The notes under the pieces were generated by a model, which saw nothing but the letters and a program-made list of their open reading frames with translations, made no database searches and was not told where the DNA came from. Of a DNA stretch of 64,000 nt, positions 1 through 64,000 are shown one piece after another. The stretch is from Halobacteriovorax sp. GB3. GTDB lineage: Bacteria > Bdellovibrionota > Bacteriovoracia > Bacteriovoracales > Bacteriovoracaceae. The stretch spans positions 868,001-932,000 of the forward strand of contig NZ_JAQSLN010000003.1 in the NCBI RefSeq assembly GCF_028649655.1, read 5' to 3'. Numbering within the stretch: the stretch's first letter is position 1; each line of letters begins with the position of its first letter. Both the position numbers and the translations under genes were made by a program.

Positions 1-473
1 CTTACCCAACGGCGAACATCTGTGTTGTTAATATGAGAAAATTCAATCCCAATTTTTCCACAATAGATTGCTTGCATGTGAGCAACGATATCTTTCAATT
101 TCGAGGGACCTAGTCCAACAAATTCACCAACCATGAAAACAGAGTCTAAGTCTTTTTCAGTTAGGTCGTAATACGAAAGAGAAATTCTTGCATCACGATC
201 TCTTCTTGGACGAATAGGGTTTGTATCAGAAAGAAGATGTCCTCTAGACCTGTAGGCCTGGATTAATCTAAAAACATTAAATTCTTTTCTTAGTTTCGTT
301 TCACTAACTTCACTTGCACCACCTGCTCCAGTATTGGCAGCGAATTCAAATCCTTGAAAGAATTTAAGCCACGAGTGCTCAACCTCTTCAGGGTTTTGTT
401 GATACTGCTCATACAGAGAATCAATGTAAGTAATGTCGGAACTTGATAGATGGGTAAAATCTAGGTTTTTCAT
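1..473 (-). CDS. sucA: 2-oxoglutarate dehydrogenase E1 component, N-terminal part (cut by window edge)
   Basis: I translated this end by eye from the ATG at 473. It gives about 157 residues and runs off the left edge. The N-terminus has the E1o pattern: a short helix YIDSLYEQYQQNPEEVEHSW, then LIQAYRSRGHLLSDTNPI, then HMQAIYCGKIGIEF. In this family these segments form the E1 N-terminal region that docks the E2 core. The enzyme is the thiamine-diphosphate-dependent decarboxylase of the 2-oxoglutarate dehydrogenase complex (TCA cycle, cytoplasm). The catalytic parts lie outside the window, so intactness cannot be judged. The next gene to the right on the same strand, nqrM, ends 172 bases upstream, so sucA probably has its own promoter in 474-645. 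Confidence 0.9.
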   Translation of the reverse strand, partial: MKNLDFTHLSSSDITYIDSLYEQYQQNPEEVEHSWLKFFQGFEFAANTGAGGASEVSETKLRKEFNVFRLIQAYRSRGHLLSDTNPIRPRRDRDARISLSYYDLTEKDLDSVFMVGEFVGLGPSKLKDIVAHMQAIYCGKIGIEFSHINNTDVRRWV

Positions 474-645
474 AGCTGTAAAAATCCGTTTTAGACCGAA
501 GTCTGAGTTATTGAATCAACTTAAAATAAACGCGTAATAATATATTACTAAGTTACCACTTCGTGAAGGATTCTTTTAGGCTAGGAAGATTTATCTAGGT
601 GAAAAGACTTCGCAAAATTTGAGTTCGAAAACACTAAATATTTAG

Positions 646-888
646 CTATTGTTGAACACTAAGTTCAACTTTTCCATCTTCCGTGCACTCAAGCTTAACG
701 CACTCACCCTTTAGTTCTGGGTCTTCGTCACATTCTTCTTTTTTGTCGCAGAACATGCAGTCCTCGCCCATAATTTTTCCAAGTCCACCACAAGAACCTT
801 TGAGTTCTTTTTTAGAAAAAATATAACCGACGGCCATACCGAGACATGTGATTAATAGAACACCGAGTGTAATGATAAAGTATTTCAT
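646..888 (-). CDS. nqrM: Na+-NQR maturation protein NqrM
   Basis: 80 residues: one N-terminal membrane helix (about 3-24), then a Cys-rich cytosolic tail. The family signature GSCGGLG follows the helix, with Cys33, 44, 47 and 53. In known systems NqrM is needed to assemble Na+-NQR, probably by delivering iron for the Cys-ligated site between NqrD and NqrE. Its ATG overlaps the stop of apbE by four bases, so the two are translationally coupled, as in Vibrio-type loci. Two further cysteines (63 and 68) near the C-terminus look additional to the usual set. The structural nqr operon lies 8 kb away rather than adjacent. Confidence 0.92.
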   Translation of the reverse strand: MKYFIITLGVLLITCLGMAVGYIFSKKELKGSCGGLGKIMGEDCMFCDKKEECDEDPELKGECVKLECTEDGKVELSVQQ

Positions 889-1916
889 TGGGCAGACTCC
901 CCTTCAAACATCTTCTTAAATTCGCTTGTCGCTTTAGTAACAAATCCTTCTTCTTTTTGACCATCCAGTCGATAAATAAAATATGCGGCAACCTGTAGTT
1001 TTTCTGCTAATTCAAAGGCCTTCACTGGACCCATGGCCATAAAAGCCGTCGCCCACGCATCGGCCTTCATGCAACTTGACTCATCTACAACGCTCACGCT
1101 TGCCAAAGTATGGCGAGCTGGCTTTCCAGTTTTAAAGTCAATCGTATGCGAGTACTTCTTGCCACCTTCGACAAAGAAGTTTCTATAATCACCTGATGTG
1201 GCCAGGGCCTTATTAGAAATAGGCAGGACTTTTTGATAAGATTCGTGAACAATATCTGGATGCGGAGCTTCAATTGCTATGCGCCAGCTACGTCCTTTCG
1301 TTTGACCACTTGTACGAATCTCTCCACCAATTTCTACCATAAAATTATGGATGCCTTTAGCTAAAAGGTAATCACTGACAGCGTCAACGCCGTAACCTTT
1401 AGCAGAGGCACTTAAATCCACATAAACTTTATCGAGGCTCTTTTTCACGGCCATCTTCTTTGGATCTAATTCAATCTTATCATGACCAACGACGCTCATC
1501 GTACTCTCTAGTTCTTCTTGAGATGGAACCTTTCTCTTTCCATCAGGTCCAAAGCCCCAGAGATTAACTAAAGGTCCAAGAGTTGGATCAAAGCTACCAT
1601 TCGTTTTCTCTGCCACGTCCATAGAGAATGATAGAACGTGAAAGAAGTCTTTGTGAATGGGAAACCAAATATCTTTTTTTGATTGATTTAATTGTGAGAT
1701 CTCTGAAGTTGGAATGTAAGTCGACATCAAAGCGTTGACGTGAACGAGAATTTTGTCGATATCTTGATGAATCTTATTTTGGTCTAGATTACTTTCATTT
1801 GAAGAAAGTTTGACTGAGTAAGTCGTCCCCATTGTCTTGCCTTGAAGGGAGATTTGATTCTCTTTTTGACAAGCAATAAAGCTAAACAAAAAACAAATAA
1901 GAATTAATTTTTTCAT
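885..1916 (-). CDS. apbE: FAD:protein FMN transferase (ApbE), lipoprotein
   Basis: 343 residues. The signal peptide ends in lipobox FIAC, with Cys16 the predicted lipidated residue, so the enzyme should sit in the periplasm on a lipid anchor. ApbE landmarks are MGTTYSVKL near the N-terminus, the HTIDFKTGKPARH segment, and the Asp-containing DAWATAFMAMG metal/FAD site near the C-terminus. ApbE transfers FMN from FAD to Thr/Ser in DgxsgAT sites, and NqrB and NqrC in this window both carry such a site. It overlaps nqrM by four bases and is divergent from the RegB-like kinase. A separate promoter in 1917-2023 is likely because the divergent gap is only 107 bases. Confidence 0.93.
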   Translation of the reverse strand: MKKLILICFLFSFIACQKENQISLQGKTMGTTYSVKLSSNESNLDQNKIHQDIDKILVHVNALMSTYIPTSEISQLNQSKKDIWFPIHKDFFHVLSFSMDVAEKTNGSFDPTLGPLVNLWGFGPDGKRKVPSQEELESTMSVVGHDKIELDPKKMAVKKSLDKVYVDLSASAKGYGVDAVSDYLLAKGIHNFMVEIGGEIRTSGQTKGRSWRIAIEAPHPDIVHESYQKVLPISNKALATSGDYRNFFVEGGKKYSHTIDFKTGKPARHTLASVSVVDESSCMKADAWATAFMAMGPVKAFELAEKLQVAAYFIYRLDGQKEEGFVTKATSEFKKMFEGESAQ

Positions 1917-2023
1917 AACTCTTTATTAACGAAATTGTTACAACAACGCCACCTTGTTTTTACTATTTGCCGCAAATTGTTGCACCCACTATTAAAACGT
2001 GAAAAATCTTGCTACAAAGCCCC

Positions 2024-3289
2024 ATGCTTAAAGAAACTCTGCTTAGCACAAAATGGCTCGATTTCAATTTAGAGAACACAGAAAATGAGGAAAATCCTAA
2101 TCTTTTTCCCCTGATTATTCACGTTCGTTTGCGCTGGCTCATGGGAAGTTTTTTGGCGCTAGTTGCCATGGTTTCAACACTCTTAAAAATTGTCCATTTT
2201 GAGCAGTTTTATAAAGTCATTTTCGTCCTCGCACTTTCATTTCTCATTAATAATATTCAAGAGCAGCAATTGAAATCAAAAGGGACCCTTCTCCTAAGAA
2301 CTCACTTTTGGCAAATTGCATTTGACCTCTTTTGCGCAAGCGTTATTTTTTACTTTCTAGGTGGAAAAGAAAATCCTCTGGCCCCTCTCATTTTATTAAG
2401 TGTCGTCATAGGCCCCCTGTTTCTAGATTTCAAAGAAAGCCTTGTAATCTTGATCATTACTTGGTGGTCACTGTTCTTTCAATCTTATTCCCCCTATTTC
2501 GTAAATCTAGAGGCGGTGGTGAATTTCAGTGATCAGATAGGTCTTATCATCATAGGCACTCTTATCTGGTCAATTATGTGCTGGCTCTCCTACGCTCTAA
2601 GACAAATGCTTTTGCGACTCTTGGCCATTAAAGCGCAAAACCAAAAACTTGATAAATTAAAGGCCCTTGGAGCCCTCTCTGCTGGCTTTTGCCATGAATT
2701 GGCCACGCCTTTTGGAACAATGAATTTTTGCCTTAAAAGAATGAATGAAAATCGATCCACAGAAAAGGATCTAGAGATACTTAATGCGGCATTCAATCAA
2801 TGCCAAAATTCACTTCGCTCCATGCTTGAGATGAATTCAAATGAAGATCAAAAGATTTTAAGCCCTCTTTCTCTTAAAAGTTTTTGTGAGTCTCTTTTGC
2901 AAGAAGTTTGCCCTAGCGATTTTCACTATAAAATCCACTCTTCACTCAATGAAAAGGTTCCACTGCCAAAAGTTCCTTTTAGTAATTGTCTCATCGACTT
3001 AATTGAAAATTCCTTGGAAGCCAAGGCCACTCAAATTGAGATTGAAATTGGTAGTAAAGCTCCGTTTGTTTTTATGAACATTCAAGATAACGGACAAACA
3101 ATAAGTGACTATATTATTGAAAATCTCGGAGAACCTTTCAATACGAATAAAAAAATGGGTACTGGAATTGGTCTCTATAATGCAAGTCTTCTCATGGAAA
3201 CTCTGGGGGGAGATCTAAAGATTTCAAAAAATAAAACAGGTGGCACGTGTATTCATCTCAAGTTTTTAAGAGAAAGGAATTTTCAATGA
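2024..3289 (+). CDS. RegB/PrrB/ActS-like redox sensor histidine kinase
   Basis: I use the ATG at 2024 (421 residues); an upstream in-frame TTG at 2009 is possible. No clear Shine-Dalgarno is visible at either. Several membrane helices fill about residues 30-195. Between them is GGKENPL (about 113-119), matching the GGxxNPF loop that binds ubiquinone in RegB. The H-box GFCHELATPFGT (phospho-accepting His about 224) has the RegB-type HELxTP form and a Cys next to the His. The ATP-binding domain follows with an N-box (LIENSLEA), DNG and a GTGIGLYN glycine loop. The stop overlaps the regulator start as ATGA. In the known family, oxidised quinone represses kinase activity and the pair controls respiratory genes. 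Adjacency to apbE-nqrM fits that role. Confidence 0.82.
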   Translation: MLKETLLSTKWLDFNLENTENEENPNLFPLIIHVRLRWLMGSFLALVAMVSTLLKIVHFEQFYKVIFVLALSFLINNIQEQQLKSKGTLLLRTHFWQIAFDLFCASVIFYFLGGKENPLAPLILLSVVIGPLFLDFKESLVILIITWWSLFFQSYSPYFVNLEAVVNFSDQIGLIIIGTLIWSIMCWLSYALRQMLLRLLAIKAQNQKLDKLKALGALSAGFCHELATPFGTMNFCLKRMNENRSTEKDLEILNAAFNQCQNSLRSMLEMNSNEDQKILSPLSLKSFCESLLQEVCPSDFHYKIHSSLNEKVPLPKVPFSNCLIDLIENSLEAKATQIEIEIGSKAPFVFMNIQDNGQTISDYIIENLGEPFNTNKKMGTGIGLYNASLLMETLGGDLKISKNKTGGTCIHLKFLRERNFQ

Positions 3290-3801
3290 ATGTCCTCATT
3301 ATAGAAGACGATAAAAACTTCGCAACAATGCTTAAAATGGAACTCGAATTCAAAGAAGTCCAATGCACTCATATAACTTCTCCTCAATCCATTGATCAAC
3401 TCAAAGACCAATTTGATGCTATTATTCTCGACCAAAGACTTGAAAGTGAAAATGGACTCGACTCTATTGAAACATTAAAGTTGCGATGGCCTAATGCTCG
3501 ACTCATTATTTTAACCGGTCATGGAAGTATTAGCTCCACTGTCAGTGCCATCAAATGTGGAGCAGATGATTATCTCATTAAACCTGTTGATATCGACTGC
3601 CTGTATGCTCATCTAAAAGGGAATCAAGAAGAAGTTCAAAAGGCCCTAGAAGAAACTGACATGTCTCTTTATCGAAAAGAAAGAGAACATATTGAATATG
3701 TTTTAAAACAATGTGAAGGCAATATTACAAAGGCCGCTAAAATGCTTGGTCTCCATCGTCAAAGTCTGCAAAGAAAACTGAGAAAATATACACCGAAATA
3801 A
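3286..3801 (+). CDS. RegA/PrrA/ActR-like response regulator
   Basis: 171 residues from the ATG at 3286, which overlaps the kinase stop (ATGA) and has AAGGAA just upstream. A longer reading frame from 3247 lacks such a site and adds residues not expected for the family. The receiver domain has the acidic pair IIEDD near the N-terminus, the phospho-Asp in IILDQRL, the Thr of LTGHG and the Lys of LIKPVD. The C-terminus has the compact Fis-type helix-turn-helix of RegA: a VLKQCEGNITKAAKMLGLHR segment followed by QSLQRKLRKY. RegA proteins bind DNA directly after phosphorylation. Coupling to the sensor gene makes a cognate pair nearly certain. Targets cannot be read from the window. Confidence 0.87.
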   Translation: MNVLIIEDDKNFATMLKMELEFKEVQCTHITSPQSIDQLKDQFDAIILDQRLESENGLDSIETLKLRWPNARLIILTGHGSISSTVSAIKCGADDYLIKPVDIDCLYAHLKGNQEEVQKALEETDMSLYRKEREHIEYVLKQCEGNITKAAKMLGLHRQSLQRKLRKYTPK

Positions 3802-3832
3802 AAAGTGCTAGAGTTGGCATTTCTCTAGCACT
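3796..3832 (-). terminator. Intrinsic terminator for the gene ending at 3846
   Basis: A perfect 10-bp inverted repeat, AGTGCTAGAG / CTCTAGCACT (3804-3813 and 3823-3832), is followed on the minus strand by TTTTATTT. It overlaps the regulator stop codon on the other strand. On the plus strand no T-run follows, so it serves mainly the minus-strand gene. Confidence 0.65.
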
Positions 3833-3845
3833 CTCTTGAAGGGAG

Positions 3846-4394
3846 TTATCTTGGACTAGCATTGATTAGATTGACACATTCCCAATCTTTTTCACTAAAC
3901 CAAGATAGAGTGTGAAGTTTTGCCCTAGAAAGGGTCTTCTCTTTTGCACTGAAGCTTAAAAAGAAATGTTGCTGCTGACCCTTTGCTTTAACTTCTGCAC
4001 TAAAGATTTGATTGTATAAATGAGTTGTATCTTCACCATGAATATCGACATCAAAATATCTATCATCACGAAACTCTAAATTTCTTTCTGCACATGTCTT
4101 TACATGAGGGTATTGTGCTTCATGATAATTTGTTATTCGAGAATAGAGAGTTACATCTTCTTTGTAATGCTTCTCATTTTTTGAAGTGAAGCCAATACGT
4201 GCTGTAATTTGATGACAATGCCTCCCTTTAGATTCTAGGGGAAGTATTTGCTTAACTTGAACATAACATGAAGCTCCCGTAGGTTTTCCCATATAGAGTT
4301 CTCTACCAAGGTAGATCTCTTCTTCATTAAGATTTATAAGTTGTGCCTGTGCCCCAATATTTAGGCCTAAGAAAATAAGTGTGATCCATTTCAT
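3846..4394 (-). CDS. Secreted hypothetical protein
   Basis: 182 residues with a clear signal peptide ending near GAQAQ (cleavage about residue 17). I do not recognise the family. The mature part is mixed alpha/beta by eye, has four cysteines that could form two periplasmic disulfides, and no membrane segment after the signal. GAGGAGAAAAAA stands just before the ATG. It is convergent with the RegA-like gene and shares the hairpin between them. Periplasmic or extracellular location is inferred from the signal peptide only. Confidence 0.6.
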   Translation of the reverse strand: MKWITLIFLGLNIGAQAQLINLNEEEIYLGRELYMGKPTGASCYVQVKQILPLESKGRHCHQITARIGFTSKNEKHYKEDVTLYSRITNYHEAQYPHVKTCAERNLEFRDDRYFDVDIHGEDTTHLYNQIFSAEVKAKGQQQHFFLSFSAKEKTLSRAKLHTLSWFSEKDWECVNLINASPR

Positions 4395-4467
4395 TTTTTT
4401 CTCCTCGTTTAATTCGAAAAGAAAATAGTTGAAGTTAATCTTTTTGATAATGCATCAGATTGTTGCG

Positions 4468-4923
4468 CTATGAAGTTTTATACGCAACGTAAGTGGCCTG
4501 TGCCTTTAATTGGACTTCACCATCTTTTTCAACAAACGTCTCAACTTCTAAACGGGCCTTTCCCTTTCTCTTTAATATAGAAAGAAATTGAATGAGAGAA
4601 CTCTTAGCAATTGAGCGTGCTTCAATATCATTTTTAACAGGGCGCAAGTACTGACAAGAATAGTCTTTAATCACTAGGACGTAATCTTTCCCCCAGTCCT
4701 TTCCAAGACCATCTTCTAAGGCCATAAAAGTCATAGAATAGCCAGAGACAATGGCGGCCATGGCAAGAGAACCTCCGAAGGCGCTACCATGATGGTTGAG
4801 ATTTTTAGAGAGAGGGCAGCTTAAACGAAGTTCATTATTTTGCCATGACAGGAGTTTGAAATCGAGATTCTTTGTCATTTCAATCTTATCTTTGATTTGA
4901 TTTTCAATCTGATTAAGTCTCAT
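4468..4923 (-). CDS. YiiD C-terminal-type putative thioesterase (hotdog fold)
   Basis: 151 residues, no signal peptide. The central segment PLSKNLNHHGSAFGGSL matches the hotdog helix region of the YiiD C-terminal thioesterase family (TIGR02447-like): Asn-rich turn, HG, then FGGS at the start of the long helix. After it comes a strand pattern ending with the RPV turn typical of the family. These proteins are presumed acyl-CoA thioesterases, but substrates are unknown. Unlike E. coli YiiD there is no N-terminal acetyltransferase domain. GAGGAGTATCTT precedes the ATG. The gene stands alone. Confidence 0.72.
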   Translation of the reverse strand: MRLNQIENQIKDKIEMTKNLDFKLLSWQNNELRLSCPLSKNLNHHGSAFGGSLAMAAIVSGYSMTFMALEDGLGKDWGKDYVLVIKDYSCQYLRPVKNDIEARSIAKSSLIQFLSILKRKGKARLEVETFVEKDGEVQLKAQATYVAYKTS

Positions 4924-5012
4924 AAGATACTCCTCAACTTGGCATAGGACTTGTTATTACTTAGTAAAATGATAAACGATATTAAAGACTTATGACAATG
5001 AATTGATCTTAA

Positions 5013-5028
5013 AATTGATTAATCAATT
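5013..5028. promoter_or_regulatory. 16-bp perfect palindrome upstream of the kinase-like gene
   Basis: AATTGATTAATCAATT is self-complementary and directly abuts a TTGACA hexamer (5027-5032). The core TTGATTAATCAA resembles an FNR/CRP-type half-site pair but with 2 instead of 4 spacer bases. It is a possible operator for the gene at 5053; the binding factor is unknown. Confidence 0.3.
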
Positions 5029-5052
5029 GACAGTGAACAAATTAATAAACAA

Positions 5053-5832
5053 ATGATAAAAAGATTTTCTTTATTCCTATTTTTAATCCTCATCAATCAG
5101 CAAGGCCTTGCTAATTGTTTTGAGACTCTGACTTTCTTCGACTCAAATATCAAAGAGGTGTTCACTTATTCGAGAGAAGACTCTGCAGGAAGAGCGAAAC
5201 GAATCACTCTTAAAGATGGAACAATGGGAATCTATAAGAATGAATCGAATTTCCACACTTTTATAGAAGCTGAAGTTCTGGCCTATGAACTCTCTAAGCT
5301 ATTTGATTTCATTACAATTCCTAAAACCAGATTCGTTCATATGCTCGAAGAAAAAGGAAGTTTCCAGGACTTTATAGTGGCGGACCCTATAGAAAATGCA
5401 AATCAAATCAGTGAACTTGAATGGGCCTACCTTAGGGCCTTCGATCATCTCATTGACAATCACGATCGCCACATAGGGAATTTACTTAGAAAGAAAAATG
5501 GTGATTTAATTCTTATCGATCACTCCAAAGCTTTCGGAGGAAAAGAGATTTTAAGTATTAGTTCTCCCGACAATGCCCTTCCAGACTTTCTCTTTGTTAA
5601 AGACAAATTAGATCAACTCACTGGCCTGGACAAAATTCGTGTTGATGAGTACTTCCAGTTTTTTTCAACAAAAGAAGGTAAAACTTTTATGGAAGTGGCC
5701 TCAAACATAGAACATTTAAAGGGAGAAATTATAGAGGAATTAATTGGTGTAAGAAAATACCGTGAACTTATTTATCGTCGAGATAATATGATGAAGTTCT
5801 ATCAAGCTTATAAAGAAAAAAAGGGCCAATAG
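5053..5832 (+). CDS. Secreted protein-kinase-like protein (PI3/4-kinase/HipA-type catalytic loop)
   Basis: 259 residues with a signal peptide (about 1-20, ending QGLANC). Residues 137-145 (HDRHIGNLL) and 154-162 (LIDHSKAFG) reproduce the catalytic loop DRHxGN and metal-binding IDxxxAF of PI3/4-kinase-like and HipA-like kinases. Upstream, GTMGIYKNE and an acidic EAEVLAYEL helix fit the ATP-binding lobe and the Lys/Glu pair. It is much smaller than HipA, and the export signal makes a periplasmic or secreted kinase likely. No Shine-Dalgarno is visible before the ATG. The 3' end overlaps a terminator belonging to the converging FKBP gene. Substrate is unknown; a non-kinase member of the fold is possible. 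Confidence 0.6.
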   Translation: MIKRFSLFLFLILINQQGLANCFETLTFFDSNIKEVFTYSREDSAGRAKRITLKDGTMGIYKNESNFHTFIEAEVLAYELSKLFDFITIPKTRFVHMLEEKGSFQDFIVADPIENANQISELEWAYLRAFDHLIDNHDRHIGNLLRKKNGDLILIDHSKAFGGKEILSISSPDNALPDFLFVKDKLDQLTGLDKIRVDEYFQFFSTKEGKTFMEVASNIEHLKGEIIEELIGVRKYRELIYRRDNMMKFYQAYKEKKGQ

Positions 5833-5836
5833 GCCC
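5816..5836 (-). terminator. Intrinsic terminator of the FKBP gene
   Basis: On the minus strand GGGCC-TATT-GGCCC is followed by seven Ts. The hairpin overlaps the stop codon of the converging gene ending at 5832. Confidence 0.75.
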
Positions 5837-5842
5837 CTTCAA

Positions 5843-6457
5843 TTATTGTACTTCTAAAAGTTCAACTTCAAAAATAAGTGCTTGGTTTGGACCAATTGCA
5901 GGAGGAGCTCCAGCTTGTCCATAAGCAAGTTCAGCAGGAATAAAAAGTTGCCACTTGGCCCCTTCTCCCATAAGTTGAAGAGCTTCCGTCCAACCAGCGA
6001 TCACGCGGTTAACTGGAAATGTTGCCGGTTGTCCTCTTTGAACAGAAGAATCAAAAACAACACCATTAATTAGCTTACCTTCGTAGTGAGCAACAACTGA
6101 GTTTTCACCCGTTGGCTTTTTTCCTGTTCCCTCTGTAAGAACACGGTATTGAAGACCACTTTCTAGAGTTACAACACCTTCGTTAGAAGCATTTTCAGCT
6201 AGAAAAGCAAGTGACTCTTCTAAGTTGATCTCTGCTGCTTTTTGCATACGCTCTTGCTCTTGAGCCTGCATATGTGCTTGGAAAGCTTGCATTACTTCAG
6301 TAATTTCTCCACTCTCCATTTTAATTTGTTCACCGTTAAAAGCTTCTCTAAATGATTGAAGAAATGCTTCAAGATTAATATCAACACCTTGATTTTTGAA
6401 ATCAGCACCAATTTGCTGACCAAGGATATAACTGACTTTTTCCCAGTTAACACTCAT
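5843..6457 (-). CDS. fklB: FKBP-type peptidyl-prolyl cis-trans isomerase, FklB-like
   Basis: 204 residues, no signal peptide, so cytoplasmic. Residues 1-95 form the helical N-terminal dimerisation region seen in FklB/FkpA/Mip (VSYILGQQIGADFKNQGVDI). Residues about 100-204 are the FKBP domain, with NSVVAHYEGKLINGVVFDSS, the VIAGWTEAL loop, LFIPAELAYG and a C-terminal IFEVELLEV strand, including the Trp, Tyr and Phe that line the proline pocket. GAGGAGTTTAT precedes the ATG. It catalyses prolyl isomerisation and often acts as a chaperone. It stands alone on its strand, ending in the hairpin at 5816-5836. Confidence 0.93.
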   Translation of the reverse strand: MSVNWEKVSYILGQQIGADFKNQGVDINLEAFLQSFREAFNGEQIKMESGEITEVMQAFQAHMQAQEQERMQKAAEINLEESLAFLAENASNEGVVTLESGLQYRVLTEGTGKKPTGENSVVAHYEGKLINGVVFDSSVQRGQPATFPVNRVIAGWTEALQLMGEGAKWQLFIPAELAYGQAGAPPAIGPNQALIFEVELLEVQ

Positions 6458-6608
6458 ATAAACTCCTCATTTTTAATAAAGCGCCATTCTAGCTATCAAA
6501 GAGTCATAAAGCAAATGACTAACTTTTTGACGCCCTATGAAGAAAAGACATAAGCGGTCAAAAGAGGGTCAATATCTGGCAAAATAAAGGAAATCATTAA
6601 GGAGACCT

Positions 6609-7217
6609 ATGAAAAAGTTATTTCTAACAACACTTCTTGTTTTATCTATTCCCTCGCAAGCAAGTCTTCTGGACTTAATCGATCAGCATCCTACACTAGG
6701 GCGCGTTGTTGAGAATATGGGTCAAATCCAACTTGGAAAGAAAGACTACAAGGTCACAATTGTTGAAGAGAATACAAAAGAGCAATGTGTTGAACTCTTT
6801 CAAAAGGCAAAAGAAGATCAAATTAAATTAGAAACATACAAGCTCTTGAGCCCAGGAACGCTTACAGGAAGAATTTCTAGACATGACATTGAGGGAAATT
6901 ACTCAGAGCACTTTAATGGATATACACAAGACAATTTTGGAATTGAGCTCCTAAGAGGTCTCTCTAAAAAAGCTCAGGTTAATCTCAACTCTTTCAATGA
7001 TAATCACATTCCTCACGCCGCCTCTGGCTGTAAAGAACTGGCAAAAATTGAGCGTGTTGATCTCGTAGAGTTCAATGGGAAGAAGTGCAGATCAGTTCTT
7101 ATGAATCTTGAAAATAATGAATACAAAGTTCTCTTTTGCGAGAAGTCAGACTCGATTCTAACTGATTTTCTCGACCTCGAAGCGAAAATTCTAAAAAGTT
7201 ATAGCTTAGAAAATTAA
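6609..7217 (+). CDS. Secreted hypothetical protein
   Basis: 202 residues beginning with a signal peptide (to about residue 18, SQAS). AAGGAGACCT precedes the ATG. I do not recognise a family. There is no later membrane segment; cysteines occur at CVELF, SGCKEL, GKKCRS and VLFCEK and could form disulfides. The gene converges on the M14-neighbourhood-unrelated secreted gene that ends at 7214, sharing four bases, with no terminator space between them. Confidence 0.6.
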   Translation: MKKLFLTTLLVLSIPSQASLLDLIDQHPTLGRVVENMGQIQLGKKDYKVTIVEENTKEQCVELFQKAKEDQIKLETYKLLSPGTLTGRISRHDIEGNYSEHFNGYTQDNFGIELLRGLSKKAQVNLNSFNDNHIPHAASGCKELAKIERVDLVEFNGKKCRSVLMNLENNEYKVLFCEKSDSILTDFLDLEAKILKSYSLEN

Positions 7218-8452
7218 AACTCTTTCACATAATTTAATTCTAAACGGTCACTACTTCTTTTTCTAAAATAGTAGTGATCGTATTCACTCATCGAACTTAA
7301 AACTTTTACAAAGGCAACTTTAAAGAGACCAAGTTTCGAATTATAACGAATCGATGGCCCAAGCGAGATGAGACTCTTCCTTGCCTGCTCAGCTAGACGA
7401 GTAGATATCTCCCCTTTAATCCCAAACGAAAAATTCATTTGATATAGGTAATAAACTTTTCCAGACAAAGAGAGTTCATTATCAATGTCTTCCTGTCCTG
7501 TATTATGGGCGAGAGTGTAGGACAGTTGATTTTCACCATAGAATGAGTTTTTAATACCACTAAAGTGAAATAAGAATTTCGTTTCATCTCGTCCAAGAAT
7601 TGGATGAAGCGCCTTATTTCGATCAATAAGAGAGAGAGAATGGAGAATTTCAAAAGTTGATCTCAAAGCATTTGATCGCTTTACCAGACGTCCACCAATA
7701 AGAAGGCGCGAAATTTCAACTTCACTATTCTTATTCAAAATTTCAAGCCCCCCCATGGCCTCGACAGTGTATTGATCAAGGAAACTTGAAGGTCGAAGTG
7801 TCACTTGAAACTCATGAGAGAAGTCGTGATTATTTTCAGCGTATCGATTATTTAAAAGAGCATCTAGTGAATATTCTAAAATAAGATTCTTACTCACTCT
7901 TCCCTCTTGCTCATCAAAGTGAACTCCCTTGAGATAAGTATAGAGTTGGTCATGATTAGCTTTTGGATCAGTCAGCTCGATCGTAATTTCACTAACAATT
8001 TGCTCATTCTCTCTAATCTCCTTTGGAAGAGAACGATGAAGGGCCTCATGAATATGCAGCGCAATCAGTTGTTCTTTTTTTAATGATAGAGAAATCGGGA
8101 AAAACCTTGTGGCCGCATAGGCCCTTGGAAAAGTACGAGCGTAAATAAGCTTCTTAGAATTAGCATGAAATGCACCAAGTTCCTCTAAGCGAGCCGTTTC
8201 TAAATTAGATCTAGTGAGATAAATTCTTGTATGGGCCAGTTCATCAATCAAATGCCCTAAAAGTGGAAGTCCTCTTGTGTTAAGAGACTTAAGAAGCTCT
8301 AGCGCAAGCTCTCTTGTCTCTAAAAGAACCCCTTCTTTAACTTCTACAAATCCAGATAAATCACTGCCATCATCGCCATTACCAACCTTTGTAGGAAGAG
8401 CAAAAGAATTAACTTGAACCATTAAAACTAACAACATTACAACTTTTTTCAT
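7214..8452 (-). CDS. Secreted hypothetical protein with HEALH metal-site-like motif
   Basis: 412 residues with a signal peptide (about 1-18, cleaving after SFA). Residues near 148-158 read LIALHIHEALHRSLP, an HExxH-like arrangement (HEALH) followed by a conserved-looking EQIVSEI helix. This could be a zinc site, but the rest does not match a metalloprotease family I know. The C-terminal half alternates polar and apolar residues and may be a small barrel. Its ATG overlaps the stop of the TIGR02147 gene by four bases, so it is the coupled downstream partner of that regulator. In Bdellovibrio-type genomes, TIGR02147 genes are often followed by secreted hypothetical genes. Function is not assignable. 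Confidence 0.6.
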   Translation of the reverse strand: MKKVVMLLVLMVQVNSFALPTKVGNGDDGSDLSGFVEVKEGVLLETRELALELLKSLNTRGLPLLGHLIDELAHTRIYLTRSNLETARLEELGAFHANSKKLIYARTFPRAYAATRFFPISLSLKKEQLIALHIHEALHRSLPKEIRENEQIVSEITIELTDPKANHDQLYTYLKGVHFDEQEGRVSKNLILEYSLDALLNNRYAENNHDFSHEFQVTLRPSSFLDQYTVEAMGGLEILNKNSEVEISRLLIGGRLVKRSNALRSTFEILHSLSLIDRNKALHPILGRDETKFLFHFSGIKNSFYGENQLSYTLAHNTGQEDIDNELSLSGKVYYLYQMNFSFGIKGEISTRLAEQARKSLISLGPSIRYNSKLGLFKVAFVKVLSSMSEYDHYYFRKRSSDRLELNYVKEF

Positions 8453-9183
8453 TCTTTCTCACTCATTCTAAAGAGGGCCATTTCTAAATGATAAACCTCT
8501 TCCTTTTTTCCCTGTCCATACTTTTCAATAATTTCATCTTGAAAACGAGCTATATCTTCTTTTAAATTTTCCAAGTCTTTATGATTCAGAACAAAAGAAA
8601 TACCTGAAATATCCCTCTCTTCAATATCCTGCTCATAAAGAGAATTCTTGGCCTTACTCAGTATAGTATCGTGATATTTCTTTATCGCCTCAGATGGAAT
8701 TCCTTCTGGAGACTTGATCGTACCGTGTTCAACAACTTCATATGTACTTTCTTTTTTTCTAATAAGCTCAACTCTCTCTAACAATTCGAGAGACTCTTTA
8801 ACCTGTAAAATAGATATCCCTAACCTCTTTGAGATCCATGTTACAGACCAGACAAAGTCTTTTGTGTCGATTAGGTTTAATAAAGCAAAGTGATACCAAT
8901 TAGAAATAACATTAAAAAGGTCACTCTCTAGCATTAGCTCTCTTCTCTTTTGGAAATTGCCCTCAACAAAGAGTTCCTTGACTTCCATATTTGAGAGACC
9001 AAGTTTTTTAGAAATCTTCAATGTCATCTTAGTACTAAGAGCTCTCTTTCCAGAGAGAATTTCACTAAGAGCACCAGGGGCCACTTCTAAAAACTTGGCA
9101 AAAGAGCGCAGGGAATAATGAGGATTCTTATTCTGTCTTTTTAAAAGTTCGTCTTTTAATAATTTGAGGCCGTTATTTTCCAT
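8449..9183 (-). CDS. TIGR02147 family protein (DUF4423), putative transcription regulator
   Basis: 244 residues. The N-terminus is a Cro/C1-like helix-turn-helix: NPHYSLRSFAKFLEVAPGAL, then SEILSGKRALSTKMTLKISK (about 20-60). A middle segment, DLFNVISNWYHFALLNLI, is the hallmark W-Y-H-F-A helix of TIGR02147/DUF4423. It is followed by a second winged-helix-like part (WISKRLGISILQVKESLELL). The family is concentrated in Fibrobacter and Bdellovibrio relatives. It presumably controls the overlapping secreted-protein gene and itself. The ATG at 9183 is the natural start; no strong Shine-Dalgarno is visible. A terminator separates it from the outer membrane gene upstream. Confidence 0.85.
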   Translation of the reverse strand: MENNGLKLLKDELLKRQNKNPHYSLRSFAKFLEVAPGALSEILSGKRALSTKMTLKISKKLGLSNMEVKELFVEGNFQKRRELMLESDLFNVISNWYHFALLNLIDTKDFVWSVTWISKRLGISILQVKESLELLERVELIRKKESTYEVVEHGTIKSPEGIPSEAIKKYHDTILSKAKNSLYEQDIEERDISGISFVLNHKDLENLKEDIARFQDEIIEKYGQGKKEEVYHLEMALFRMSEKE

Positions 9184-9198
9184 TCTCTCAAGTATAGC

Positions 9199-9229
9199 AA
9201 AAAAAAGTAGGCCTATAAAAGACCTACTT
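9199..9229 (-). terminator. Intrinsic terminator of the outer membrane protein gene
   Basis: Minus strand: AAGTAGG, an 11-base loop, CCTACTT, then eight Ts (9206-9199). It lies between the outer membrane gene stop (9243) and the TIGR02147 start (9183), so the latter must have its own promoter. Confidence 0.7.
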
Positions 9230-9242
9230 CAAAAAACGGAGA

Positions 9243-10091
9243 CTAAAAGTAGACGCTAAATTTTGCACTTAAGGCCCCAGGAGTTTTATTATTCATCACT
9301 TCACTAAATTGAAGATATTGTACATCAAGACCAAAGTTCACTTTACTCGTGCGATACATTTTATATCCAAAACCAGCGCCATAAACCCATGAACTGATGC
9401 GGGATTCTCCATCTCGAATGCCACCATAACCAAAATCAAGAGACAAATAAGGACTGTGATTTCCCTTCATCAAATAGTAATTCCCTTTAAAAATAAACAT
9501 TGAAGAATAGTGGCGTGAAGTATTTGTCACTGTCGTAAAGTCCCAGTTCATGGTTAGGTCCATGCTCTCATCAAATTGCCAACCATACCCAAAATTTGTA
9601 GAGAATACAGTTCCATCTCTATCCTCTACTCCAATCAAAGAACCAGGGCCAAGACCGTAAGAAATAATGATATCAACATCGCTCTTTTGCCTTACATAGT
9701 CTTTCTCTTTTGCGGTGATCTCCCCAATAGACTTTGTAGATGCAAAACTCTTTTCCTTTAAAAGAGCTTCTCCCGATCTCTTTAACACGACATCGAGCTC
9801 ATCAAGATCCTTCAGTTTTACACTAAAGTTATTTTTATGCTCACCTCTAGCATTTAATGAAAAAATATAGCTTGTACCAAGCTTCAAAAGAACAGGATTA
9901 ACAATAGAATCGGCCTTGTCTTTATTAGTAACGACAACATGACCCTCACTTTCAATTTTATGTGTAATAAGGTTCTTAACAACTTGATTAAGACCACTCG
10001 ATTCCTCTGGCGTGACAAGATCATTTAAATAGAAAGTGTCGGCCATAATAGACTGAGATAAGAGAACTAGCGCAATTAGTGGTTTTTTCAT
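9243..10091 (-). CDS. Predicted outer membrane beta-barrel protein with periplasmic N-terminal domain
   Basis: I place the start at the ATG at 10091 (282 residues), with GGAGGAATTTAAAA before it. The frame is open 99 bases further up, but that part lacks a ribosome site. A signal peptide (about 1-17, ending SIMADT) is followed by a soluble region (about 20-135) resembling the CsgG/LpoB-type alpha/beta fold (EESSGLNQVVKNLITHKIES, then VVVTNKDKADSIV). The remaining 150 residues show alternating beta-barrel strands and end in FSVYF, a typical C-terminal aromatic assembly signal. The two-part layout suggests a periplasm-facing domain joined to a small barrel. Partner and role are unknown. Fold comparisons are from memory and weak for the first domain. 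Confidence 0.6.
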   Translation of the reverse strand: MKKPLIALVLLSQSIMADTFYLNDLVTPEESSGLNQVVKNLITHKIESEGHVVVTNKDKADSIVNPVLLKLGTSYIFSLNARGEHKNNFSVKLKDLDELDVVLKRSGEALLKEKSFASTKSIGEITAKEKDYVRQKSDVDIIISYGLGPGSLIGVEDRDGTVFSTNFGYGWQFDESMDLTMNWDFTTVTNTSRHYSSMFIFKGNYYLMKGNHSPYLSLDFGYGGIRDGESRISSWVYGAGFGYKMYRTSKVNFGLDVQYLQFSEVMNNKTPGALSAKFSVYF

Positions 10092-10188
10092 TTTTAAATT
10101 CCTCCGTTTTTTATATGAGGAAGTTATCGATGAAAAACAAATAAAGGTCACGGCAAAATGGAACAAAGTGTTCCAAAGATGAAACATC

Positions 10189-10213
10189 AAAAAAAAGGGA
10201 GGCTATACCTCCC
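10189..10213 (-). terminator. Terminator of the nqr operon
   Basis: GGGAGG-CTATA-CCTCCC (10197-10202 and 10208-10213). On the minus strand the stem is followed by eight Ts; on the plus strand TCTTTTT follows, so it may work both ways. It lies 19 bases past the nqrF stop. Confidence 0.8.
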
Positions 10214-10231
10214 TCTTTTTAATAGCTTAGA

Positions 10232-11461
10232 TTATCCACCAAAGTCATCAAGCATGATATCTTCTCTCTCTACACCTAGAGAAACAAGCATCTCGATTAC
10301 ACATTGGTTCATAATTGGAGGCCCACATAGGTAGTACTCGCAATCCTCTGGAGCTGGGTGATCCTTTAAGTACTCATCGTGAAGTACTTGGTGAATAAAC
10401 CCAGTGTATCCTTCCCAATTATCCTCTGGAAGAGCATCAGAAAGAGCACAGTGCCATTTGAAGTTATCGTTCTCTGCTTGAAGACCATCAAAGTCTTCAA
10501 CATAGAACATTTCTCTCCTAGAACGAGCACCGTACCAGAAAGTCATTTTACGCTTAGACTTAAGTCTCTTCAGTTGGTCAAAGATGTGTGATCTCATTGG
10601 CGCCATACCAGCACCACCACCAACGAAAACCATTTCTTTATCTGTTTCACGAGCAAAGAACTCACCAAATGGACCAGAAATAGTAACTTTATCTCCAGCT
10701 TTTAGGCTGAAAATGTATGAAGACATTTTACCTGGAGGAGTTCCTTTTGGAGCTCTTGGAGGAGGTGAAGCAATACGCACGTTAAGCATAATGATCCCTT
10801 CTTCTTCCGGGTAGTTTGCCATAGAGTAAGCTCTAATTGTTTCCTCAGGCTCACTTGAAGTATATTGCCATAGGTTGAACTTATCCCAGTCTTCTCTATA
10901 TTCTTCTTGAACGTCGAAGTCTTTATAGTGAATTGTAAGACCAGCAGGTCTTTCAATTTGGATATATCCACCAGCTCTAAATGGAACTGACTCACCTTCA
11001 GGTAGACCAAGCTTGAATTCTTTAATAAATGTGGCAACGTTATCGTTAGAGATAACAGTACATTCCCACTTCTTAACACCAAAGACTTCTTCAGGTACTT
11101 CAACTTTCATGTCTTGCTTGATAGAAACCTGACAAGCTAGACGACAACCTTCACGTGCTTCACCTTTAGAGATGTGTGAAAGTTCAGTTTCAAGGATCTC
11201 TCCTCCACCTTCGACGACATTTACTTTACATTGACCACAAGTACCCCCACCACCACAGGCAGAAGATACAAATAGTTTTTGATCAGCAAGGGCACCAAGA
11301 AGCTTTCCACCAGCAGGGATTTCTACTTCTTTTTCCCCGTTGATATTTAGCTTAATGTTCCCAGAACTAACTAACTTTGACTTAGCGAAAAGGATGACAC
11401 AGACAAGGGCTAAAACCACAACTGTGAACATCAAAACACCAAGTAGAATTTCGTTGCTCAT
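10232..11461 (-). CDS. nqrF: Na+-translocating NADH:quinone reductase subunit F
   Basis: 409 residues, the usual length. One N-terminal helix (about 5-26) precedes a 2Fe-2S ferredoxin domain with Cys69, 75, 78 and 110, matching the spacing of Vibrio NqrF (70, 76, 79, 111). Next is the FAD/NADH reductase domain: RAYSMANYP for FAD, a GPFGEFF segment, [14 protein letters not shown] for NADH and the CGPPIMN motif near the C-terminus. It takes electrons from NADH through FAD to the cluster and into the Na+ pump in the inner membrane. It is last in nqrABCDEF; 47 bases separate it from nqrE, the largest gap in the operon. Confidence 0.97.
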
Positions 11462-11508
11462 GAGTTATTCTCTCTTTTTAAATCGTTAAACTACTTCTAA
11501 ACCAATAA

Positions 11509-12120
11509 TTAAAGCTGAATCCCAGAAAATGATAGGAATCCAAGGGCCATAAGACCTACAGTGATAAAAGTAATTCCTAGACCTCTAAGACCCTCAGGAA
11601 CATCACTGTACTTCATTTTTTCTCTAATACCTGCAAGTGCTGCAATAGCAAGGGCCCAACCGAGACCTGAACCAAAACCAAACACTACAGACTCTCCAAA
11701 GTTATAATCTCTCTCTACCATGAAAAGTGAACCACCAAGAATGGCGCAGTTTACTGTAATAAGAGGAAGAAAGATCCCAAGCGCGTTATAAAGAGCTGGG
11801 AAAAACTTATCGAGAACCATCTCAAGAATCTGAACGATAGCAGCGATAACACCGATGTAAGAGATTAGACCTAAGAAAGATAGATCAACTCCATTAATAC
11901 CGGCCCACTGAAGAGCGTTCTCTCTTAGAAGGTAAGTATAAAGTAGGTTGTTAACAGGGATTGTAATTGTTTGAACAACAACAACTGCAACACCAAGTCC
12001 TAACGACGTTTTAACTTTTTTAGATACCGCTAAGAATGTACACATTCCAAGAAAGAATGAAAGTGCCAAGTTCTCAACGAAGACTGCTTTAACAAAAAGA
12101 CTTAAATAATGTTCTAGCAT
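11509..12120 (-). CDS. nqrE: Na+-translocating NADH:quinone reductase subunit E
   Basis: 203 residues, six predicted helices, the family's usual size. [20 protein letters not shown] near the N-terminus and a central [11 protein letters not shown] each carry a Cys in a half-helix. In NqrE these supply part of the Cys-ligated iron site shared with NqrD. NqrE and NqrD are inverted-topology homologues, related to RnfA/E. It is in the Na+/electron path between the NqrF cluster and NqrC FMN. The start follows the nqrD stop by one base. Confidence 0.96.
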
Positions 12121-12121
12121 C

Positions 12122-12742
12122 TTAGTTCTCCTTCTCTACTTGGTCTTTTTTCCAAGTTCTAAGTCCCCAAATGAAAATACCAATGAGGAAGAAAGCACTT
12201 GGAGATAAAAGGGCCATACCGTTTGCTGGATACCATCCACCTTCACTTGTTAGTGGAAGAATAGATGCTCCAAAAAGCTTACCTGAACCAAATAGTTCTC
12301 TAAAGACACCTACAAAGAGGAGAACGATAGAATAACCAAGTCCGTTACCGATACCGTCTAGAAAAGACATTACCGGTGAATTTTTCATCGCATAAGCTTC
12401 TGCACGCCCCATAACGATACAGTTAGTAATGATCAGTCCAATGTAAACAGACATCGACTTAGCAACATCGTATACAAAGGCCTTAAGAATCTGATCTGTC
12501 ACGATTACAAGAGAAGCAATAACGGTCATCATAACGATGATACGAATTGCACTTGGAACGTGATTTCTAATTAATGAAACAAAGAAGTTAGAGAATGCTG
12601 TAACAAGTGTTACCGCAAGACACATAACTACTACTGATTCAAGTTTTGTAGTTACCGCAAGGGCCGAACAAATCCCTAGGATCTGTAGAGCAATTGGGTT
12701 GTTTTCAAAGATTGGACCAAAAAGTGTCTTTTTAAAGCTCAT
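12122..12742 (-). CDS. nqrD: Na+-translocating NADH:quinone reductase subunit D
   Basis: I use the ATG at 12742, which overlaps the nqrC stop as TAATG and has AGGGGGG eight bases upstream; it gives 206 residues, as in other NqrD proteins. An in-frame extension of eight residues upstream is unlikely. Six membrane helices. [20 protein letters not shown] and [18 protein letters not shown] carry the two conserved Cys residues expected to co-ordinate iron with NqrE. The protein is homologous to RnfE/RnfA. Tight coupling on both sides implies co-translation with nqrC and nqrE. Confidence 0.96.
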
Positions 12743-13515
12743 TAGTTCATCCCCCCTGCTCTCCATTTAGAAAGAAAAGGACCATATCCATTTTCACCAA
12801 GCCAATATTGAACTGTCCCAGTTACACCATTCGAAGTAAGAGTGGCTCCTGACAGACCATCAATATCTGATTGTGAACCTGCAGCAGCAGGTCCCTTAAC
12901 TACGCGAAGTGCTGGATTCCAGTTTTCATCAAAGGCTTTTTTACCTTTCCATAGTTTTTTCCAGTTCGGGTTATCAATTTCACCACCAAGACCAGGAGTC
13001 TCACCATGAGCATAAAAACCTAAACCTTTAACTGTTGTTGTATCCGGAGTAAGAACTAGGAAACCATACATTGTTGACCATAGTCCTTTACCGTGAACAG
13101 GAAGAACAAGCATTGTCGTCTGTCCATTTTCTTTTACGAAATAAACTTTCTTATACTTTGCTCTAACTTTGATACCAGCTTTATCATTTGAAGCAGCAAT
13201 TCTAACGTTTTGCTTAGGATCTTTAGCAGCTTTAACAGAGTTGTAAGCTTCTACATCCATATCTTCTACGTATTCACCTGTAGAAAGATCGACAATTTTC
13301 GTTTCAATTGACTTGAAAGCTTCGTTGATTACCTTCTCTTGCGCCGTTGAATCTACAAGTCCTGCGGCCATAAGAAGGTTCTTTTTAATATCTAGTCTTT
13401 TGTTTTTCTCTTGAAGTGGCTTCAAAGAAACAGCAGACCAAGAAACTACAACCGAACAGACAACACAAAGAAGTGTCGCGACGATTAGCGTTTTAGAAGT
13501 ACTATCGTTACTCAT
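12742..13515 (-). CDS. nqrC: Na+-translocating NADH:quinone reductase subunit C
   Basis: Two adjacent ATGs occur; the second (13515) is better spaced from AAGGGGG, giving 257 residues. One N-terminal helix anchors a periplasmic FMN domain. [10 protein letters not shown] near residue 219-228 is the ApbE modification site, with the Thr of SGAT expected to carry phosphoester-linked [16 protein letters not shown] and the [12 protein letters not shown] motif are standard for NqrC/RnfG. The apbE gene at 885-1916 supplies the transferase. Confidence 0.96.
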
Positions 13516-13525
13516 CATTTCCCCC

Positions 13526-14731
13526 TTACGCCTTAGCTCTGCTTAGTCTTCTTTTGATGTTTGCATTAACAACAAAGTAGTCAATAAGTGGAGCAAACAT
13601 GTTACCAAAAAGAATAGCTAGCATTGTCCCTTCAGGGAACGCTGGGTTAACAACACGAACTAGAACGACCATAAGACCGATTAGTCCACCATAGAACCAA
13701 TGACCTGTTTGAGTCATCGAAGCTGATACAGGATCAGTTGCCATGAAAACAAGACCAAAGGCCAATCCACCAACAACAAGGTGCCACTCAGGAGTCATCC
13801 CAAACATTGGGTTTGTTGTCGATCCAATCATATTAAAGATGAAAGCAAATACAACAACAGAAAGAAGCATCGATAACATGATTCTCCAAGAACCAATTCC
13901 TGTGTAAACAAGAAGAGTGGCTCCGAGAAGACAAGCTAGAGCTGATGTCTCACCCATTGAACCAGGCATAAGACCAATGAAAGCCTCTTTCCAAGTGTAA
14001 GTGATTGCTTCAACACCACCAAGAGCAGCTTGACCAAGAGCTGTTGCTCCAGTGAAACCGTCTACTGCTGTCCATACTGCATCCCCTGAAATCTCTCCAG
14101 GATAAGCAAAGAATAGGAAAGCACGAGCTGTTAGTGCTGGGTTTAGGAAGTTTTTCCCAGTTCCACCGAAAACTTCTTTACCGATGACAACACCGAAAGA
14201 AATCCCGACAGCAACTTGCCATAGAGGAATTGTAGGAGGAAGAGTTAGTGGGAAAAGAAGACCAGTAACAAGGAATCCCTCATTGATCTCATGTCCTCTT
14301 ACTGTTGAGAAGATAACTTCCCAAAGTCCACCAGCAATATTCGTAACAAGAAATACTGGAAAGAAATAAAGAAAACCGTGAACAAAACAAGCCGCTAAAC
14401 TATTCGGGTCAGTAGCTAGGCCTAAAGCAGCAAGGATTGCACCTCTCCAGCCTTCAACAGCACTCATTCCATTAGCAGCAAGAACTTTGTTTGCTTGAAA
14501 ACCTGTATTGTAACAGGCCATAAGAATACATGGTAGAAGGGCCATGGCCACAGTTACCATTAGACGTTTAAGATCTAGTCCATCACGTACATGTACACTA
14601 CCTTTTGAAACATCACTTGGTGAGTAGATGAACGTGTCAACCATTTCATAAATTGGGTATAACTTCTCGAGCTTTCCACCCTTAGCGAAGTGGTGGTGCT
14701 GAGAATCTAGAAAACCTCTTAGAACCTTCAT
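13526..14731 (-). CDS. nqrB: Na+-translocating NADH:quinone reductase subunit B
   Basis: 401 residues with about ten membrane helices. It begins with the cytoplasmic [18 protein letters not shown] region, contains the FMN site [10 protein letters not shown] (Thr230, corresponding to Thr236 of Vibrio NqrB), and ends [14 protein letters not shown]. NqrB also hosts riboflavin and the quinone/inhibitor site and is the main Na+-conducting subunit. [20 protein letters not shown] matches the RnfD/NqrB core. The ATG directly abuts the nqrA stop (TAAATG), indicating coupling. Confidence 0.97.
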
Positions 14732-16066
14732 TTACCCTTCCTTCTCGATAATAGTTAAGTTGTTTCTTAGTGCTGGTCCAAAATCAACTTTCCCTGGAGA
14801 AGCGAAAGTACAAAGGGCCAGATCTTCCTCATCTAACTCCAGACAACCAAGAGTAACAGCATAATCAGTGTCATTCGTTACTAAGGCCCTTAGAAGTTGA
14901 GTTGGAAGAATATCCATAGGCATTACTGATTCAAACATTCCAACTGGAACCATCGCTCTTTCAGAACCATGAAGTTTCGTTGTAAGGTTGAATTTCTTGC
15001 TTGGAGTAAAGAAAGACAGAAATGTTCTCTTTACAGAAAATTTATCAAAACCTGGTGAATGCCATCCAAAGAACTCTCTCTCTCTATCTTCTTCAAGAAG
15101 AGAAACTTGGTTGTGGTAACGACCAAGGTAAGAGAATGTCTTAACAGCTTTTCTACCATTAAGTACTGAACCAGAGACAACTCTTGTTTCTCCACCAAGA
15201 ACCTCATCTTTAAGAAGAGTTTCTAGACAAGCCCCTTGGCGTGTTCTTAATAGCCTTGGGTTCTTTGCTTGTGGACCACTAACAGCGATAACTTTTTCAA
15301 GCCATAGCTTACCAGTAGTAAAGAGCTTTCCAATTGAAATGACATCTTGGTAACCAACGTGCCATACAAATTTGTTTTCATTCACTGGATCAACAAAGTG
15401 AACGTGAGTTCCAACGTTACCAGCAGGGTGCTTCCCAGAGAATTCTTTTACTTCTACGTTTCCAGCAGTTGGTACTTTAGCTCCCGTTGCTTTACATAGA
15501 TAAGTCTTCCCTTCCGTTAGCTTAGAAATAACTTCTAGACCAACTTTGAAATCATCCGAGTATTCAGAAAGAACAACTTCTGGGTTTACAGCGTGTGGAT
15601 TCGTATCCATTGCCGTAACAAAGACAGAATGTGGTCTTTCGTTAACTCTGGCTACAGTTGAAAAAGGTCTTCTTCTTAGAGAAGTCCATAGACCTGATTC
15701 AATAAGAAGATCTTTTGCTTCTTCGAAAGAAACATTTGATCCCTTACCCTTAAAGTTTGAGAATTCTACTTGCTCGTCACCTTCTACTTCAATGACAAGT
15801 GATTCGAAAACTCTTCTCTCTCCACGGTTTACTTCGACTACTTTTCCAGCTGCAGGAGCTGTAAAAACTAGTCCAGGGTTTTTCTTACACTCAAAAAGTG
15901 CTTGTCCAACCTTAACCGCATCACCAACTTGGACCTTCATCGATGGTTTCATACCAACGTAATCAGGACCTACAACGGCTACTCTCTTAACAGGAGTTGC
16001 CTCTTCGATCTTTTGTGTCGGAGCTCCACTAAGCGGGAGATCCAATCCTTTTTTGATGTGAGTCAT
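14732..16066 (-). CDS. nqrA: Na+-translocating NADH:quinone reductase subunit A
   Basis: The start is the ATG at 16066 (444 residues, beginning MTHIKKGLDLPLSGAP), the standard NqrA N-terminus. The frame is open 78 bases further, but that would add a hydrophobic leader, which makes no sense for this cytosolic subunit. The sequence has the biotinyl-like VGPDYVGMKPSMKVQVGDAV part, the THVHFVDPVNENKFVWHVGY core, and a C-terminal LELDEEDLALCTFASPGK motif. The Shine-Dalgarno is weak (GGGATTGAG about ten bases upstream). It is first in the operon; two perfect palindromes lie 16-39 bases before the ATG. Confidence 0.97.
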   Translation of the reverse strand: MTHIKKGLDLPLSGAPTQKIEEATPVKRVAVVGPDYVGMKPSMKVQVGDAVKVGQALFECKKNPGLVFTAPAAGKVVEVNRGERRVFESLVIEVEGDEQVEFSNFKGKGSNVSFEEAKDLLIESGLWTSLRRRPFSTVARVNERPHSVFVTAMDTNPHAVNPEVVLSEYSDDFKVGLEVISKLTEGKTYLCKATGAKVPTAGNVEVKEFSGKHPAGNVGTHVHFVDPVNENKFVWHVGYQDVISIGKLFTTGKLWLEKVIAVSGPQAKNPRLLRTRQGACLETLLKDEVLGGETRVVSGSVLNGRKAVKTFSYLGRYHNQVSLLEEDREREFFGWHSPGFDKFSVKRTFLSFFTPSKKFNLTTKLHGSERAMVPVGMFESVMPMDILPTQLLRALVTNDTDYAVTLGCLELDEEDLALCTFASPGKVDFGPALRNNLTIIEKEG

Positions 16067-16081
16067 AGCGCTACTCAATCC

Positions 16082-16105
16082 CGTTAACGTTATTAATATT
16101 AATAA
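16082..16105. promoter_or_regulatory. Two adjacent palindromes in the nqrA upstream region
   Basis: CGTTAACG (16082-16089) directly abuts TTATTAATATTAATAA (16090-16105). Both are perfectly self-complementary and sit just upstream of the nqrA start in the divergent gap. They may form an operator or a weak hairpin in the nqrA 5' leader. Confidence 0.35.
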
Positions 16106-16237
16106 AAGACAAATTTTAAATGCTTTTATGTGCGACGATAACAAAAGAAACTAATAATGTAACTAAGTAATTTAAAAAGAATTTGAGTTTTCCTCTCAGC
16201 TAATTTTGCTAATGCGTATCAGCGAAAACAACTTCTA

Positions 16238-16267
16238 TTGACGAAAAGAATAAGGTTTGGGCAAAAT
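16238..16267 (+). promoter_or_regulatory. Possible sigma-70 promoter for the gene at 16299
   Basis: TTGACG (16238-16243) is followed after 18 bases by CAAAAT (16262-16267), about 30 bases before the ATG. The -35 is close to consensus, the -10 is poor. Confidence 0.35.
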
Positions 16268-16298
16268 ATTGAAAAACAAGGGACTTCAAGGAGAGAAA

Positions 16299-16697
16299 AT
16301 GAAGAGACTACTCACACTAGTTATCGCACTTTGTTCAATTGCATCTGCTAACGCCTCAGGTCATATTCTTTTTAACCCGCCAGTTGAATATAGTGACCAG
16401 AATGTTGAGTTTAAAGAAATCAAAGGAATTAGTTTCTATGCTCAATCGGTAAAATGGGGAAAGACTGTCGTCGGTCGCCAGCTTCACATGATGAACACAA
16501 CGAGCAATCCAATTTGCGTTATGGTTAACTACCCAAAAAGTAAAAATGTTTTATCACAGCTATTTGATATTCAAGGGCCATTTATTATTGATGCCGGAGA
16601 AGATCGTTTCCTAGGAACTTACTGGGCCAAAGAAATTACTCAAAAAGCTCACCAAAGAATTTCTGTTCGCACTTTTGATAAAACAAAATGTCTTTAA
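16299..16697 (+). CDS. Secreted hypothetical protein
   Basis: 132 residues from the ATG at 16299, preceded by AAGGAGAGAAA; the upstream in-frame ATG at 16257 has no such site. The signal peptide ends near ANASG (about 20). The mature part is short, beta-rich, with two cysteines (ICVM and the C-terminal KTKCL) that could pair. I do not recognise the family. It is divergent from nqrA and is followed at once by a strong terminator, so it is monocistronic. Confidence 0.6.
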   Translation: MKRLLTLVIALCSIASANASGHILFNPPVEYSDQNVEFKEIKGISFYAQSVKWGKTVVGRQLHMMNTTSNPICVMVNYPKSKNVLSQLFDIQGPFIIDAGEDRFLGTYWAKEITQKAHQRISVRTFDKTKCL

Positions 16698-16711
16698 AAC
16701 AATAAACCAAT

Positions 16712-16740
16712 GCCCCTCTTATTCAGAGGGGCTTTGTTTT
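16712..16740 (+). terminator. Intrinsic terminator
   Basis: GCCCCTCT-TATTC-AGAGGGGC (16712-16719 and 16725-16732), then TTTGTTTT. It follows the secreted gene ending at 16697. Confidence 0.85.
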
Positions 16741-16768
16741 CATCCCTTTTTAAGCTAATCTCACTCTT

Positions 16769-17332
16769 ATGTCAGATCTACTAAAACAGGCCCTTCCCTA
16801 TGGAAGTGAAGAGCAGCGAAGCAGTTTTTCCAACTTATTTAGTGAAGTAAAGAACTTGAAAAAGGGAGAGCTTCTCTTTGCTCAAGAAGAGATAAACCAA
16901 AACCTCTATTTCCTTTCACATGGTCATGTTCGTTACTTTGTTCTAACAAGTGATGGCAAGGAAGTAACAAAGTACTTTGCAAAAGCGCCGTGCTTTGTGG
17001 GATCAACTCTTTCTATGGCCAGATCAATTGGCGCCCCATTTGCGATAGAAGCCCTTAGTGATTTAGATTACTCAAAAGCTCACTATCCGACGATTCTAGA
17101 AAAAGCAGACCGACTACAAATCTATTCTTTGCTTCTTTATTTGATGGAAGAACTTTTCATCAACAAAGAAAAGCGAGAATTAGACTTTCTGACAAAAGAT
17201 GCTAGTGAGCGCTATCAAGATTTTGTTAAAAGTTATCCAGATCTATTAAACTTAATCCCTCTCTATCAAATCGCAAGCTACATTGGAGTAAGTGCCGTTC
17301 AATTAAGTAGAATACGCGCTAAATCATCTTAA
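16769..17332 (+). CDS. Crp/Fnr family transcriptional regulator
   Basis: 187 residues. The N-terminal part is a cyclic-nucleotide-binding-type barrel: LKKGELLFAQEEINQNLYFL, HGHVRYFVLTSDGKEVTKYF and FVGSTLSM. The C-terminal helix-turn-helix (PLYQIASYIGVSAVQLSRIR) matches the Crp-family recognition region. It lacks the N-terminal Cys cluster of FNR and the RExxARL phosphate cassette of CRP, so the ligand is unclear; such short members often sense nothing known. It lies 59 bases before the YdcZ-like transporter on the same strand and may control it. Confidence 0.8.
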   Translation: MSDLLKQALPYGSEEQRSSFSNLFSEVKNLKKGELLFAQEEINQNLYFLSHGHVRYFVLTSDGKEVTKYFAKAPCFVGSTLSMARSIGAPFAIEALSDLDYSKAHYPTILEKADRLQIYSLLLYLMEELFINKEKRELDFLTKDASERYQDFVKSYPDLLNLIPLYQIASYIGVSAVQLSRIRAKSS

Positions 17333-17391
17333 CATATGTAAAGGCACATCTTAGCTCAACCATTTAAAGTGAACTCAACAACGAGGTCACA

Positions 17392-17838
17392 ATGAAACTA
17401 TCCACTCTCATCATAATTGCATCACTTCTAGGTGTCGCTCTAGCAACTCAAGGGGCCATGAATGCACAAGTTGGTCGCATAACAAAGATTCCCCTCTTTG
17501 CCTCTTTGATCAGTTTTTCTATGGGAACAATCAGCATTTTATTCATCTACTATTTAACAAACGAATCGCTTCCTCTTTTGTCTGATCTTAAATCAGTTCC
17601 TCCCCTATTTTGGCTTGCCGGTTGTCTTGGGGCCCTCTTTGTAAGCTCCGTCATCATCTTGATACCAAAATTAGGAGCCTCTCTTCTTGTTTCATGCATT
17701 ATCTTTGGCCAATTGAGCTTTTCCCTTTTTATTGATTATTATGGACTGTTTGGGCTCGAAAAAAGACCCATTTCCATTCTCAATATTATTGGTTTTACAG
17801 TCATCATTTTAGGTATTTACCTCATCAAACTGAGATAA
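17392..17838 (+). CDS. YdcZ/DUF606-type membrane transporter (DMT superfamily half)
   Basis: 148 residues, about five helices. The N-terminal GVALATQGAMNAQVGRITK and the middle GALFVSSVIILIPKLGASLL are the two signatures of the DUF606 (YdcZ) family, thought to be half-size relatives of EamA drug/metabolite transporters that act as dimers. No substrate is known. GAGGTCACA precedes the ATG. The upstream Crp/Fnr-like regulator is a likely controller. Confidence 0.82.
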   Translation: MKLSTLIIIASLLGVALATQGAMNAQVGRITKIPLFASLISFSMGTISILFIYYLTNESLPLLSDLKSVPPLFWLAGCLGALFVSSVIILIPKLGASLLVSCIIFGQLSFSLFIDYYGLFGLEKRPISILNIIGFTVIILGIYLIKLR

Positions 17839-17946
17839 ATGGCCGTCTAAAACTTAAACAAAACAATTAATACTCTATAGTTTATACACAACAAGGGATT
17901 TACGATGGGAAAGTGTCTAGAATTAAAAGAATAAAGGATACAATTT

Positions 17947-19821
17947 ATGGCCAAAATCTTCATTCTCATATTTCTGATCGCACTTGGTAATCCAATTGCG
18001 CGAGCAAATGGAGAATGTTTTGATATGGCGAAATCCTTTAACAAGGCAAAGAAAGAGGAAGGCGAAAAAGTTCGTTGGTCAAAAGAGCTGATCAAAGAAA
18101 TTGTCACGCTTATTCGAAAACAAAAACCCCTTATTTTTATTCAATCTGAATTTGAAAACGATGCCAAGCTTATTGAAGATGCGATTTTTCAAGTAACTGG
18201 TAAGAGAATGATCGCTCAAAATTTGAGAGTCAATATCTACACGTATTACAAAAGTATTGGAAACTTTAGAAAAGAACTCGATATTAAAAGAGCAGGCCTA
18301 GAGAGTGCAGACTCACAGGCTCCTTACACCTTTAAAAAAGTGTGGTCGAAAGAAAGTATTCTTGAAATCGTTAAGGAAATCAACAAGACAAAGAAATTGA
18401 AATTCATCACAGTTGACTTTAAAAATGAGGCTAAGTTAATTGAAGACTCTGTCATGAAAGTTTTAGGTCTAAAAATTAAGGCCTCTGCCTTACGCGTTCA
18501 AATATATAATCATTTTGAGAATATTGAGAATTTTAGAAAGGTCGCAAAGCTTGATACTCCGACAATTCACGAGCTAACAGATACCGAAATTGATCTCATT
18601 GCAAACTTTCTAAAAGAAAACTCCACTGTCTATAATTCGAGAGTTCCAGCGAAATGGCCAAAAATTAAAAAAGAGTTAAAGATTACTTTTTCTTTTAATG
18701 AATTCAAGATTGCAGTTGATAAAAAATTTAAATCAGTAGATGATTTTAATCGTCATTATCAACTTGTTAGAGAAAATCACCTTGGTTGGAAGAAAAAAGA
18801 CCTAAAGAATTTCATGTCAGAAATTTTAAAACGTTCTAATGGTCGATCTAACTTCATTTCCTTTCTTGAAAATAATCAAGAGGAAGTTCAAGAGCTCGCT
18901 AAAAAATTCGATATCCCACAAACGGATTACAACAATATCATGCATGCCATCGCTAGAAGGTTCTCTACGTTTGACGACCTTCTCCATCAACTTGGTCGAT
19001 TTAAAGATATGCAAATTTCTGTGCTCGTGAAAAAAGAGCTCAAAGTGATTCAATCTTTTCTTGATTACGAAAAGCTACCGAAGATTACAAATATTTCAGA
19101 AAATAGAAAAAAAGTAATCGATTTTTTTAAGGATACTTACGGAATAGAAATCGATAAGCCAGAGCTATTAAAAGTACTCAAACTTGCCCTAAAAAAGGAA
19201 AGTGATCTTACTCTTTTTAAAGAAAAGATTAAATTCGATGATATTTCGACTCTCTTTGAAAATTACTTTCAAGAGCATGGAATTGACTTTTATGCCACTC
19301 CAACAAAGACGAACCTCGAACTATTTACAAATATTGTTAAAGAGATTTATGGGGTTAAGAATGTCAGTTTAGATAAAGTTTCAAGACTGATTATTCATCT
19401 TAAGCTCGATGAAATGAACTTTGAAATTAATCCTTTTATATTCGAGCGAGCGAGAAATAACTATGTTCGTTGGCGTGATCACTACGATGAAACAAAACGA
19501 ATTGCGATCACGAATAAAGCGGATGACGGTGGAATAGATTTCGACATTATTGATGAATCTGATCCGCTCTATGAAGTAATGGAAGAAGCGGCCCATGCTT
19601 TCTACGATAATCTAGTCGACGATCTGCCTTTTCTAACGAAAGAGCAAATCGAAGAAGGTGTCGACATTCTTATTGAAAACTATCAACACCCACAAGAAAT
19701 TATTTTTAACAAGCTTTTAAGAATTCTCGACGAGGATGAAGTTGAAGAATTTCTTTTCACCCTCGGTCAAAATCGTGACGAATTGATTGAAATGATTAAT
19801 TTGAACCACAGCATTTTTTAA
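17947..19821 (+). CDS. Secreted protein with about six degenerate 65-70-residue helical repeats
   Basis: 624 residues with a signal peptide (about 1-20, ending ARANG). Repeats 1 (about 42-110) and 2 (132-199) are clearly related: W-SKE--EIV--I-K, then F-N-AKLIED, then a C-terminal NFRK. Weaker copies follow at about 209-273, 278-350, 358-425 and 425-490. The tail is acidic ([17 protein letters not shown] region). The highly charged, Lys-rich helical repeats suggest a binding scaffold; I know no family. AAAGGATACAATTT precedes the ATG. Its last 26 bases overlap the converging ychJ-like gene. A periplasmic or exported binding protein is the safest inference. Confidence 0.6.
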
Positions 19822-20284
19822 ATTTCTTACCAGACCCACATGGACATGGCTCATTTCTACCTACTTTTGGTGTCGCACGTGTATAACTTTGATGAACTTG
19901 TTTACCATCAACAAAATACCACTTTCCATCGACTTTCTTAAACTCAGAAAGTTCATGATGTGCTTGCTTAGAACCACCAATATCAAAGTGAGCAATAAAC
20001 TCTACTTCACCTTCACTATCAGACTCTTGACCTTTATCTGTAGAAACGATCGTTAGTCCTAGCCAAGTCGAATTCTCGGCCCAGGCCTTAATCTCTTCTA
20101 CTTGCAGCTCATCTCTATCACGTTCGTGGTGAGTGGCAACGATATAATCGATATTGTTTTTTACATAGGCGCTATAACGAGAGCGCATAAGCTTTTCAGC
20201 TGTTTTCGGGAAATCATTTCCTGCAATGAATGCTTCACAACAAGAAGTAAATTGTTCACCTGAACCACATGGACATTGTTCCAT
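19796..20284 (-). CDS. ychJ: YchJ family protein with two SEC-C zinc motifs
   Basis: 162 residues. SEC-C motifs at both ends: [13 protein letters not shown] (about 4-16) and [13 protein letters not shown] (about 147-159). Between them is the YchJ core: [13 protein letters not shown], then a NTF2-like region with STWLGLTIV and [23 protein letters not shown] knuckles bind zinc in SecA and elsewhere. The function of YchJ is not known. AGAGAGGATTTA precedes the ATG. It converges on the repeat-protein gene with a 26-base overlap. Confidence 0.9.
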
Positions 20285-20295
20285 TAAATCCTCTC

Positions 20296-20970
20296 TTAAA
20301 ATCTGAATAATAAATCAGTAAAAAATGTATCGTTTTCATTAAAGTGTATCTTACTCTCTAAAACTCGGGAAGACACAAAAGTAAAATGCTTGCGAATTAA
20401 TTTTTGGTACTTTGTTTTTGACCGTCTAATAGCGTATTCATCTTTAAATTCGAGATCTTCAATTTGACGGTCCAATTCTTTATCAGTCGGAACAGAAAAA
20501 TAAACATATTTACATTTCTTCGCCATAAACTCGAGGGCCTCTTCAATTTCTTCATCTGTCAGATATTGGAAAACAGAAGTACAAATACCAAGATCAAAAA
20601 ACTTCATTTTCTCATTTTCTCGACAAAAAGAAATGATATCTTGGTTCATTAAAGTCAACTTAGTCGATTCTACTGGAGAGATATTTCTCTCTTTAACTTT
20701 TTCAAAGGGAAAACTCGAAGGTTCAATTCCTATTGCTTTATAGGGTATAAATTCTTTTATTACCCCTTCAAAGAGATGGCCTAATCCAAAACCAAAATCA
20801 ATGACAGAGCTTACATCAATAAACTCGAGACCAAAAAGATTTTTAAGATACCCAACATGCTGTTCAACATTACCTATCCCATCCATTTCATCTGGACTAG
20901 AGTAATTTGTTTGCCAGTACTGATCTTCAAAGCCTTTGGCCCCAGTATTTTTAGAGTCCGAATTTGCCAT
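20296..20970 (-). CDS. Class I SAM-dependent methyltransferase
   Basis: 224 residues, no signal. Motif I is [16 protein letters not shown] (about 54-70), an acid-loop-Gly SAM-binding turn; GIEPSS supplies the acidic end of strand 2; [18 protein letters not shown] is motif IV/post-motif. Rossmann methyltransferase fold, substrate unknown. AGGGGCTCATT precedes the ATG. Its 5' end overlaps the last 20 bases of the MATE gene, so the two are one transcript. Confidence 0.82.
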
Positions 20971-22285
20971 AATGAGCCCCTACAACTTCACGCGTTTTCA
21001 CATATCCACTCGCACCACGATAGAGTAATAATCCACACAGTGCGATCCAAACAACAATCAGATGATTAAAAAGAAAAATAATACAGATTAAAGGTAAAAA
21101 CACCAAGAACACACCAATAAGCATATGCTTTCTTATAAACATAAACGCACCAAGTCCAAAGAGGATTCCATCATAGACATAGGCTACACTCGCGATGAAC
21201 TGACTTAAAGCTATTAGTGGCCAAATTTTTATAAGCTCTTTAATAACTAAAGGATCGTTGGTAAAGAGAGCTTGAATTGAACTATCAAAGAAAAAATAGA
21301 TGATACTAAAACAAAGTCCAATCAATCCGCCCATGTGCAATAAACGCATAGAGAGAATATTGAACGAGCGAAAGTCTTTTTTGGCCATATAATTTGCACC
21401 TTTCACATTGGCAGTGATGGCCACTCCATCGATAAAAAATGAAGAGAAAAGCCATGCTTGTAAAAGAATCTGATGGGCCGCAAGACTTTCAACACCAAGG
21501 GAACCAGCAATTTTAGTACAGATAAAAAAACTTGAAGTTAAGCAAAAGGAACGAACAAATAAATTAAATGAATTCTTTCCAAAACTTAACCAGCCTTCTC
21601 TTTCAGCTCTAACCCTTAAAAAGTGCTCTCTGATAAACTTCACTCTAAAGAGCAAGAATAAGCAAATGGCAAAACCCATTATATTAGCGAGCACAGTGCC
21701 AATGGCCGCACCTTTTAAACCAAGGTCAAATGGATATAACAGAAGCCAACTGACAACGATATTTGTAAGAGTTGTCAGACCAACGATATAAAATCCATCT
21801 TTCACTCGACCAAGTCCTCTTAAAAGCGATAACGCTGTCGTGTAGAGTAAGGTAAAGGGATGACCGATAAGACGAATAAGAAAGTATTCATCGACAAAAG
21901 GAATGATCTTCTCAGTAGCACCAGCAAAAGGATAGAGCGGGACTCTAATGAAATAAAGAAAAAGTGCGCTCCCAAGGCCAAGCGTAAAACTTAAAATCAA
22001 AGAGATTTTAATTTTAGAGACGACCTTCTGCTCATTTTCTTGACCAAAAGCACTTGAGACAGATTGCGTTGATGCATGAACAAGAAAATTAAACATCCAT
22101 GTAAATGAACTCATAATAATGAGGCCGATCCCCATAGCACCTAACCACTCGGTTGAAAGTTTTCCAACCAGGGCCGTATCGACAACCCCACTTAGAGGTT
22201 CAAGCATCGAAGCAAAAATACTTGGCAGTGAAAATAAAAAAAGGGCCTTTAAATCAAGACCCTCATTTTCTTTAATTTGATTCAA
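20951..22285 (-). CDS. MATE family efflux transporter, DinF-like
   Basis: 444 residues, twelve predicted helices. LFLFSLPSIFASMLEPLSGV then VDTALVGKLSTEWLGAMGIG is the characteristic first half of DinF-type MATE exporters. The second half repeats the plan at about 220-440 (ESLAAHQILLQAWLFSSFFI). MATE proteins expel cationic drugs and metabolites using H+ or Na+ gradients. The start codon is TTG with AGGGA about eight bases upstream. The gene overlaps the methyltransferase gene by 20 bases. Confidence 0.9.
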   Translation of the reverse strand: MNQIKENEGLDLKALFLFSLPSIFASMLEPLSGVVDTALVGKLSTEWLGAMGIGLIIMSSFTWMFNFLVHASTQSVSSAFGQENEQKVVSKIKISLILSFTLGLGSALFLYFIRVPLYPFAGATEKIIPFVDEYFLIRLIGHPFTLLYTTALSLLRGLGRVKDGFYIVGLTTLTNIVVSWLLLYPFDLGLKGAAIGTVLANIMGFAICLFLLFRVKFIREHFLRVRAEREGWLSFGKNSFNLFVRSFCLTSSFFICTKIAGSLGVESLAAHQILLQAWLFSSFFIDGVAITANVKGANYMAKKDFRSFNILSMRLLHMGGLIGLCFSIIYFFFDSSIQALFTNDPLVIKELIKIWPLIALSQFIASVAYVYDGILFGLGAFMFIRKHMLIGVFLVFLPLICIIFLFNHLIVVWIALCGLLLYRGASGYVKTREVVGAHYGKFGL

Positions 22286-22297
22286 TTGTTCTTTTCC

Positions 22298-22654
22298 CTA
22301 GAAAGGAGCAGTTACCGCAAGATAAGCTGCACAAGAAGCTAGAATAACAATTCCGTAAAATGCTGCAAGTCTTCCCTTAGTTAGTCTCTTCGCTAGAACT
22401 GGTCCCAGAATTGTTACGAGGGCCCAAATTGTAATTTTAGCGTGAAGATAACCTGGCCAAGAACCACCGTGTGGTAGTTGAAGAGCTTTAGCAATTAACC
22501 CCATTCCAGCAACAAAGATTAAAAGAGAAGCAATCCCCGTAATAATTTTCGTAATTTTCGGTGCTCTTTCAGCACCCATGAAGCTAGCTCCAATTCCCGA
22601 TAGAAAAAAGAATACTGCTACGTAGTGTAAGACTCTATAAAATGTTTCACTCAT
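22298..22654 (-). CDS. Small four-helix membrane protein (SirB-like)
   Basis: 118 residues, four membrane helices. The pattern YRVLHYVAVFFFLSGIGASF, GIASLLIFVAGMGLIAK, GYLHAKITIWALVTILGPVL and YGIVILASCAAYLAV, with His in helices 1 and 3, resembles the SirB/CopD-type small membrane families. AGGGAGTTTAATA precedes the ATG. It sits 11 bases after the potassium channel gene and 12 before the MATE gene, so it belongs to that transcript. The histidines could bind haem or metal, but that is conjecture. Confidence 0.65.
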   Translation of the reverse strand: MSETFYRVLHYVAVFFFLSGIGASFMGAERAPKITKIITGIASLLIFVAGMGLIAKALQLPHGGSWPGYLHAKITIWALVTILGPVLAKRLTKGRLAAFYGIVILASCAAYLAVTAPF

Positions 22655-22665
22655 TATTAAACTCC

Positions 22666-23148
22666 CTATTTCAATTTATCTATTTTCTCTTCAATTTCTT
22701 TCAATCTTTTGCCGAGCTGCGCCAAACTCTTCTCTAAATGCAACTCTTCATGGCTCATTTCATATTGCATTCCCGCGACACTTTTGTCGATAATTTTCAC
22801 TTTTTTATCTAGTCGAGAGAACGCTCTTCCTAGCATCGCGTTAGCAAAAAGGGCCGTATACGTTGCAAATAGCCCAGTCCCCATGAGCATTAGTCCAATG
22901 CCTAGTAGCTTGCCAAAAATGCTCTGTGGTACGACATCCCCATAGCCAACTGTCGTCACAGTTGCAAAGGCCCACCAAAGGGCGTCTATAAAATGTAGAA
23001 CTTTAGGATTAATGGGAGACTCAATTAAATAAAAAATAAAGGAGCATAGAATAATTAATCCATTTCCAGCAATGGTTAGAGAAATAAAGGGAGGACTTTT
23101 AATTAAACCAAGTAATCGACTCGAATAAGTACTAAGACTCTTTTTCAT
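22666..23148 (-). CDS. Two-helix potassium channel with C-terminal coiled coil
   Basis: The ATG at 23148 has GAGGGA seven bases upstream; an in-frame GTG at 23163 is less likely. 160 residues: helix 1 (about 22-43), pore helix and selectivity filter TVTTVGYGDVVPQ (about 66-78), helix 2 (about 85-110), then a charged helix likely to be a coiled coil that would assemble the tetramer. It has no RCK domain, so ligand gating is not evident. The divergent gap upstream contains a 28-bp inverted repeat at 23202-23229. Confidence 0.88.
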   Translation of the reverse strand: MKKSLSTYSSRLLGLIKSPPFISLTIAGNGLIILCSFIFYLIESPINPKVLHFIDALWWAFATVTTVGYGDVVPQSIFGKLLGIGLMLMGTGLFATYTALFANAMLGRAFSRLDKKVKIIDKSVAGMQYEMSHEELHLEKSLAQLGKRLKEIEEKIDKLK

Positions 23149-23201
23149 TCTTATTTCCCTCACTTGGGTCTAAAAAAACCCTGTCTTGTAAAGAATTCAG
23201 C

Positions 23202-23229
23202 TAACAGTATAATTACTAATATACTGTTA
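23202..23229. promoter_or_regulatory. Perfect 10-bp inverted repeat in a divergent promoter region
   Basis: TAACAGTATA, eight bases, TATACTGTTA. It lies between the potassium channel gene (minus, start 23148) and the gene at 23286 (plus). The symmetry and position fit an operator for a dimeric regulator. No T-run follows on either strand, so it is not a terminator. Confidence 0.5.
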
Positions 23230-23285
23230 ACAGGTATTTCTATCAAATCGAAGTAGAAATGACCTCTTATCAAAAAGAGATCGCA

Positions 23286-24014
23286 ATGAGTTATTTTAGA
23301 AAAAAGCAAAATGAAGACAAAGTCTTTCGTGGGTCCTATGTCTATACAAGAAACGACAATGTTTACTGTGAAGAAAATTTCGATCTGTACAAAGACAAAA
23401 AAGACTACTCGCTTACTTTTCAGTCTCAAATTATTTCGCGTGTCTCTACCGGAGAGCTTCTCAACGTTAGTATCGACTACACTGTTAATAAGGACTACAT
23501 ACCTCAAAAAGTTATTATCGATCGCTCTCTTGGAGAAGATCATGTTCAAGAACTTTTTATCTTCGATAGTCGATCGACAAGAATTAATTATTCCCTCATT
23601 ACCAAAACTGGCGAAGAAAAAGTTACATTAAATACAGCTCCGAAGTTTCATATAGCAACACCTTCAATTAGCTGTTCGATGCTATTTCTAAGATCTAAGA
23701 AGTTCGACAACACGGGAAAGAATTTTTACTCCATTCTTGGAAGTAAGAATTTTTGGAAGTTTGATGAAGAGCCTAGTTTTAAAAATATCATGCTCCAAAG
23801 AACGAATACGACAACAGAAACAATTAACATCGACGGGAAATCGGTTACAGCAACTCAATATAAGCTTGAGGAGCAATCCGATAATCTTCTCGATGTAGCG
23901 CCTTCAGTCAGAATTTGGCTGTCTCAGCACTACACCATCCCCTATCTCATAAAGACACCCGATGGAACGAAGATTCAAATTAAGTATCTCAACAATTTAG
24001 ATAAAGAGACTTAA
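23286..24014 (+). CDS. Hypothetical cytoplasmic protein
   Basis: 242 residues from the ATG at 23286 (GAG six bases upstream); an ATG at 23259 in frame would add nine residues. No signal peptide or membrane segment. The sequence is beta-rich: strands such as DYSLTFQSQIISR, NVSIDYTVNKDY and KVTLNTAPKFHI alternate, as in lipocalin-like or DUF3108-like folds, but I cannot assign a family. It is divergent from the potassium channel gene across the inverted repeat and converges on the helicase gene with a four-base overlap. Confidence 0.6.
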   Translation: MSYFRKKQNEDKVFRGSYVYTRNDNVYCEENFDLYKDKKDYSLTFQSQIISRVSTGELLNVSIDYTVNKDYIPQKVIIDRSLGEDHVQELFIFDSRSTRINYSLITKTGEEKVTLNTAPKFHIATPSISCSMLFLRSKKFDNTGKNFYSILGSKNFWKFDEEPSFKNIMLQRTNTTTETINIDGKSVTATQYKLEEQSDNLLDVAPSVRIWLSQHYTIPYLIKTPDGTKIQIKYLNNLDKET

Positions 24015-26908
24015 TTCTTAACAAATTCTTCAACACCCTTACAGGCCTGATCAAGTGAAGTTCGAACGACTTTATAGGGTTCCATTAATTTAAGAACCTT
24101 CTCCATTGTTCTTCCTTTCCAAGATCGTGTTCGCGAGTCAACAATAATCACTCCACCAAAATCTTTTTCAGTTCTAAGAAGTCTTCCTAGTTTTTGATGA
24201 AGAGACCTCGTCCTATGAGAAAGATAGTAGTCAGTAAATTCATTTCCAATATTGGCCTCATAAAACTCGCGTCGATCGCGAATAACGAGATCCATTCTTA
24301 AATCTGGAACTTTATCAATAAAGACAAATTGTAGGGCCTCACCTGGAACATCAATCCCCTCTCCAAAGGACTCCATTCCAAGAAGGATTCCATTACCAGA
24401 ATCTTTAAACTCCTCGACAACATTATTTCCCATCCCTTGGACAAAAACAGGGATTTGGCCTTCAAATTTAGAAAGGAGATATTCTCGCGCCTTTTCGAAT
24501 CGAGTCTTAGCAGAATAAAGAAGAAGTGATCTTCCTCCTAAGTTTTTTATCAGCTCACATATAGGGCCAAGTGTTTTATCGATAAAGTCGTGTGAATAGA
24601 GTGTTGGCGTATCATCACAGAGAAAGACACGCGTTTTATTTTCATAGTCATAAATCGCAGGAAGATAAAAACCTCCCTTAAAACGCCTTTCAGGAGAGCA
24701 GTATGTATAACCTGTTGCCCACTCTATTCCCCTTACCCCTTGATCGCCATGAGCATTTCCAAGTGTTGCCGATGTAAAGACAACTGAGGCTGAAGTTTCT
24801 AAAAGACTGTCGTGAAGAACTCTTCCCACATTGATAGGCGCTGAATTCATTAAAAAGCCAAAGGCTTCATGATAGCGAATGGAATGGGTGTAATCTGTTC
24901 TTAAATCAGGAAATCCAAGACCGAACTCTAGGGCAGTTTGTATATCTTGCACATGACCGAAAAAGGCTTCAAAGCGAGTTAGAGCAATAATCTCATTATC
25001 ATTTTTAAGATTACTTGCCTCCCATTTTACAGAATAAGGCATCATCAACTTCGTTAATTCCGTAATGATATGGCGAATACTATCGAGGTGATTATAAATC
25101 CCCATTCCAAGTTGATCAGAACTTCCCTTTCTAATCATCGGAAGCTCATTCCAATACTCGGAAGTGTACCTCGGCATCTTTTTAAAGAACATTTCCACTT
25201 TATCAGGTAGTCCAAAGAGATGATCAGAAAGCATTCTTTGAAGACCCTGGGCCTCGTTTCGAATGTGATTAATGATCTCTGTCGAAGAACCCTCACTCTC
25301 CTCGTACTGAGCAAGAAGATAAAAAAGAGAACCAAGACCTTGAAGGTGGACAATAGATTTGCTTAGCCCCTCTAAGTCTTTAAGAGAAACTTCATAAGTA
25401 CAAGCGCTTGTCGTTTCCCCTTCAATTTTGTGAGCTTCATCGACGACGATATACTCAGGGCGAGGAAAAGATTTTGGCCAAGAGAACATCAGAGCATGAT
25501 TTCCAATAATGATATTGGCATCTTTGGCCTCCCTCAATCCTTTAATATAGGAGCAATCATTTTTAAAAGGACAGCTTTTTCCCGTACAGGCCCTAAAATC
25601 AACCGCAATATCCTGATCTCTTTGAGCAAATACTTCACCCTTTCTTTTAAAAACATAAGGTAGATCTCCTCTCATAATTTGGTGATCCACACCTCTCGTT
25701 GCATTATGAAAAAAGACCATATCGTAGTACAGGTCAGTAAATTTATCGAAAAATGTCTTATTCACATTAAAGAGATCTTCCTCTTCGACACTTTGTCTAA
25801 AGAGCAACTCACACAGGTGGTTTCCAGATCCTACGAGCTGTCTAATTTTTAACTCTTCATCATTTAGACCAAGAAGTTTACGAACTTGAGGAACATCCTT
25901 TTTCATGGCCTGGTTTTGAAGTGTCTTCGTTCCCGTTGCAACGAGAACTTGCTTATTATTTTCAAGAGCGTGAAGAGTTGAAGGAACGAGATAGCCCAGT
26001 GTTTTCCCCGTTCCTGTTGGTGCTTGAACGAGAGCGTGAACTTTGTTTTTAAAAGCTTGCCCAACACGAAGAGATAGCTCCTCTTGCGATTCTCGGTAGC
26101 GAAAATTTTCCATCTTCGTTTGAATCTTTTTCTCTTCTTGATAAATAGACCGAATATTTTGACCCGTAAAATCAAAACTAAAAAGCTTTTCTCCAACATC
26201 AATCGGCTCTTGTTTCTCATCCATCTTATTCTTGGCAATAAGAGCATGCTTATGAAGATCAAAATCAATTTGAGAAGCAATTTGATTCAGCTCATCTAGT
26301 GAAAGACAAAAGAATTTATAGTACCAATAATCAGTGAGGTTATATTTTTGAAAAAGAGAGTGAAGTGTCGTCTCTCTTGCCCTATCCATTTGAGCAACAC
26401 GAGTTGCAATAAGAATCACTTTCAAAAGATCAAGAGAGTCCTGGTATCCTCGGTGGAGTTCTTTTTCAGCTAATTCCCATTCAACAATGAAATTCTCTAA
26501 CTTCAATGATGAATAATGAGGAAAGAGCATTGCAAGATAGTAAAGAGAATCTTCATATTGCTCTCTGCCTGTTCCATCATCAATTTTATCAAAGTGTTCT
26601 TTGAAAAAGGATTCTTCAAAATCAGCATTGTGGGCCAAGAGGTGTGATCCATAGAGATCGAGAAGATCTTGCTTAACCTCATAGAACGTTGGGGCGTTCT
26701 TTAGCATTTTTGGTGTAATCCCTGTGAGCTTTTGAATAAAATGACTTAGCTCGACTTCACTTTTAACAAGACTGTCGTATTTACGAACTAAAGTTAGCCC
26801 ATCAAATTGTAAATAACCAAGGTCAATAATTTGGTCATAAAGGGCATCTGCCCCCGTTGTTTCAATATCAATTACGGCCCACTGCCCCAAAGGATGATGA
26901 TCTGACAT
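24011..26908 (-). CDS. dinG: DnaQ-type exonuclease fused to DinG/XPD-family helicase
   Basis: 965 residues. Residues 10-165 are a DEDD exonuclease: DIETTG (14-19), then LLAHNADFEESFF (about 90-102) and a YQDSLDLLK segment. The helicase follows: Walker A APTGTGKT (about 296-303); four cluster Cys (366, 441, 446, 452) with the spacing of DinG (120, 194, 199, 205); DEAH (490-493); and a C-terminal GMESFGEGIDVPG with QKLGRLLR. So it should carry a 4Fe-4S cluster, unwind 5'-3' and degrade DNA. The fusion is known from Firmicutes. It converges on the hypothetical gene with a four-base overlap. Confidence 0.93.
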   Translation of the reverse strand: MSDHHPLGQWAVIDIETTGADALYDQIIDLGYLQFDGLTLVRKYDSLVKSEVELSHFIQKLTGITPKMLKNAPTFYEVKQDLLDLYGSHLLAHNADFEESFFKEHFDKIDDGTGREQYEDSLYYLAMLFPHYSSLKLENFIVEWELAEKELHRGYQDSLDLLKVILIATRVAQMDRARETTLHSLFQKYNLTDYWYYKFFCLSLDELNQIASQIDFDLHKHALIAKNKMDEKQEPIDVGEKLFSFDFTGQNIRSIYQEEKKIQTKMENFRYRESQEELSLRVGQAFKNKVHALVQAPTGTGKTLGYLVPSTLHALENNKQVLVATGTKTLQNQAMKKDVPQVRKLLGLNDEELKIRQLVGSGNHLCELLFRQSVEEEDLFNVNKTFFDKFTDLYYDMVFFHNATRGVDHQIMRGDLPYVFKRKGEVFAQRDQDIAVDFRACTGKSCPFKNDCSYIKGLREAKDANIIIGNHALMFSWPKSFPRPEYIVVDEAHKIEGETTSACTYEVSLKDLEGLSKSIVHLQGLGSLFYLLAQYEESEGSSTEIINHIRNEAQGLQRMLSDHLFGLPDKVEMFFKKMPRYTSEYWNELPMIRKGSSDQLGMGIYNHLDSIRHIITELTKLMMPYSVKWEASNLKNDNEIIALTRFEAFFGHVQDIQTALEFGLGFPDLRTDYTHSIRYHEAFGFLMNSAPINVGRVLHDSLLETSASVVFTSATLGNAHGDQGVRGIEWATGYTYCSPERRFKGGFYLPAIYDYENKTRVFLCDDTPTLYSHDFIDKTLGPICELIKNLGGRSLLLYSAKTRFEKAREYLLSKFEGQIPVFVQGMGNNVVEEFKDSGNGILLGMESFGEGIDVPGEALQFVFIDKVPDLRMDLVIRDRREFYEANIGNEFTDYYLSHRTRSLHQKLGRLLRTEKDFGGVIIVDSRTRSWKGRTMEKVLKLMEPYKVVRTSLDQACKGVEEFVKN

Positions 26909-27016
26909 GAAAGATCCTATAAATAAGTTAGAAAGTTCTCTTTAACGCATCTCAAAATATTGATAATGCTCAGCTTTTATTTTAATCTGGTGTTCTCGAA
27001 TGACAAGGATACATGA

Positions 27017-27415
27017 ATGAGTTCAACAGTAATTTTTCAAATTCAATCTTTTCTAATACTCGCCTTAATTTATTTAGGCGTCTATCACCGTAAAAACCGT
27101 GCGCTTCATGTTAAAATAATGTCTAGCGCTATTATTTGGGATTTGCTGCTAATTCTCCAAATTGAGTTTACGAGAAGTGCCATTTTAAAAGCTTCCAAGG
27201 TAATGACTAACCCAATGCTTTTAAAAATACACCTCTTTTTTTCGATTGGAAGCGTAGTGCTCTATGTTTTAATGGTTCTAACGGGTAGAAAAATCCTCGC
27301 AGGAGAAAAAGGTGTTCAGAAAAAACACAAGACTCTTGGTTGGACGACGCTAGTCTTTAGGACAATGACGGTAATTACAAGTTTTTGGGCCGCATGGCCT
27401 CAAGCAACTGCTTAA
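27017..27415 (+). CDS. DUF420-like membrane protein
   Basis: 132 residues, four predicted helices. The pattern GVYHRKNRALHVKIMSSAII, an acidic QIEFTRSAI helix, KIHLFFSIGSVVLYVLMV, then KKHKTLGWTTLVFRTMTVIT places basic residues and two His in the positions usual for DUF420 proteins. These are often associated with haem-copper oxidase assembly. I see no oxidase genes near by. AAGGATACATGA precedes the ATG. The BolA gene begins ten bases later. Confidence 0.6.
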   Translation: MSSTVIFQIQSFLILALIYLGVYHRKNRALHVKIMSSAIIWDLLLILQIEFTRSAILKASKVMTNPMLLKIHLFFSIGSVVLYVLMVLTGRKILAGEKGVQKKHKTLGWTTLVFRTMTVITSFWAAWPQATA

Positions 27416-27425
27416 AGGTTTTTAA

Positions 27426-27683
27426 ATGAATATTTTCGATGATGTAAAAAATTTGATTCAATCCAATATCACTGATGCCAAAGTAAAAGTATCAGACCTC
27501 ACAGGTACCCAAGACCACCTTGGAATCCTTGTGGCCTCTGATCAATTTTCGGGCAAAATGCTTTTTCAGCAACACAAGATGATTATGGATATTTTATCTG
27601 AAAGATTAAAAACAGATATCCATGCCGTACAAATCAAAACAATGACTCATGAGCAAGCTCAAGAGCAAAATATTATCTTTTAA
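27426..27683 (+). CDS. BolA family protein
   Basis: 85 residues. The family core is present: short N-terminal helix, VSDLTGTQDHLGILVAS with the His expected to ligate a cluster, FSGKMLFQQHKMIMDILSER helix, and HAVQIKTMT. BolA proteins form 2Fe-2S complexes with monothiol glutaredoxins, and the next gene encodes one, only 15 bases later. This arrangement supports a role in iron-sulfur handling rather than DNA binding. Confidence 0.92.
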   Translation: MNIFDDVKNLIQSNITDAKVKVSDLTGTQDHLGILVASDQFSGKMLFQQHKMIMDILSERLKTDIHAVQIKTMTHEQAQEQNIIF

Positions 27684-27698
27684 TTTAAGGAGAATTAT

Positions 27699-28082
27699 AT
27701 GAGCGATAAGCCATTTAACATTATCAATAAAGAAGAAGAAACTCAGGCACAATCGGTCATCGATATCGATAAGTCACTTTCACTAGAAGAACAAATCAAA
27801 GGTCTCATTGGATCTTCAGATATTTTTCTTTTTATGAAAGGAACTCCGGATATGCCAATGTGTGGATTCTCAGCAAACTCAGTTGCAATTCTTAGCCAAC
27901 TTGGTAAGAGCTTCAAGTCATTTAATATTCTTGCTGACGACGAAATCAGACAAGGCCTTAAAGAATATTCTAACTGGCCAACTTACCCACAGCTTTACTT
28001 CAAAGGGCAACTCATTGGTGGTAACGATATCATCACTGAAATGTTCCACAATGGTGAGCTAAACCAACTTTTCAATCAATAA
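27699..28082 (+). CDS. grxD: Monothiol glutaredoxin (CGFS type)
   Basis: 127 residues; AAGGAGAATTAT precedes the ATG. About 35 N-terminal residues extend beyond the usual Grx4 start. The active site is MCGFSANSV in the sequence FLFMKGTPDMPMCGFS, followed by NWPTYPQLYFKGQLIGGNDI with the cis-Pro and glutathione-binding GG. CGFS glutaredoxins bind and transfer 2Fe-2S clusters with BolA. It is paired with the BolA gene and ends at a terminator. Confidence 0.94.
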   Translation: MSDKPFNIINKEEETQAQSVIDIDKSLSLEEQIKGLIGSSDIFLFMKGTPDMPMCGFSANSVAILSQLGKSFKSFNILADDEIRQGLKEYSNWPTYPQLYFKGQLIGGNDIITEMFHNGELNQLFNQ

Positions 28083-28114
28083 AAAAAAAGCCTAGCGTAA
28101 GCTAGGTTTTTTTT
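28081..28114 (+). terminator. Intrinsic terminator, probably bidirectional
   Basis: CCTAGC-GTAA-GCTAGG (28091-28106) with a GNRA-type tetraloop, then eight Ts; nine As precede it, which gives Ts on the other strand. It overlaps the last codons of the converging histidine kinase gene. Confidence 0.85.
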
Positions 28115-30216
28115 GGCAATCTTATTTCAAACGTACACCCAAATTCATCATTATTATAGGCCTTAATACTACCACCATGCTCTCTTGCAATTTGATCACA
28201 TAGAGCAAGCCCTATTCCACTTCCGCGAGATTCACGACCCTTAGTAAAGAGATTAAAAATGGACCCCTCCATTCCTTCACTAAGACCATTTCCATTGTCT
28301 TTAAATTTCATAATGACTTCTGAAGCACTTCCTTCAATCGTAAACAAAAAGTGAAATTTTCTCGATATGCTTTTATTTTTAAGAGAGTTATCGACAATGT
28401 TTTGAATAAGCGTTTTAAACTTAAAGCGATCAATCGCCAAGAAGTAATAATCTTTATCAATGTCACATTCTATTTTATCGGCCCTATCCATCAATGGTTT
28501 AGTTAAAGAAATCACTTCTTCAAAGAGAGTATTCATATTAACTTTTTCAAGATTAACACTCTCCATACCAATTCGTGAATATTCGAGAATTCCTCGAACA
28601 AGCTCTCGCATTTGCCCCGTGGCTTCTCGAATATAATTCATTGATCTATCAATATCCTCTCTACTACCTTCGTTAACTGCGACATTTAGAAGTTCAACAA
28701 ATTGCTTGATATGTCGTATAGGCGCTTGCAGGTCGTGACTGGCAACAAAAGCAAATCGCTCTAGAAGCTCATTACTCTTACGAAGATCTCTTGTTTTTTC
28801 TTCGAGGTGACTTTGAACTTGTTTGATATTTGTTACATCAGTTAGAGACCCACTGGCATTGATGGTCTCCCCTTTTTCATTCTTTTCAAGAAAAAGCGAA
28901 CATTTAAGCCAAATAAGTCGATCATTTTTTTTCATACAAAGAATCTCTTCTCTTTGTATTTGAAGATCACGGCTCTTTATGAGATCACGCCACCAAGAAA
29001 AAATGATTCTCTGAGATTCAGGGCAAAGAAGCTTTAGCGTCCATGGACTTTTAAAGGCCCTACGAATAAGTTGCATGTCAATATCTAGAGTTTTCGACTT
29101 GCCTTCCATCCACACTTCATCATTTGTAAAATTGTAATCGAAAAAAAGATCATTTGAAGCAAAGAGAACCTTTTTAAGCTTGATCGCCGCTAGCTTTCTT
29201 TCCGTTATGTCAGAGACTGTTCCAAGCATAAGGTTACTTTCATTTTCTAATTTAATTCCACGGTCTCTAAACCATCGGTACTGATCAGCAACGAAAACTC
29301 TGTACTCAATATCATAGGGAATCTTCTCCTCTACATGATCTTTTAAAGCTCTTTGAATTCGATAACGATCGTGTGGGTGAACAATATCAAGAAATTGCTT
29401 CATGTCGTTTACATGGCCTTTTTCAACTTGATAGAGACTATACAGTTTATCATCCCATTCGATTTGATCAGTGTTTATATTCCACTGCCAAAAGCCATCG
29501 TTGACTCCGCTAATTGCAAGTGAATGTTTTTTGTAATTTTCAATAACCTGACCAGTCGATTCGATAAGAACTGAATTATCAAGAAAATAAAGAACTGTTT
29601 CATCGTTTCTTTTTTCTTTAAAAACTTGGAAGTGATATTTTTTATCTTCTACTTCAAATGTAGCAACACTTCCATCGTCATAGTCATCATTGATATAATT
29701 GAAAAGCTTTTGATCTTTTTCTCCATTTGTCTTTAGTCCCAAGACATCTTTCAAATAAGAGTTCACAAAATTAACATTATCCTTTGAAAAGGAGACAAGA
29801 CCAATGGGTATACGGTTAAAAACTTGAAACATTTCAAGTTCAATCGTTTTAAAAATATCATCCATATTGGGTAGATTTAAAAATCGAGGCATTAATTTTA
29901 AAAGAACAAATGCAGTCACAAGAGAGATGATTGCCGTAAACAATTTAAAAACTCCCGTGTATCGATAGACTCCATGCCAGACAGTAATGATCTGATTGAC
30001 GTGAGTAATTCCGCAAAGAAAGATAAAGCCCGCAAAGAGATAGAAAATCCACTTACTTGGCAGATCATTTCGTTTTTTTGTCAGATAAATGAGGCAACAA
30101 GGGATGAAAAAGTAGCAAAGTGCTATAAGCAGGTCAGAACCAATATGTAATAAAAGAAGATCTTGGCGCCACAGGTAACAATGTCCATGTGGCATGTAAT
30201 TTCCCATCAAACTCAT
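28102..30216 (-). CDS. Ethylene-receptor (ETR1)-type hybrid-less sensor histidine kinase with PAS domains
   Basis: I use the ATG at 30216 (AGGA six bases upstream), giving 704 residues; the frame is open to 30336. Residues 1-110 match the three-helix ethylene-binding domain. Asp28, Tyr35, Pro39, Ile65, Cys68 and His72 stand at the same spacing as Asp25, Tyr32, Pro36, Ile62, Cys65 and His69 of plant ETR1, where Cys and His ligate copper. The short stretches IGSDLLIALCYFFIP and FIFLCGITHVNQI show this. Next are three PAS-like regions (about 125-220, 233-340 and 345-465), then the H-box FVASHDLQAPI (His about 494), N-box VDNSL and GSGIGLAL. There is no receiver domain; one is encoded divergently next door. 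The signal is not known. Confidence 0.85.
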   Translation of the reverse strand: MSLMGNYMPHGHCYLWRQDLLLLHIGSDLLIALCYFFIPCCLIYLTKKRNDLPSKWIFYLFAGFIFLCGITHVNQIITVWHGVYRYTGVFKLFTAIISLVTAFVLLKLMPRFLNLPNMDDIFKTIELEMFQVFNRIPIGLVSFSKDNVNFVNSYLKDVLGLKTNGEKDQKLFNYINDDYDDGSVATFEVEDKKYHFQVFKEKRNDETVLYFLDNSVLIESTGQVIENYKKHSLAISGVNDGFWQWNINTDQIEWDDKLYSLYQVEKGHVNDMKQFLDIVHPHDRYRIQRALKDHVEEKIPYDIEYRVFVADQYRWFRDRGIKLENESNLMLGTVSDITERKLAAIKLKKVLFASNDLFFDYNFTNDEVWMEGKSKTLDIDMQLIRRAFKSPWTLKLLCPESQRIIFSWWRDLIKSRDLQIQREEILCMKKNDRLIWLKCSLFLEKNEKGETINASGSLTDVTNIKQVQSHLEEKTRDLRKSNELLERFAFVASHDLQAPIRHIKQFVELLNVAVNEGSREDIDRSMNYIREATGQMRELVRGILEYSRIGMESVNLEKVNMNTLFEEVISLTKPLMDRADKIECDIDKDYYFLAIDRFKFKTLIQNIVDNSLKNKSISRKFHFLFTIEGSASEVIMKFKDNGNGLSEGMEGSIFNLFTKGRESRGSGIGLALCDQIAREHGGSIKAYNNDEFGCTFEIRLPKKT

Positions 30217-30358
30217 AATAATTCCTAAAATTTTTTTATGTAATATAATGAATGCTAAAGTAATTATAATTACATGGGAGAGGCGGCAAAAGTCCTTTTT
30301 TTTAAAAATTGAGGTTTTATTAAACTTTCTTAACATTTAATTCTTTTAAAATAGAATC

Positions 30359-31462
30359 ATGACAAAAAAGGCAAAAAAAATTCGTATTCTAATTATTGAT
30401 GATTCAAAGCTCGACTGTGCTTTTCTTTTTGAAAGTCTCAAAAAAATGAAACTCTTTGAAGCACAGGTTGAATTTGCTTCCTCTCCTAGTGAATGTCATT
30501 TTGAAAATGCTAATTACGATCTTATTTTCTTTGATTATGCATTTCAGGGAATGACGGCGAGTGATTACATTCTCTCTAACCACGACCTGCTTTCTAACTT
30601 TCCAATTGTCGTAATTAGCGACTGTCAAAGTCCTATCATTGGACATAACATGCTTAAACTCGGTGTTATGGACTTCATAAGTAAAGATGTTGTCATGAGT
30701 TTAAATTTTGATATTTTCATTTCAAATACTCTCGAACGTTTTACTCGTGATCAACACTTAAAAACACTTCTTAAGAACACACAAAAATATACAAGTATCG
30801 TTTCACATGACCTTAGAAACCCTCTTTCAACTATCCAGTCATATCTGGATATTATTTTAGAAGAAGACGCCGATACTCAAAAAGAGATCGTACGCATTTT
30901 GAAAAATACCGTTGAGAGCTCAATGCTCATGCTCGAATCTCTTCTCTCTGATATGCAACTTAAGAATGAAGAAATCATTCTTGATACTAAATCAATTGAT
31001 CCACACGAATATATTGAAAATATAAAAGATGAAGTTAAACAGCTCATCGAAAGTAAAAATTTAAAGTTTGAATTTAAAAATAGGATTAAAGAAGATCAAT
31101 ACATTGAAATTGATCCTATAAAAGTTAAAAACGTACTCCTTAATCTTATTAATAACTCTTGTAAATTTACTGTAGCAGGTGGAACGATTGAGCTTGGAAT
31201 GACTCAAGGAGATCAGAATCATATTCGTCTTTACGTCAAAGATGAGGGATTAGGTATTGAAGAAGAGAGTATCGAAGATCTCTTTGATGATCAAAAGAAA
31301 ACAACTCACCAAGGTGTTCTTGGTCAAAAGGGTTACGGGATCGGACTTCCCTATTGTCAAAAAGTGATTCAAAAGCATAATTCGAAAATTTTTGCCATGG
31401 CCAATTCAACAAAGGGAAGTACGTTTTACTTTGATATTACTTCTAGGCCTTACTCATCGTAA
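30359..31462 (+). CDS. REC-domain histidine kinase (receiver first, kinase second)
   Basis: 367 residues, no membrane segment. Residues 8-125 are a receiver domain: acidic pair Asp14-Asp15, phospho-Asp59 in IFFDYAF, Ser87 and Lys109. After a linker is an H-box (SIVSHDLRNPLSTIQ, His about 150). The ATP-binding domain has NVLLNLINNSC, VKDEGLGIEEES and GYGIGLPYCQ. Receiver-then-kinase order lets an upstream kinase gate this soluble kinase. The divergent ETR-type kinase 142 bases away has no receiver, so this is a plausible partner. The 3' end overlaps yebC by 13 bases. Confidence 0.82.
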   Translation: MTKKAKKIRILIIDDSKLDCAFLFESLKKMKLFEAQVEFASSPSECHFENANYDLIFFDYAFQGMTASDYILSNHDLLSNFPIVVISDCQSPIIGHNMLKLGVMDFISKDVVMSLNFDIFISNTLERFTRDQHLKTLLKNTQKYTSIVSHDLRNPLSTIQSYLDIILEEDADTQKEIVRILKNTVESSMLMLESLLSDMQLKNEEIILDTKSIDPHEYIENIKDEVKQLIESKNLKFEFKNRIKEDQYIEIDPIKVKNVLLNLINNSCKFTVAGGTIELGMTQGDQNHIRLYVKDEGLGIEEESIEDLFDDQKKTTHQGVLGQKGYGIGLPYCQKVIQKHNSKIFAMANSTKGSTFYFDITSRPYSS

Positions 31463-32184
31463 TTTTCACAGTTGTGATAAACTTGTTGAACATCATCATT
31501 ATCTTCAAGAGCATCAATTAGCTTTTCAAAGTTTTCCATATTCTTGTTTTCAAGATGTTTAAACGTTGTTGGAATTCTTTTTAATCCCGCTTCTTTTGGT
31601 TCAATGCTTAAGTCATTAAGCTTAGACTGAACACTACCAAAGTCCTCCATGGCACAAGAGACACTGATCAATTCTGGGTCCTCAAAATCGACATCCTCAG
31701 CGCCACCATCAATCATCTCCATCATGAAGTCATCTTCTTCTAGAGAAACATCTTCTGTTGCAATAACAAAGATTCCTTTTCTTTCAAAAATAAATTGCAG
31801 GCACCCATCTTTTCCAAGTGATCCGTTAAACTTATTAAAATAAGAGCGAACAGCTGAAACAGTTCGAGTATTATTATCAGTAGCACACTCGACGAAGACG
31901 GCCGCACCATCAGGGCCATAACCTTCGAAAGTAACTTCAATATAGTCTTCGCCTCCTGCTCCAGAGGCCTTCTTTATAGCTCTTTCAATATTATCTTTTG
32001 GCATGTTTTGACCCTTGCAGTTTTGGATTGCAAGGCGTAGACGAGGATTAGAATCTGCATCGGGGCCACCATTTTTAACTGCAACAGTGATTTCTTTGAT
32101 TAGCTTCGTGAAAATCTTTCCACGCTTAGCATCTTGAGCACCTTTTTTGTGCCTGATATTGGCCCATTTACTATGTCCTGCCAT
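31450..32184 (-). CDS. yebC: YebC/PmpR family protein
   Basis: 244 residues. The N-terminus MAGHSKWANIRHKK and AKRGKIFTKLIKEI are diagnostic. Domain 1 contains NIERAIKKASG; domains 2-3 contain EVTFEGYGPDGAAVFVE and VFVECATDNNTRTVSAVR. The protein is cytoplasmic. The family was described as transcriptional regulators, and later work links it to relief of ribosome stalling at proline stretches. AGAGGAGTTTCT precedes the ATG. It converges on the REC-kinase gene with a 13-base overlap. Confidence 0.95.
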   Translation of the reverse strand: MAGHSKWANIRHKKGAQDAKRGKIFTKLIKEITVAVKNGGPDADSNPRLRLAIQNCKGQNMPKDNIERAIKKASGAGGEDYIEVTFEGYGPDGAAVFVECATDNNTRTVSAVRSYFNKFNGSLGKDGCLQFIFERKGIFVIATEDVSLEEDDFMMEMIDGGAEDVDFEDPELISVSCAMEDFGSVQSKLNDLSIEPKEAGLKRIPTTFKHLENKNMENFEKLIDALEDNDDVQQVYHNCENYDE

Positions 32185-32263
32185 AGAAACTCCTCTTTAT
32201 GTAACATCATGAATGCTAGAGATTGTAGCAGGTGAAAAGGAAGGTGAAAACGTTTCTCTAGAA

Positions 32264-32665
32264 TTATGACTCAGAGGTAATTTCAGACTCAATTTCTTTA
32301 ATCAATTCTTCAAGGTCGAAAGGCTTAGTGAAAAACTTCTTAGCACCACCTTTAAGGGCCTCTTCAATAGAAATATCGGCCTGGCCTGAAACAAAGAAAA
32401 AGTGAGGACGATCACTCTCGCCAATTTTATTCACAGCATCGAGAACGGCCATTCCATTACCATTTGGCATTTTGTAGTCTGAAACAACAATGTGAATATC
32501 TGATTTCGAGATTAGATCGATAGCATCGTTACCACACTCAGCAGTTAGAGTTTGATAACCGTGGTAAGTGAATTCTTCTTCCATGAGTTCTAATATATCT
32601 GGCTCATCATCAACGATCAGAACAGTAATTTCACTAGGATTGAAGCTCTTTTTTTCTACTAACAA
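32264..32665 (-). CDS. Single-domain response regulator (receiver only)
   Basis: 133 residues with a receiver domain and nothing after it: VLIVDDEPDILEL (acidic pair), IHIVVSDYKMPNGNG (phospho-Asp), FFVSGQAD (Ser) and KKFFTKPFD (Lys). The likely start is a TTG at 32665, three bases after GAGGGAACG. It overlaps the end of the CFI-box gene by 32 bases and is therefore co-transcribed with it. Lone receivers act in phosphorelays or by protein binding. No kinase is adjacent on this strand. Confidence 0.82.
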   Translation of the reverse strand: MLVEKKSFNPSEITVLIVDDEPDILELMEEEFTYHGYQTLTAECGNDAIDLISKSDIHIVVSDYKMPNGNGMAVLDAVNKIGESDRPHFFFVSGQADISIEEALKGGAKKFFTKPFDLEELIKEIESEITSES

Positions 32666-33917
32666 CGTTCCCTCTTTTTTTAACGATAAGAAGTGAAAGA
32701 ATTAAAGTTATAAGGGCCATTATATAGTAAAAATGTTTAATCGCAAAGTAAGATATATATGAAAAAATTCTTACGCTGAAAGCAAGGTACTTATTCTCAT
32801 AGATATATTGCGCATACTTAGGAGCGGATGTGTAATAAAAGTTAACAAATCTCTTTCCAAAACTATTTTGTAAAAGGACCTCGTCTCTAATTGAGCGAAA
32901 GTAGTCGAGAACGTAGTGATCCTCTCCAAATCCTGCTGAAATAAAGTAGCAGGCATTTTTCTTTAAAAATGGTGGGATCTCTTGAGGCTGACCCGTGAGC
33001 GAGTCAGATTGAGGAGTGGCAAAGAAGTACTTATTTCGATAGGCCACAGTGATATTGTATGTTACACCATTTGATAGATCAGGAATTTGAACAGAGTCAC
33101 TTACTCCAGCAGTTTCGCTTTCAAAAAGAATAGTCGGGCTCTCAGAACCACTCGTTCCATGAAAGGGAGCATTTCCTGTTCCATCACTGATAAAAATCGT
33201 ATCGTAACGATCACTAATCGTTGTCGATGATGTCTCATAAGTGACATAAACTGACTCATCTCCAGGCTCAACTGTTGAAAGGCTAATGACAACTGTCTCA
33301 TCCAATTTCGTACTAAAGTTGATACGAACATAAACGCCGCCTTTATATTCATCGGCCTCAGGATTGAGACCTGTTTCAAAGGCCGTATCTGTATCAACGA
33401 GTCCAATATAGTAAATCTGATCCTTCTCAACTTGTTGAGAGCTATCGGAAAAACCATCTGAAGCACAGTCGACAGGAGATCCACACAAGTTTGACATTGG
33501 GACGTCTAAGGCCTGCGAGTCAGTGTCTGAAGAGAAATTAGCCGTTGATAAATAAACCATATCAAAATCAGTATCCGATCCATCTCTTGCTGCAACAAAG
33601 AGCTTCTTCTCGTCTGAGTCTACGTCAACGTCCACAAAGAATCTCACCGTTCCAGCACTTATCGTTGCAAGATCACCATTAGATTTTGTGAAATATTTAT
33701 TTTGATCTGTCGTCGAAGAGCCATTTGGGTCAACGGCCACGAAGACTTCATAAGGCTCACTTACTGAAGAGCCACTCTTTCCTTCAATAACAAGATCATA
33801 AGATGTCGTTTTAACCATACGAACAACAGGCTCATCAGAATCCGTTAAGACAACCGATAATGAATAAGAGTTGAAAGACATGAGAAAAGTTAAAATGAGT
33901 ATGGTTAATTTATTCAT
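32634..33917 (-). CDS. Cell-surface protein with CFI-box C-terminal domain and anchor helix
   Basis: 427 residues: signal peptide (about 1-19), an acidic Ser/Asp/Thr-rich region with two or three Ig-like beta domains (about 20-310), then the CFI-box-CTERM domain (about 321-395). That domain has ACYFISAGFG in place of the usual ACFIATAAYG, followed by DYFRSIRDEVLL, GKRFVNFYYTSAP and the ANKY-like stretch YENKYLAFSVRIF. A transmembrane helix (about 397-413) and a basic tail (KKRGNVVSRKKE) end the protein. The layout is that of sorting-signal proteins. The function of the CFI box is not known. The receiver gene overlaps its 3' end. Confidence 0.72.
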   Translation of the reverse strand: MNKLTILILTFLMSFNSYSLSVVLTDSDEPVVRMVKTTSYDLVIEGKSGSSVSEPYEVFVAVDPNGSSTTDQNKYFTKSNGDLATISAGTVRFFVDVDVDSDEKKLFVAARDGSDTDFDMVYLSTANFSSDTDSQALDVPMSNLCGSPVDCASDGFSDSSQQVEKDQIYYIGLVDTDTAFETGLNPEADEYKGGVYVRINFSTKLDETVVISLSTVEPGDESVYVTYETSSTTISDRYDTIFISDGTGNAPFHGTSGSESPTILFESETAGVSDSVQIPDLSNGVTYNITVAYRNKYFFATPQSDSLTGQPQEIPPFLKKNACYFISAGFGEDHYVLDYFRSIRDEVLLQNSFGKRFVNFYYTSAPKYAQYIYENKYLAFSVRIFSYISYFAIKHFYYIMALITLILSLLIVKKRGNVVSRKKELQS

Positions 33918-34000
33918 AAGTTAAATTATCGCAGTTCATTATTATGATTGTCAAAACTTCACCGTGGCCAAAATCCACAAAAATGAGCATAATGACGCCC

Positions 34001-34495
34001 ATGAAAACACAATTATTCCTTTATATTAGCTTATTATTTACCCTCACTTCATGTTTCTCTCCTGAGAGCTATAAGAACAAGGCCAAAATCATCGAATCAA
34101 TGAGCGCAAGCATAGAAAAAAGTAATAGTAACATTGAGCATATTAGAGCTTCTGAAATCACAGAAGAGATGATTCTTGTAGACGTTAGAAGTGAAGAGGA
34201 AACCTCAGTCAGCATGATTAAAGGAGCAATAACTCAAGCTCAATTTCTTGCTGAAAAAGAGCAATATTTAGGAAAAAAAATTGTCGCTTATTGTACAATA
34301 GGATCGAGAGCAACGAAGTTTGCAAAGAAAATGAAGGCGCAAAATATTCCCGTCGCCAACCTTAAAGGTGGTGTTCTAGCATGGGCCCATCACAGTGGTC
34401 TGTTCGTTAAAGATGGGATCGAAGTAAAAAAAGTTCACGTGCTCTCAGATGCGTGGAACTTGCTTCCCGATGGCTTTCAAGGAGAGGTACCTTAA
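34001..34495 (+). CDS. Rhodanese-domain lipoprotein
   Basis: The best start is the ATG at 34001, giving 164 residues with a lipoprotein signal (LTSC lipobox, Cys about 17); ATGs at 33983 and 33992 are also in frame and no clear Shine-Dalgarno decides. The rhodanese domain has ILVDVRSEEE, then active-site loop CTIGSRATKFAK, and LKGGVLAWAHHSG near the C-terminus. Cys at the start of the loop is the sulfur carrier. A periplasmic sulfurtransferase anchored in a membrane is inferred. The aminotransferase gene begins two bases after the stop, so the two are one transcript. Confidence 0.78.
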   Translation: MKTQLFLYISLLFTLTSCFSPESYKNKAKIIESMSASIEKSNSNIEHIRASEITEEMILVDVRSEEETSVSMIKGAITQAQFLAEKEQYLGKKIVAYCTIGSRATKFAKKMKAQNIPVANLKGGVLAWAHHSGLFVKDGIEVKKVHVLSDAWNLLPDGFQGEVP

Positions 34496-34497
34496 TT

Positions 34498-35352
34498 ATG
34501 ATCGTTAACATCAATGGGAAAATTTTTGATCAACATGAAGCAAAGATCTCAATCTTTGATCGTGGTTTTCTCTATGGTGATTCGATCTATGAAGTCACAC
34601 AAACCTTCAATCGCACTCCTTTCATGCTTGAAGAACATCTCGATCGCCTTTGGCGATCTGCTCAAAAGCTGCACCTAAAACTTACCTATTCTAGAAAGCA
34701 AATTACCGATGAAATATTAAAAACTATTGATGCCCTTGATACTGACAGGGCCTATATTCGCCTCATTATCACTCGTGGTGAAGGAGAGATTAATCTTGAT
34801 CCAACGATCGCAATCAAGAACAATCTCATCGTCATTGCCAAAGAACTCCCACCAAACCCTACTTGGTGGTACGAACAAGGCGTGAGCGTCATCGTGGCCG
34901 ATACAATTAGAACATCCATAAAATCCGTTGACCCTTCGGCAAAATCTGGTAACTACCTCAACAACATCATGGCCTACGAAGAAGCCGTGAGCCAGAAGGC
35001 CTTCGATGCCATCATGCTCAATCACGAAGGGCTTGTTACCGAGGCAACTACAAGTAATATCTGGATTGTCCAAGACACAAAAATACTGACTCCACCTCTT
35101 GAAGCAGGGCTTCTTGGTGGAACAATGAGGGCAAAACTCATTGAAATTGCTAAGAAACATCAAATCACAGTCTTTCAAGAAAACTTCAACGCAAAAGAGC
35201 TTCGCATGGCCGATGAGTGTTTCCTCACCTCAACAACGCGCCAAATCGTTCCTGTAACGACAATAGATAGCAACCCCGTTGGAGACGGAAAACCAGGAAA
35301 AACGACACTCTCCCTCTTACAGCTTCTTAGAAAAGAGCTTGGTATCCACTAA
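34498..35352 (+). CDS. Class IV PLP-dependent aminotransferase (branched-chain or D-amino-acid type)
   Basis: The start is the ATG at 34498, with AAGGAGAGG upstream inside the preceding gene; 284 residues. The fold IV layout is clear: NGKIFDQHEAKISIFDRGFL YGDSIYE (split here for length), HLDRLWRSA, PLP-Lys in SAKSGNYLNNI, NHEGLVTEATTSNIWIV, and ECFLTSTTRQIVPV. Members make branched-chain amino acids (IlvE), D-amino acids (Dat) or aminodeoxychorismate products (PabC); the sequence alone does not choose. The gene follows a rhodanese lipoprotein gene. Confidence 0.85.
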   Translation: MIVNINGKIFDQHEAKISIFDRGFLYGDSIYEVTQTFNRTPFMLEEHLDRLWRSAQKLHLKLTYSRKQITDEILKTIDALDTDRAYIRLIITRGEGEINLDPTIAIKNNLIVIAKELPPNPTWWYEQGVSVIVADTIRTSIKSVDPSAKSGNYLNNIMAYEEAVSQKAFDAIMLNHEGLVTEATTSNIWIVQDTKILTPPLEAGLLGGTMRAKLIEIAKKHQITVFQENFNAKELRMADECFLTSTTRQIVPVTTIDSNPVGDGKPGKTTLSLLQLLRKELGIH

Positions 35353-35390
35353 AATACACTCTAAACCGTGAAAAATTCTCACTTCCCCAA

Positions 35391-35419
35391 TTGACACAGG
35401 GCCAGTTTTTCGTTAAATT
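35391..35419 (+). promoter_or_regulatory. Strong sigma-70-type promoter for rpsD
   Basis: TTGACA (perfect, 35391-35396), 17 bases, then TAAATT (35414-35419). The start of transcription would be near 35426, giving a leader of about 100 bases. Confidence 0.7.
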
Positions 35420-35447
35420 TCTCCGGTCGCATTCAAGTTAACAATTT

Positions 35448-35508
35448 GATTTAAGGGCTCTGGGATATTCCAGTGATGTGATGCGGCCTTGGCCATGTCC
35501 CTTAAATC
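35448..35508 (+). promoter_or_regulatory. Structured 5' leader upstream of rpsD
   Basis: A perfect 10-bp inverted repeat GATTTAAGGG / CCCTTAAATC (35448-35457 and 35499-35508) closes a loop containing two smaller hairpins, CTGGGATATTCCAG (35460-35473) and CGGCCTTGGCC (35484-35494). It ends 18 bases before the rpsD ATG and close to GGAG. A multibranch fold of this sort is typical of ribosomal-protein leaders that bind their own protein. Autoregulation by S4 is inference. No T-run follows, so it is not a terminator. Confidence 0.55.
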
Positions 35509-35526
35509 TTTTCCATAGGAGCTTAT

Positions 35527-36156
35527 ATGGCAAAGTCAACTACGGGTAGAGCTCGTTTTAAAATCCAAAGAGCATTAGGTCTAGAACTTCCAGGTCTAGG
35601 TAAAGCTGGTGCACTAGAAAGACGTCCATACGGACCAGGTGTTCACGGGAACAAAAGAAAGAAAATCTCTGACTATGCTGTTCGTCTTAAAGAAAAGCAA
35701 AAGCTAGTTTACCACTACGGTCTAAGAGAAAGCCAACTCGTTACTTACGTAAAGAAAGCTAAGAAGAACAAAACAAGAGCATGGATGGATACACTTATCA
35801 TCACTCTTGAGTCTCGTCTTAACAACGTTCTTTTCCGTCTTAACTGGGCACCATCTGTTCCAGCAGCATCACAAATGATCGCTCACGGACAAGTTCTTGT
35901 TAATGGAAAGAAAGTTGATAAATCATCTTACCTAGTTCAAGTTGGTGATGTAATTACTCTTTCTGACAAAGGTTACAACAACCAACTTTACAAGCAGTCT
36001 CTTGAGACTCCAAGACTTCCATCAGTACCTGCATGTTTTACAGTTGAGGGAACAGACAAGCAAAAAGCAACACTTTCTGCAGAAGCTCTTCCAGCTGATA
36101 TCCCATTCGAGTACAATGGTCAGCTTGTAACGGAATACTACTGGAAAGTTAAGTAA
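35527..36156 (+). CDS. rpsD: 30S ribosomal protein S4
   Basis: 209 residues, the usual length. N-terminus MAKSTTGRARFKIQRALG, then ALERRPYGPGVHGNKRKK, REKQ-like YAVRLKEKQKLVYHYG, and S4 RNA-binding domain LESRLNNVLFRL ... QMIAHGQVLVNGKKVDKSS. The N-terminal part lacks the zinc Cys quartet, so it is a C-minus form. Unlike many bacteria, it stands alone here, not with rpoA/rpsK/rpsM. It follows a strong promoter and structured leader and ends at a strong terminator, so it forms its own transcription unit. GGAGCTTAT precedes the ATG. Confidence 0.97.
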   Translation: MAKSTTGRARFKIQRALGLELPGLGKAGALERRPYGPGVHGNKRKKISDYAVRLKEKQKLVYHYGLRESQLVTYVKKAKKNKTRAWMDTLIITLESRLNNVLFRLNWAPSVPAASQMIAHGQVLVNGKKVDKSSYLVQVGDVITLSDKGYNNQLYKQSLETPRLPSVPACFTVEGTDKQKATLSAEALPADIPFEYNGQLVTEYYWKVK

Positions 36157-36183
36157 TTTTCTAAAAGAAATGTTTCGATACAC

Positions 36184-36214
36184 AAAGGGCGCTTATTTAA
36201 AGCGCCCTTTTTTT
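36184..36214 (+). terminator. Strong intrinsic terminator of rpsD
   Basis: AAAGGGCGCTT / AAGCGCCCTTT (36184-36194 and 36200-36210), 5-base loop, then further Ts to 36214. Confidence 0.9.
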
Positions 36215-37214
36215 ATTCTTCTAAAAGAAAATATTCAGGATCAAACTCTTTAATACGATTCGTTGTGGCCACATTGAAAAGGGCATCCCCCTCGTTCACA
36301 AGAGGCAAGAGACTCATTCCAATAATAAGCCCATCATATTTAGATTTAAGAGTATAGGAAGTATCACTAGAAAGATCACTTATTCTTCCGACAATCTCCC
36401 CCTTAGAAACATGGTCTCCAAGTTTTTTTGAACTCGAGAAAACGCCGCTTCGCTTTGCTCGAAGCCAAGCTGATGATTTTGCAATAAGAGGATCAATCGC
36501 TTTTTTCCTCTTAACTTCTGGAATCATTTGTAAGCGCGAAAGAACACTTGAAATCCCTTTTAGGGCCATCTCAATGACAGGCCTTTCAAATCGTAAGGCC
36601 TGACCTCCTTCAAAAAGAAGAACAGGAGTCCCCGACTCGTAGGCCGCCTCACGTAGAGAACCATCGCGAAGCTTACTATCAAGAATGACTTTTGTACCAA
36701 AGCACTTTGCAAGATCTTTAATTTTAGACCCCTTCAAAGAAATTCTGACCTGGGGAAGATTAGAGCGATGAATAGCACCGGTGTGAAGATCGATACCATA
36801 ATCACATTTTGAAACAACTTCACTCATAAAGATATGGGCCATTCTTGAGGCGAGTGAGCCTTTTTTATTTCCAGGAAATGAGCGATTTAAATCTCTTCTA
36901 TCTGGAAGATAGCGAATGGCCGAATTAAAACCAAAGACATTAACAATAGGAATCACTAGAAGTGTCCCTTTTATTTTTTTTAAGTAGGTTTTTTTGAGCA
37001 ACTTACGACAAACCTCAACTCCGTTGATTTCATCGCCATGAACAGCGGCACTAACAAAAACAGTTGGTCCCTTAACCTTCCCACGAATAACATGGACAGG
37101 AATAGAAAGTTCAGTACAGTCAAAAAGACTTGGGATTTTTAGTGAAACGAGAGCTCGCTCTCCTGGCTTAACGACCTGTCCACCAATTTCAAAATCCCTT
37201 ACCCACTTTTTCAT
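36213..37214 (-). CDS. Succinylglutamate desuccinylase/aspartoacylase family (M14-type) protein
   Basis: 333 residues, no signal. The zinc site is AAVHGDEINGVE (His, Glu) with GIDLHTG supplying the second His; PDRRDLNRSFPG is the substrate-binding Arg/Asn segment. C-terminal part (about 240-333) is a beta domain with RAKRSGVFSSSKKLGDHV, as in biotinyl-like hinges of this family. Such enzymes cleave N-acyl or gamma-glutamyl amino acids. It is three bases after rimK, so is its functional partner; a glutamate-removing role would oppose RimK. Confidence 0.82.
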   Translation of the reverse strand: MKKWVRDFEIGGQVVKPGERALVSLKIPSLFDCTELSIPVHVIRGKVKGPTVFVSAAVHGDEINGVEVCRKLLKKTYLKKIKGTLLVIPIVNVFGFNSAIRYLPDRRDLNRSFPGNKKGSLASRMAHIFMSEVVSKCDYGIDLHTGAIHRSNLPQVRISLKGSKIKDLAKCFGTKVILDSKLRDGSLREAAYESGTPVLLFEGGQALRFERPVIEMALKGISSVLSRLQMIPEVKRKKAIDPLIAKSSAWLRAKRSGVFSSSKKLGDHVSKGEIVGRISDLSSDTSYTLKSKYDGLIIGMSLLPLVNEGDALFNVATTNRIKEFDPEYFLLEE

Positions 37215-37217
37215 TCT

Positions 37218-38132
37218 CTAACACCTTTGCTTATCTGAGTGATGAACCTTTAGTTCAAGAGACTCAATGTATTCAAAGATCTTTGCAGCAACGTTAATTC
37301 CCGTAGAAGTTTCAATTCCTTCAAGACCAGGAGATGAGTTAACTTCCATAACTTTAGGTCCATCATTTGAACGTAGAATATCAACACCAGCAACCTTAAG
37401 CCCTAAAGTCTTAGCAGCAAGAACTGCTGTTTTTCTTTCTTCAGGAGTGATTTTAATTTTCTCTGCATATCCACCACTGTGTAGGTTAGAACGGAACTCC
37501 CCTTCCTTGGCCTGTCTTTTCATACTAGCAACAACTTTATCACCAACAACAAAGCAACGAATATCAGCACCACCAGCTTCTTTAATGAACTCTTGAACAA
37601 GAAAGTACGCATTAAGTGATTTGAAGGCCTCCATAACACTTTCAGCCGCCTTCTTTGTCTCAGCAAGGACAACACCCTTTCCTTGTGAACCTTCAAGAAG
37701 TTTGATTACAAGAGGGGCTCCACCACAAAGACCGATCATATCATCAATCTTTTCAGTACTATGAGCAAAACCAGTAACAGGCATTCCAATTCCCTTACGA
37801 GCAAGGATTTGGTGAGCACGAAGCTTATCACGCGATTTTAAAATGGCGCCAGAAGGGTTCACAGAAAAAGTCCCCCCCATTTCAAATTGTCTTAATACGG
37901 CCGTTCCATAAAATGTTACAGAAGTTGCAACTCTTGGAATAATTGCATCAAAGTTGATCAACTCTCTTTCCATATAATGAACTGAAGGATTGTTAGCCGA
38001 GATGTTCATGTAACATTTAAGAGGATCAAAGATTTCGACTTTATGTCCTCTTTTTGTTCCTTCTTCAACCAAACGCTTACAAGAATAACTATCTGGTAAA
38101 CGCGATAAAATACCTATTTTTAACTCTCTCAC
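37218..38132 (-). CDS. rimK: RimK family ATP-grasp glutamate ligase
   Basis: The start is GTG at 38132, with a perfect AGGAGG seven bases upstream; a further GTG at 38153 would place that site inside the gene. 304 residues. ATP-grasp landmarks: [55 protein letters not shown] and [20 protein letters not shown] (metal Glu/Asn), which match RimK very closely. RimK adds glutamate to the C-terminus of ribosomal protein S6 and also makes poly-glutamate. Here it is in an operon after mscS-like and corA genes and before the M14 gene. Confidence 0.93.
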
Positions 38133-38143
38133 TGTAGGACCTC

Positions 38144-39181
38144 CTAGATCCACTTTTTTCGTCTAAAGAAAATAAAGACAATTAGAATCGAAATGAACAT
38201 TAAAGACAAGGCAAAAAAATAGCCAAATCTCCATTTTAACTCAGGCATATTAAAAGCCGATCCCGGATCAAAGTTCATCCCATACAGCCCTGTAATAAAG
38301 GTCAGAGGGAGAAAGAATGTTGACAGGACGGCAAGAACCATCATCGTATCATTCTGCTTAGAAGAAGTGATAGCGATTGAAAGGTTAATGGCATTACTAA
38401 AGTTATCGAGAAGTGAATGCGACTTAAGGTTAAGAATTCGAATATTTTCATGAATCTCATCCCAAAGACTTTCATAACGAAGATTATCTAATTCCTTGAA
38501 CTCACCAATAGCATCTTTTAATTCGTCATCGATCTTCTCAAGAAGGAAACTCCCCTTTTGAATCTTCTCTCGGTGAGGAATGATGGCAGTAATTGTATCG
38601 TGAGTATTTTCACCCTTCGTTAGTTTTTCACTTAATTTATAATAATCAATTTTAATTTTCTTAAAGGACTTAATGTATTGCTCTATAAAGTGATCAAGTA
38701 GGGCCATAAAAAGAAAGGGCGCCTTCTCGCGAGAGATCTTAGATTTCTTATGAAAGAATCTCTTATCTAAAAATCGTTGGTAGAAATCTGATTCTTTACT
38801 TGAAAAAGTTATGAGATGATTCCCTTTTAAAATAATCCCTATGTTTCTAGATTCAAGTGAACCAGAGAAAACATTTTCTTTTAAAACGGCAATGAGGTAG
38901 TCATGATTTTCCATATAAGGAAGTGACATTGTACTCAATATGTCTTCGAGATATAACTCGGAAATTCCAAGTTCAAGAAGAATTTTACAATTACTTTTTG
39001 AAAACCCATTGAAGTGAGTCCAGCAGTTAAGATGGCCTAGTTCTTTTAAGTTAGAATGAACCTGGTCCCCAGAAACATTAGCAAATGTTTGTACTTCAGA
39101 TGAACGATAAATAATTTGTTCAATCGTTGAATCTTGCTCAATCGTTAAATGACTGATGTCTCCAAATATTTCTGTTGGCAC
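38144..39181 (-). CDS. corA: CorA-type magnesium/cobalt transporter
   Basis: 345 residues. A long cytoplasmic helical domain is followed by two C-terminal helices with the GLYGMNFDP signature (GMN at about 301-303) after [16 protein letters not shown]. The tail RRKKW is basic. CorA forms pentamers and conducts Mg2+ at the inner membrane. The stop is 11 bases before the rimK GTG, which contains the rimK ribosome site; the mscS-like gene ends 12 bases before it. Confidence 0.93.
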
Positions 39182-39193
39182 ATTGCCCCCCTA

Positions 39194-41506
39194 CTAATCT
39201 TGAATGATGTGTACATCCCTTTGAGGAAATGGGATTGTAATGTTATTATCAGCTAGAACCTTATTTATAGCATGCATGACATCACTTTGAACTTGATATT
39301 TATCTAGCGGTCGGTTAATCCAAAACCTTACAGTAAAATTTAAACTACTATCTCCAAATTCTTTAAATAGAACAGTTGGTCGTGGCTGGCTCATGACACC
39401 TCTTGTTTCAACTGTCGAATTTTCGATGAGATCACTTACTTGCTTGGGGTCTGATCCATAAGCAACTCCAACAGAACACTTAACAGCGATTCGATTATCA
39501 TTAAGAGTCCAGTTCACTAGTCTATTGGAAAGAATTTCTGAGTTAGGAATAACAGTGTTTGAGTTTTCAAAAGATTCAACAATTGTACTTCTAATTCCAA
39601 TTCTTTTAACTTGTAACAATTGACTGTCTATTTCGATGAAGTCCCCTACGCGAACAGGTCTTTCAAACAAGAGTATAATTCCTGAGAGGAAATTGTTTAC
39701 AATATTTTGTAAACCGAAACCGATCCCCACCCCAAGTGCAGATGCAATCAGAACAAGGTTTTTATAAGTCACACCTAATACGGAGAAAGAATGTATAATG
39801 AAGATTGCGATAAAAAAGTATTTTAAAACAGAGTCTATATGAGCTGTTTGTTTTTTTGCTGCAACTGGTTCATCAGCATCTTCAAAAATGACATGAAAAA
39901 ATGAAAGTCCTAAATAATAAATTACTCGATAAACGTAAAAGAGAATCACCAACTGAAAAGGCTGTTCAAGATAGATTGGAGTACTTGCAATTGTAAAAAG
40001 TTCGACTCGTCCAATATCTGTAATGAGTAAGAACTCTCCGGCCCACTTATTCACAAGGACATAAATGAAATACAGGAAGAAGACAACGTTAACCATCTTC
40101 ACCATAGAATTAAAAAATTCTTTCAATTCAAAAAGTTGAATTTTCTTTTTGAAGTTAATGAGAATCTCTAAGATAAAGTGATAGAGAAACCATCCCCAGA
40201 AAAAATATCCAACACTTTCAAAAAGATTATTACCAAGTTCTTTACCAAGAGATTTATATCCAATAACAGCGATAAATGCACTCAATCCAAGAAGTAGAGA
40301 AAGCACTGCTGTTAGAATATTTAGAGCTGAAAGGAAGAGACTTCCCTTTTTAACATAACTTGCAAATGAACTTCCTCTAATCGAAGAGGAGATTTTAAAG
40401 AAGCGATATGAGACATAAATAAGAAGAATATCCCTAGCAAAAGAGATAACATCAGAATTAAATTCAAATTGAGTTTCCAAAATATAACAAGTAAAAAAGA
40501 AGATGAAAGCAATCTTAGGATAAGATCCTCTTACTTCATTTTCACTTTTATTAATCTCCGTTAAAACGAGATCAATCATAGGAATAAAGCAGCGGTTCCA
40601 AAGAAGAGGAACAATAACAAGAGTAATAACAGTAATGAGAACTTTTAAAGAGGATGTTGTTTCTCTAAAGAGGCTTAGGGCCTGAAAACTAACGAGAATA
40701 CTGATCAAGGCCTTATTATGATAGAGTGTTTCAAAGACACCACTAGAAACAGTGCCAGTAAAATTAATTAAGTTCTTATCCACTAACTGTTTAAGTTTAG
40801 AAACAATTAAAAGTAAAGAAATCGTTAAAAGAAAGGCAATTGTGACAAAACTAAAAAAACGAATACTTCTCTCTTTATTTTGAAGATTCTTAGAAATTGT
40901 TGTGAAGGTCTCTTTAAGACTACTCACATCCTTTGTCATGAGTTTTTTAAATTCTTCAACTGGTTCAACGAGAGTTTTTCTAACGGCAAAACTAAATAGT
41001 GTTTTGCTATTATCAGAGCGAAGTTTACGATGTAAGAAGGCCTTCCACTTTCTAACTCCATCCATGGAAAGATTAATATTTTTTTCTAGTCGGCTAAAGT
41101 CATTAACAATTTTATCAATTGAACTAAGAAAACTTTCGTTTACACTCTTGTCTATTTTGACACCAGAGATTTGTTCGATATCTTTATTGTCGAGCTTTAA
41201 ATCATTTGCTCGAACTTTCTCTTCTTCAATAACGACAACTAACTTTCTAATTTGTTCTTCAAAGTCTTCAACTTGTGCTAAGTTTTTCTTTGCATCAGCA
41301 CGATCAAACTCCCCAGAAACAAGTCCGGCAAATTCTTGCGCAATCTCTTTTTTCTTTATTTTTAAAATTCCGTAATCAATATTAATTTTCTCAAAACTGA
41401 GTTTTATTTTTTCTAAATCCTGCTCACGACTTGCCAACGATTCTTCATTTGCAAACGAGCATAAAGAAATTAACAGACTAAAAAGCACAACTATACTTAT
41501 TTTCAC
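39194..41506 (-). CDS. MscS/MscK-type mechanosensitive channel
   Basis: 770 residues. A signal peptide (about 1-19) precedes a charged helical periplasmic region (20-190) likely to form coiled coils; many helices follow (about 210-550). The MscS domain at about 565-770 includes the pore helix ALGVGIGFGLQNIVNNFLSG, then ILLFERPVRVGDFIEIDSQL and VIPNSEILSNRLVNWTLND. The extra periplasmic domain and length place it with MscK-like or MscM-like large channels. It opens on membrane stretch to release solutes. It is first of a four-gene minus-strand set with corA, rimK and the M14 gene. Confidence 0.9.
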   Translation of the reverse strand: MKISIVVLFSLLISLCSFANEESLASREQDLEKIKLSFEKINIDYGILKIKKKEIAQEFAGLVSGEFDRADAKKNLAQVEDFEEQIRKLVVVIEEEKVRANDLKLDNKDIEQISGVKIDKSVNESFLSSIDKIVNDFSRLEKNINLSMDGVRKWKAFLHRKLRSDNSKTLFSFAVRKTLVEPVEEFKKLMTKDVSSLKETFTTISKNLQNKERSIRFFSFVTIAFLLTISLLLIVSKLKQLVDKNLINFTGTVSSGVFETLYHNKALISILVSFQALSLFRETTSSLKVLITVITLVIVPLLWNRCFIPMIDLVLTEINKSENEVRGSYPKIAFIFFFTCYILETQFEFNSDVISFARDILLIYVSYRFFKISSSIRGSSFASYVKKGSLFLSALNILTAVLSLLLGLSAFIAVIGYKSLGKELGNNLFESVGYFFWGWFLYHFILEILINFKKKIQLFELKEFFNSMVKMVNVVFFLYFIYVLVNKWAGEFLLITDIGRVELFTIASTPIYLEQPFQLVILFYVYRVIYYLGLSFFHVIFEDADEPVAAKKQTAHIDSVLKYFFIAIFIIHSFSVLGVTYKNLVLIASALGVGIGFGLQNIVNNFLSGIILLFERPVRVGDFIEIDSQLLQVKRIGIRSTIVESFENSNTVIPNSEILSNRLVNWTLNDNRIAVKCSVGVAYGSDPKQVSDLIENSTVETRGVMSQPRPTVLFKEFGDSSLNFTVRFWINRPLDKYQVQSDVMHAINKVLADNNITIPFPQRDVHIIQD

Positions 41507-41561
41507 AACTATCCCCTTTGAACATTCATTATTTTACAAGCAAAAAGGAATAGTTAAAAGA

Positions 41562-42593
41562 CTAAGGAAGAAGTATTAACTTGCCCACTGTCTTAGCAGA
41601 TTCTAAATCTCGGTGGGCACTCCCCACTTCTTCTAGAGAATAAGTCGCAACCCTTGGTGGACTAATTTGCTCAGCTTCCAAAAGCCTAATGATCTCTTCC
41701 ATCGACTCTTTTAAAATGTCGACTTGGTCAAAAAGAAAAGAAAGATTAAACGTTAGTAGAGATTTATTTTGATTTGTCATATCGAGAGGATTAAATCTTG
41801 GTGTTCTTAAATAAGCGTAGATAGCTTTAAACCAATTAACTCTTCCCCCTTTTTTTGGGAGCATTGAATGAAACCCATAAGAGACGAGCTTTCCCATAGG
41901 AGCGAGAAGATCAAAGCTCTTTTTTAAAGTTGTATAGCCATTGGCATCAAAGACAGCATCAAAACCTTTTGGAGAAAAGTTTCGAGATACTTCAAACCAG
42001 TCTTCCTTGGATTTATCAATAACAGACTTAGCTCCTAGTGACTTTACATAGTCCACCTTATGAGAAGAACCGACTATGCCGAGAACTTCAATATTTTTTA
42101 AGTTCGCTAATTGCACAAGACAGCTCCCCACACCTCCTGCTGCGGAGTGAACAATGATTTTTGAATTTTCTCTAAGTATCATATTTTGAAATAGTGCAAA
42201 GTAAGCTGTCAAAAAAACGGTTGGCACTGCTGCTGCCTGTTCAAAAGACAGGTTTTGAGGTTTTTTAAAAACCTGATGAATAGGTACATTTAAATGGCTT
42301 GTATAGCCGCCAAAGAAAGAAACACCGAAAACTTCATCACCTACTTTAAATGAATTTCTACTTGATCCAACTTCTTTCACGATTCCCGACCACTCAAATC
42401 CAGGAGTAATAGGCCAACCTATAAATTGCTTTGCTGATTCATATAGACCCCAACGAATGCACACATCAGCATAATTAACTCCAATGGCCCTCACTTCGAT
42501 TTGCACTTCATTATCTTTTGGAGATTCAATCTCAAAGTCTACAATTTCGAGTTTTTCATAACCACCTGGACCACTAATTTGTATCTTTCTCAT
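41562..42593 (-). CDS. Zinc-independent MDR-family quinone oxidoreductase / VAT-1-like
   Basis: 343 residues from the ATG at 42593 (AAGGAA upstream; homologues begin MRK), with in-frame GTG/ATG alternatives at 42647/42644. The GroES-like domain has IGVNYADVCIRWGLYESAK and TPGFEWSGIVKEVG; the Rossmann domain has VHSAAGGVGSCLVQLA, with the GGVG NADPH loop, and AKSVIDKSKEDW. There is no structural-zinc Cys cluster. It should reduce quinones or enones with NADPH; the substrate is unknown. It is divergent from the M20 gene. Confidence 0.83.
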   Translation of the reverse strand: MRKIQISGPGGYEKLEIVDFEIESPKDNEVQIEVRAIGVNYADVCIRWGLYESAKQFIGWPITPGFEWSGIVKEVGSSRNSFKVGDEVFGVSFFGGYTSHLNVPIHQVFKKPQNLSFEQAAAVPTVFLTAYFALFQNMILRENSKIIVHSAAGGVGSCLVQLANLKNIEVLGIVGSSHKVDYVKSLGAKSVIDKSKEDWFEVSRNFSPKGFDAVFDANGYTTLKKSFDLLAPMGKLVSYGFHSMLPKKGGRVNWFKAIYAYLRTPRFNPLDMTNQNKSLLTFNLSFLFDQVDILKESMEEIIRLLEAEQISPPRVATYSLEEVGSAHRDLESAKTVGKLILLP

Positions 42594-42688
42594 TTTCCTT
42601 CCCTGTTCGTCTTTCCCGAACTCTCTCGAGGATTCATTGCTCATCACCTTACTCCAATAATATAAATAATAAAAAGGAGAATTAAAAG

Positions 42689-43834
42689 TTGGAAGGATTA
42701 AACTTACTAAAAGAACTCGTTGAAATTAACAGTGAAACATCGAACACAAAAGGTGTAAACGCTGTTCAAAACAGGCTAAAAGAAGAGCTTTCATCCTTAG
42801 GCTTTAATGTCTCATTAATTAAAAACCCTGATCAATCAGTAAATTCGGGAGAACTTCTTCTTGCCACAAAACAGGGAAGAACTCCTCGATGGATTACTTT
42901 TGTTTGCCATGCTGATACGGTTTTTCGAACAGATGAATTTAATCATCAACTTATCTTCAACGATGACAAAACAAAGGCCATAGCACCTGGCATTGTCGAC
43001 AACAAAGGTGGAATCGTTATTCTTCTTAACGCTTTGAAGGAAGTTAAAGAAGACACGGAACTAGGAGTTAGAGTGATCTGCTCGCCCAATGAGGAAACAG
43101 GTTCTCCAGGATTTCACAAACTTTTTAGCGAGCTCGGTAAAGATTCTGAAGTTGTCCTCGGCCTTGAGCCAGCACTTCCCAATGGGGATATTATCACTTC
43201 AAGAAAAGGAAATCGCTGGTACGACATCTCAATCGAGGGTAAACGAGCTCATTCGGGAAGAGAACATCACAAAGGAATCAATGCGTGTGTAGAGCTGGCC
43301 TTAAAAATATCAAAGATTCAAGAGCTTACTGACTATGAAAGAGATATCACTGTTAATGTTGGTAAAATATCGGGTGGTGAAAAGCATAATGTTGTCAGTG
43401 ACCATGCCATGGGACAATTAGATGTTCGATTCCCCTGCTTTGACACTCGAAGTGATCTTCATCAAGAAATTGAAGAAATTCTTTCAGAAAGTGAAGTTCT
43501 CAGTGCTCACGATAAAAAAGAAACAGACATCTCTTTTGAAGTCGTTGATGACTGTCCTCCTTTTAAACAGGGTCCAAAATCAAAAAAGACATTTGAATTT
43601 TATAAAAAGTGTATCGAAAGAATTGAGAAGCGTTCGATCTCATCTGTCAGTGTAGGCGGAGCAGCCGATAGTAATCATCTTAATAGAAGAAGTAGCATTG
43701 TTCTCGATGGCCTTGGTGCCGTTGGAGGAGGCATGCATACTTACGAAGAGTTTATTGAATTATCGAGTTTAAAAACACGCGCACAGGCACTGAGAAATCT
43801 CATAGAAAGCGCACATCAACTCACAACAATCTAA
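42689..43834 (+). CDS. M20 family metallopeptidase (carboxypeptidase G2-like)
   Basis: 381 residues from a TTG start at 42689, nine bases after AAGGAG. Metal ligands: CHADTVF (His, Asp), GIVDNKGG (bridging Asp), NEETGS (Glu base and ligand), GLEPALP (Glu) and MHTYEEF (His). The dimerisation lid holds KGNRWYDISIEGKRAHSGR. The family cleaves N-acyl or gamma-glutamyl peptides; the GLEP and HTxEE motifs suit glutamate carboxypeptidase-like activity. It is first of a compact set with a GNAT and an acetylpolyamine-type deacetylase (9 and 3 base gaps). Confidence 0.88.
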   Translation: MEGLNLLKELVEINSETSNTKGVNAVQNRLKEELSSLGFNVSLIKNPDQSVNSGELLLATKQGRTPRWITFVCHADTVFRTDEFNHQLIFNDDKTKAIAPGIVDNKGGIVILLNALKEVKEDTELGVRVICSPNEETGSPGFHKLFSELGKDSEVVLGLEPALPNGDIITSRKGNRWYDISIEGKRAHSGREHHKGINACVELALKISKIQELTDYERDITVNVGKISGGEKHNVVSDHAMGQLDVRFPCFDTRSDLHQEIEEILSESEVLSAHDKKETDISFEVVDDCPPFKQGPKSKKTFEFYKKCIERIEKRSISSVSVGGAADSNHLNRRSSIVLDGLGAVGGGMHTYEEFIELSSLKTRAQALRNLIESAHQLTTI

Positions 43835-43843
43835 GGAGAAACT

Positions 43844-44347
43844 ATGTTAGAGATAAAAAAAGCAGACAGAAAAGACATGAAGACCATTGCAGACTTTATT
43901 AGATCATCTGCATCTTGGTATGAACCATTTCTCGCAGAAAAAGATCTTAAGGAACATTATGTTGACGAAAGCTGGATGGAAAAGAATTATAAAAAAAGAG
44001 ATTTCTATCTAGGTGTTAACAATGAAGGAAAAGAAGTCGGAACCATCTCCATGCAATACTTCGAAGATTATACCTATCTTGGTTATATCTATTTAGATTC
44101 AAGTGAGGTTGGAAAAGGACATGGAAAAGAGCTCATCGACTTTGCCAAACTTAAATCTTCAAAAAATGGACAAAAAAGTATGGTCCTTATTGCACACCCA
44201 GAAGCGAAATGGGCGACTAAGGCCTATGAGAAATACGGATTTAAAAAGAAAGCAACGAATAAAGATGAGATTCTAAAATTTAACAATGGTTTTCTTGGCC
44301 CTTATTATGAAGAGGGGTTTCACCTATACGAGTATACATTAGGATAA
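43844..44347 (+). CDS. GNAT family N-acetyltransferase
   Basis: 167 residues; AAGGAGAAACT precedes the ATG. Motif A is YLGYIYLDSSEVGKGHGKEL, carrying the acetyl-CoA pyrophosphate loop (VGKGHG, a Q/RxxGxG/A variant with Gly-Lys-Gly). AYEKYGFKKKATN is the motif B Tyr-Phe helix. Substrate is unknown. It sits between M20 and deacetylase genes, which suggests an acetylation/deacetylation function for amino acids or amines. Confidence 0.85.
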   Translation: MLEIKKADRKDMKTIADFIRSSASWYEPFLAEKDLKEHYVDESWMEKNYKKRDFYLGVNNEGKEVGTISMQYFEDYTYLGYIYLDSSEVGKGHGKELIDFAKLKSSKNGQKSMVLIAHPEAKWATKAYEKYGFKKKATNKDEILKFNNGFLGPYYEEGFHLYEYTLG

Positions 44348-44350
44348 ATA

Positions 44351-45373
44351 ATGAAAAACAAAATGCCCGTTTTCTTTCACACAAAACAATTGGAATTTCA
44401 TCCCAAATACGAATGGGCACTTGGAAACCGTATAAAACACCCTGAAACGACAAAGAGAGCTGAATCTATTTTTAGGGAAATCAAAAAAAATAATGATCTC
44501 TTTGAAATCTTTCAACCTGAAAAAATCCCCCTCAGCTCAATTAGAGATTGTCATCACTATCACTTGATAACACTTTATAATACAGCAGCAAGTATGCCAG
44601 ATGATCAAACGTTTTATCCAAGTGTGTTTCCTCAGAAAAACAAACTTTCGCCTGATCCAACGAATCTCTATCACGCAGGCTTTTTCTGTTTTGACTCTGG
44701 GACTCCTCTTAACAATAAAACTATCTCGGCCGCTAGTTGGTCCGCGGCCAGTGCCTTTTATGCAGCAGATACAGTATTAAAAGAAAAATCAAAATACGCC
44801 TATGCCCTATCAAGACCTCCAGGACACCATGCCAGTAAAGATAGTTATGGCGGATATTGCTACTTTAATAATGCCGCTATAGCAGCAAAGAAGTTGAAGA
44901 AAAAAGGAAGAGTTGCCATTATTGATATTGATTTTCATCACGGTAATGGAACACAAGAGCTCTTTTACAATGACGATAAAGTTCTCACCATCTCCATTCA
45001 CGGAGACCCACGAGAGTACTTCCCCTATTTTCTTGGTTTTCCATCAGAAATTGGAAGCGGTAAAGGAGAAGGTTTTAATCTCAATATTATTTTGGATAAA
45101 GAAACTCGTTATAACAAATATGAGCAAACTCTTAAACAAACAGTTCTTCCTCTCATCAAACGCTTTGAAGCGGATTACCTTATTATCTCTGCAGGTTTTG
45201 ATACTTACGAACTAGACCCTATCGGTAATTTTAAAATCAAAACGAGTGACTATCAAAAAATGGGAAAACTTATAAAGACTCTAGATCTCCCAACTGTCAT
45301 TTTACAAGAAGGTGGCTACTACACAAAAGACTTAGGAAAAAATACTGTTAGTTTTTTAAAAGGTTTTTTCTAA
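44351..45373 (+). CDS. Histone-deacetylase-family protein, acetylpolyamine amidohydrolase-like
   Basis: 340 residues, the size of AphA. Zinc site: RPPGHHASKD (general-base His pair), YGGYCYFNNAA, DIDFHHGNGTQ (Asp, His) and SAGFDTYELDP (second Asp). A catalytic Tyr is expected in LQEGGYY. Loop GGYCYFNNA and length favour acetylpolyamine amidohydrolase over lysine deacetylase. It should deacetylate acetylated amines with zinc. It is third after the M20 and GNAT genes (gap three bases) and overlaps the NadD-like gene by 26 bases. Confidence 0.87.
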   Translation: MKNKMPVFFHTKQLEFHPKYEWALGNRIKHPETTKRAESIFREIKKNNDLFEIFQPEKIPLSSIRDCHHYHLITLYNTAASMPDDQTFYPSVFPQKNKLSPDPTNLYHAGFFCFDSGTPLNNKTISAASWSAASAFYAADTVLKEKSKYAYALSRPPGHHASKDSYGGYCYFNNAAIAAKKLKKKGRVAIIDIDFHHGNGTQELFYNDDKVLTISIHGDPREYFPYFLGFPSEIGSGKGEGFNLNIILDKETRYNKYEQTLKQTVLPLIKRFEADYLIISAGFDTYELDPIGNFKIKTSDYQKMGKLIKTLDLPTVILQEGGYYTKDLGKNTVSFLKGFF

Positions 45374-46178
45374 TTTCAGTTGATGAAAGAGATTGATATT
45401 CATGCGAGTTTAAAAGAATAATCTGAACATCGAGATTAAGAGATTCAAGTTCACTTCTTTTCTTTTCTAACTCTACAATTTCGAATTGGCGCGGAACAAC
45501 ATATAGAGTATGAAGACTCTTCATTAGTGTTTCAAAGTTAGTCCACTTATCAAAGGCCATAAAATTATCATCTCCAATGAGTAGATTCTTCTTTTGACAA
45601 GCAACGCTCGGAAGCCATTGAACCGTGGGGTTTTTCTTCATAATTCCCCAAAACCCTGGATAGATTGAGTAGGTAGAGTTCTTAAATTTTGAAACGATTT
45701 CTAAAAAGAGTGACCATGTTGAATGAAGATGTGACTGATCTTCTTTCCACGGATTAGCATCGGGAACAATAACGATATTTTCATTTGGGCATTGGCGAAG
45801 GCACTCACTATGACCCTCATGCCAAGGATTAAAAGAGCCTCCATAAAAAGTAATCTCTTCGAACATTCCTTTATAAAGACTAGATGGTAAATACTTTGTA
45901 TCTACATTCCACGAATTAGGCATATAGGGAAAAAGCTTTGCTAAGGCGAGAAAGACAAAGCGAGATGAGAGTTCCTCCATATTCGCTATACTCATAAGCT
46001 CGTAAGTATTTTCCATTTTTTTATCAATAAAAAACACATCACAAAATGTACCATCAATTTCTAAAGAGAATTCACTTAGAGCACTAGAATCAGGAAGCAA
46101 AAAAAAGTCGCCCTCTTTTAGGGCGACAATATGAACTTTCGAATCAATTAATGTAAACGTTAGAGCGTATCTTTTCAC
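45348..46178 (-). CDS. NadD-like nucleotidyltransferase with an unusual N-terminal extension
   Basis: 276 residues if it starts at the GTG at 46178, which has no Shine-Dalgarno. The C-terminal part (about 108-276) is a nicotinate-mononucleotide adenylyltransferase fold: YGGSFNPWHEGH (HxGH loop), IVIVPDANPWKED, GDDNFMAFDKWTNF and LSSTEIRKNLL. The first about 105 residues have no match I can name. A strong minus-strand terminator lies inside their codons, so a downstream start (Met55, 62 or 105) is possible; Met105 follows AAAGGA directly and is poorly spaced. It converges on the deacetylase gene. Confidence 0.72.
   Translation of the reverse strand: MKRYALTFTLIDSKVHIVALKEGDFFLLPDSSALSEFSLEIDGTFCDVFFIDKKMENTYELMSIANMEELSSRFVFLALAKLFPYMPNSWNVDTKYLPSSLYKGMFEEITFYGGSFNPWHEGHSECLRQCPNENIVIVPDANPWKEDQSHLHSTWSLFLEIVSKFKNSTYSIYPGFWGIMKKNPTVQWLPSVACQKKNLLIGDDNFMAFDKWTNFETLMKSLHTLYVVPRQFEIVELEKKRSELESLNLDVQIILLNSHEYQSLSSTEIRKNLLKN
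46099..46127 (-). terminator. Intrinsic terminator inside the NadD-like coding region
   Basis: Minus strand: GTCGCCCT-AAAAG-AGGGCGAC (46127-46107), then eight Ts (46106-46099). It lies about 67 bases after the phhB stop and 52 bases inside the annotated NadD-like gene. It would end the phhAB transcript. Confidence 0.8.
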
Positions 46179-46193
46179 AAAGATAGTCTGCCA

Positions 46194-46496
46194 CTAGCTC
46201 ATAAGAGCGTCAATGGCCTTAGCTGCATTGAAGTCATTTGAGGTGACACCACCAGCATCATGAGTTGTAAACTGGATTAAAGCACGTGAAAAGCCAACTT
46301 CCATATCTGGGTGATGCATAAGACGGTTTGCTTCCCATGCCACAGCATTAACAAAGCTCATTGTTTTTAAAAAACCTTTGAACTTAAATTCTTTAAATAG
46401 AAGCTTTTTATCTTGGTCATAAGACCATTGATCTAATTCATTTAAAGATGATTCAATTTCACTATCACTTAATACTGCTGGAACTTTAGACTGCAT
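46194..46496 (-). CDS. phhB: Pterin-4a-carbinolamine dehydratase
   Basis: 100 residues from the ATG at 46496, preceded by GAGGGTGGAT inside the phhA 3' end; a longer in-frame start at 46541 has no site. Core: FKFKGFLKTMSFVNAVAWEA and NRLMHHPDMEVGFSRALIQF, then TTHDAGGVTSNDFNAAKAID, including the paired His of the pterin site. It regenerates quinonoid dihydropterin used by PhhA. The gene overlaps phhA by 11 bases. Confidence 0.95.
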   Translation of the reverse strand: MQSKVPAVLSDSEIESSLNELDQWSYDQDKKLLFKEFKFKGFLKTMSFVNAVAWEANRLMHHPDMEVGFSRALIQFTTHDAGGVTSNDFNAAKAIDALMS

Positions 46497-47310
46497 ATCC
46501 ACCCTCACTGGCCACTGTTGATTTCTTTTTCTTAGGTTCAAACATTGGTGGAAAATTTCCTAGCTCTTGGGCCTTATGAAGGAGATCAAGAATATTTCCA
46601 TCAATTACACGATAAAGCTGATCAATATTTTCTAAAATAAAATAGATCGGTTGTTTTATATCAATTCTAAAAGGTGTTCTCAGGGCCTCAAGTGGGTCCA
46701 TTGGAACTCTCTTTGGAATCTCTGATTCGAGAGCGTAAATTGTCTCTTCAAATGATGAGAGAATTCCTCCTCCAAAAATCTTTAGGCCCTGCTCTGTCTT
46801 GATGAGACCAAACTCAATGGTAAACCAAAACAATCTAAAAAGTTGATTTCTCTCCTTAGTACTTACTTGAAGCGCAATCTTTGCATAACGCTCCATGAAG
46901 TCTGCATAGGCCTGATTTGTTAAGAGTGGACAGTGCCCAAAGAACTCGTGAAAGAGATCCGGCTCTTGTAAATAATCAAGCTCTTCGCGAATGCGAATAA
47001 AGCTTGCAACAGGAAATTTTTTATTTGCTAGTAGATTAAAGAAATCAAGGGCCGGAATAACTGCTGGCACAGGTGCGACACCCCATCCAGTGATGGCCTC
47101 TAATTTTTCATTGATATCTTGCCAACGAGGTATGCGATCCTCAGGAAAGTCTAAAATCTCAACTCCCTTCACATACTCATCACAAGCTCTATTTTTAATG
47201 ACTTCTTTTTGTCGCTTTATAAGAATTGACCACGTTTCGTGTTCGTGATCAGTGTAGTGTATTTCACCATTTTCGTCAGCTTCGCGCGCGACGTAAACGT
47301 GCTTTTCCAT
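46486..47310 (-). CDS. phhA: Phenylalanine 4-monooxygenase
   Basis: 274 residues from the ATG at 47310, with GGGGATTCT upstream; in-frame starts at 47343 and 47364 have weaker sites. The iron site is HEFFGHCPLL (two His) and FWFTIEFGLI (Glu), and pterin contact FFGHCPLLTN, followed by KIFGGGILSSFEETIYAL. It hydroxylates phenylalanine to tyrosine with tetrahydropterin. It is short, like other bacterial forms, with no regulatory ACT domain. It is coupled to phhB. Confidence 0.95.
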   Translation of the reverse strand: MEKHVYVAREADENGEIHYTDHEHETWSILIKRQKEVIKNRACDEYVKGVEILDFPEDRIPRWQDINEKLEAITGWGVAPVPAVIPALDFFNLLANKKFPVASFIRIREELDYLQEPDLFHEFFGHCPLLTNQAYADFMERYAKIALQVSTKERNQLFRLFWFTIEFGLIKTEQGLKIFGGGILSSFEETIYALESEIPKRVPMDPLEALRTPFRIDIKQPIYFILENIDQLYRVIDGNILDLLHKAQELGNFPPMFEPKKKKSTVASEGGYAV

Positions 47311-47502
47311 AGAATCCCCATTCCCTAGTTGTTGTTGATTCATCTCAAGTACATAATTAACCAAGATAAATGCTCTACTATAGAATAACCGGAAACACAG
47401 GAAATGTCCTAAACTAAAGCCTTACAAAGCTTAATTTTAGACTTGTAAAAACAGTAAGTTATAGCCGTAACTTAAAGATTCAATAGACTGGACGCGCAAA
47501 TA

Positions 47503-47817
47503 TCAGAAATCACGATCCATAAGGGTTTTACGCCCATCAAGCTTAGCCTTCTCAACAGCACGATCGCATTGAATACGAACGATATTTGAGAGCATCTCCA
47601 TAACATTTCCAGAGGTATTCATACCATGCTTTTCTTTGACGTATTTTTTAAGTTTAGAAGCAACGATTAAAATATCATTACTAAATTGGTCAGCGTGTAA
47701 ATTAGTTTTCACATCATTTTTTACAAGAATTCTTCTTGGTGATTTTTTTTCTGAATCATTCATTTTAGAACCCTCTTCATTTTCATTATCTTCTTGAAGA
47801 TAAGATATTTTTGTCAT
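47503..47817 (-). CDS. Bacterial histone-fold protein
   Basis: 104 residues from the ATG at 47817 (AAGGAG six bases upstream). Residues 1-42 are acidic, then basic and flexible. Residues about 43-104 read as a histone fold: helix 1 (QFSNDILIVASKLKKYV), loop 1 (KHGMNTSGN), long helix 2 (NVMEMLSNIVRIQCDRAVEK), then GRKTLMDRDF. That ending has the RxTxxxxD clamp (Arg96, Thr98, Asp103) with the exact spacing of archaeal HMfB (GRKTIKAED). Helix 3 is cut to almost nothing, as in Bdellovibrio-type histones. It may coat or bend DNA. It stands alone. A role in DNA compaction is inference from fold. Confidence 0.72.
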   Translation of the reverse strand: MTKISYLQEDNENEEGSKMNDSEKKSPRRILVKNDVKTNLHADQFSNDILIVASKLKKYVKEKHGMNTSGNVMEMLSNIVRIQCDRAVEKAKLDGRKTLMDRDF

Positions 47818-47909
47818 CTTCTTCTCCTTCTAGTCCTTTCTATTGTCCTGTGCTAACTTTAAAAGAAAAAGACTAAAGATATTGCCTAAAAAAATAAATA
47901 GGAAAATAA

Positions 47910-48248
47910 ATGAACTTTAAATGCGAAGTCGAAGGCCTAGAGCTAAAAATTGAAGTTAATAAAAAAGACTTTCAATCTCCCAATCGTCATTTTCTTCTCT
48001 CAAAACAAGACCAAAGAGATCTCGATAGTGGTGCCATCTGTTTTTACGAAATCATAATTCACTCGAGTAAAGGTGAAGAGACGATGATTCACTATTCTCC
48101 AGGTCATGCCATGACAATCGATGAAGAAGAACTTCTCGATGAAGTAGAAATCGTTTTAGAAGATGCGGGACTTATTGATAAGGTTCTCCTTCACTGGGAG
48201 CTAGAAATGGAACAAGGCCCAAGATGGAAGTTAAAGGGATATAAATGA
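47910..48248 (+). CDS. Small acidic hypothetical protein
   Basis: 112 residues; AGGAAAATAA precedes the ATG. No signal or membrane segment. Beta-rich first half and an acidic middle (DEEELLDEVEIVLEDAG), ending LHWELEMEQGPRWKLKGYK. I do not recognise it. Its stop overlaps the TM2 gene start by four bases, so the two are coupled. Confidence 0.6.
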   Translation: MNFKCEVEGLELKIEVNKKDFQSPNRHFLLSKQDQRDLDSGAICFYEIIIHSSKGEETMIHYSPGHAMTIDEEELLDEVEIVLEDAGLIDKVLLHWELEMEQGPRWKLKGYK

Positions 48249-48655
48249 ATCATCCAATCTTAAAGCAACGATACACAAACGATTCACATGATCCCATCAT
48301 GGGTTATCTTCTCATCATTTTTGGTTTTATGGGTTCTCATCGATTTTATTATGGGAAACCAATCACGGGAAGTTTGTGGTTTCTCACTTTCGGTCTATTA
48401 GGTATTGGATGGTTTATTGATATCTTCCTCATTCCTTCAATGGATCGAGAGGCTGATCAAATCTTTAGAGAAGGTCCCATTAATTATAATGTTGCCTGGC
48501 TACTTCTCACCTTTTTAGGTTTTTTTGGAATTCACCGTTTCTATATGGGAAAATTTATTTCTGGCGCACTCTATTTTCTAACAGCTGGATTCTTTGGTAT
48601 CGGTGTTCTCTACGATTTTTGGACATTAAATCAACAAGTGAGTGAGCTTAATTAG
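48245..48655 (+). CDS. Protein with two TM2 domains
   Basis: 136 residues. Two copies of the TM2 motif: GFMGSHRFYYGKPITGSLWF ending WFIDIF (about 20-60), and GFFGIHRFYMGKFISGALYF ending GVLYDFW (about 95-130). Each is two helices joined by an HRFY loop; the DxF motif before the second helix is family-typical. TM2 proteins are small inner membrane proteins of unknown function. It is coupled to the hypothetical gene before it and its 3' end overlaps the converging lipoprotein gene by eight bases. Confidence 0.86.
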   Translation: MNHPILKQRYTNDSHDPIMGYLLIIFGFMGSHRFYYGKPITGSLWFLTFGLLGIGWFIDIFLIPSMDREADQIFREGPINYNVAWLLLTFLGFFGIHRFYMGKFISGALYFLTAGFFGIGVLYDFWTLNQQVSELN

Positions 48656-49280
48656 GCCCACTCATTTTTTCAAAGTCCCACTCGACATTTAATGTCGGCA
48701 GATAAACATCACCCTTTGCTTTAAAACGTATTTCCATCTCACCTTCAAAAGATATCTTCTTCTGTGTACAAAGATCGAACTTCAACGTCTTAGGATCATC
48801 ACCAAAAATAGGTTTTTCAATTTTTTCAAAGAGAGTTGCCGACAAGCTAACGGGCTTATTTGCTAGAAAATTTTCAAATTTTGTAGGAATGACAACTTCA
48901 CCAACCTTAAGAGTAGCATCCCAATTATCAATTGAGAGAACGTCATCAGAGTAACTAGTCAATTGAACAAAAAAACACGTATGATTTTTAAACTTTGTTC
49001 GATAGGCCGTGAATAACTTTTTAAGAGTATCTTTGTCTCTTTTTTTTGAAAGATCATAGTGAGCGTAGAGGCGATCAAGAAGTAAAGGCCATGTGTATGG
49101 GACGACTTGAAGGTGACTTTTTTCTGCCTGAAACTTGAAAGTTTGTTGTTTCTCAAGTGTTGAAACAAGTTCTTCGAAGTCAGATTCACTCTTCGTAAGT
49201 TTTTCGTTGGTATAGTTCTTTGTTATTGAAGTAGAACAACTGGCTAATAATAGTAATGTACCAAAAAGAAATGGCCTCAA
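48648..49280 (-). CDS. Lipoprotein of unknown function
   Basis: 210 residues with a lipoprotein signal: LLLLASCSTS, Cys15 after LAS. After the anchor is a helix-rich 60 residues (FEELVSTLEKQQTFKFQAEK), then a beta-rich part (FFVQLTSYSDDVLSIDNWDA). I do not recognise a family. It should lie on the periplasmic face of a membrane. It converges on the TM2 gene. Confidence 0.62.
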   Translation of the reverse strand: MRPFLFGTLLLLASCSTSITKNYTNEKLTKSESDFEELVSTLEKQQTFKFQAEKSHLQVVPYTWPLLLDRLYAHYDLSKKRDKDTLKKLFTAYRTKFKNHTCFFVQLTSYSDDVLSIDNWDATLKVGEVVIPTKFENFLANKPVSLSATLFEKIEKPIFGDDPKTLKFDLCTQKKISFEGEMEIRFKAKGDVYLPTLNVEWDFEKMSGPN

Positions 49281-49361
49281 ATCAAACTCCTGAAAGATTG
49301 TATGAGACCATTATAACCTATTTTTTATAAGCTAAAATCAGCGGCAAAACTCGTTTTGTAT

Positions 49362-49835
49362 TTATTCGACAATAAACGAACTGACATAGTCAGATTTTGG
49401 ATCAAAATCTGAAAAGTCAGATGGAATTGCTAAACGCATTTCCCAGTAACCCATCATCTTCATAAGGAAAATATTTGAGACAATATATACGCCACTATTA
49501 GCATCAAACTTAAGTGACTCTGGACGACTTCCATGCTCCATCCCATTGTCCATAATCATCCAAGGATAAATTCTAAGACCATCGATTTCAACAGGAGCAT
49601 GATTTGAATCTCCCTTAACCCAAAAAGCAACTGTAAGTTCAGAACTCATTGGCTTTTTCATTCCATGCCCATGATGATGCCCATGTCCTCTTCCATGTCC
49701 ACCACCTAAATGTGGTCCAGAAAGCCACTCATACGAATAACAAAGTTCTTTGTCCGAGTAGTTAAATTCATTTGGACAATGAGCAGTTGCTGACATCGAA
49801 ATCATTGTAAAAACTAAAGCGATCATTTTTTTCAT
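49362..49835 (-). CDS. His-rich YtkA/FixH-like periplasmic protein
   Basis: 157 residues from the ATG at 49835 (GGTGGAG six bases upstream). Signal peptide (about 1-18). A metal-binding-like stretch follows about residue 44: GGGHGRGHGHHHGHG. The rest (SSELTVAFWVKGD, LRIYPWMIMDNGMEHGS, MGYWEMRLAIPSD) has the strand order and Met/His pattern of YtkA-like domains, with the MxxxGMEHGS resembling the paired MPSMGHGS of the neighbouring lipoprotein. It is last in a four-gene operon. Copper or another soft metal is a plausible ligand; not shown here. Confidence 0.6.
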   Translation of the reverse strand: MKKMIALVFTMISMSATAHCPNEFNYSDKELCYSYEWLSGPHLGGGHGRGHGHHHGHGMKKPMSSELTVAFWVKGDSNHAPVEIDGLRIYPWMIMDNGMEHGSRPESLKFDANSGVYIVSNIFLMKMMGYWEMRLAIPSDFSDFDPKSDYVSSFIVE

Positions 49836-50740
49836 TATAAACTCCACCTTTTAAGGATTTGTACAGTTAATTTTCTAGATAAACTTGTATTTTGAACGGG
49901 ACCAATGAGAGTTTGATCGGCGTATATAATCCCGGCCGACAACTCATCATTGAGCATGTAATGCGAACTTAAAGCTAATTCATGATAATATTCATTAAGC
50001 GTCTGTGAAACCTTTTGACCATTGTTAACTTTTCTCTTTGTTTCAAAAAAGTAGATATGGGAAGCACCAAATCTAAAAGAAGACTTACTAGGACTAAAGC
50101 CAGCAGATAATAAAGTGGAAAAGAATTGGCTTCCTTCAACTGTTACATTAGAAAAGCTCTCCTTAAAACGATGGGCCGCTTTAAAACTACCTTGAAAATC
50201 AAAAGGTCCATTTACCTTTGTAAAGGCACCACCTACGGCCAATGCCCATTGAGCTTTTCCCGAAACATCAGAATATAGTAATTCGCTTGATTGATAATTT
50301 GTTTTACCAGTTGGAAGAGTTAAAGAAAGAAAAACAAATCCACGAGGTTTCCACCATGAATATTCTTTTTCTGGAAAAAACTCATAAGCAAAACTCAGCT
50401 CTGAGTCCCCTAGCTGATGAGATTTTTCACTATACTCACCTTGTTCATATTCTCGTTGAACATAACTTAGATTTAAAGAAAGTTGAGTAAATTCAGAAGT
50501 CATATAACTCGAACTGAGAAGACTTTGAAGGCTCTTTCTCTTTTTGTCTTCATTATAATAAACGTATTCATCTCTAAGTTTTGCTTTTCCTACTTCATTT
50601 AAATAGGTCGAGCTTAAAGAGATTTGTCCTTTGGAATCGGTTGTGATGAGTCCAGGAAATGAACTTCCTCCCCCACAACAACTTGCAGCGAATACAGCAT
50701 GAGAAAATAACGTCAAGCTCAAGGCAACTAAAGTTTTCAA
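49835..50740 (-). CDS. Predicted outer membrane beta-barrel protein
   Basis: 301 residues: signal peptide (about 1-19), then ASCCGGGSSF with a Cys pair at the mature N-terminus. Long alternating beta strands (TQLSLNLSYVQREYE, GFVFLSLTLPTGKTN, SFRFGASHIYFFETK) fill the rest, ending ILKRWSL. The Cys-Cys may take up a metal or thiol. It overlaps the next gene by one base (TAATG) and the preceding lipoprotein by four. It may be the export pore of this operon, by inference. Confidence 0.6.
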   Translation of the reverse strand: MKTLVALSLTLFSHAVFAASCCGGGSSFPGLITTDSKGQISLSSTYLNEVGKAKLRDEYVYYNEDKKRKSLQSLLSSSYMTSEFTQLSLNLSYVQREYEQGEYSEKSHQLGDSELSFAYEFFPEKEYSWWKPRGFVFLSLTLPTGKTNYQSSELLYSDVSGKAQWALAVGGAFTKVNGPFDFQGSFKAAHRFKESFSNVTVEGSQFFSTLLSAGFSPSKSSFRFGASHIYFFETKRKVNNGQKVSQTLNEYYHELALSSHYMLNDELSAGIIYADQTLIGPVQNTSLSRKLTVQILKRWSL

Positions 50741-51195
50741 AGATCAATCCTCAACTTTGTTGAATCAATCAACTCTTCACCTTCGTAGACGTCAATGTAA
50801 ACTTCCCAGTCCCCTGGCATGTTAAAATAAAGATCACGATGGAGATAGACTCCTGTAGAGCTTTGCTCAGTATCACCATCGTAAGCACTTCCATGTCCCA
50901 TACTTGGCATCCAAGCATTGATATAGAAATGATATTTAGGATCGAGTGATTTAATCTCACCTTTATTATCTCTAACAATCATGAGAAAACTTGATTCAAA
51001 AGCAGGATCACCGAAAGGTCCTTTTAACCACGTAAGCTCAACATTGAGATCTAATTTATTGAGATTCATTGTTCCCTTTAATTGTTCTTGAATTGCCTGT
51101 GATTCATAGGAATGGTCTTCTTGGGGTGACTTCCCGCAAGAACTTACAAAGACACTCAAAAGAATAATTGTCATAAGAGAAACAAATAATTTCAA
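50737..51195 (-). CDS. YtkA-like lipoprotein
   Basis: 152 residues. Lipobox SVFVSSC (Cys20). The mature domain is YtkA/FixH-like: VELTWLKGPFGDPAFESSFL, then AWMPSMGHGSAYDG and YFNMPGDWEVYIDVYEGEE. MxxMGHGS is the signature in families linked to copper or cytochrome assembly. Stop overlaps the barrel gene start by four bases. It follows the thioredoxin-like gene by two bases. Confidence 0.68.
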   Translation of the reverse strand: MKLFVSLMTIILLSVFVSSCGKSPQEDHSYESQAIQEQLKGTMNLNKLDLNVELTWLKGPFGDPAFESSFLMIVRDNKGEIKSLDPKYHFYINAWMPSMGHGSAYDGDTEQSSTGVYLHRDLYFNMPGDWEVYIDVYEGEELIDSTKLRIDL

Positions 51196-51197
51196 AA

Positions 51198-51737
51198 CTA
51201 CCTCGCTATATAGCAGCCCAAGGCCCGAGCAAATTTCTTTTTAACATCTCTATTTGCTTTTAAATCGGCCAGAGCGTCTTGAAGATAAAACTTCGATGCC
51301 TTTGGAAAATTTGATGAGTTAGAAACACCACCGTGATAGATGATTTGTCCCTTTTCGTTCAAAAGGAAAACATGGGGTGTCTTAACAGCTTTAAAAAGAT
51401 CTGAGACTTTAAAGCCCTTATCCCAATACCAATTTAAAGATGGAGATTTTTCTTTATAATAAGCACTAATCTGTTCTTTGTTTTCGTTATAGTCATTCAC
51501 ATTGATGGCCAAAAATTCCACCTGTGGATACTTCTTTTTCAACTCATTAAAATGGGCCATGTGTGAGTCCGAACATGGGCAATCAATCGATGAAAAGAAG
51601 ATGACGTGTGCCTTTCCCACAAGAGAAACGACCTCAAGATTCTGCTTTTTTTCACTGTAGGCCTTAAAGGTGAGAACTTCCCGCGCACTGACAGTATTTA
51701 TCAATAAAAGTAAGTGTAAAAATACAAAGAATTTCAT
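51198..51737 (-). CDS. Periplasmic redoxin/thioredoxin-fold protein
   Basis: 179 residues with a signal peptide (about 1-18). Thioredoxin fold: KAHVIFFSSIDCPCSDSHMA holds a CxC motif (DCPCSD) in the active-site position, VEFLAINVND, then KTPHVFLLNEKGQIIYHGG with the cis-Pro. It resembles AhpC/TSA-type redoxins and SCO-like proteins, but the motif is CxC, not CxxC. First in the operon with two YtkA-like proteins and a barrel. A copper-chaperone or thiol-oxidant role is inferred. Confidence 0.72.
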   Translation of the reverse strand: MKFFVFLHLLLLINTVSAREVLTFKAYSEKKQNLEVVSLVGKAHVIFFSSIDCPCSDSHMAHFNELKKKYPQVEFLAINVNDYNENKEQISAYYKEKSPSLNWYWDKGFKVSDLFKAVKTPHVFLLNEKGQIIYHGGVSNSSNFPKASKFYLQDALADLKANRDVKKKFARALGCYIAR

Positions 51738-51851
51738 GCGACTTATATAACCATTCTTAAGATTTTTGTCGACGCAACATATTGCTGCTGTAAAACAAAT
51801 GAATTTTATACATACTGCAATAAAAAAACTGACCTAGATCATGGAAGAATC

Positions 51852-51881
51852 TTGAAGTTTGCATAAGATATCTGGTATAAC
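51852..51881 (+). promoter_or_regulatory. Possible sigma-70 promoter for the small membrane protein
   Basis: TTGAAG (51852-51857), 18 bases, TATAAC (51876-51881); the ATG is 31 bases further. It is a good match to the consensus for -10. Confidence 0.45.
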
Positions 51882-51911
51882 TAGACCCAATTTAACTTTG
51901 GAGAGAGCAAC

Positions 51912-52151
51912 ATGAGTGAAACGGCTACTAAAACTGTAAAAGTTTATCCAACGTCAATTGTACCAAAAGGTGAGAAACTAGAACCTGTAAGAACTGCGAA
52001 GTACACTGCATCTTCTTTACAAGTAGAAGTATTCCACATTGGTTGCTTTGTCGTTATCTTTGCCTTTATCTTTGCTGGTATTTGGAAAGCTGCCCTTAGA
52101 GCTGAAAAAGCCGAAGCGAAAGATACTAAAAAAGGTATGCTAAAAGCTTAA
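51912..52151 (+). CDS. Small single-helix membrane protein
   Basis: 79 residues; GGAGAGAGCAAC precedes the ATG. A polar N-terminus of about 38 residues is followed by one helix (about 40-60, VFHIGCFVVIFAFIFAGIW) and a charged tail (KAALRAEKAEAKDTKK). It has a promoter-like site upstream. I do not recognise the family; a membrane-anchored accessory subunit is possible. Its last 12 bases overlap the converging dtd gene. Confidence 0.6.
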   Translation: MSETATKTVKVYPTSIVPKGEKLEPVRTAKYTASSLQVEVFHIGCFVVIFAFIFAGIWKAALRAEKAEAKDTKKGMLKA

Positions 52152-52574
52152 GCTAAAAGTAACAGGGCCTTGGTTCGTAATTTCAACGCGCATTGAGGCC
52201 CCAAACTTTCCTGTTTCCACCCTTACCTTTTCCGATAAGAATTCGCATATCTTCAAAAAGAGTTCGTTCGCCTTTGCCGGCTCCATAGACCCATCAAAAG
52301 ATGGCCTATTGCCCTTTTTTCCATCCCAAGAGAGAGTAAACTGACTGATCGCAAGAATTTGCCCCTCACTTTGAATAATATCTCTATTCATTCGTCCCTG
52401 TTCATCTTCAAATATTCTAAGCTTTAGGAGCTTCTCACTTGCCTTCTTAGCGGTATTCAGATCATCGCCCACTTCACAACATATAAGAAGAACCATTCCC
52501 TTTGAAATCTCCCCTACACATTGCTCATCAACGAGAACTCTAGACTCTCCAGATCTTTGAACGACAATCTTCAT
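52140..52574 (-). CDS. dtd: D-aminoacyl-tRNA deacylase
   Basis: 144 residues from the ATG at 52574, five bases after AAAGGTG; an in-frame GTG lies two codons earlier. Signatures: MKIVVQRSGESRVLVD, SQFTLSWDGKKGNRPSF (SQFTL with the catalytic Thr region) and NQGPVTFSLSF (the GPVTF chiral selectivity loop). It removes D-amino acids mischarged on tRNA. It converges on the small membrane protein gene by 12 bases. Confidence 0.95.
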   Translation of the reverse strand: MKIVVQRSGESRVLVDEQCVGEISKGMVLLICCEVGDDLNTAKKASEKLLKLRIFEDEQGRMNRDIIQSEGQILAISQFTLSWDGKKGNRPSFDGSMEPAKANELFLKICEFLSEKVRVETGKFGASMRVEITNQGPVTFSLSF

Positions 52575-52644
52575 TTGCACACCTTTCGTTGCGATTAAAT
52601 CAACACAATGAGGCCAACAACAAGTTAAATCACCTACAATTATG

Positions 52645-52662
52645 GGCCTATCTATCTAGGCC
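52645..52662. repeat. Small hairpin GGCCTA-TCTATC-TAGGCC
   Basis: A perfect 6-bp inverted repeat in the 270-base gap between dtd and the FecR-domain gene, which otherwise shows only AT-rich sequence. No T-run follows, so it is not a terminator. Function unknown. Confidence 0.3.
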
Positions 52663-52844
52663 TAAATTCAATACAATTTTCGCTTCCTAGCTTAAAGAAC
52701 TCTTAAATATTTGGCCAAAGTTTATTTTAACAATTTAGCTAAAAAGAAATACTTAGAAAGTAATAATTAAACAAAAAAAAGAGATTAGAAAGTGCAATCC
52801 TTACTAAAATAGAAAGCGATCACTTTTTAGAAAAAGGAACGGCC

Positions 52845-54104
52845 ATGAAGCTTACGACAGTTTGTATGATATTACTTCTCCCTTTAAGCGTTATGGCCCT
52901 GGAAGAATCCAATGACTCAACTGGGCCACAACAAAATGACTCCTCCGCCAAACTCAGTGAAACAAGTTCGAGAGAGCCCGCTGCTGAATCGAATCAAAAT
53001 TCGAAACAAACTCCACAAGATGAAATAAATAAAGAAAATGAAGATTCTAAAAAGCAACCTGACAAGGCAAAAGAAAAGAGAGATCCAAAACTCGATGCAC
53101 CAATGGCCATTGCTTCAATTGTAAGAGGAGAAGTTTTCATTGTTCACAAAAAAAAAGATGAATCAAATCAAGATACTGAAGAGCTTAAAGAAATTAAAAA
53201 AGACGATCCATTAAATGAGGGGGATCTTGTTCGAACAGGTAGTGCTTCTTTTTTACGCTTAAAAATGAAAGATGAAACAATTCTCAATATTGGCCCCGAA
53301 TCTGAAATCACCGTCGAAAAATTTGAAATTGAACCAAAGAGAACGGTCTTAATCAATCATCTTCGAGGACAAGTTAGAGCAAATATTCAACGAAAAAGTA
53401 AAGATGGTGAACAGTGGAAATTAAACACAAGACTGGTCTCAGTAGGTGTTCGTGGGACGGTCTTTCTTTCAAATGCTTATCAAGTAAAAGGTAAAGCTGT
53501 TACAGATGTAGCACTGGTTAAAGGAAAAGTTGTTTCCAATGTTGCAAAGCTTGGAGGCGAATTAAAAACTGTAAACCTAGAACCAGGACAATACTTCAAT
53601 TCGACAGAACTTGCAGCAAAGGGCCAAGCGGCCATAAAACAGCTCTCTCCTGAGGCGCTTAAGGCCCTCGCTGAAAAAACGGAAAATATGGTTCCCAAAA
53701 TACAAGATGCTGATGGAAATTTGTTAAATCTCGACAAGCTTCTTAGAAGCTCTTTTGGACTCCCGCCAATTGCGATGCTCCCGGTTCCGGTTCCTGTCCC
53801 CATTCCAATACCAACTCCAACTCTTGGTGGAGGTGGAGGTGATGAAAAGAAAGAACCTATTGAGAAGCCGGCCATGACCACAAAAGAAGAAATGGATAAA
53901 AACTCTCGCTTGGTTATTAAAGGAGCAAAACATAAAGAGCTTAAAGATCAGCCGTGGGATATTAGAGATGCCATCCAACGCCACGATCAACTAAGAGCAG
54001 AAAAGGAAGAATGTTTTTTCTGGTTCTACAAAACAATTCCGGGTGGAGGCGCTCTTGAAAGATTTAGAAGAGAGAGAGGTTGTGATGAATTCGATAATTA
54101 CTAA
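52845..54104 (+). CDS. Secreted FecR-domain protein
   Basis: 419 residues: signal peptide (about 1-18), a low-complexity acidic/polar region (20-80, many Ser, Asn, Lys, Glu), then a FecR domain (about 85-235): MAIASIVRGEVFIVHKK, LNEGDLVRTGSASFLRLKMK, TVLINHLRGQVRANI, RLVSVGVRGTVFLSNA. A Pro/Val repeat (PVPVPVPIPIPTPT, about 311-324) and GGGGG linker follow, then a polar C-terminus. Lone FecR domains outside iron-siderophore systems are common in exported proteins; no sigma-70/TonB partner is here. AAAAGGAACGGCC precedes the ATG. Confidence 0.78.
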   Translation: MKLTTVCMILLLPLSVMALEESNDSTGPQQNDSSAKLSETSSREPAAESNQNSKQTPQDEINKENEDSKKQPDKAKEKRDPKLDAPMAIASIVRGEVFIVHKKKDESNQDTEELKEIKKDDPLNEGDLVRTGSASFLRLKMKDETILNIGPESEITVEKFEIEPKRTVLINHLRGQVRANIQRKSKDGEQWKLNTRLVSVGVRGTVFLSNAYQVKGKAVTDVALVKGKVVSNVAKLGGELKTVNLEPGQYFNSTELAAKGQAAIKQLSPEALKALAEKTENMVPKIQDADGNLLNLDKLLRSSFGLPPIAMLPVPVPVPIPIPTPTLGGGGGDEKKEPIEKPAMTTKEEMDKNSRLVIKGAKHKELKDQPWDIRDAIQRHDQLRAEKEECFFWFYKTIPGGGALERFRRERGCDEFDNY

Positions 54105-54318
54105 AACTTGTTATCTCATCGTTATATTGGGCCTTACATCTTGTGGTTCTGGTGAATTTGTTCCTACCAAAGATATATGCTCAGTTGAAAAACATTATAA
54201 AGATGATATTTACCAAGTTAAAATCAATGGTAAGACAATTAATAAACATTGGTATTTAAAAAGCGATGCGATTGAAATAGCCAAGGTATTGGCCAACCAA
54301 AATAAGTGTATGCATTAA
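54085..54318 (+). CDS. Small lipoprotein
   Basis: 77 residues from the ATG at 54085, with AGAGAGGTTGTG upstream; the frame is open to 54043 but that part lacks a signal. Lipobox GLTSC (Cys20), then about 57 residues with two further Cys (DICSVEK and NKCMH). Not a known family. It overlaps the last 20 bases of the FecR gene, so it is co-transcribed and could be its partner. Its 3' end overlaps the coiled-coil gene by four bases. Confidence 0.6.
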   Translation: MNSIITKTCYLIVILGLTSCGSGEFVPTKDICSVEKHYKDDIYQVKINGKTINKHWYLKSDAIEIAKVLANQNKCMH

Positions 54319-56240
54319 GAATTATAGATTTGTACTTTTTCTAGGTCAAAATCTCTTTTGAGATCTTTGATTCTTTTTTCATAAGAATCAACGAGCTGTT
54401 GCTTTTGAAATTCATTATCTTTCATAACACGGGCCAGCTGCTCTGTAAGTTGATGAACCTTAGATCGCATCTCTTGTTGATTTGTCATGATGAGCTCTTG
54501 CTTCTCTTGCTCATGAGTTTGAATGAGTTTTGTGCTGTAAACATCATTCTCTCTTTTGATCTTGTTAATCTCGTCGTCATACTTAGCTTTGACTATATTC
54601 ATATTTCTTTCAAAGTCTGTTCGAAGATTTGCAATTTCTCTTTTCATCTCAGATCGATTCTCTTTAAGACGCTCTTGAAAGTATTTTTGTTCAACTCTAA
54701 GCTTCATATCGTTAGATCGCTTATAGTTGGTAAGTTGCCCTTGAGACTGTTCCTCAAGCTTCATGAAGGCTTCTTTTTGCGTCTTCAAACGTTGCTCATA
54801 GCTTGTTACAACTTTATTGAGCTTCGTTTCAAATTCTTGCTGTTGCGAAAGAACTGAGTCTTTTAAATTTTTACTAAATTGTTCGACTATATCTCGTTTT
54901 TCACCAGCATGCTCTCTTTGTAGTTTCTGGACATTGTCTAAGTTTCTCTGCTCTAATTGCTGAACATTTTCTCCGTATACGACTCGCTGATTGTGCAGTA
55001 ATTTATTATTTTTCTGTTGTTCGTTTAACAATTGATTTTGAGAATTAATTTGTTGATTATAGATATTTCTTCTCATCTGAGACTCCGCATGCTTAACGGC
55101 TTCGTCTCCTTTTACCTTTTGCTCAATGATTTGCTCGCGACGTTGATTATCACTTTCTTCAAAAGTATCTCTAAGTGTTCCAAGTCGCTCAGCCATTGTT
55201 TTTTCACTTGTAAGCTTCAAATCATCCACTTTATTTCTAAAGTTGACTTGCTGATCTTCCATCATTAATTTCATTTGATTTAACTTTTGTTCATAATCAT
55301 CTGAAATTTTAGCACCATGCCTATCGAGATCCGCTGATGTAAGAGAATTATTAAGAATCTTTTTAATCGTTCTATCTTTAGCCGAAAGTGCTTCCTTGTG
55401 ATCAAGAGCATTTCTAGCTAGATCACGATTGAAACCTTCTTGCGTGAGTCGAGCTTCTCTTTTCGCTCCTTCTTCAAGACTAGTTATAGATTGTTGAAAT
55501 CTTTCTTGTAATCGGGAGTGACCATTGACTGATTTTTCTTTTAACAGATCTTTAGAATCATTCATCCTACGTTGTAGTCCGTCAATCTGTGCATCTTTAG
55601 CATCACTTACACGTTTTAAGGTATCAAGAGAATCCTGACGCTGCCCATCTCTTTCTTTTAGATGAGAAAGGTTAAGTTGTTGTTCCTTATTTTTAAAATG
55701 ATCAACAAGCTCTTTTCTTTCATTCGAAAATTGATCTTCTAAACTAGCAATACTTCTCTCATTTCTGATCGTTCTTTGCTTTTCATTTTCAATCTCTCTA
55801 TTTTGTAACTCACCCACTCTTTTTTCGAAATTGGCGTCTTTATTATCTAGAAGTGTTTGATTTTCTTTTTGCTTTGATCGAAGAGAATCTGTATAGGAGT
55901 TCTTTAAATTATCTAAACGAGTATTGAAGTCTTTTCTCGTTTCATCAACTTTATGTTGATGAGATTCTTTAAGTTTTGCGACTTCATCTAAATATTCTGA
56001 GCGATTTTTTGCAAATGTCTTCTTTGCCTTCGTGCTTAGAAGATCGATTCTTTCATTGGAGTTTTCTAGAATCGACTGCCTATTCTGTTCATGTAATTCG
56101 TCTTTATTTGAGATGGTCTTCTCGTGATTTTTTTGGATATTTTCTAATTTCTTTTCATATTGATCTTTAAGCTTCGAAAGCGAAGCTCTATGTTCTCTTT
56201 GAAGATCAGAAATTTTCTGTGATGAACCGTTTATATCCAT
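54315..56240 (-). CDS. 641-residue cytoplasmic coiled-coil protein
   Basis: Almost the whole sequence is heptad-like and charged: SQKISDLQREHRASLSKLKD, KKAKKTFAKNRSEYLDEV and so on, with very few Pro and Gly. No signal peptide, no membrane helix, no nucleotide-binding motif. The AGGATTAT before the ATG and an AGGGCA/TGCCCT hairpin (56255-56269) lie in the leader. It may be a filament or scaffold protein; Bdellovibrio has an intermediate-filament-like Ccp protein, but I cannot show homology from here. The length of coiled coil would be about 90 nm if continuous. Confidence 0.7.
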   Translation of the reverse strand: MDINGSSQKISDLQREHRASLSKLKDQYEKKLENIQKNHEKTISNKDELHEQNRQSILENSNERIDLLSTKAKKTFAKNRSEYLDEVAKLKESHQHKVDETRKDFNTRLDNLKNSYTDSLRSKQKENQTLLDNKDANFEKRVGELQNREIENEKQRTIRNERSIASLEDQFSNERKELVDHFKNKEQQLNLSHLKERDGQRQDSLDTLKRVSDAKDAQIDGLQRRMNDSKDLLKEKSVNGHSRLQERFQQSITSLEEGAKREARLTQEGFNRDLARNALDHKEALSAKDRTIKKILNNSLTSADLDRHGAKISDDYEQKLNQMKLMMEDQQVNFRNKVDDLKLTSEKTMAERLGTLRDTFEESDNQRREQIIEQKVKGDEAVKHAESQMRRNIYNQQINSQNQLLNEQQKNNKLLHNQRVVYGENVQQLEQRNLDNVQKLQREHAGEKRDIVEQFSKNLKDSVLSQQQEFETKLNKVVTSYEQRLKTQKEAFMKLEEQSQGQLTNYKRSNDMKLRVEQKYFQERLKENRSEMKREIANLRTDFERNMNIVKAKYDDEINKIKRENDVYSTKLIQTHEQEKQELIMTNQQEMRSKVHQLTEQLARVMKDNEFQKQQLVDSYEKRIKDLKRDFDLEKVQIYNS

Positions 56241-56433
56241 ATAATCCTAGCATGAGGGCATCCTGCCCTAGATAAAAGTATAGCAAAAAAGAAGGACAAA
56301 TTCCTCGTCTTAAGAATAGGCATTTTTTTCGTTCTTAGGCAGACCTTCATCACTTTGATTGATAACCTCATAGCTTTTTCTAATTAGATCATCCTTTACG
56401 ATAAATATATCCTATCAAAAAAGGAGTTTGATC

Positions 56434-57441
56434 ATGACAAAGAAGATCTATGATATTGCAATTATTGGAGCGGGTTCAGCAGGAGTCATGGCCGCATTGA
56501 GAGGAGTTCTCAATAACGATCGAGTAATACTCTTTCCTGGAAACATAAAAAATAAAAGGCGCTCACGAGCAAAGTGGGTAAAAAAAGTCGAAAATATTCC
56601 TGGCTTTTTAAATTTTAGCAAAGGGATAGAAGATCCAAATAAGCAGACAATCAATTTTATCAAACGAAGTGAATATGCCGACAACCTTACCCTACTAGAA
56701 AACACAGGTATTCAGAGACTTGAAAAACAAGATGATCTTTTTCTACTAAAAGACTCTGAAAACAAAAATCACTATGCTCGTCATATAGTTCTTGCAACTG
56801 GGGTAATGGATGTACAACCGCATATAAATGGATCGATTAAACCGATCTTCAAATTCGCAAATAAGCAACAAGTCGATTACTGTTTGCGCTGTGATGGACA
56901 CCATATTAAAGGCAAAGAGACAACTGTGATCGGTCATACAGATAGTGCCGCTTGGGTAGCGATTATGCTCTATGAGCGATACTCTCCTCCAACGATGACT
57001 ATTTTAACAAATGGCCAAGAGTCTAAGTTTTCGGATGAAACAAAGAAATTAATAGATCTTTATAAAATTGATGTCATCGAAGATGAGATCATCGATTTAA
57101 GAGGCGAAGTTGAAACGGGGCTCGAAGGCTATATTCTTGATTCCGGTCATTATGTTCACAGTGATTTTACTTTCATCTCCCTAGGAATGATTGTTTATAA
57201 CGAATTAGCACTTCAACTTGGTGCAGAAGTTGACCAAAGGGGTTTTGTTATAACGAATGACAAAGGTGAAAGTAGTATAGAAAATCTCTACATCGCGGGA
57301 GATCTTCGCGCAGGCATAAAAAAGCAAATTTACTCGGCCTGGGATAGTGCCGTTGACTCACTTGATGATATCAATAGAAAGTTAAGATTAAGAAAAAGAA
57401 AAGATGCGCTGAAAAAAAGTGCTCATATGAATTATCTTTGA
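56434..57441 (+). CDS. Thioredoxin-reductase-like FAD-dependent oxidoreductase
   Basis: 335 residues from the ATG at 56434, seven bases after AAGGAG. FAD: IAIIGAGSAGVMAALRG. Active-site Cys pair is CLRC (VDYCLRCDGHHIKGK) in the place of thioredoxin reductase CATC. The nucleotide loop after it is VIGHTDSAAWVA, not the GxGxxA usual for NADPH binding. C-terminal FAD motif is NLYIAGDLRAG. Either it uses another electron donor or is a divergent member such as a ferredoxin/bacillithiol-type reductase. Monocistronic by position; the TerB-like gene is 45 bases on. Confidence 0.75.
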   Translation: MTKKIYDIAIIGAGSAGVMAALRGVLNNDRVILFPGNIKNKRRSRAKWVKKVENIPGFLNFSKGIEDPNKQTINFIKRSEYADNLTLLENTGIQRLEKQDDLFLLKDSENKNHYARHIVLATGVMDVQPHINGSIKPIFKFANKQQVDYCLRCDGHHIKGKETTVIGHTDSAAWVAIMLYERYSPPTMTILTNGQESKFSDETKKLIDLYKIDVIEDEIIDLRGEVETGLEGYILDSGHYVHSDFTFISLGMIVYNELALQLGAEVDQRGFVITNDKGESSIENLYIAGDLRAGIKKQIYSAWDSAVDSLDDINRKLRLRKRKDALKKSAHMNYL

Positions 57442-57486
57442 GTCTCTGTAAAATGATACTCATTAACAAGTGAACAAGGGTTGTAA

Positions 57487-57939
57487 ATGAGTTATCCAAT
57501 GACAGAAAGTAAATTCAATATGTGGCGTGGAACGATTGCACTGGCCTATATTGATAGTGAATTAACTAAGGAAGAGAGAAGCTGGATTCAAGATCACTTG
57601 AGAAAGATACCTTTTAGTCAGTCCCAGTGGGAAATTCTCGCCAAAGACCTAGAAGAAGGACTCAAGCTCGATGATATCCTACCTCTTATTACTGAACCAA
57701 AAGATAGGGCCTTTCTTTTAAACTTTGCCAATCAACTTTTTAGAGAAGATGGAATTGTTCCTATTGAAAAGAAGACCTATGAAAATTTAGAGAAAAAGAT
57801 CATGCAAGGAATCGATATTCTTTCGATTACAAATAAGATCGAAAAAGAGTTTGGAGATCTCGAAAAAGAAAGAGAGCTCGAGCGCGGAAAACTCAAAGGT
57901 CTCTTTAAAACTCTAATAGATTATTTTCTCGATCATTAA
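57487..57939 (+). CDS. TerB-like protein
   Basis: 150 residues; AAGGGTTGTAA precedes the ATG. All-helical: WRGTIALAYIDSELTKEERS with an acidic Asp (AYIDSELT), PKDRAFLLNFANQLFREDG with a second acidic pair, like the two-EF-hand-like half-sites of TerB/DUF533-type domains. Ends in an acidic-basic linker. TerB domains bind metals and are often found with stress regulons; no other Ter gene is here. Its last 35 bases overlap the caspase-like gene. Confidence 0.65.
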   Translation: MSYPMTESKFNMWRGTIALAYIDSELTKEERSWIQDHLRKIPFSQSQWEILAKDLEEGLKLDDILPLITEPKDRAFLLNFANQLFREDGIVPIEKKTYENLEKKIMQGIDILSITNKIEKEFGDLEKERELERGKLKGLFKTLIDYFLDH

Positions 57940-59776
57940 AAAAGTCATTAGCTGGAGATTGATAAGGGCCATCTCCAGCATTTTCAAATCCTTCGGATCT
58001 GCCAAACGCCTCATTCATTTCATCTAGAAAGTCAGCTGGTTTTCGAGGATTACTTATAAAATCGTGCCATTCAAAAGGAATGCTATTAAGCTCATTTAAT
58101 CTTTTATCTGCAGCTCGAGCAAATTGATGCATAGAATGCTGTCCCGTCGCATTAGCGATATATGTGAGTGCATGAACATTATCTAAAATTTCTTTTCTCG
58201 ATTTATTTTCCAAATTTTCTGGTGTCATCTTCCAATAATTCTTTTTAACGTAATCTTTCAATCCTTTCGCCGCAACCACAGAATTAGCGAGACTATTGAT
58301 CTTCAATTCACTATCTGCAATGCTATTTTCATAACCTTGAATAATATAATCAGTTCCCTCTCCCTCAATAGCTGAAAGAAGCTCTTCTTTATCTCGTAAA
58401 TTCTTCAATGCAATACTAACTTCTTCCTTATCTAAACCGGCCATTTCCGCTTCAATGAGAAGTTGATCTAATTCAGCAATATCATCTTCAAGTGATTTTA
58501 TCAGAGTTTTATCTTTCTTTTTAATTTTTGAAATTAAGTCTCTCTTCCCCTTGATTTCAATCTCCAATTGTCTCGCGGCCTCTTTTAATTCAGCAATGCG
58601 ATAACTTGGATCAAAGCCTTCAAGAAGATCATCAAATAAATCGATATCCTCTTTATACGCCTTCGCAAAATTTATTTTCATTTTATTAAAAAAGAGCAAT
58701 TGTAAAATACGATCAGGATCCTTGTAATGGAGAGCTGAGCTATCCCAATCAGGATTGATTTCATAACAATATGAGTACTTTCTTGTAAATGAATAAATCT
58801 CACGAAGAGGTGAATCAGATGTATCTTCAGGTATAGCTTTTCTACCGTAGTAATAATCAAGAAGCTGTTCTTTATGGCCATCTCCTAATACGCGAGCATT
58901 TTCTTCACAATCAGCAGTCGAGAACTCTTCTAATCTCTTGTTTCCTTTTAAGTCCGATTGATAGTAATATCCATTGGCTTCACTACATTGGGGTTTAAAA
59001 TAGATGGCCCCATTGACATAAATTAAGTGACGAAAATTTTTCTCAACACTTCTACGAAGTTTCTTATCTTCAACAAGGTCATTAATCTTTTTATCAAAAA
59101 CCAATCCGTCTTCAACCATTGTTGATGCTGAAGGACGATCACTGAGAGGTCCTTCTTTATTGTATCCAAGAATAAGGTTTGCATTATCAAAGATCGCCTT
59201 CCAATCAAGAATTTCTTTCTTAACTCCTGTATAGCAACCAAGAAGAAGAACAGACTTTACAGACTCAGCTTGCTTAGGAAAATCTTTGAAAATATTATTG
59301 ATATCACCCTTTTCAATGACTCTATTACCAAGATGATCATCAGAAGAAAAAGACCCTCCACTATTGTGACCAGATAAGAGAAGACTCTCAACGGTCTTTC
59401 CTTCTTTTTCCAATTTCTCTAATTCTTTTCGTAGAGAAACTTTGAGATCTTTTTCTACATTTTGACTGATGCGATTTAATTTAAGCTGAACTTTTTCATT
59501 TTTCTTTTTCCATTCTTCACATGTGTCATAACAGAATGTACTCATTCTTAAAGTATAGAGATAGTCGAGATTGGCCTTCCCTAGTTTTTCACTCCCCTCC
59601 GGTATCACTCGAAGACTCTCTCCCCTTTCACAGGCACCCTTTCTTGCTGCTAATATTTCTTTATGAGAAGCATTCACATCAATGAAAAGAACAACTTTAT
59701 TGGGATCAACTGATTTATTACAGGCAAAAGAGGGAACGATAAAAAAGAGGGCCATAAATAAGAATAGATATCTCAT
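57905..59776 (-). CDS. Secreted caspase/clan-CD-like His-Cys hydrolase
   Basis: 623 residues. Signal peptide (about 1-18). Catalytic-like dyad: His137 in SLLLSGHNSGGSFSSD and Cys181 in SVLLLGCYTGVKKEIL, 44 residues apart, the pattern of caspase/CHAT proteins (strand-GH-G then strand-LxxC-G). The first 90 residues are Cys-rich (five Cys), pointing to disulfides and a periplasmic or secreted place. Residues about 380-560 form a long coiled coil (REIK-like LEIEIKGKRDLISKIKKKD and others). Coupled with the small secreted gene before it by four bases. Peptidase activity is inferred from motifs only. Confidence 0.6.
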   Translation of the reverse strand: MRYLFLFMALFFIVPSFACNKSVDPNKVVLFIDVNASHKEILAARKGACERGESLRVIPEGSEKLGKANLDYLYTLRMSTFCYDTCEEWKKKNEKVQLKLNRISQNVEKDLKVSLRKELEKLEKEGKTVESLLLSGHNSGGSFSSDDHLGNRVIEKGDINNIFKDFPKQAESVKSVLLLGCYTGVKKEILDWKAIFDNANLILGYNKEGPLSDRPSASTMVEDGLVFDKKINDLVEDKKLRRSVEKNFRHLIYVNGAIYFKPQCSEANGYYYQSDLKGNKRLEEFSTADCEENARVLGDGHKEQLLDYYYGRKAIPEDTSDSPLREIYSFTRKYSYCYEINPDWDSSALHYKDPDRILQLLFFNKMKINFAKAYKEDIDLFDDLLEGFDPSYRIAELKEAARQLEIEIKGKRDLISKIKKKDKTLIKSLEDDIAELDQLLIEAEMAGLDKEEVSIALKNLRDKEELLSAIEGEGTDYIIQGYENSIADSELKINSLANSVVAAKGLKDYVKKNYWKMTPENLENKSRKEILDNVHALTYIANATGQHSMHQFARAADKRLNELNSIPFEWHDFISNPRKPADFLDEMNEAFGRSEGFENAGDGPYQSPANDFFNDRENNLLEF

Positions 59777-60210
59777 TGCTCTCTCCCCGTTACCATAATT
59801 TTAAAGTCATGAATGACATGGTAATGGTCCTTCATAAAAGGATATTTTTTTACAAAGGTCTTTTGATCTTTTTTAACAGCATTGTAAAAGAAGATATCTT
59901 TGTCCACTTCATCCCAAGTTGTTGGAAGAAAACTATCGAGGCCAGATTGATAAAAAAGCTGGTCTCTTTTTTGCGTTGAGATAAATCTCTTTGATTTTCG
60001 AAATTGATGTTCTTTAAAATTTAATTTCTTACCATCGCCTAAGCTCGAAGCAGCTTCATCATTTAGTGGATGAACATGCAATTTATTTCCCATAGAGGGA
60101 AGGCGCTTTTCATTGGCCTTTCTAAGGCGAATGAGAAGATCCTCTTTAGGCATTTTGGCATAAAGGGATTCAATGGATAGAAGAATTAAAAATAATAAAA
60201 AAGGCTTCAT
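59773..60210 (-). CDS. Small secreted protein, partner of the caspase-like gene
   Basis: 145 residues from the ATG at 60210, with GGAG six bases upstream; an in-frame TTG at 60222 is worse. Signal peptide (about 1-18, ESLYA). The mature part is basic and polar with several His (HVHPLND, KEHQFRKS, DHYHVIHDFK). No family known. Its stop overlaps the caspase-like start by four bases, so the two are translated together, which suits an inhibitor, substrate or carrier. The ATG is clear. Confidence 0.6.
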   Translation of the reverse strand: MKPFLLFLILLSIESLYAKMPKEDLLIRLRKANEKRLPSMGNKLHVHPLNDEAASSLGDGKKLNFKEHQFRKSKRFISTQKRDQLFYQSGLDSFLPTTWDEVDKDIFFYNAVKKDQKTFVKKYPFMKDHYHVIHDFKIMVTGREQ

Positions 60211-60294
60211 AGAGTTCTCCAAGAAGCCTTTCGGTATTTTTTATGTAAATTCTAAGGTTTAGCTTATTAGCGGCATTTTATGCCAGGCTCAATT

Positions 60295-60822
60295 CTATAG
60301 CCCGTCAAATTCCATAAGCTTGAAGATCTTGTGACCTTTGGCCTCTAGTTTTTCAATTCCTTTGAGCTCAGGAAGATCAACAATAACGGCAAATTCGACA
60401 ACTTCGGCCCCAAGCTTTTCAATAAGCTCAATAGCGCCAAAAGCCGTTCCTCCAGTTGCTAATAGATCATCCATGAGAAGAACCCTATCCCCTTTTTCAA
60501 GGGCATCTTTATGAATCTCTAGTACGTCTGTGCCATACTCAAGTTGATACTCGACACTAATCACTTCAGCTGGGAGCTTGCCTTTCTTTCTAACTGGAAT
60601 AAAGCCCTTACCAAGCATGGTCGCCAGAGCTGCCCCAATGATAAAACCACGAGACTCAATACCTGCAATATAGTCAAATTCCATATTCTCATAGCGCTCT
60701 TTGAATAGACGCATCGTTTCTTTTAAACCTTCTCCGTCTTTTAAAAGCGTTGTAATGTCACGAAACATGATTCCTTCATGTGGAAAGTTAGGAACTGTTC
60801 TTACAAGGGATTTAATGTCCAT
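60295..60822 (-). CDS. apt: Adenine phosphoribosyltransferase
   Basis: 175 residues from the ATG at 60822 (GAGAGGCTCAAA upstream); the frame is open a further 46 codons but homologues begin at SLVRTVPNFPHEGIMFRDIT. PRPP motif is VLLMDDLLATGGTAFGAI; ESRGFIIGAAL and PVRKKGKLP bind purine and phosphate. It salvages adenine to AMP. It is divergent from ppa, which removes the pyrophosphate this enzyme makes, with 160 bases between starts. Confidence 0.95.
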   Translation of the reverse strand: MDIKSLVRTVPNFPHEGIMFRDITTLLKDGEGLKETMRLFKERYENMEFDYIAGIESRGFIIGAALATMLGKGFIPVRKKGKLPAEVISVEYQLEYGTDVLEIHKDALEKGDRVLLMDDLLATGGTAFGAIELIEKLGAEVVEFAVIVDLPELKGIEKLEAKGHKIFKLMEFDGL

Positions 60823-60982
60823 TTTGAGCCTCTCAATTAGATGTGAAAGGAGGATTTTACTCTCTTTTTTACATAAGGTTAATAAAATTGCCCCAAAGGG
60901 CCTATAAAATATTTCAATTTTTCCCCCCTTTTTGCTATTGTGCCTACTGTCTATTTTCATTAAACAAAAAAAGGATAACGCA

Positions 60983-61621
60983 ATGTCTAAAAAACATTCA
61001 CTTGTAAGACCTAACCCATGGCATGGTGTAGAGCTTTACACTAGCGACAAAAAAGATGAAGTAACAGCTTATATTGAGATCGTACCAACAGATAGAGTTA
61101 AGTACGAACTTGATAAAGACAGCGGGTTCATGAAAGTTGACCGCCCTCAGAAATTTTCTAATATCATCCCATGTCTTTATGGTCTTCTACCGAAGACATA
61201 TTCAAGCAAGAAATCTGCGGCCTATGCAATTTCAAAAACGGGAAGAGAAGATCTTTACGGTGATGAAGATCCAATCGATATTTGTGTTCTTACTGATGAG
61301 CCAATCACACACGGTGATATCCTAGTTGATTGTAAAATCATTGGTGGTTTCAGAATGCTAGACCATGGTGAAGTAGATGATAAAATCATCGCTGTTCTAA
61401 AAGATGATTCTACTTTTGGTGACATGAATGATGTTGCTGATTGCCCAGAGAAAATTCTTAATAAGGTTAAGCACTACTTCCTTACTTACAAAGAAATCCC
61501 TTTTGAAGGATACAAGCCTAAAGTAGAGATTACTCATCTCTACAATAAGCAAGAAGCACTTGAAATTATCGAATGTGGTATTCAAGACTACAACGAAGAA
61601 GTTGCTCCAAATCTACAATAA
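60983..61621 (+). CDS. ppa: Soluble inorganic pyrophosphatase (family I)
   Basis: 212 residues from the ATG at 60983 (AAAGGATAACGCA upstream); a frame start at 60932 would overlap the apt leader. The family I site is YGDEDPIDICVLTDE (DxDPxD-type metal Asp), with NIIPCLYGLLPKTY, EIVPTDRVKYELD and KHYFLTYKE. It hydrolyses pyrophosphate and drives biosynthesis forward. It is divergent from apt. Confidence 0.95.
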   Translation: MSKKHSLVRPNPWHGVELYTSDKKDEVTAYIEIVPTDRVKYELDKDSGFMKVDRPQKFSNIIPCLYGLLPKTYSSKKSAAYAISKTGREDLYGDEDPIDICVLTDEPITHGDILVDCKIIGGFRMLDHGEVDDKIIAVLKDDSTFGDMNDVADCPEKILNKVKHYFLTYKEIPFEGYKPKVEITHLYNKQEALEIIECGIQDYNEEVAPNLQ

Positions 61622-61629
61622 TTAAAAAT

Positions 61630-61656
61630 GGCCCTCGTAACTGAGGGCCTTTTTTT
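61630..61656 (+). terminator. Intrinsic terminator, bidirectional
   Basis: GGCCCTC-GTAACT-GAGGGCC (61630-61636 and 61643-61649), then seven Ts. On the minus strand ATTTTTAAT follows the stem, so it can also end the CBS gene. Confidence 0.88.
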
Positions 61657-62110
61657 ACCAGCTCGTCTGACCCATTTTTCTTATCTGGTCCATGACTTGA
61701 GCTCTGGTCACCGTGCCGACAAGAATTCCATCGTCGACAACGGGATAAGTTTGAAAATGATTTTTAATGAAGAGCTCTACGGTGTACATCAATGTATCAG
61801 TAGGCTTCAAAGTAATGAGACTCTTGGCCATATAATCCCCAACAATGCCAGGAGATTCATTGTAGTATTTCATATCAAGAACATATTTTAGGCAATCCTT
61901 ACCTGAGAGATAACCAAGTATTTTTTGATCTTTATCAACCACTGGTACCCCTGAAACATTGTGTTCACAAATTAAATGTAAGGCCTCAACGACGTTCATA
62001 TCGATAGGAACAGTCAAACTCGATGTCAGCATAAAGTCCTTTGCCGTCAAGTTCGTCTGTTGATCGATTGAGCTTTGAGTAGGCTCCAGTTTCGGTGTGT
62101 AATTAACCAT
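61655..62110 (-). CDS. CBS-domain protein
   Basis: 151 residues. Two CBS copies: about 20-80 (KDFMLTSSLTVPIDMNVVEA, then HLICEHNVSGVPVVDKDQKI) and about 90-145 (DYMAKSLITLKPTDTLMYTV, then FIKNHFQTYPVVDDGILVGT). The pair forms a Bateman module that senses adenine nucleotides. No effector domain follows, so it must act through a partner. AAGGAGGCAAGACC precedes the ATG. The dodecin gene, on the same strand, ends 90 bases upstream. Confidence 0.9.
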   Translation of the reverse strand: MVNYTPKLEPTQSSIDQQTNLTAKDFMLTSSLTVPIDMNVVEALHLICEHNVSGVPVVDKDQKILGYLSGKDCLKYVLDMKYYNESPGIVGDYMAKSLITLKPTDTLMYTVELFIKNHFQTYPVVDDGILVGTVTRAQVMDQIRKMGQTSW

Positions 62111-62199
62111 GGTCTTGCCTCCTTTACTGCTATCATAAAGATCGAGTCACTAGAAATTATGGAGAACTATGAGGCCATATTCACGATTGGCTTCAAAAG

Positions 62200-62406
62200 T
62201 TAGTCATCGAGGCGAAAGCCCACCTTCATCGTCACTTGATAAAGAGGTTTACCATCTTCAAAATTTCCACGAATTTCTTGAATTTCGAACCAGCGAAGTT
62301 TATGAATCGATTGAGACGCCTTTTCATAGGCATTTTGTACAGCGGACTCAATTGACTCATGAGAAGCCCCGACTATTTCCACTTTTTTGTAAGTGTGATC
62401 AGGCAT
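62200..62406 (-). CDS. Dodecin-family flavoprotein
   Basis: 68 residues, the family's size. YKKVEIVGASHESIESAVQN, KLRWFEIQEIRGNFEDGKP and QVTMKVGFRLDD match the dodecin sequence from end to end. The Trp in LRWFE is the flavin-stacking residue. It should form a dodecameric shell that stores or sequesters flavin, fitting a cell that makes many flavoproteins such as Na+-NQR. AAAGGATGACCT precedes the ATG. Confidence 0.93.
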   Translation of the reverse strand: MPDHTYKKVEIVGASHESIESAVQNAYEKASQSIHKLRWFEIQEIRGNFEDGKPLYQVTMKVGFRLDD

Positions 62407-62544
62407 AGGTCATCCTTTGTAAGAGTTCATACTCTTATTTTACTCCTGAATAAGGATTGCCTAAAAATAAATGAAGGATATCAAAAATACTGGGCCATTA
62501 GTGGCGGCAAACTCAAGGAGAGATCAAAGTTTACCTAAGAAAAG

Positions 62545-63120
62545 CTACATGACATTTCCACCCTCAGGGAAGTAGTCCTCATCATCTTCATCGCGCTCTC
62601 TAATGTCTTCATTGAGTAAATTAGTGTAGCGCTCCTTAAGAAGCTTCTCTTGCAATTGTAAAATCGCTGCAATTTTCTTCTCATCGACGCCATCAGCGAG
62701 AAGGGCCTCTGCAATTTTTGTTTCAGTTTGTCTTTTGTATTTAATAAAATAGAGAACACGGCTTAAGCATTCTTCAATTTCATCAAGATTAAGTGGCTTT
62801 TCAAGAACATCAAAAGCACCATAACGAAGAAATTCGTAGAGATAGTCTTTTCCATAACCAGAGATAAAGACAAAGTGACAGCTCTTTCTAAACTCTCTTG
62901 AGATTTTTAAGAGACGACGGCCGTCCATATTAGGCATTTTAATATCAGAGATTACGAGATCGGGCTCTACGGCCATGATTAAATTGAGCGCCTCAAGACC
63001 ATCTTTAGCCTCGAAGATTTCCGCACTTGGAAGAACCTCTTCAAGAATAGTTAAATATAAAGATCGTACATCATCTTCATCATCTACAAGTACAATGGTA
63101 ATTTTATCATCTTCAATCAT
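62545..63120 (-). CDS. Response regulator with C-terminal helical extension
   Basis: 191 residues from the ATG at 63120, preceded by GGAGAGGGCGCTAT; a longer frame from 63189 would add hydrophobic residues with no ribosome site. Receiver domain: ITIVLVDDEDDVRSLYLTI, DLVISDIKMPNMDG (phospho-Asp), FVFISGYG and FDVLEKPLN. After it is a charged helical tail (about 125-191, EKKIAAILQLQEKLLKERY) with a C-terminal acidic patch (DEDDEDYFPEGG). No DNA-binding domain, so it acts through proteins. No kinase is adjacent. Confidence 0.85.
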   Translation of the reverse strand: MIEDDKITIVLVDDEDDVRSLYLTILEEVLPSAEIFEAKDGLEALNLIMAVEPDLVISDIKMPNMDGRRLLKISREFRKSCHFVFISGYGKDYLYEFLRYGAFDVLEKPLNLDEIEECLSRVLYFIKYKRQTETKIAEALLADGVDEKKIAAILQLQEKLLKERYTNLLNEDIRERDEDDEDYFPEGGNVM

Positions 63121-63329
63121 ATAGCGCCCTCTCCAAAGAAATATGATTAATAAAGGATTACCACAAAATGAAAATAGGAATAAAGCCAAAGACAGTAATC
63201 TTTAGAAAAAAACAAGATTAAAAAACAAATATTATAGCCAGAAAATCAACTTTTCATGATATTCATCATCAATTCCTGCCTTTATAAATAACAAGCTACT
63301 GGCCACTCACATTTATAAATAAAATACTT

Positions 63330-64000
63330 CTACGAGCGCTCTCCAAAGAGAATTTCCAATTTGAGGGCAATTCCAAGAACCTTTTTGAATCCATTGTCCT
63401 TTGGATAGTTAATTGAAGGAATGAGATCATAGTAAATCCACTTCTTATAAATCAACTGACGATAATCTAGTTGCAATAAATAATTCTCTATTCGATAACC
63501 AATTTCTGAAGAAAAATTCGCTGATAATGAATAAGAAATCGAACGTCTTTTAGAAAGAGTGTGAAAAAGTTGTGGCCCATGGCTTGAGCGAGTGATGTCT
63601 GTTTTATCTGTCCAAGTTGCCGAATTAGAGAATCGAAATAAATAGTCCTCTGCCAACGGGATATCATAATCGACAATACCATCTAAAGAAAACATATCTT
63701 TAATAGAATAATTGGCAGAAGGGGCAACTCGAATAAAGCCCTTAGGCATAGTGAATTTTTTAGACATTCTATAATAGAGATAGGGATCAGGAGGTAAGCG
63801 AACCTTTATCCCTGCTCCGGCCTTAGACTCCCAACCTCGAAAGATATTTAAAGCATACCCTAGTCCAAGTCTAGGTGTACTTGTTTCACGATCCGAATCC
63901 GTTGGAAGGGTCGACTCGTTAACAGGTGTCAGCGTTTCAGTTTCAGCCTTTGAACGATAGAATTCAATATGCAGCTTTTTAGAGAGCTGAGGCAAACGAA
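63330..64000 (-). CDS. Outer membrane beta-barrel protein, C-terminal part (cut by window edge)
   Basis: The frame is open to the edge at 64000, with a TTG at 63995 that is probably internal, so the real start lies outside. About 222 residues are visible: alternating strands (LGLGYALNIF, AGAGIKVRLPPDPYLYYR, SISYSLSANFSSEIGYRI), ending KLEILFGERS. It looks like the C-terminal part of a barrel. It may be a porin or transport barrel; function unknown. The 209-base gap to the response regulator holds only AT-rich sequence and a repeated TTTATAAATAA (63281 and 63312). Confidence 0.6.
   Translation of the reverse strand, partial: RLPQLSKKLHIEFYRSKAETETLTPVNESTLPTDSDRETSTPRLGLGYALNIFRGWESKAGAGIKVRLPPDPYLYYRMSKKFTMPKGFIRVAPSANYSIKDMFSLDGIVDYDIPLAEDYLFRFSNSATWTDKTDITRSSHGPQLFHTLSKRRSISYSLSANFSSEIGYRIENYLLQLDYRQLIYKKWIYYDLIPSINYPKDNGFKKVLGIALKLEILFGERS

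Follow-up and report, generated by a model that had tools for sequence, protein, structure and literature searches.

In the 64,000-nucleotide stretch of Halobacteriovorax sp. GB3 DNA analysed here (the window), the minus-strand frame at 28102..30216 translates into a 704-residue kinase which, by homology, is probably a Cu(I)-dependent ethylene receptor that relays its signal through phosphotransfer in the manner of AzoEtr1 and SynEtr1. Receptors of this kind have already been recognised in many bacteria; what stands out is that a sister species keeps the kinase without the ethylene-binding part.

Translation and Pfam matches divide the gene into an ethylene-binding domain, three PAS-like domains, HisKA and HATPase_c, all on the minus strand. 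The ETR1_N match (residues 20-115, 29872..30159), which spans three transmembrane helices in the AlphaFold model, scores 119 bits, the cut-off being 27 (E 8.8e-35). It is followed by a degenerate PAS-like linker (residues ~132-213, 29578..29823; PAS_GdpP E 8e-5, which misses the curated cut-off), PAS_3 (residues 252-327, 29236..29463), and a second PAS domain of the kinase part with a PAS_9 match slightly below the curated cut-off (residues 414-462, 28831..28977). HisKA (residues 486-550, 28567..28761), also matched in the congener, scores 25.6, just under its cut-off of 26.9, and contains the phospho-acceptor His494 in FVASHDLQAPIRHIK; HATPase_c (residues 598-703, 28108..28425) has the N-box and both G-boxes. 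With His494, NIVDNS at 606, DNGNG at 640 and GSGIGL at 665, the kinase boxes are intact, and the protein has the predicted phospho-acceptor and ATP-binding motifs of a two-component sensor kinase. The frame remains open upstream to an alternative ATG at 30336; starting there would extend the protein by 40 residues, including a hydrophobic segment. We retained the start at 30216 assumed in the first-pass annotation, because its ribosome site is better (AGGA at a spacing of 6 nt, versus a poor site at 30336) and it lies 142 bp from the divergent gene, space for divergent promoters, rather than just 22 bp.

The likeness of the N-terminus to ETR1 of Arabidopsis thaliana is far beyond chance: the local alignment, made with an ETR1 sequence whose residue numbers agree with published positions, scores 161, compared with 29.8 +/- 5.3 for 500 shuffles, and together with the Pfam E-value this rules out a fortuitous resemblance. 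Hydropathy and an AlphaFold model (23-sequence alignment, mean pLDDT 81.9) both place three long helices at residues 18-48, 55-81 and 87-113. A PDB sequence search and a Foldseek search with the model returned no meaningful match, and no solved structure of this domain. In ETR1, seven residues are needed for ethylene binding (number given in PMC6682694 and PMC11819568); C65 coordinates copper, mutants of C65 or D25 lose binding, and D25 has been modelled as positioning H69 and touching K91 of helix 3 (PMC11819568). All seven counterparts are found in the window protein, on the minus strand: Asp28 (ETR1 Asp25, 30133..30135), Tyr35 (Tyr32, 30112..30114), Ile38-Pro39 (Ile35-Pro36, 30100..30105), Ile65 (Ile62, 30022..30024) and the equivalents of the two ETR1 copper ligands, Cys68 (Cys65, 30013..30015) and His72 (His69, 30001..30003). 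They are joined by Lys91 in helix 3 (29944..29946), aligned with ETR1 Lys91, the residue whose role in ETR1 is described in PMC11819568.

Collectively, the ETR1_N match, the pocket residues and the intact kinase motifs bear out the initial description of a bacterial sensor kinase with an ETR1-type pocket, and the three N-terminal helices reported with it are likewise predicted. The residue set called complete at that stage needs one addition: all six residues named are present, but the usual list has seven and Ile35, here Ile38, had been omitted. That list, reportedly compiled by Wang et al. in 2006, consists of Asp25, Tyr32, Ile35, Pro36, Ile62, Cys65 and His69. The constant offset of 3 to ETR1 numbering holds up to His72 but not beyond, since helices 2 and 3 are connected by a loop three residues shorter than in ETR1, as they are in AzoEtr1, so that Lys91 aligns with Lys91 at offset 0.

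For the window protein, we infer copper, ethylene binding, a direction of signalling and a partner regulator along the following lines. Within the three N-terminal helices, Cys68 and His72 would bind a single Cu(I), with Asp28, paired with Lys91 of helix 3, positioning the site. Ethylene, or another small Cu(I) ligand, would bind at the Cu(I) and shift the helices; passing through the PAS domains, this shift would alter, and by analogy with ETR1 and SynEtr1 probably lower, autophosphorylation of His494. The phosphate would then be transferred in trans, to an unlinked response regulator or to a REC domain in the product of the divergent gene next door. This product, a REC-HisKA-HATPase protein on the plus strand (30359..31462), also has its gene next to the kinase in the congener (59% identical) and is a possible signalling partner. 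On the other side, the downstream gene is a convergent glutaredoxin ending at 28082. No co-oriented stand-alone response regulator adjoins the window kinase, which thus lacks an overlapping operon of the AzoEtr1 type. The genome contains a copper-type P-type ATPase (TIGR01511, 567 bits), as most genomes do. Elsewhere in the window, the minus-strand genes at 10232-16144 resemble a complete operon for the sodium-pumping NADH:quinone reductase (Nqr), as judged by eye from their translations. Two other window proteins, the DinG-like helicase and ribosomal protein S4, showed uniformly low identity to the genomes behind the named homologues.

The receptor reading is supported by the ETR1_N match, the seven residues with Lys91, the spacing shared with AzoEtr1, the intact kinase boxes, the conservation of the pocket and the genomic copper ATPase. 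It is countered by the lack of an adjacent co-oriented response regulator, unlike in AzoEtr1 and the congener, and by the congener's lack of the sensor.

Of 95 genomes sampled in the window's family, 18 gave an ETR1_N match at E 0.001, and in 17 it exceeded the cut-off; of 291 sampled in the phylum, 46 gave a match and in 43 it exceeded the cut-off. The 14 control genomes had none. When 84,980 species genomes were scanned with the peptide pattern [FY][MI]PHGHC[YF], at least 588 stretches matched, with 575 relatives among the matches listed; the best 80 of these 575 are mostly cyanobacterial, the others including some from Bdellovibrionota, Pseudomonadota, Verrucomicrobiota, Myxococcota and Acidobacteriota. 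Among bacteria the domain is thus common, and within the phylum its occurrence is patchy. With so widespread a domain family, and with two of its bacterial representatives already investigated as ethylene receptors (PMC11819568), the first-pass annotation made the setting sound more surprising than it is.

Among 34 aligned phylum homologues, all of them carriers of the HGHC motif described below, Cys65 and His69 (ETR1 numbering) are invariant, and Asp25 is present in 31 (2 Glu, 1 Asn), Tyr32 in 33, Ile62 in 33 and Lys91 in 32 (2 Arg). Pro36 is kept in just 23 (10 Ser, 1 Leu). Nearly all pocket positions are also kept in the 80 named loci, a set chosen by similarity and by the HGHC motif, so that their conservation is not independent. 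These counts place the window protein in the complete-pocket class. Conservation of Cys68 and His72 had been proposed as a check on the receptor assignment, and its outcome is mixed: both are kept in 34/34 phylum homologues and in the 80 named loci, but the single congeneric orthologue lacks the entire domain.

Proteins with Ser at the Pro36 position (L006, L031-L033, L035-L039 and L043) keep the copper ligands. The Ser36 subgroup of the phylum is well supported in the tree (98/94) and may respond to a ligand other than ethylene. The tree of ethylene-binding domains is otherwise weakly resolved, with L008, which comes from the same family, next to the window domain (94/54), along with gammaproteobacterial rows. 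Composition gave no clear sign of recent transfer: the G+C content of the domain (37.1%) matches that of the window (37.2%), and third-position G+C is slightly above that of the neighbours, over only 115 codons. Two further loci deserve mention. In L028 (genome G289) the ethylene-binding domain is sound apart from a single in-frame TAG where helix 1 begins, reflecting either a pseudogene or a sequencing error, and L054 (Tychonema) has a tandem pair of ethylene-binding-domain genes, the second beginning ~108 bp after the first.

Alignments of the bacterial homologues revealed an additional feature, the HGHC motif at residues 10-13, directly before helix 1 (30178..30189, minus strand). Searching the family and the phylum gave 41 ETR1_N loci, of which 34 have the motif; of the seven loci without it, one is truncated by a contig end and three have variants. 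It lies ahead of the point at which the Pfam ETR1_N model begins, and a literature text search for PHGHC retrieved no paper. Conserved across bacterial homologues, HGHC is missing from ETR1, which has Cys4 and Cys6 at this position instead. We hypothesize that it may be a site of copper entry or loading.

The same motif bears on the strongest competing explanation, which we consider rather unlikely, namely that the domain binds Cu(I) but that in the living cell it senses copper itself or a Cu(I) ligand other than ethylene (carbon monoxide, a different alkene or a thiol). In its favour, the conserved residues specify a Cu(I) site, HGHC is a further conserved element just before helix 1, and neither an ethylene source nor a plant association has been shown for the organism. 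Nevertheless, Tyr35, Ile38, Pro39 and Ile65 are retained although they are not copper ligands and are listed as needed for ethylene binding, and a pure copper sensor would have no obvious need for the full ETR1/AzoEtr1 set.

The sister-species locus comes from the one other genome of the genus compared (G010), in which a profile search gave no ETR1_N match. Its kinase (L138:7268-8758; 496 residues) aligns with window residues 235-701 and is 37% identical over 467 residues, collinear with two single-residue gaps; the flanking glutaredoxin and divergent REC-kinase genes are 70% and 59% identical, respectively, to those of the window. Both the ethylene-binding domain and the first PAS-like domain are missing. 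Since the G010 kinase has no predicted transmembrane segment, and hence is predicted to be soluble, and starts only 99 bp from the divergent gene, the sensor half is wholly absent. Its stop codon and the start of the next gene overlap; the latter encodes a stand-alone response regulator of 121 residues (L138:8755-9120, Pfam Response_reg). A search for a relocated copy of this regulator in the window's genome recognised no orthologue, the best match being 27% identical (E 2e-7). The congener either lost the sensor or never had it; none of 59 family genomes yielded a match to the kinase part as close as this one. The linker PAS of the window protein is weakly similar to that of L008 from the same family (E 5e-4), suggesting that the sensor and the first PAS may travel together. 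That the ethylene-binding domain is only a membrane anchor or relic, with the real input coming through the PAS domains, is improbable: the congener's predicted soluble orthologue dispenses with it and pockets have degenerated in some family members (L018, L019), but decayed members lose the pocket positions, all eight of which are intact in the window protein, and the window domain aligns with its homologues with no internal damage.

Other members of the phylum provide a different arrangement. Stand-alone ethylene-binding domains of 123-140 residues with the whole pocket are encoded at two loci of the window's family (L003 and L004) and at one of its phylum (L029), in each case directly upstream of, or overlapping, a kinase gene (L003:434-2267, L004:1447-2906, L029:1414-3199). 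The partner kinases have a different N-terminus, similar among the three, with a membrane region of roughly four helices that has no Pfam match. Since these kinases possess a membrane domain of their own, the split loci did not come about by a mere frameshift within a fused gene. A similar protein of 121 residues (L034:1453-1818) precedes another membrane kinase. Being absent from the sister kinase and a separate protein elsewhere in the phylum, the ethylene-binding domain looks like a detachable input module. We tentatively raise the possibility, without favouring it, that the domain is an exchangeable input module in this phylum, fused to the kinase in the window protein, absent in the sister species and set as a separate protein against a four-helix kinase in the three split loci, with HGHC as the entry point through which Cu(I) is loaded into the site from the external side of the membrane. 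The split versions would also offer small separable domains for structural work.

Returning to the interpretation of the window protein as an ethylene receptor, a review names cyanobacteria and proteobacteria as having such receptors (PMC7700396), and our literature search combining ethylene receptor with Bdellovibrio returned nothing relevant; the present candidates extend to a lineage for which that search named none. The closest parallel is AzoEtr1 of Azospirillum brasilense, whose residues 1-130 bind 14C-ethylene and whose C75 and D35 correspond to ETR1 C65 and D25 (PMC11819568). Like the window protein, it has an ethylene-binding domain with the seven residues and the helix-3 Lys, followed by PAS and histidine kinase, and the His-to-Lys spacing is 19 in both (H72-K91 in the window protein, H79-K98 in AzoEtr1) (PMC11819568). 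However, AzoEtr1 has one PAS domain in 525 residues and an overlapping downstream gene for a stand-alone response regulator (PMC11819568). The window protein has three PAS-like domains in 704 residues, and a counterpart of that regulator gene lies beside the G010 orthologue but not beside the window kinase. SynEtr1 (slr1212, Synechocystis), likened here by description rather than by alignment, is also a bacterial ethylene receptor kinase with an N-terminal ethylene-binding domain and phosphotransfer signalling, but doubles as a UV-A light receptor (PMC6682694, PMC11819568). By that example, the PAS domains may dominate signalling in the window protein. ETR1 shares the three-helix domain, the seven residues with Lys91 and a downstream histidine kinase, but differs in lacking HGHC and in its longer loop before helix 3. 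It has a GAF instead of a PAS domain and signals mainly via CTR1. Finally, the G010 orthologue occupies the same locus, beside the same divergent REC-kinase neighbour, and is collinear in its PAS-PAS-kinase part; the congeneric pair, with and without the sensor, represents a natural experiment on what an ethylene-binding domain contributes to a histidine kinase.
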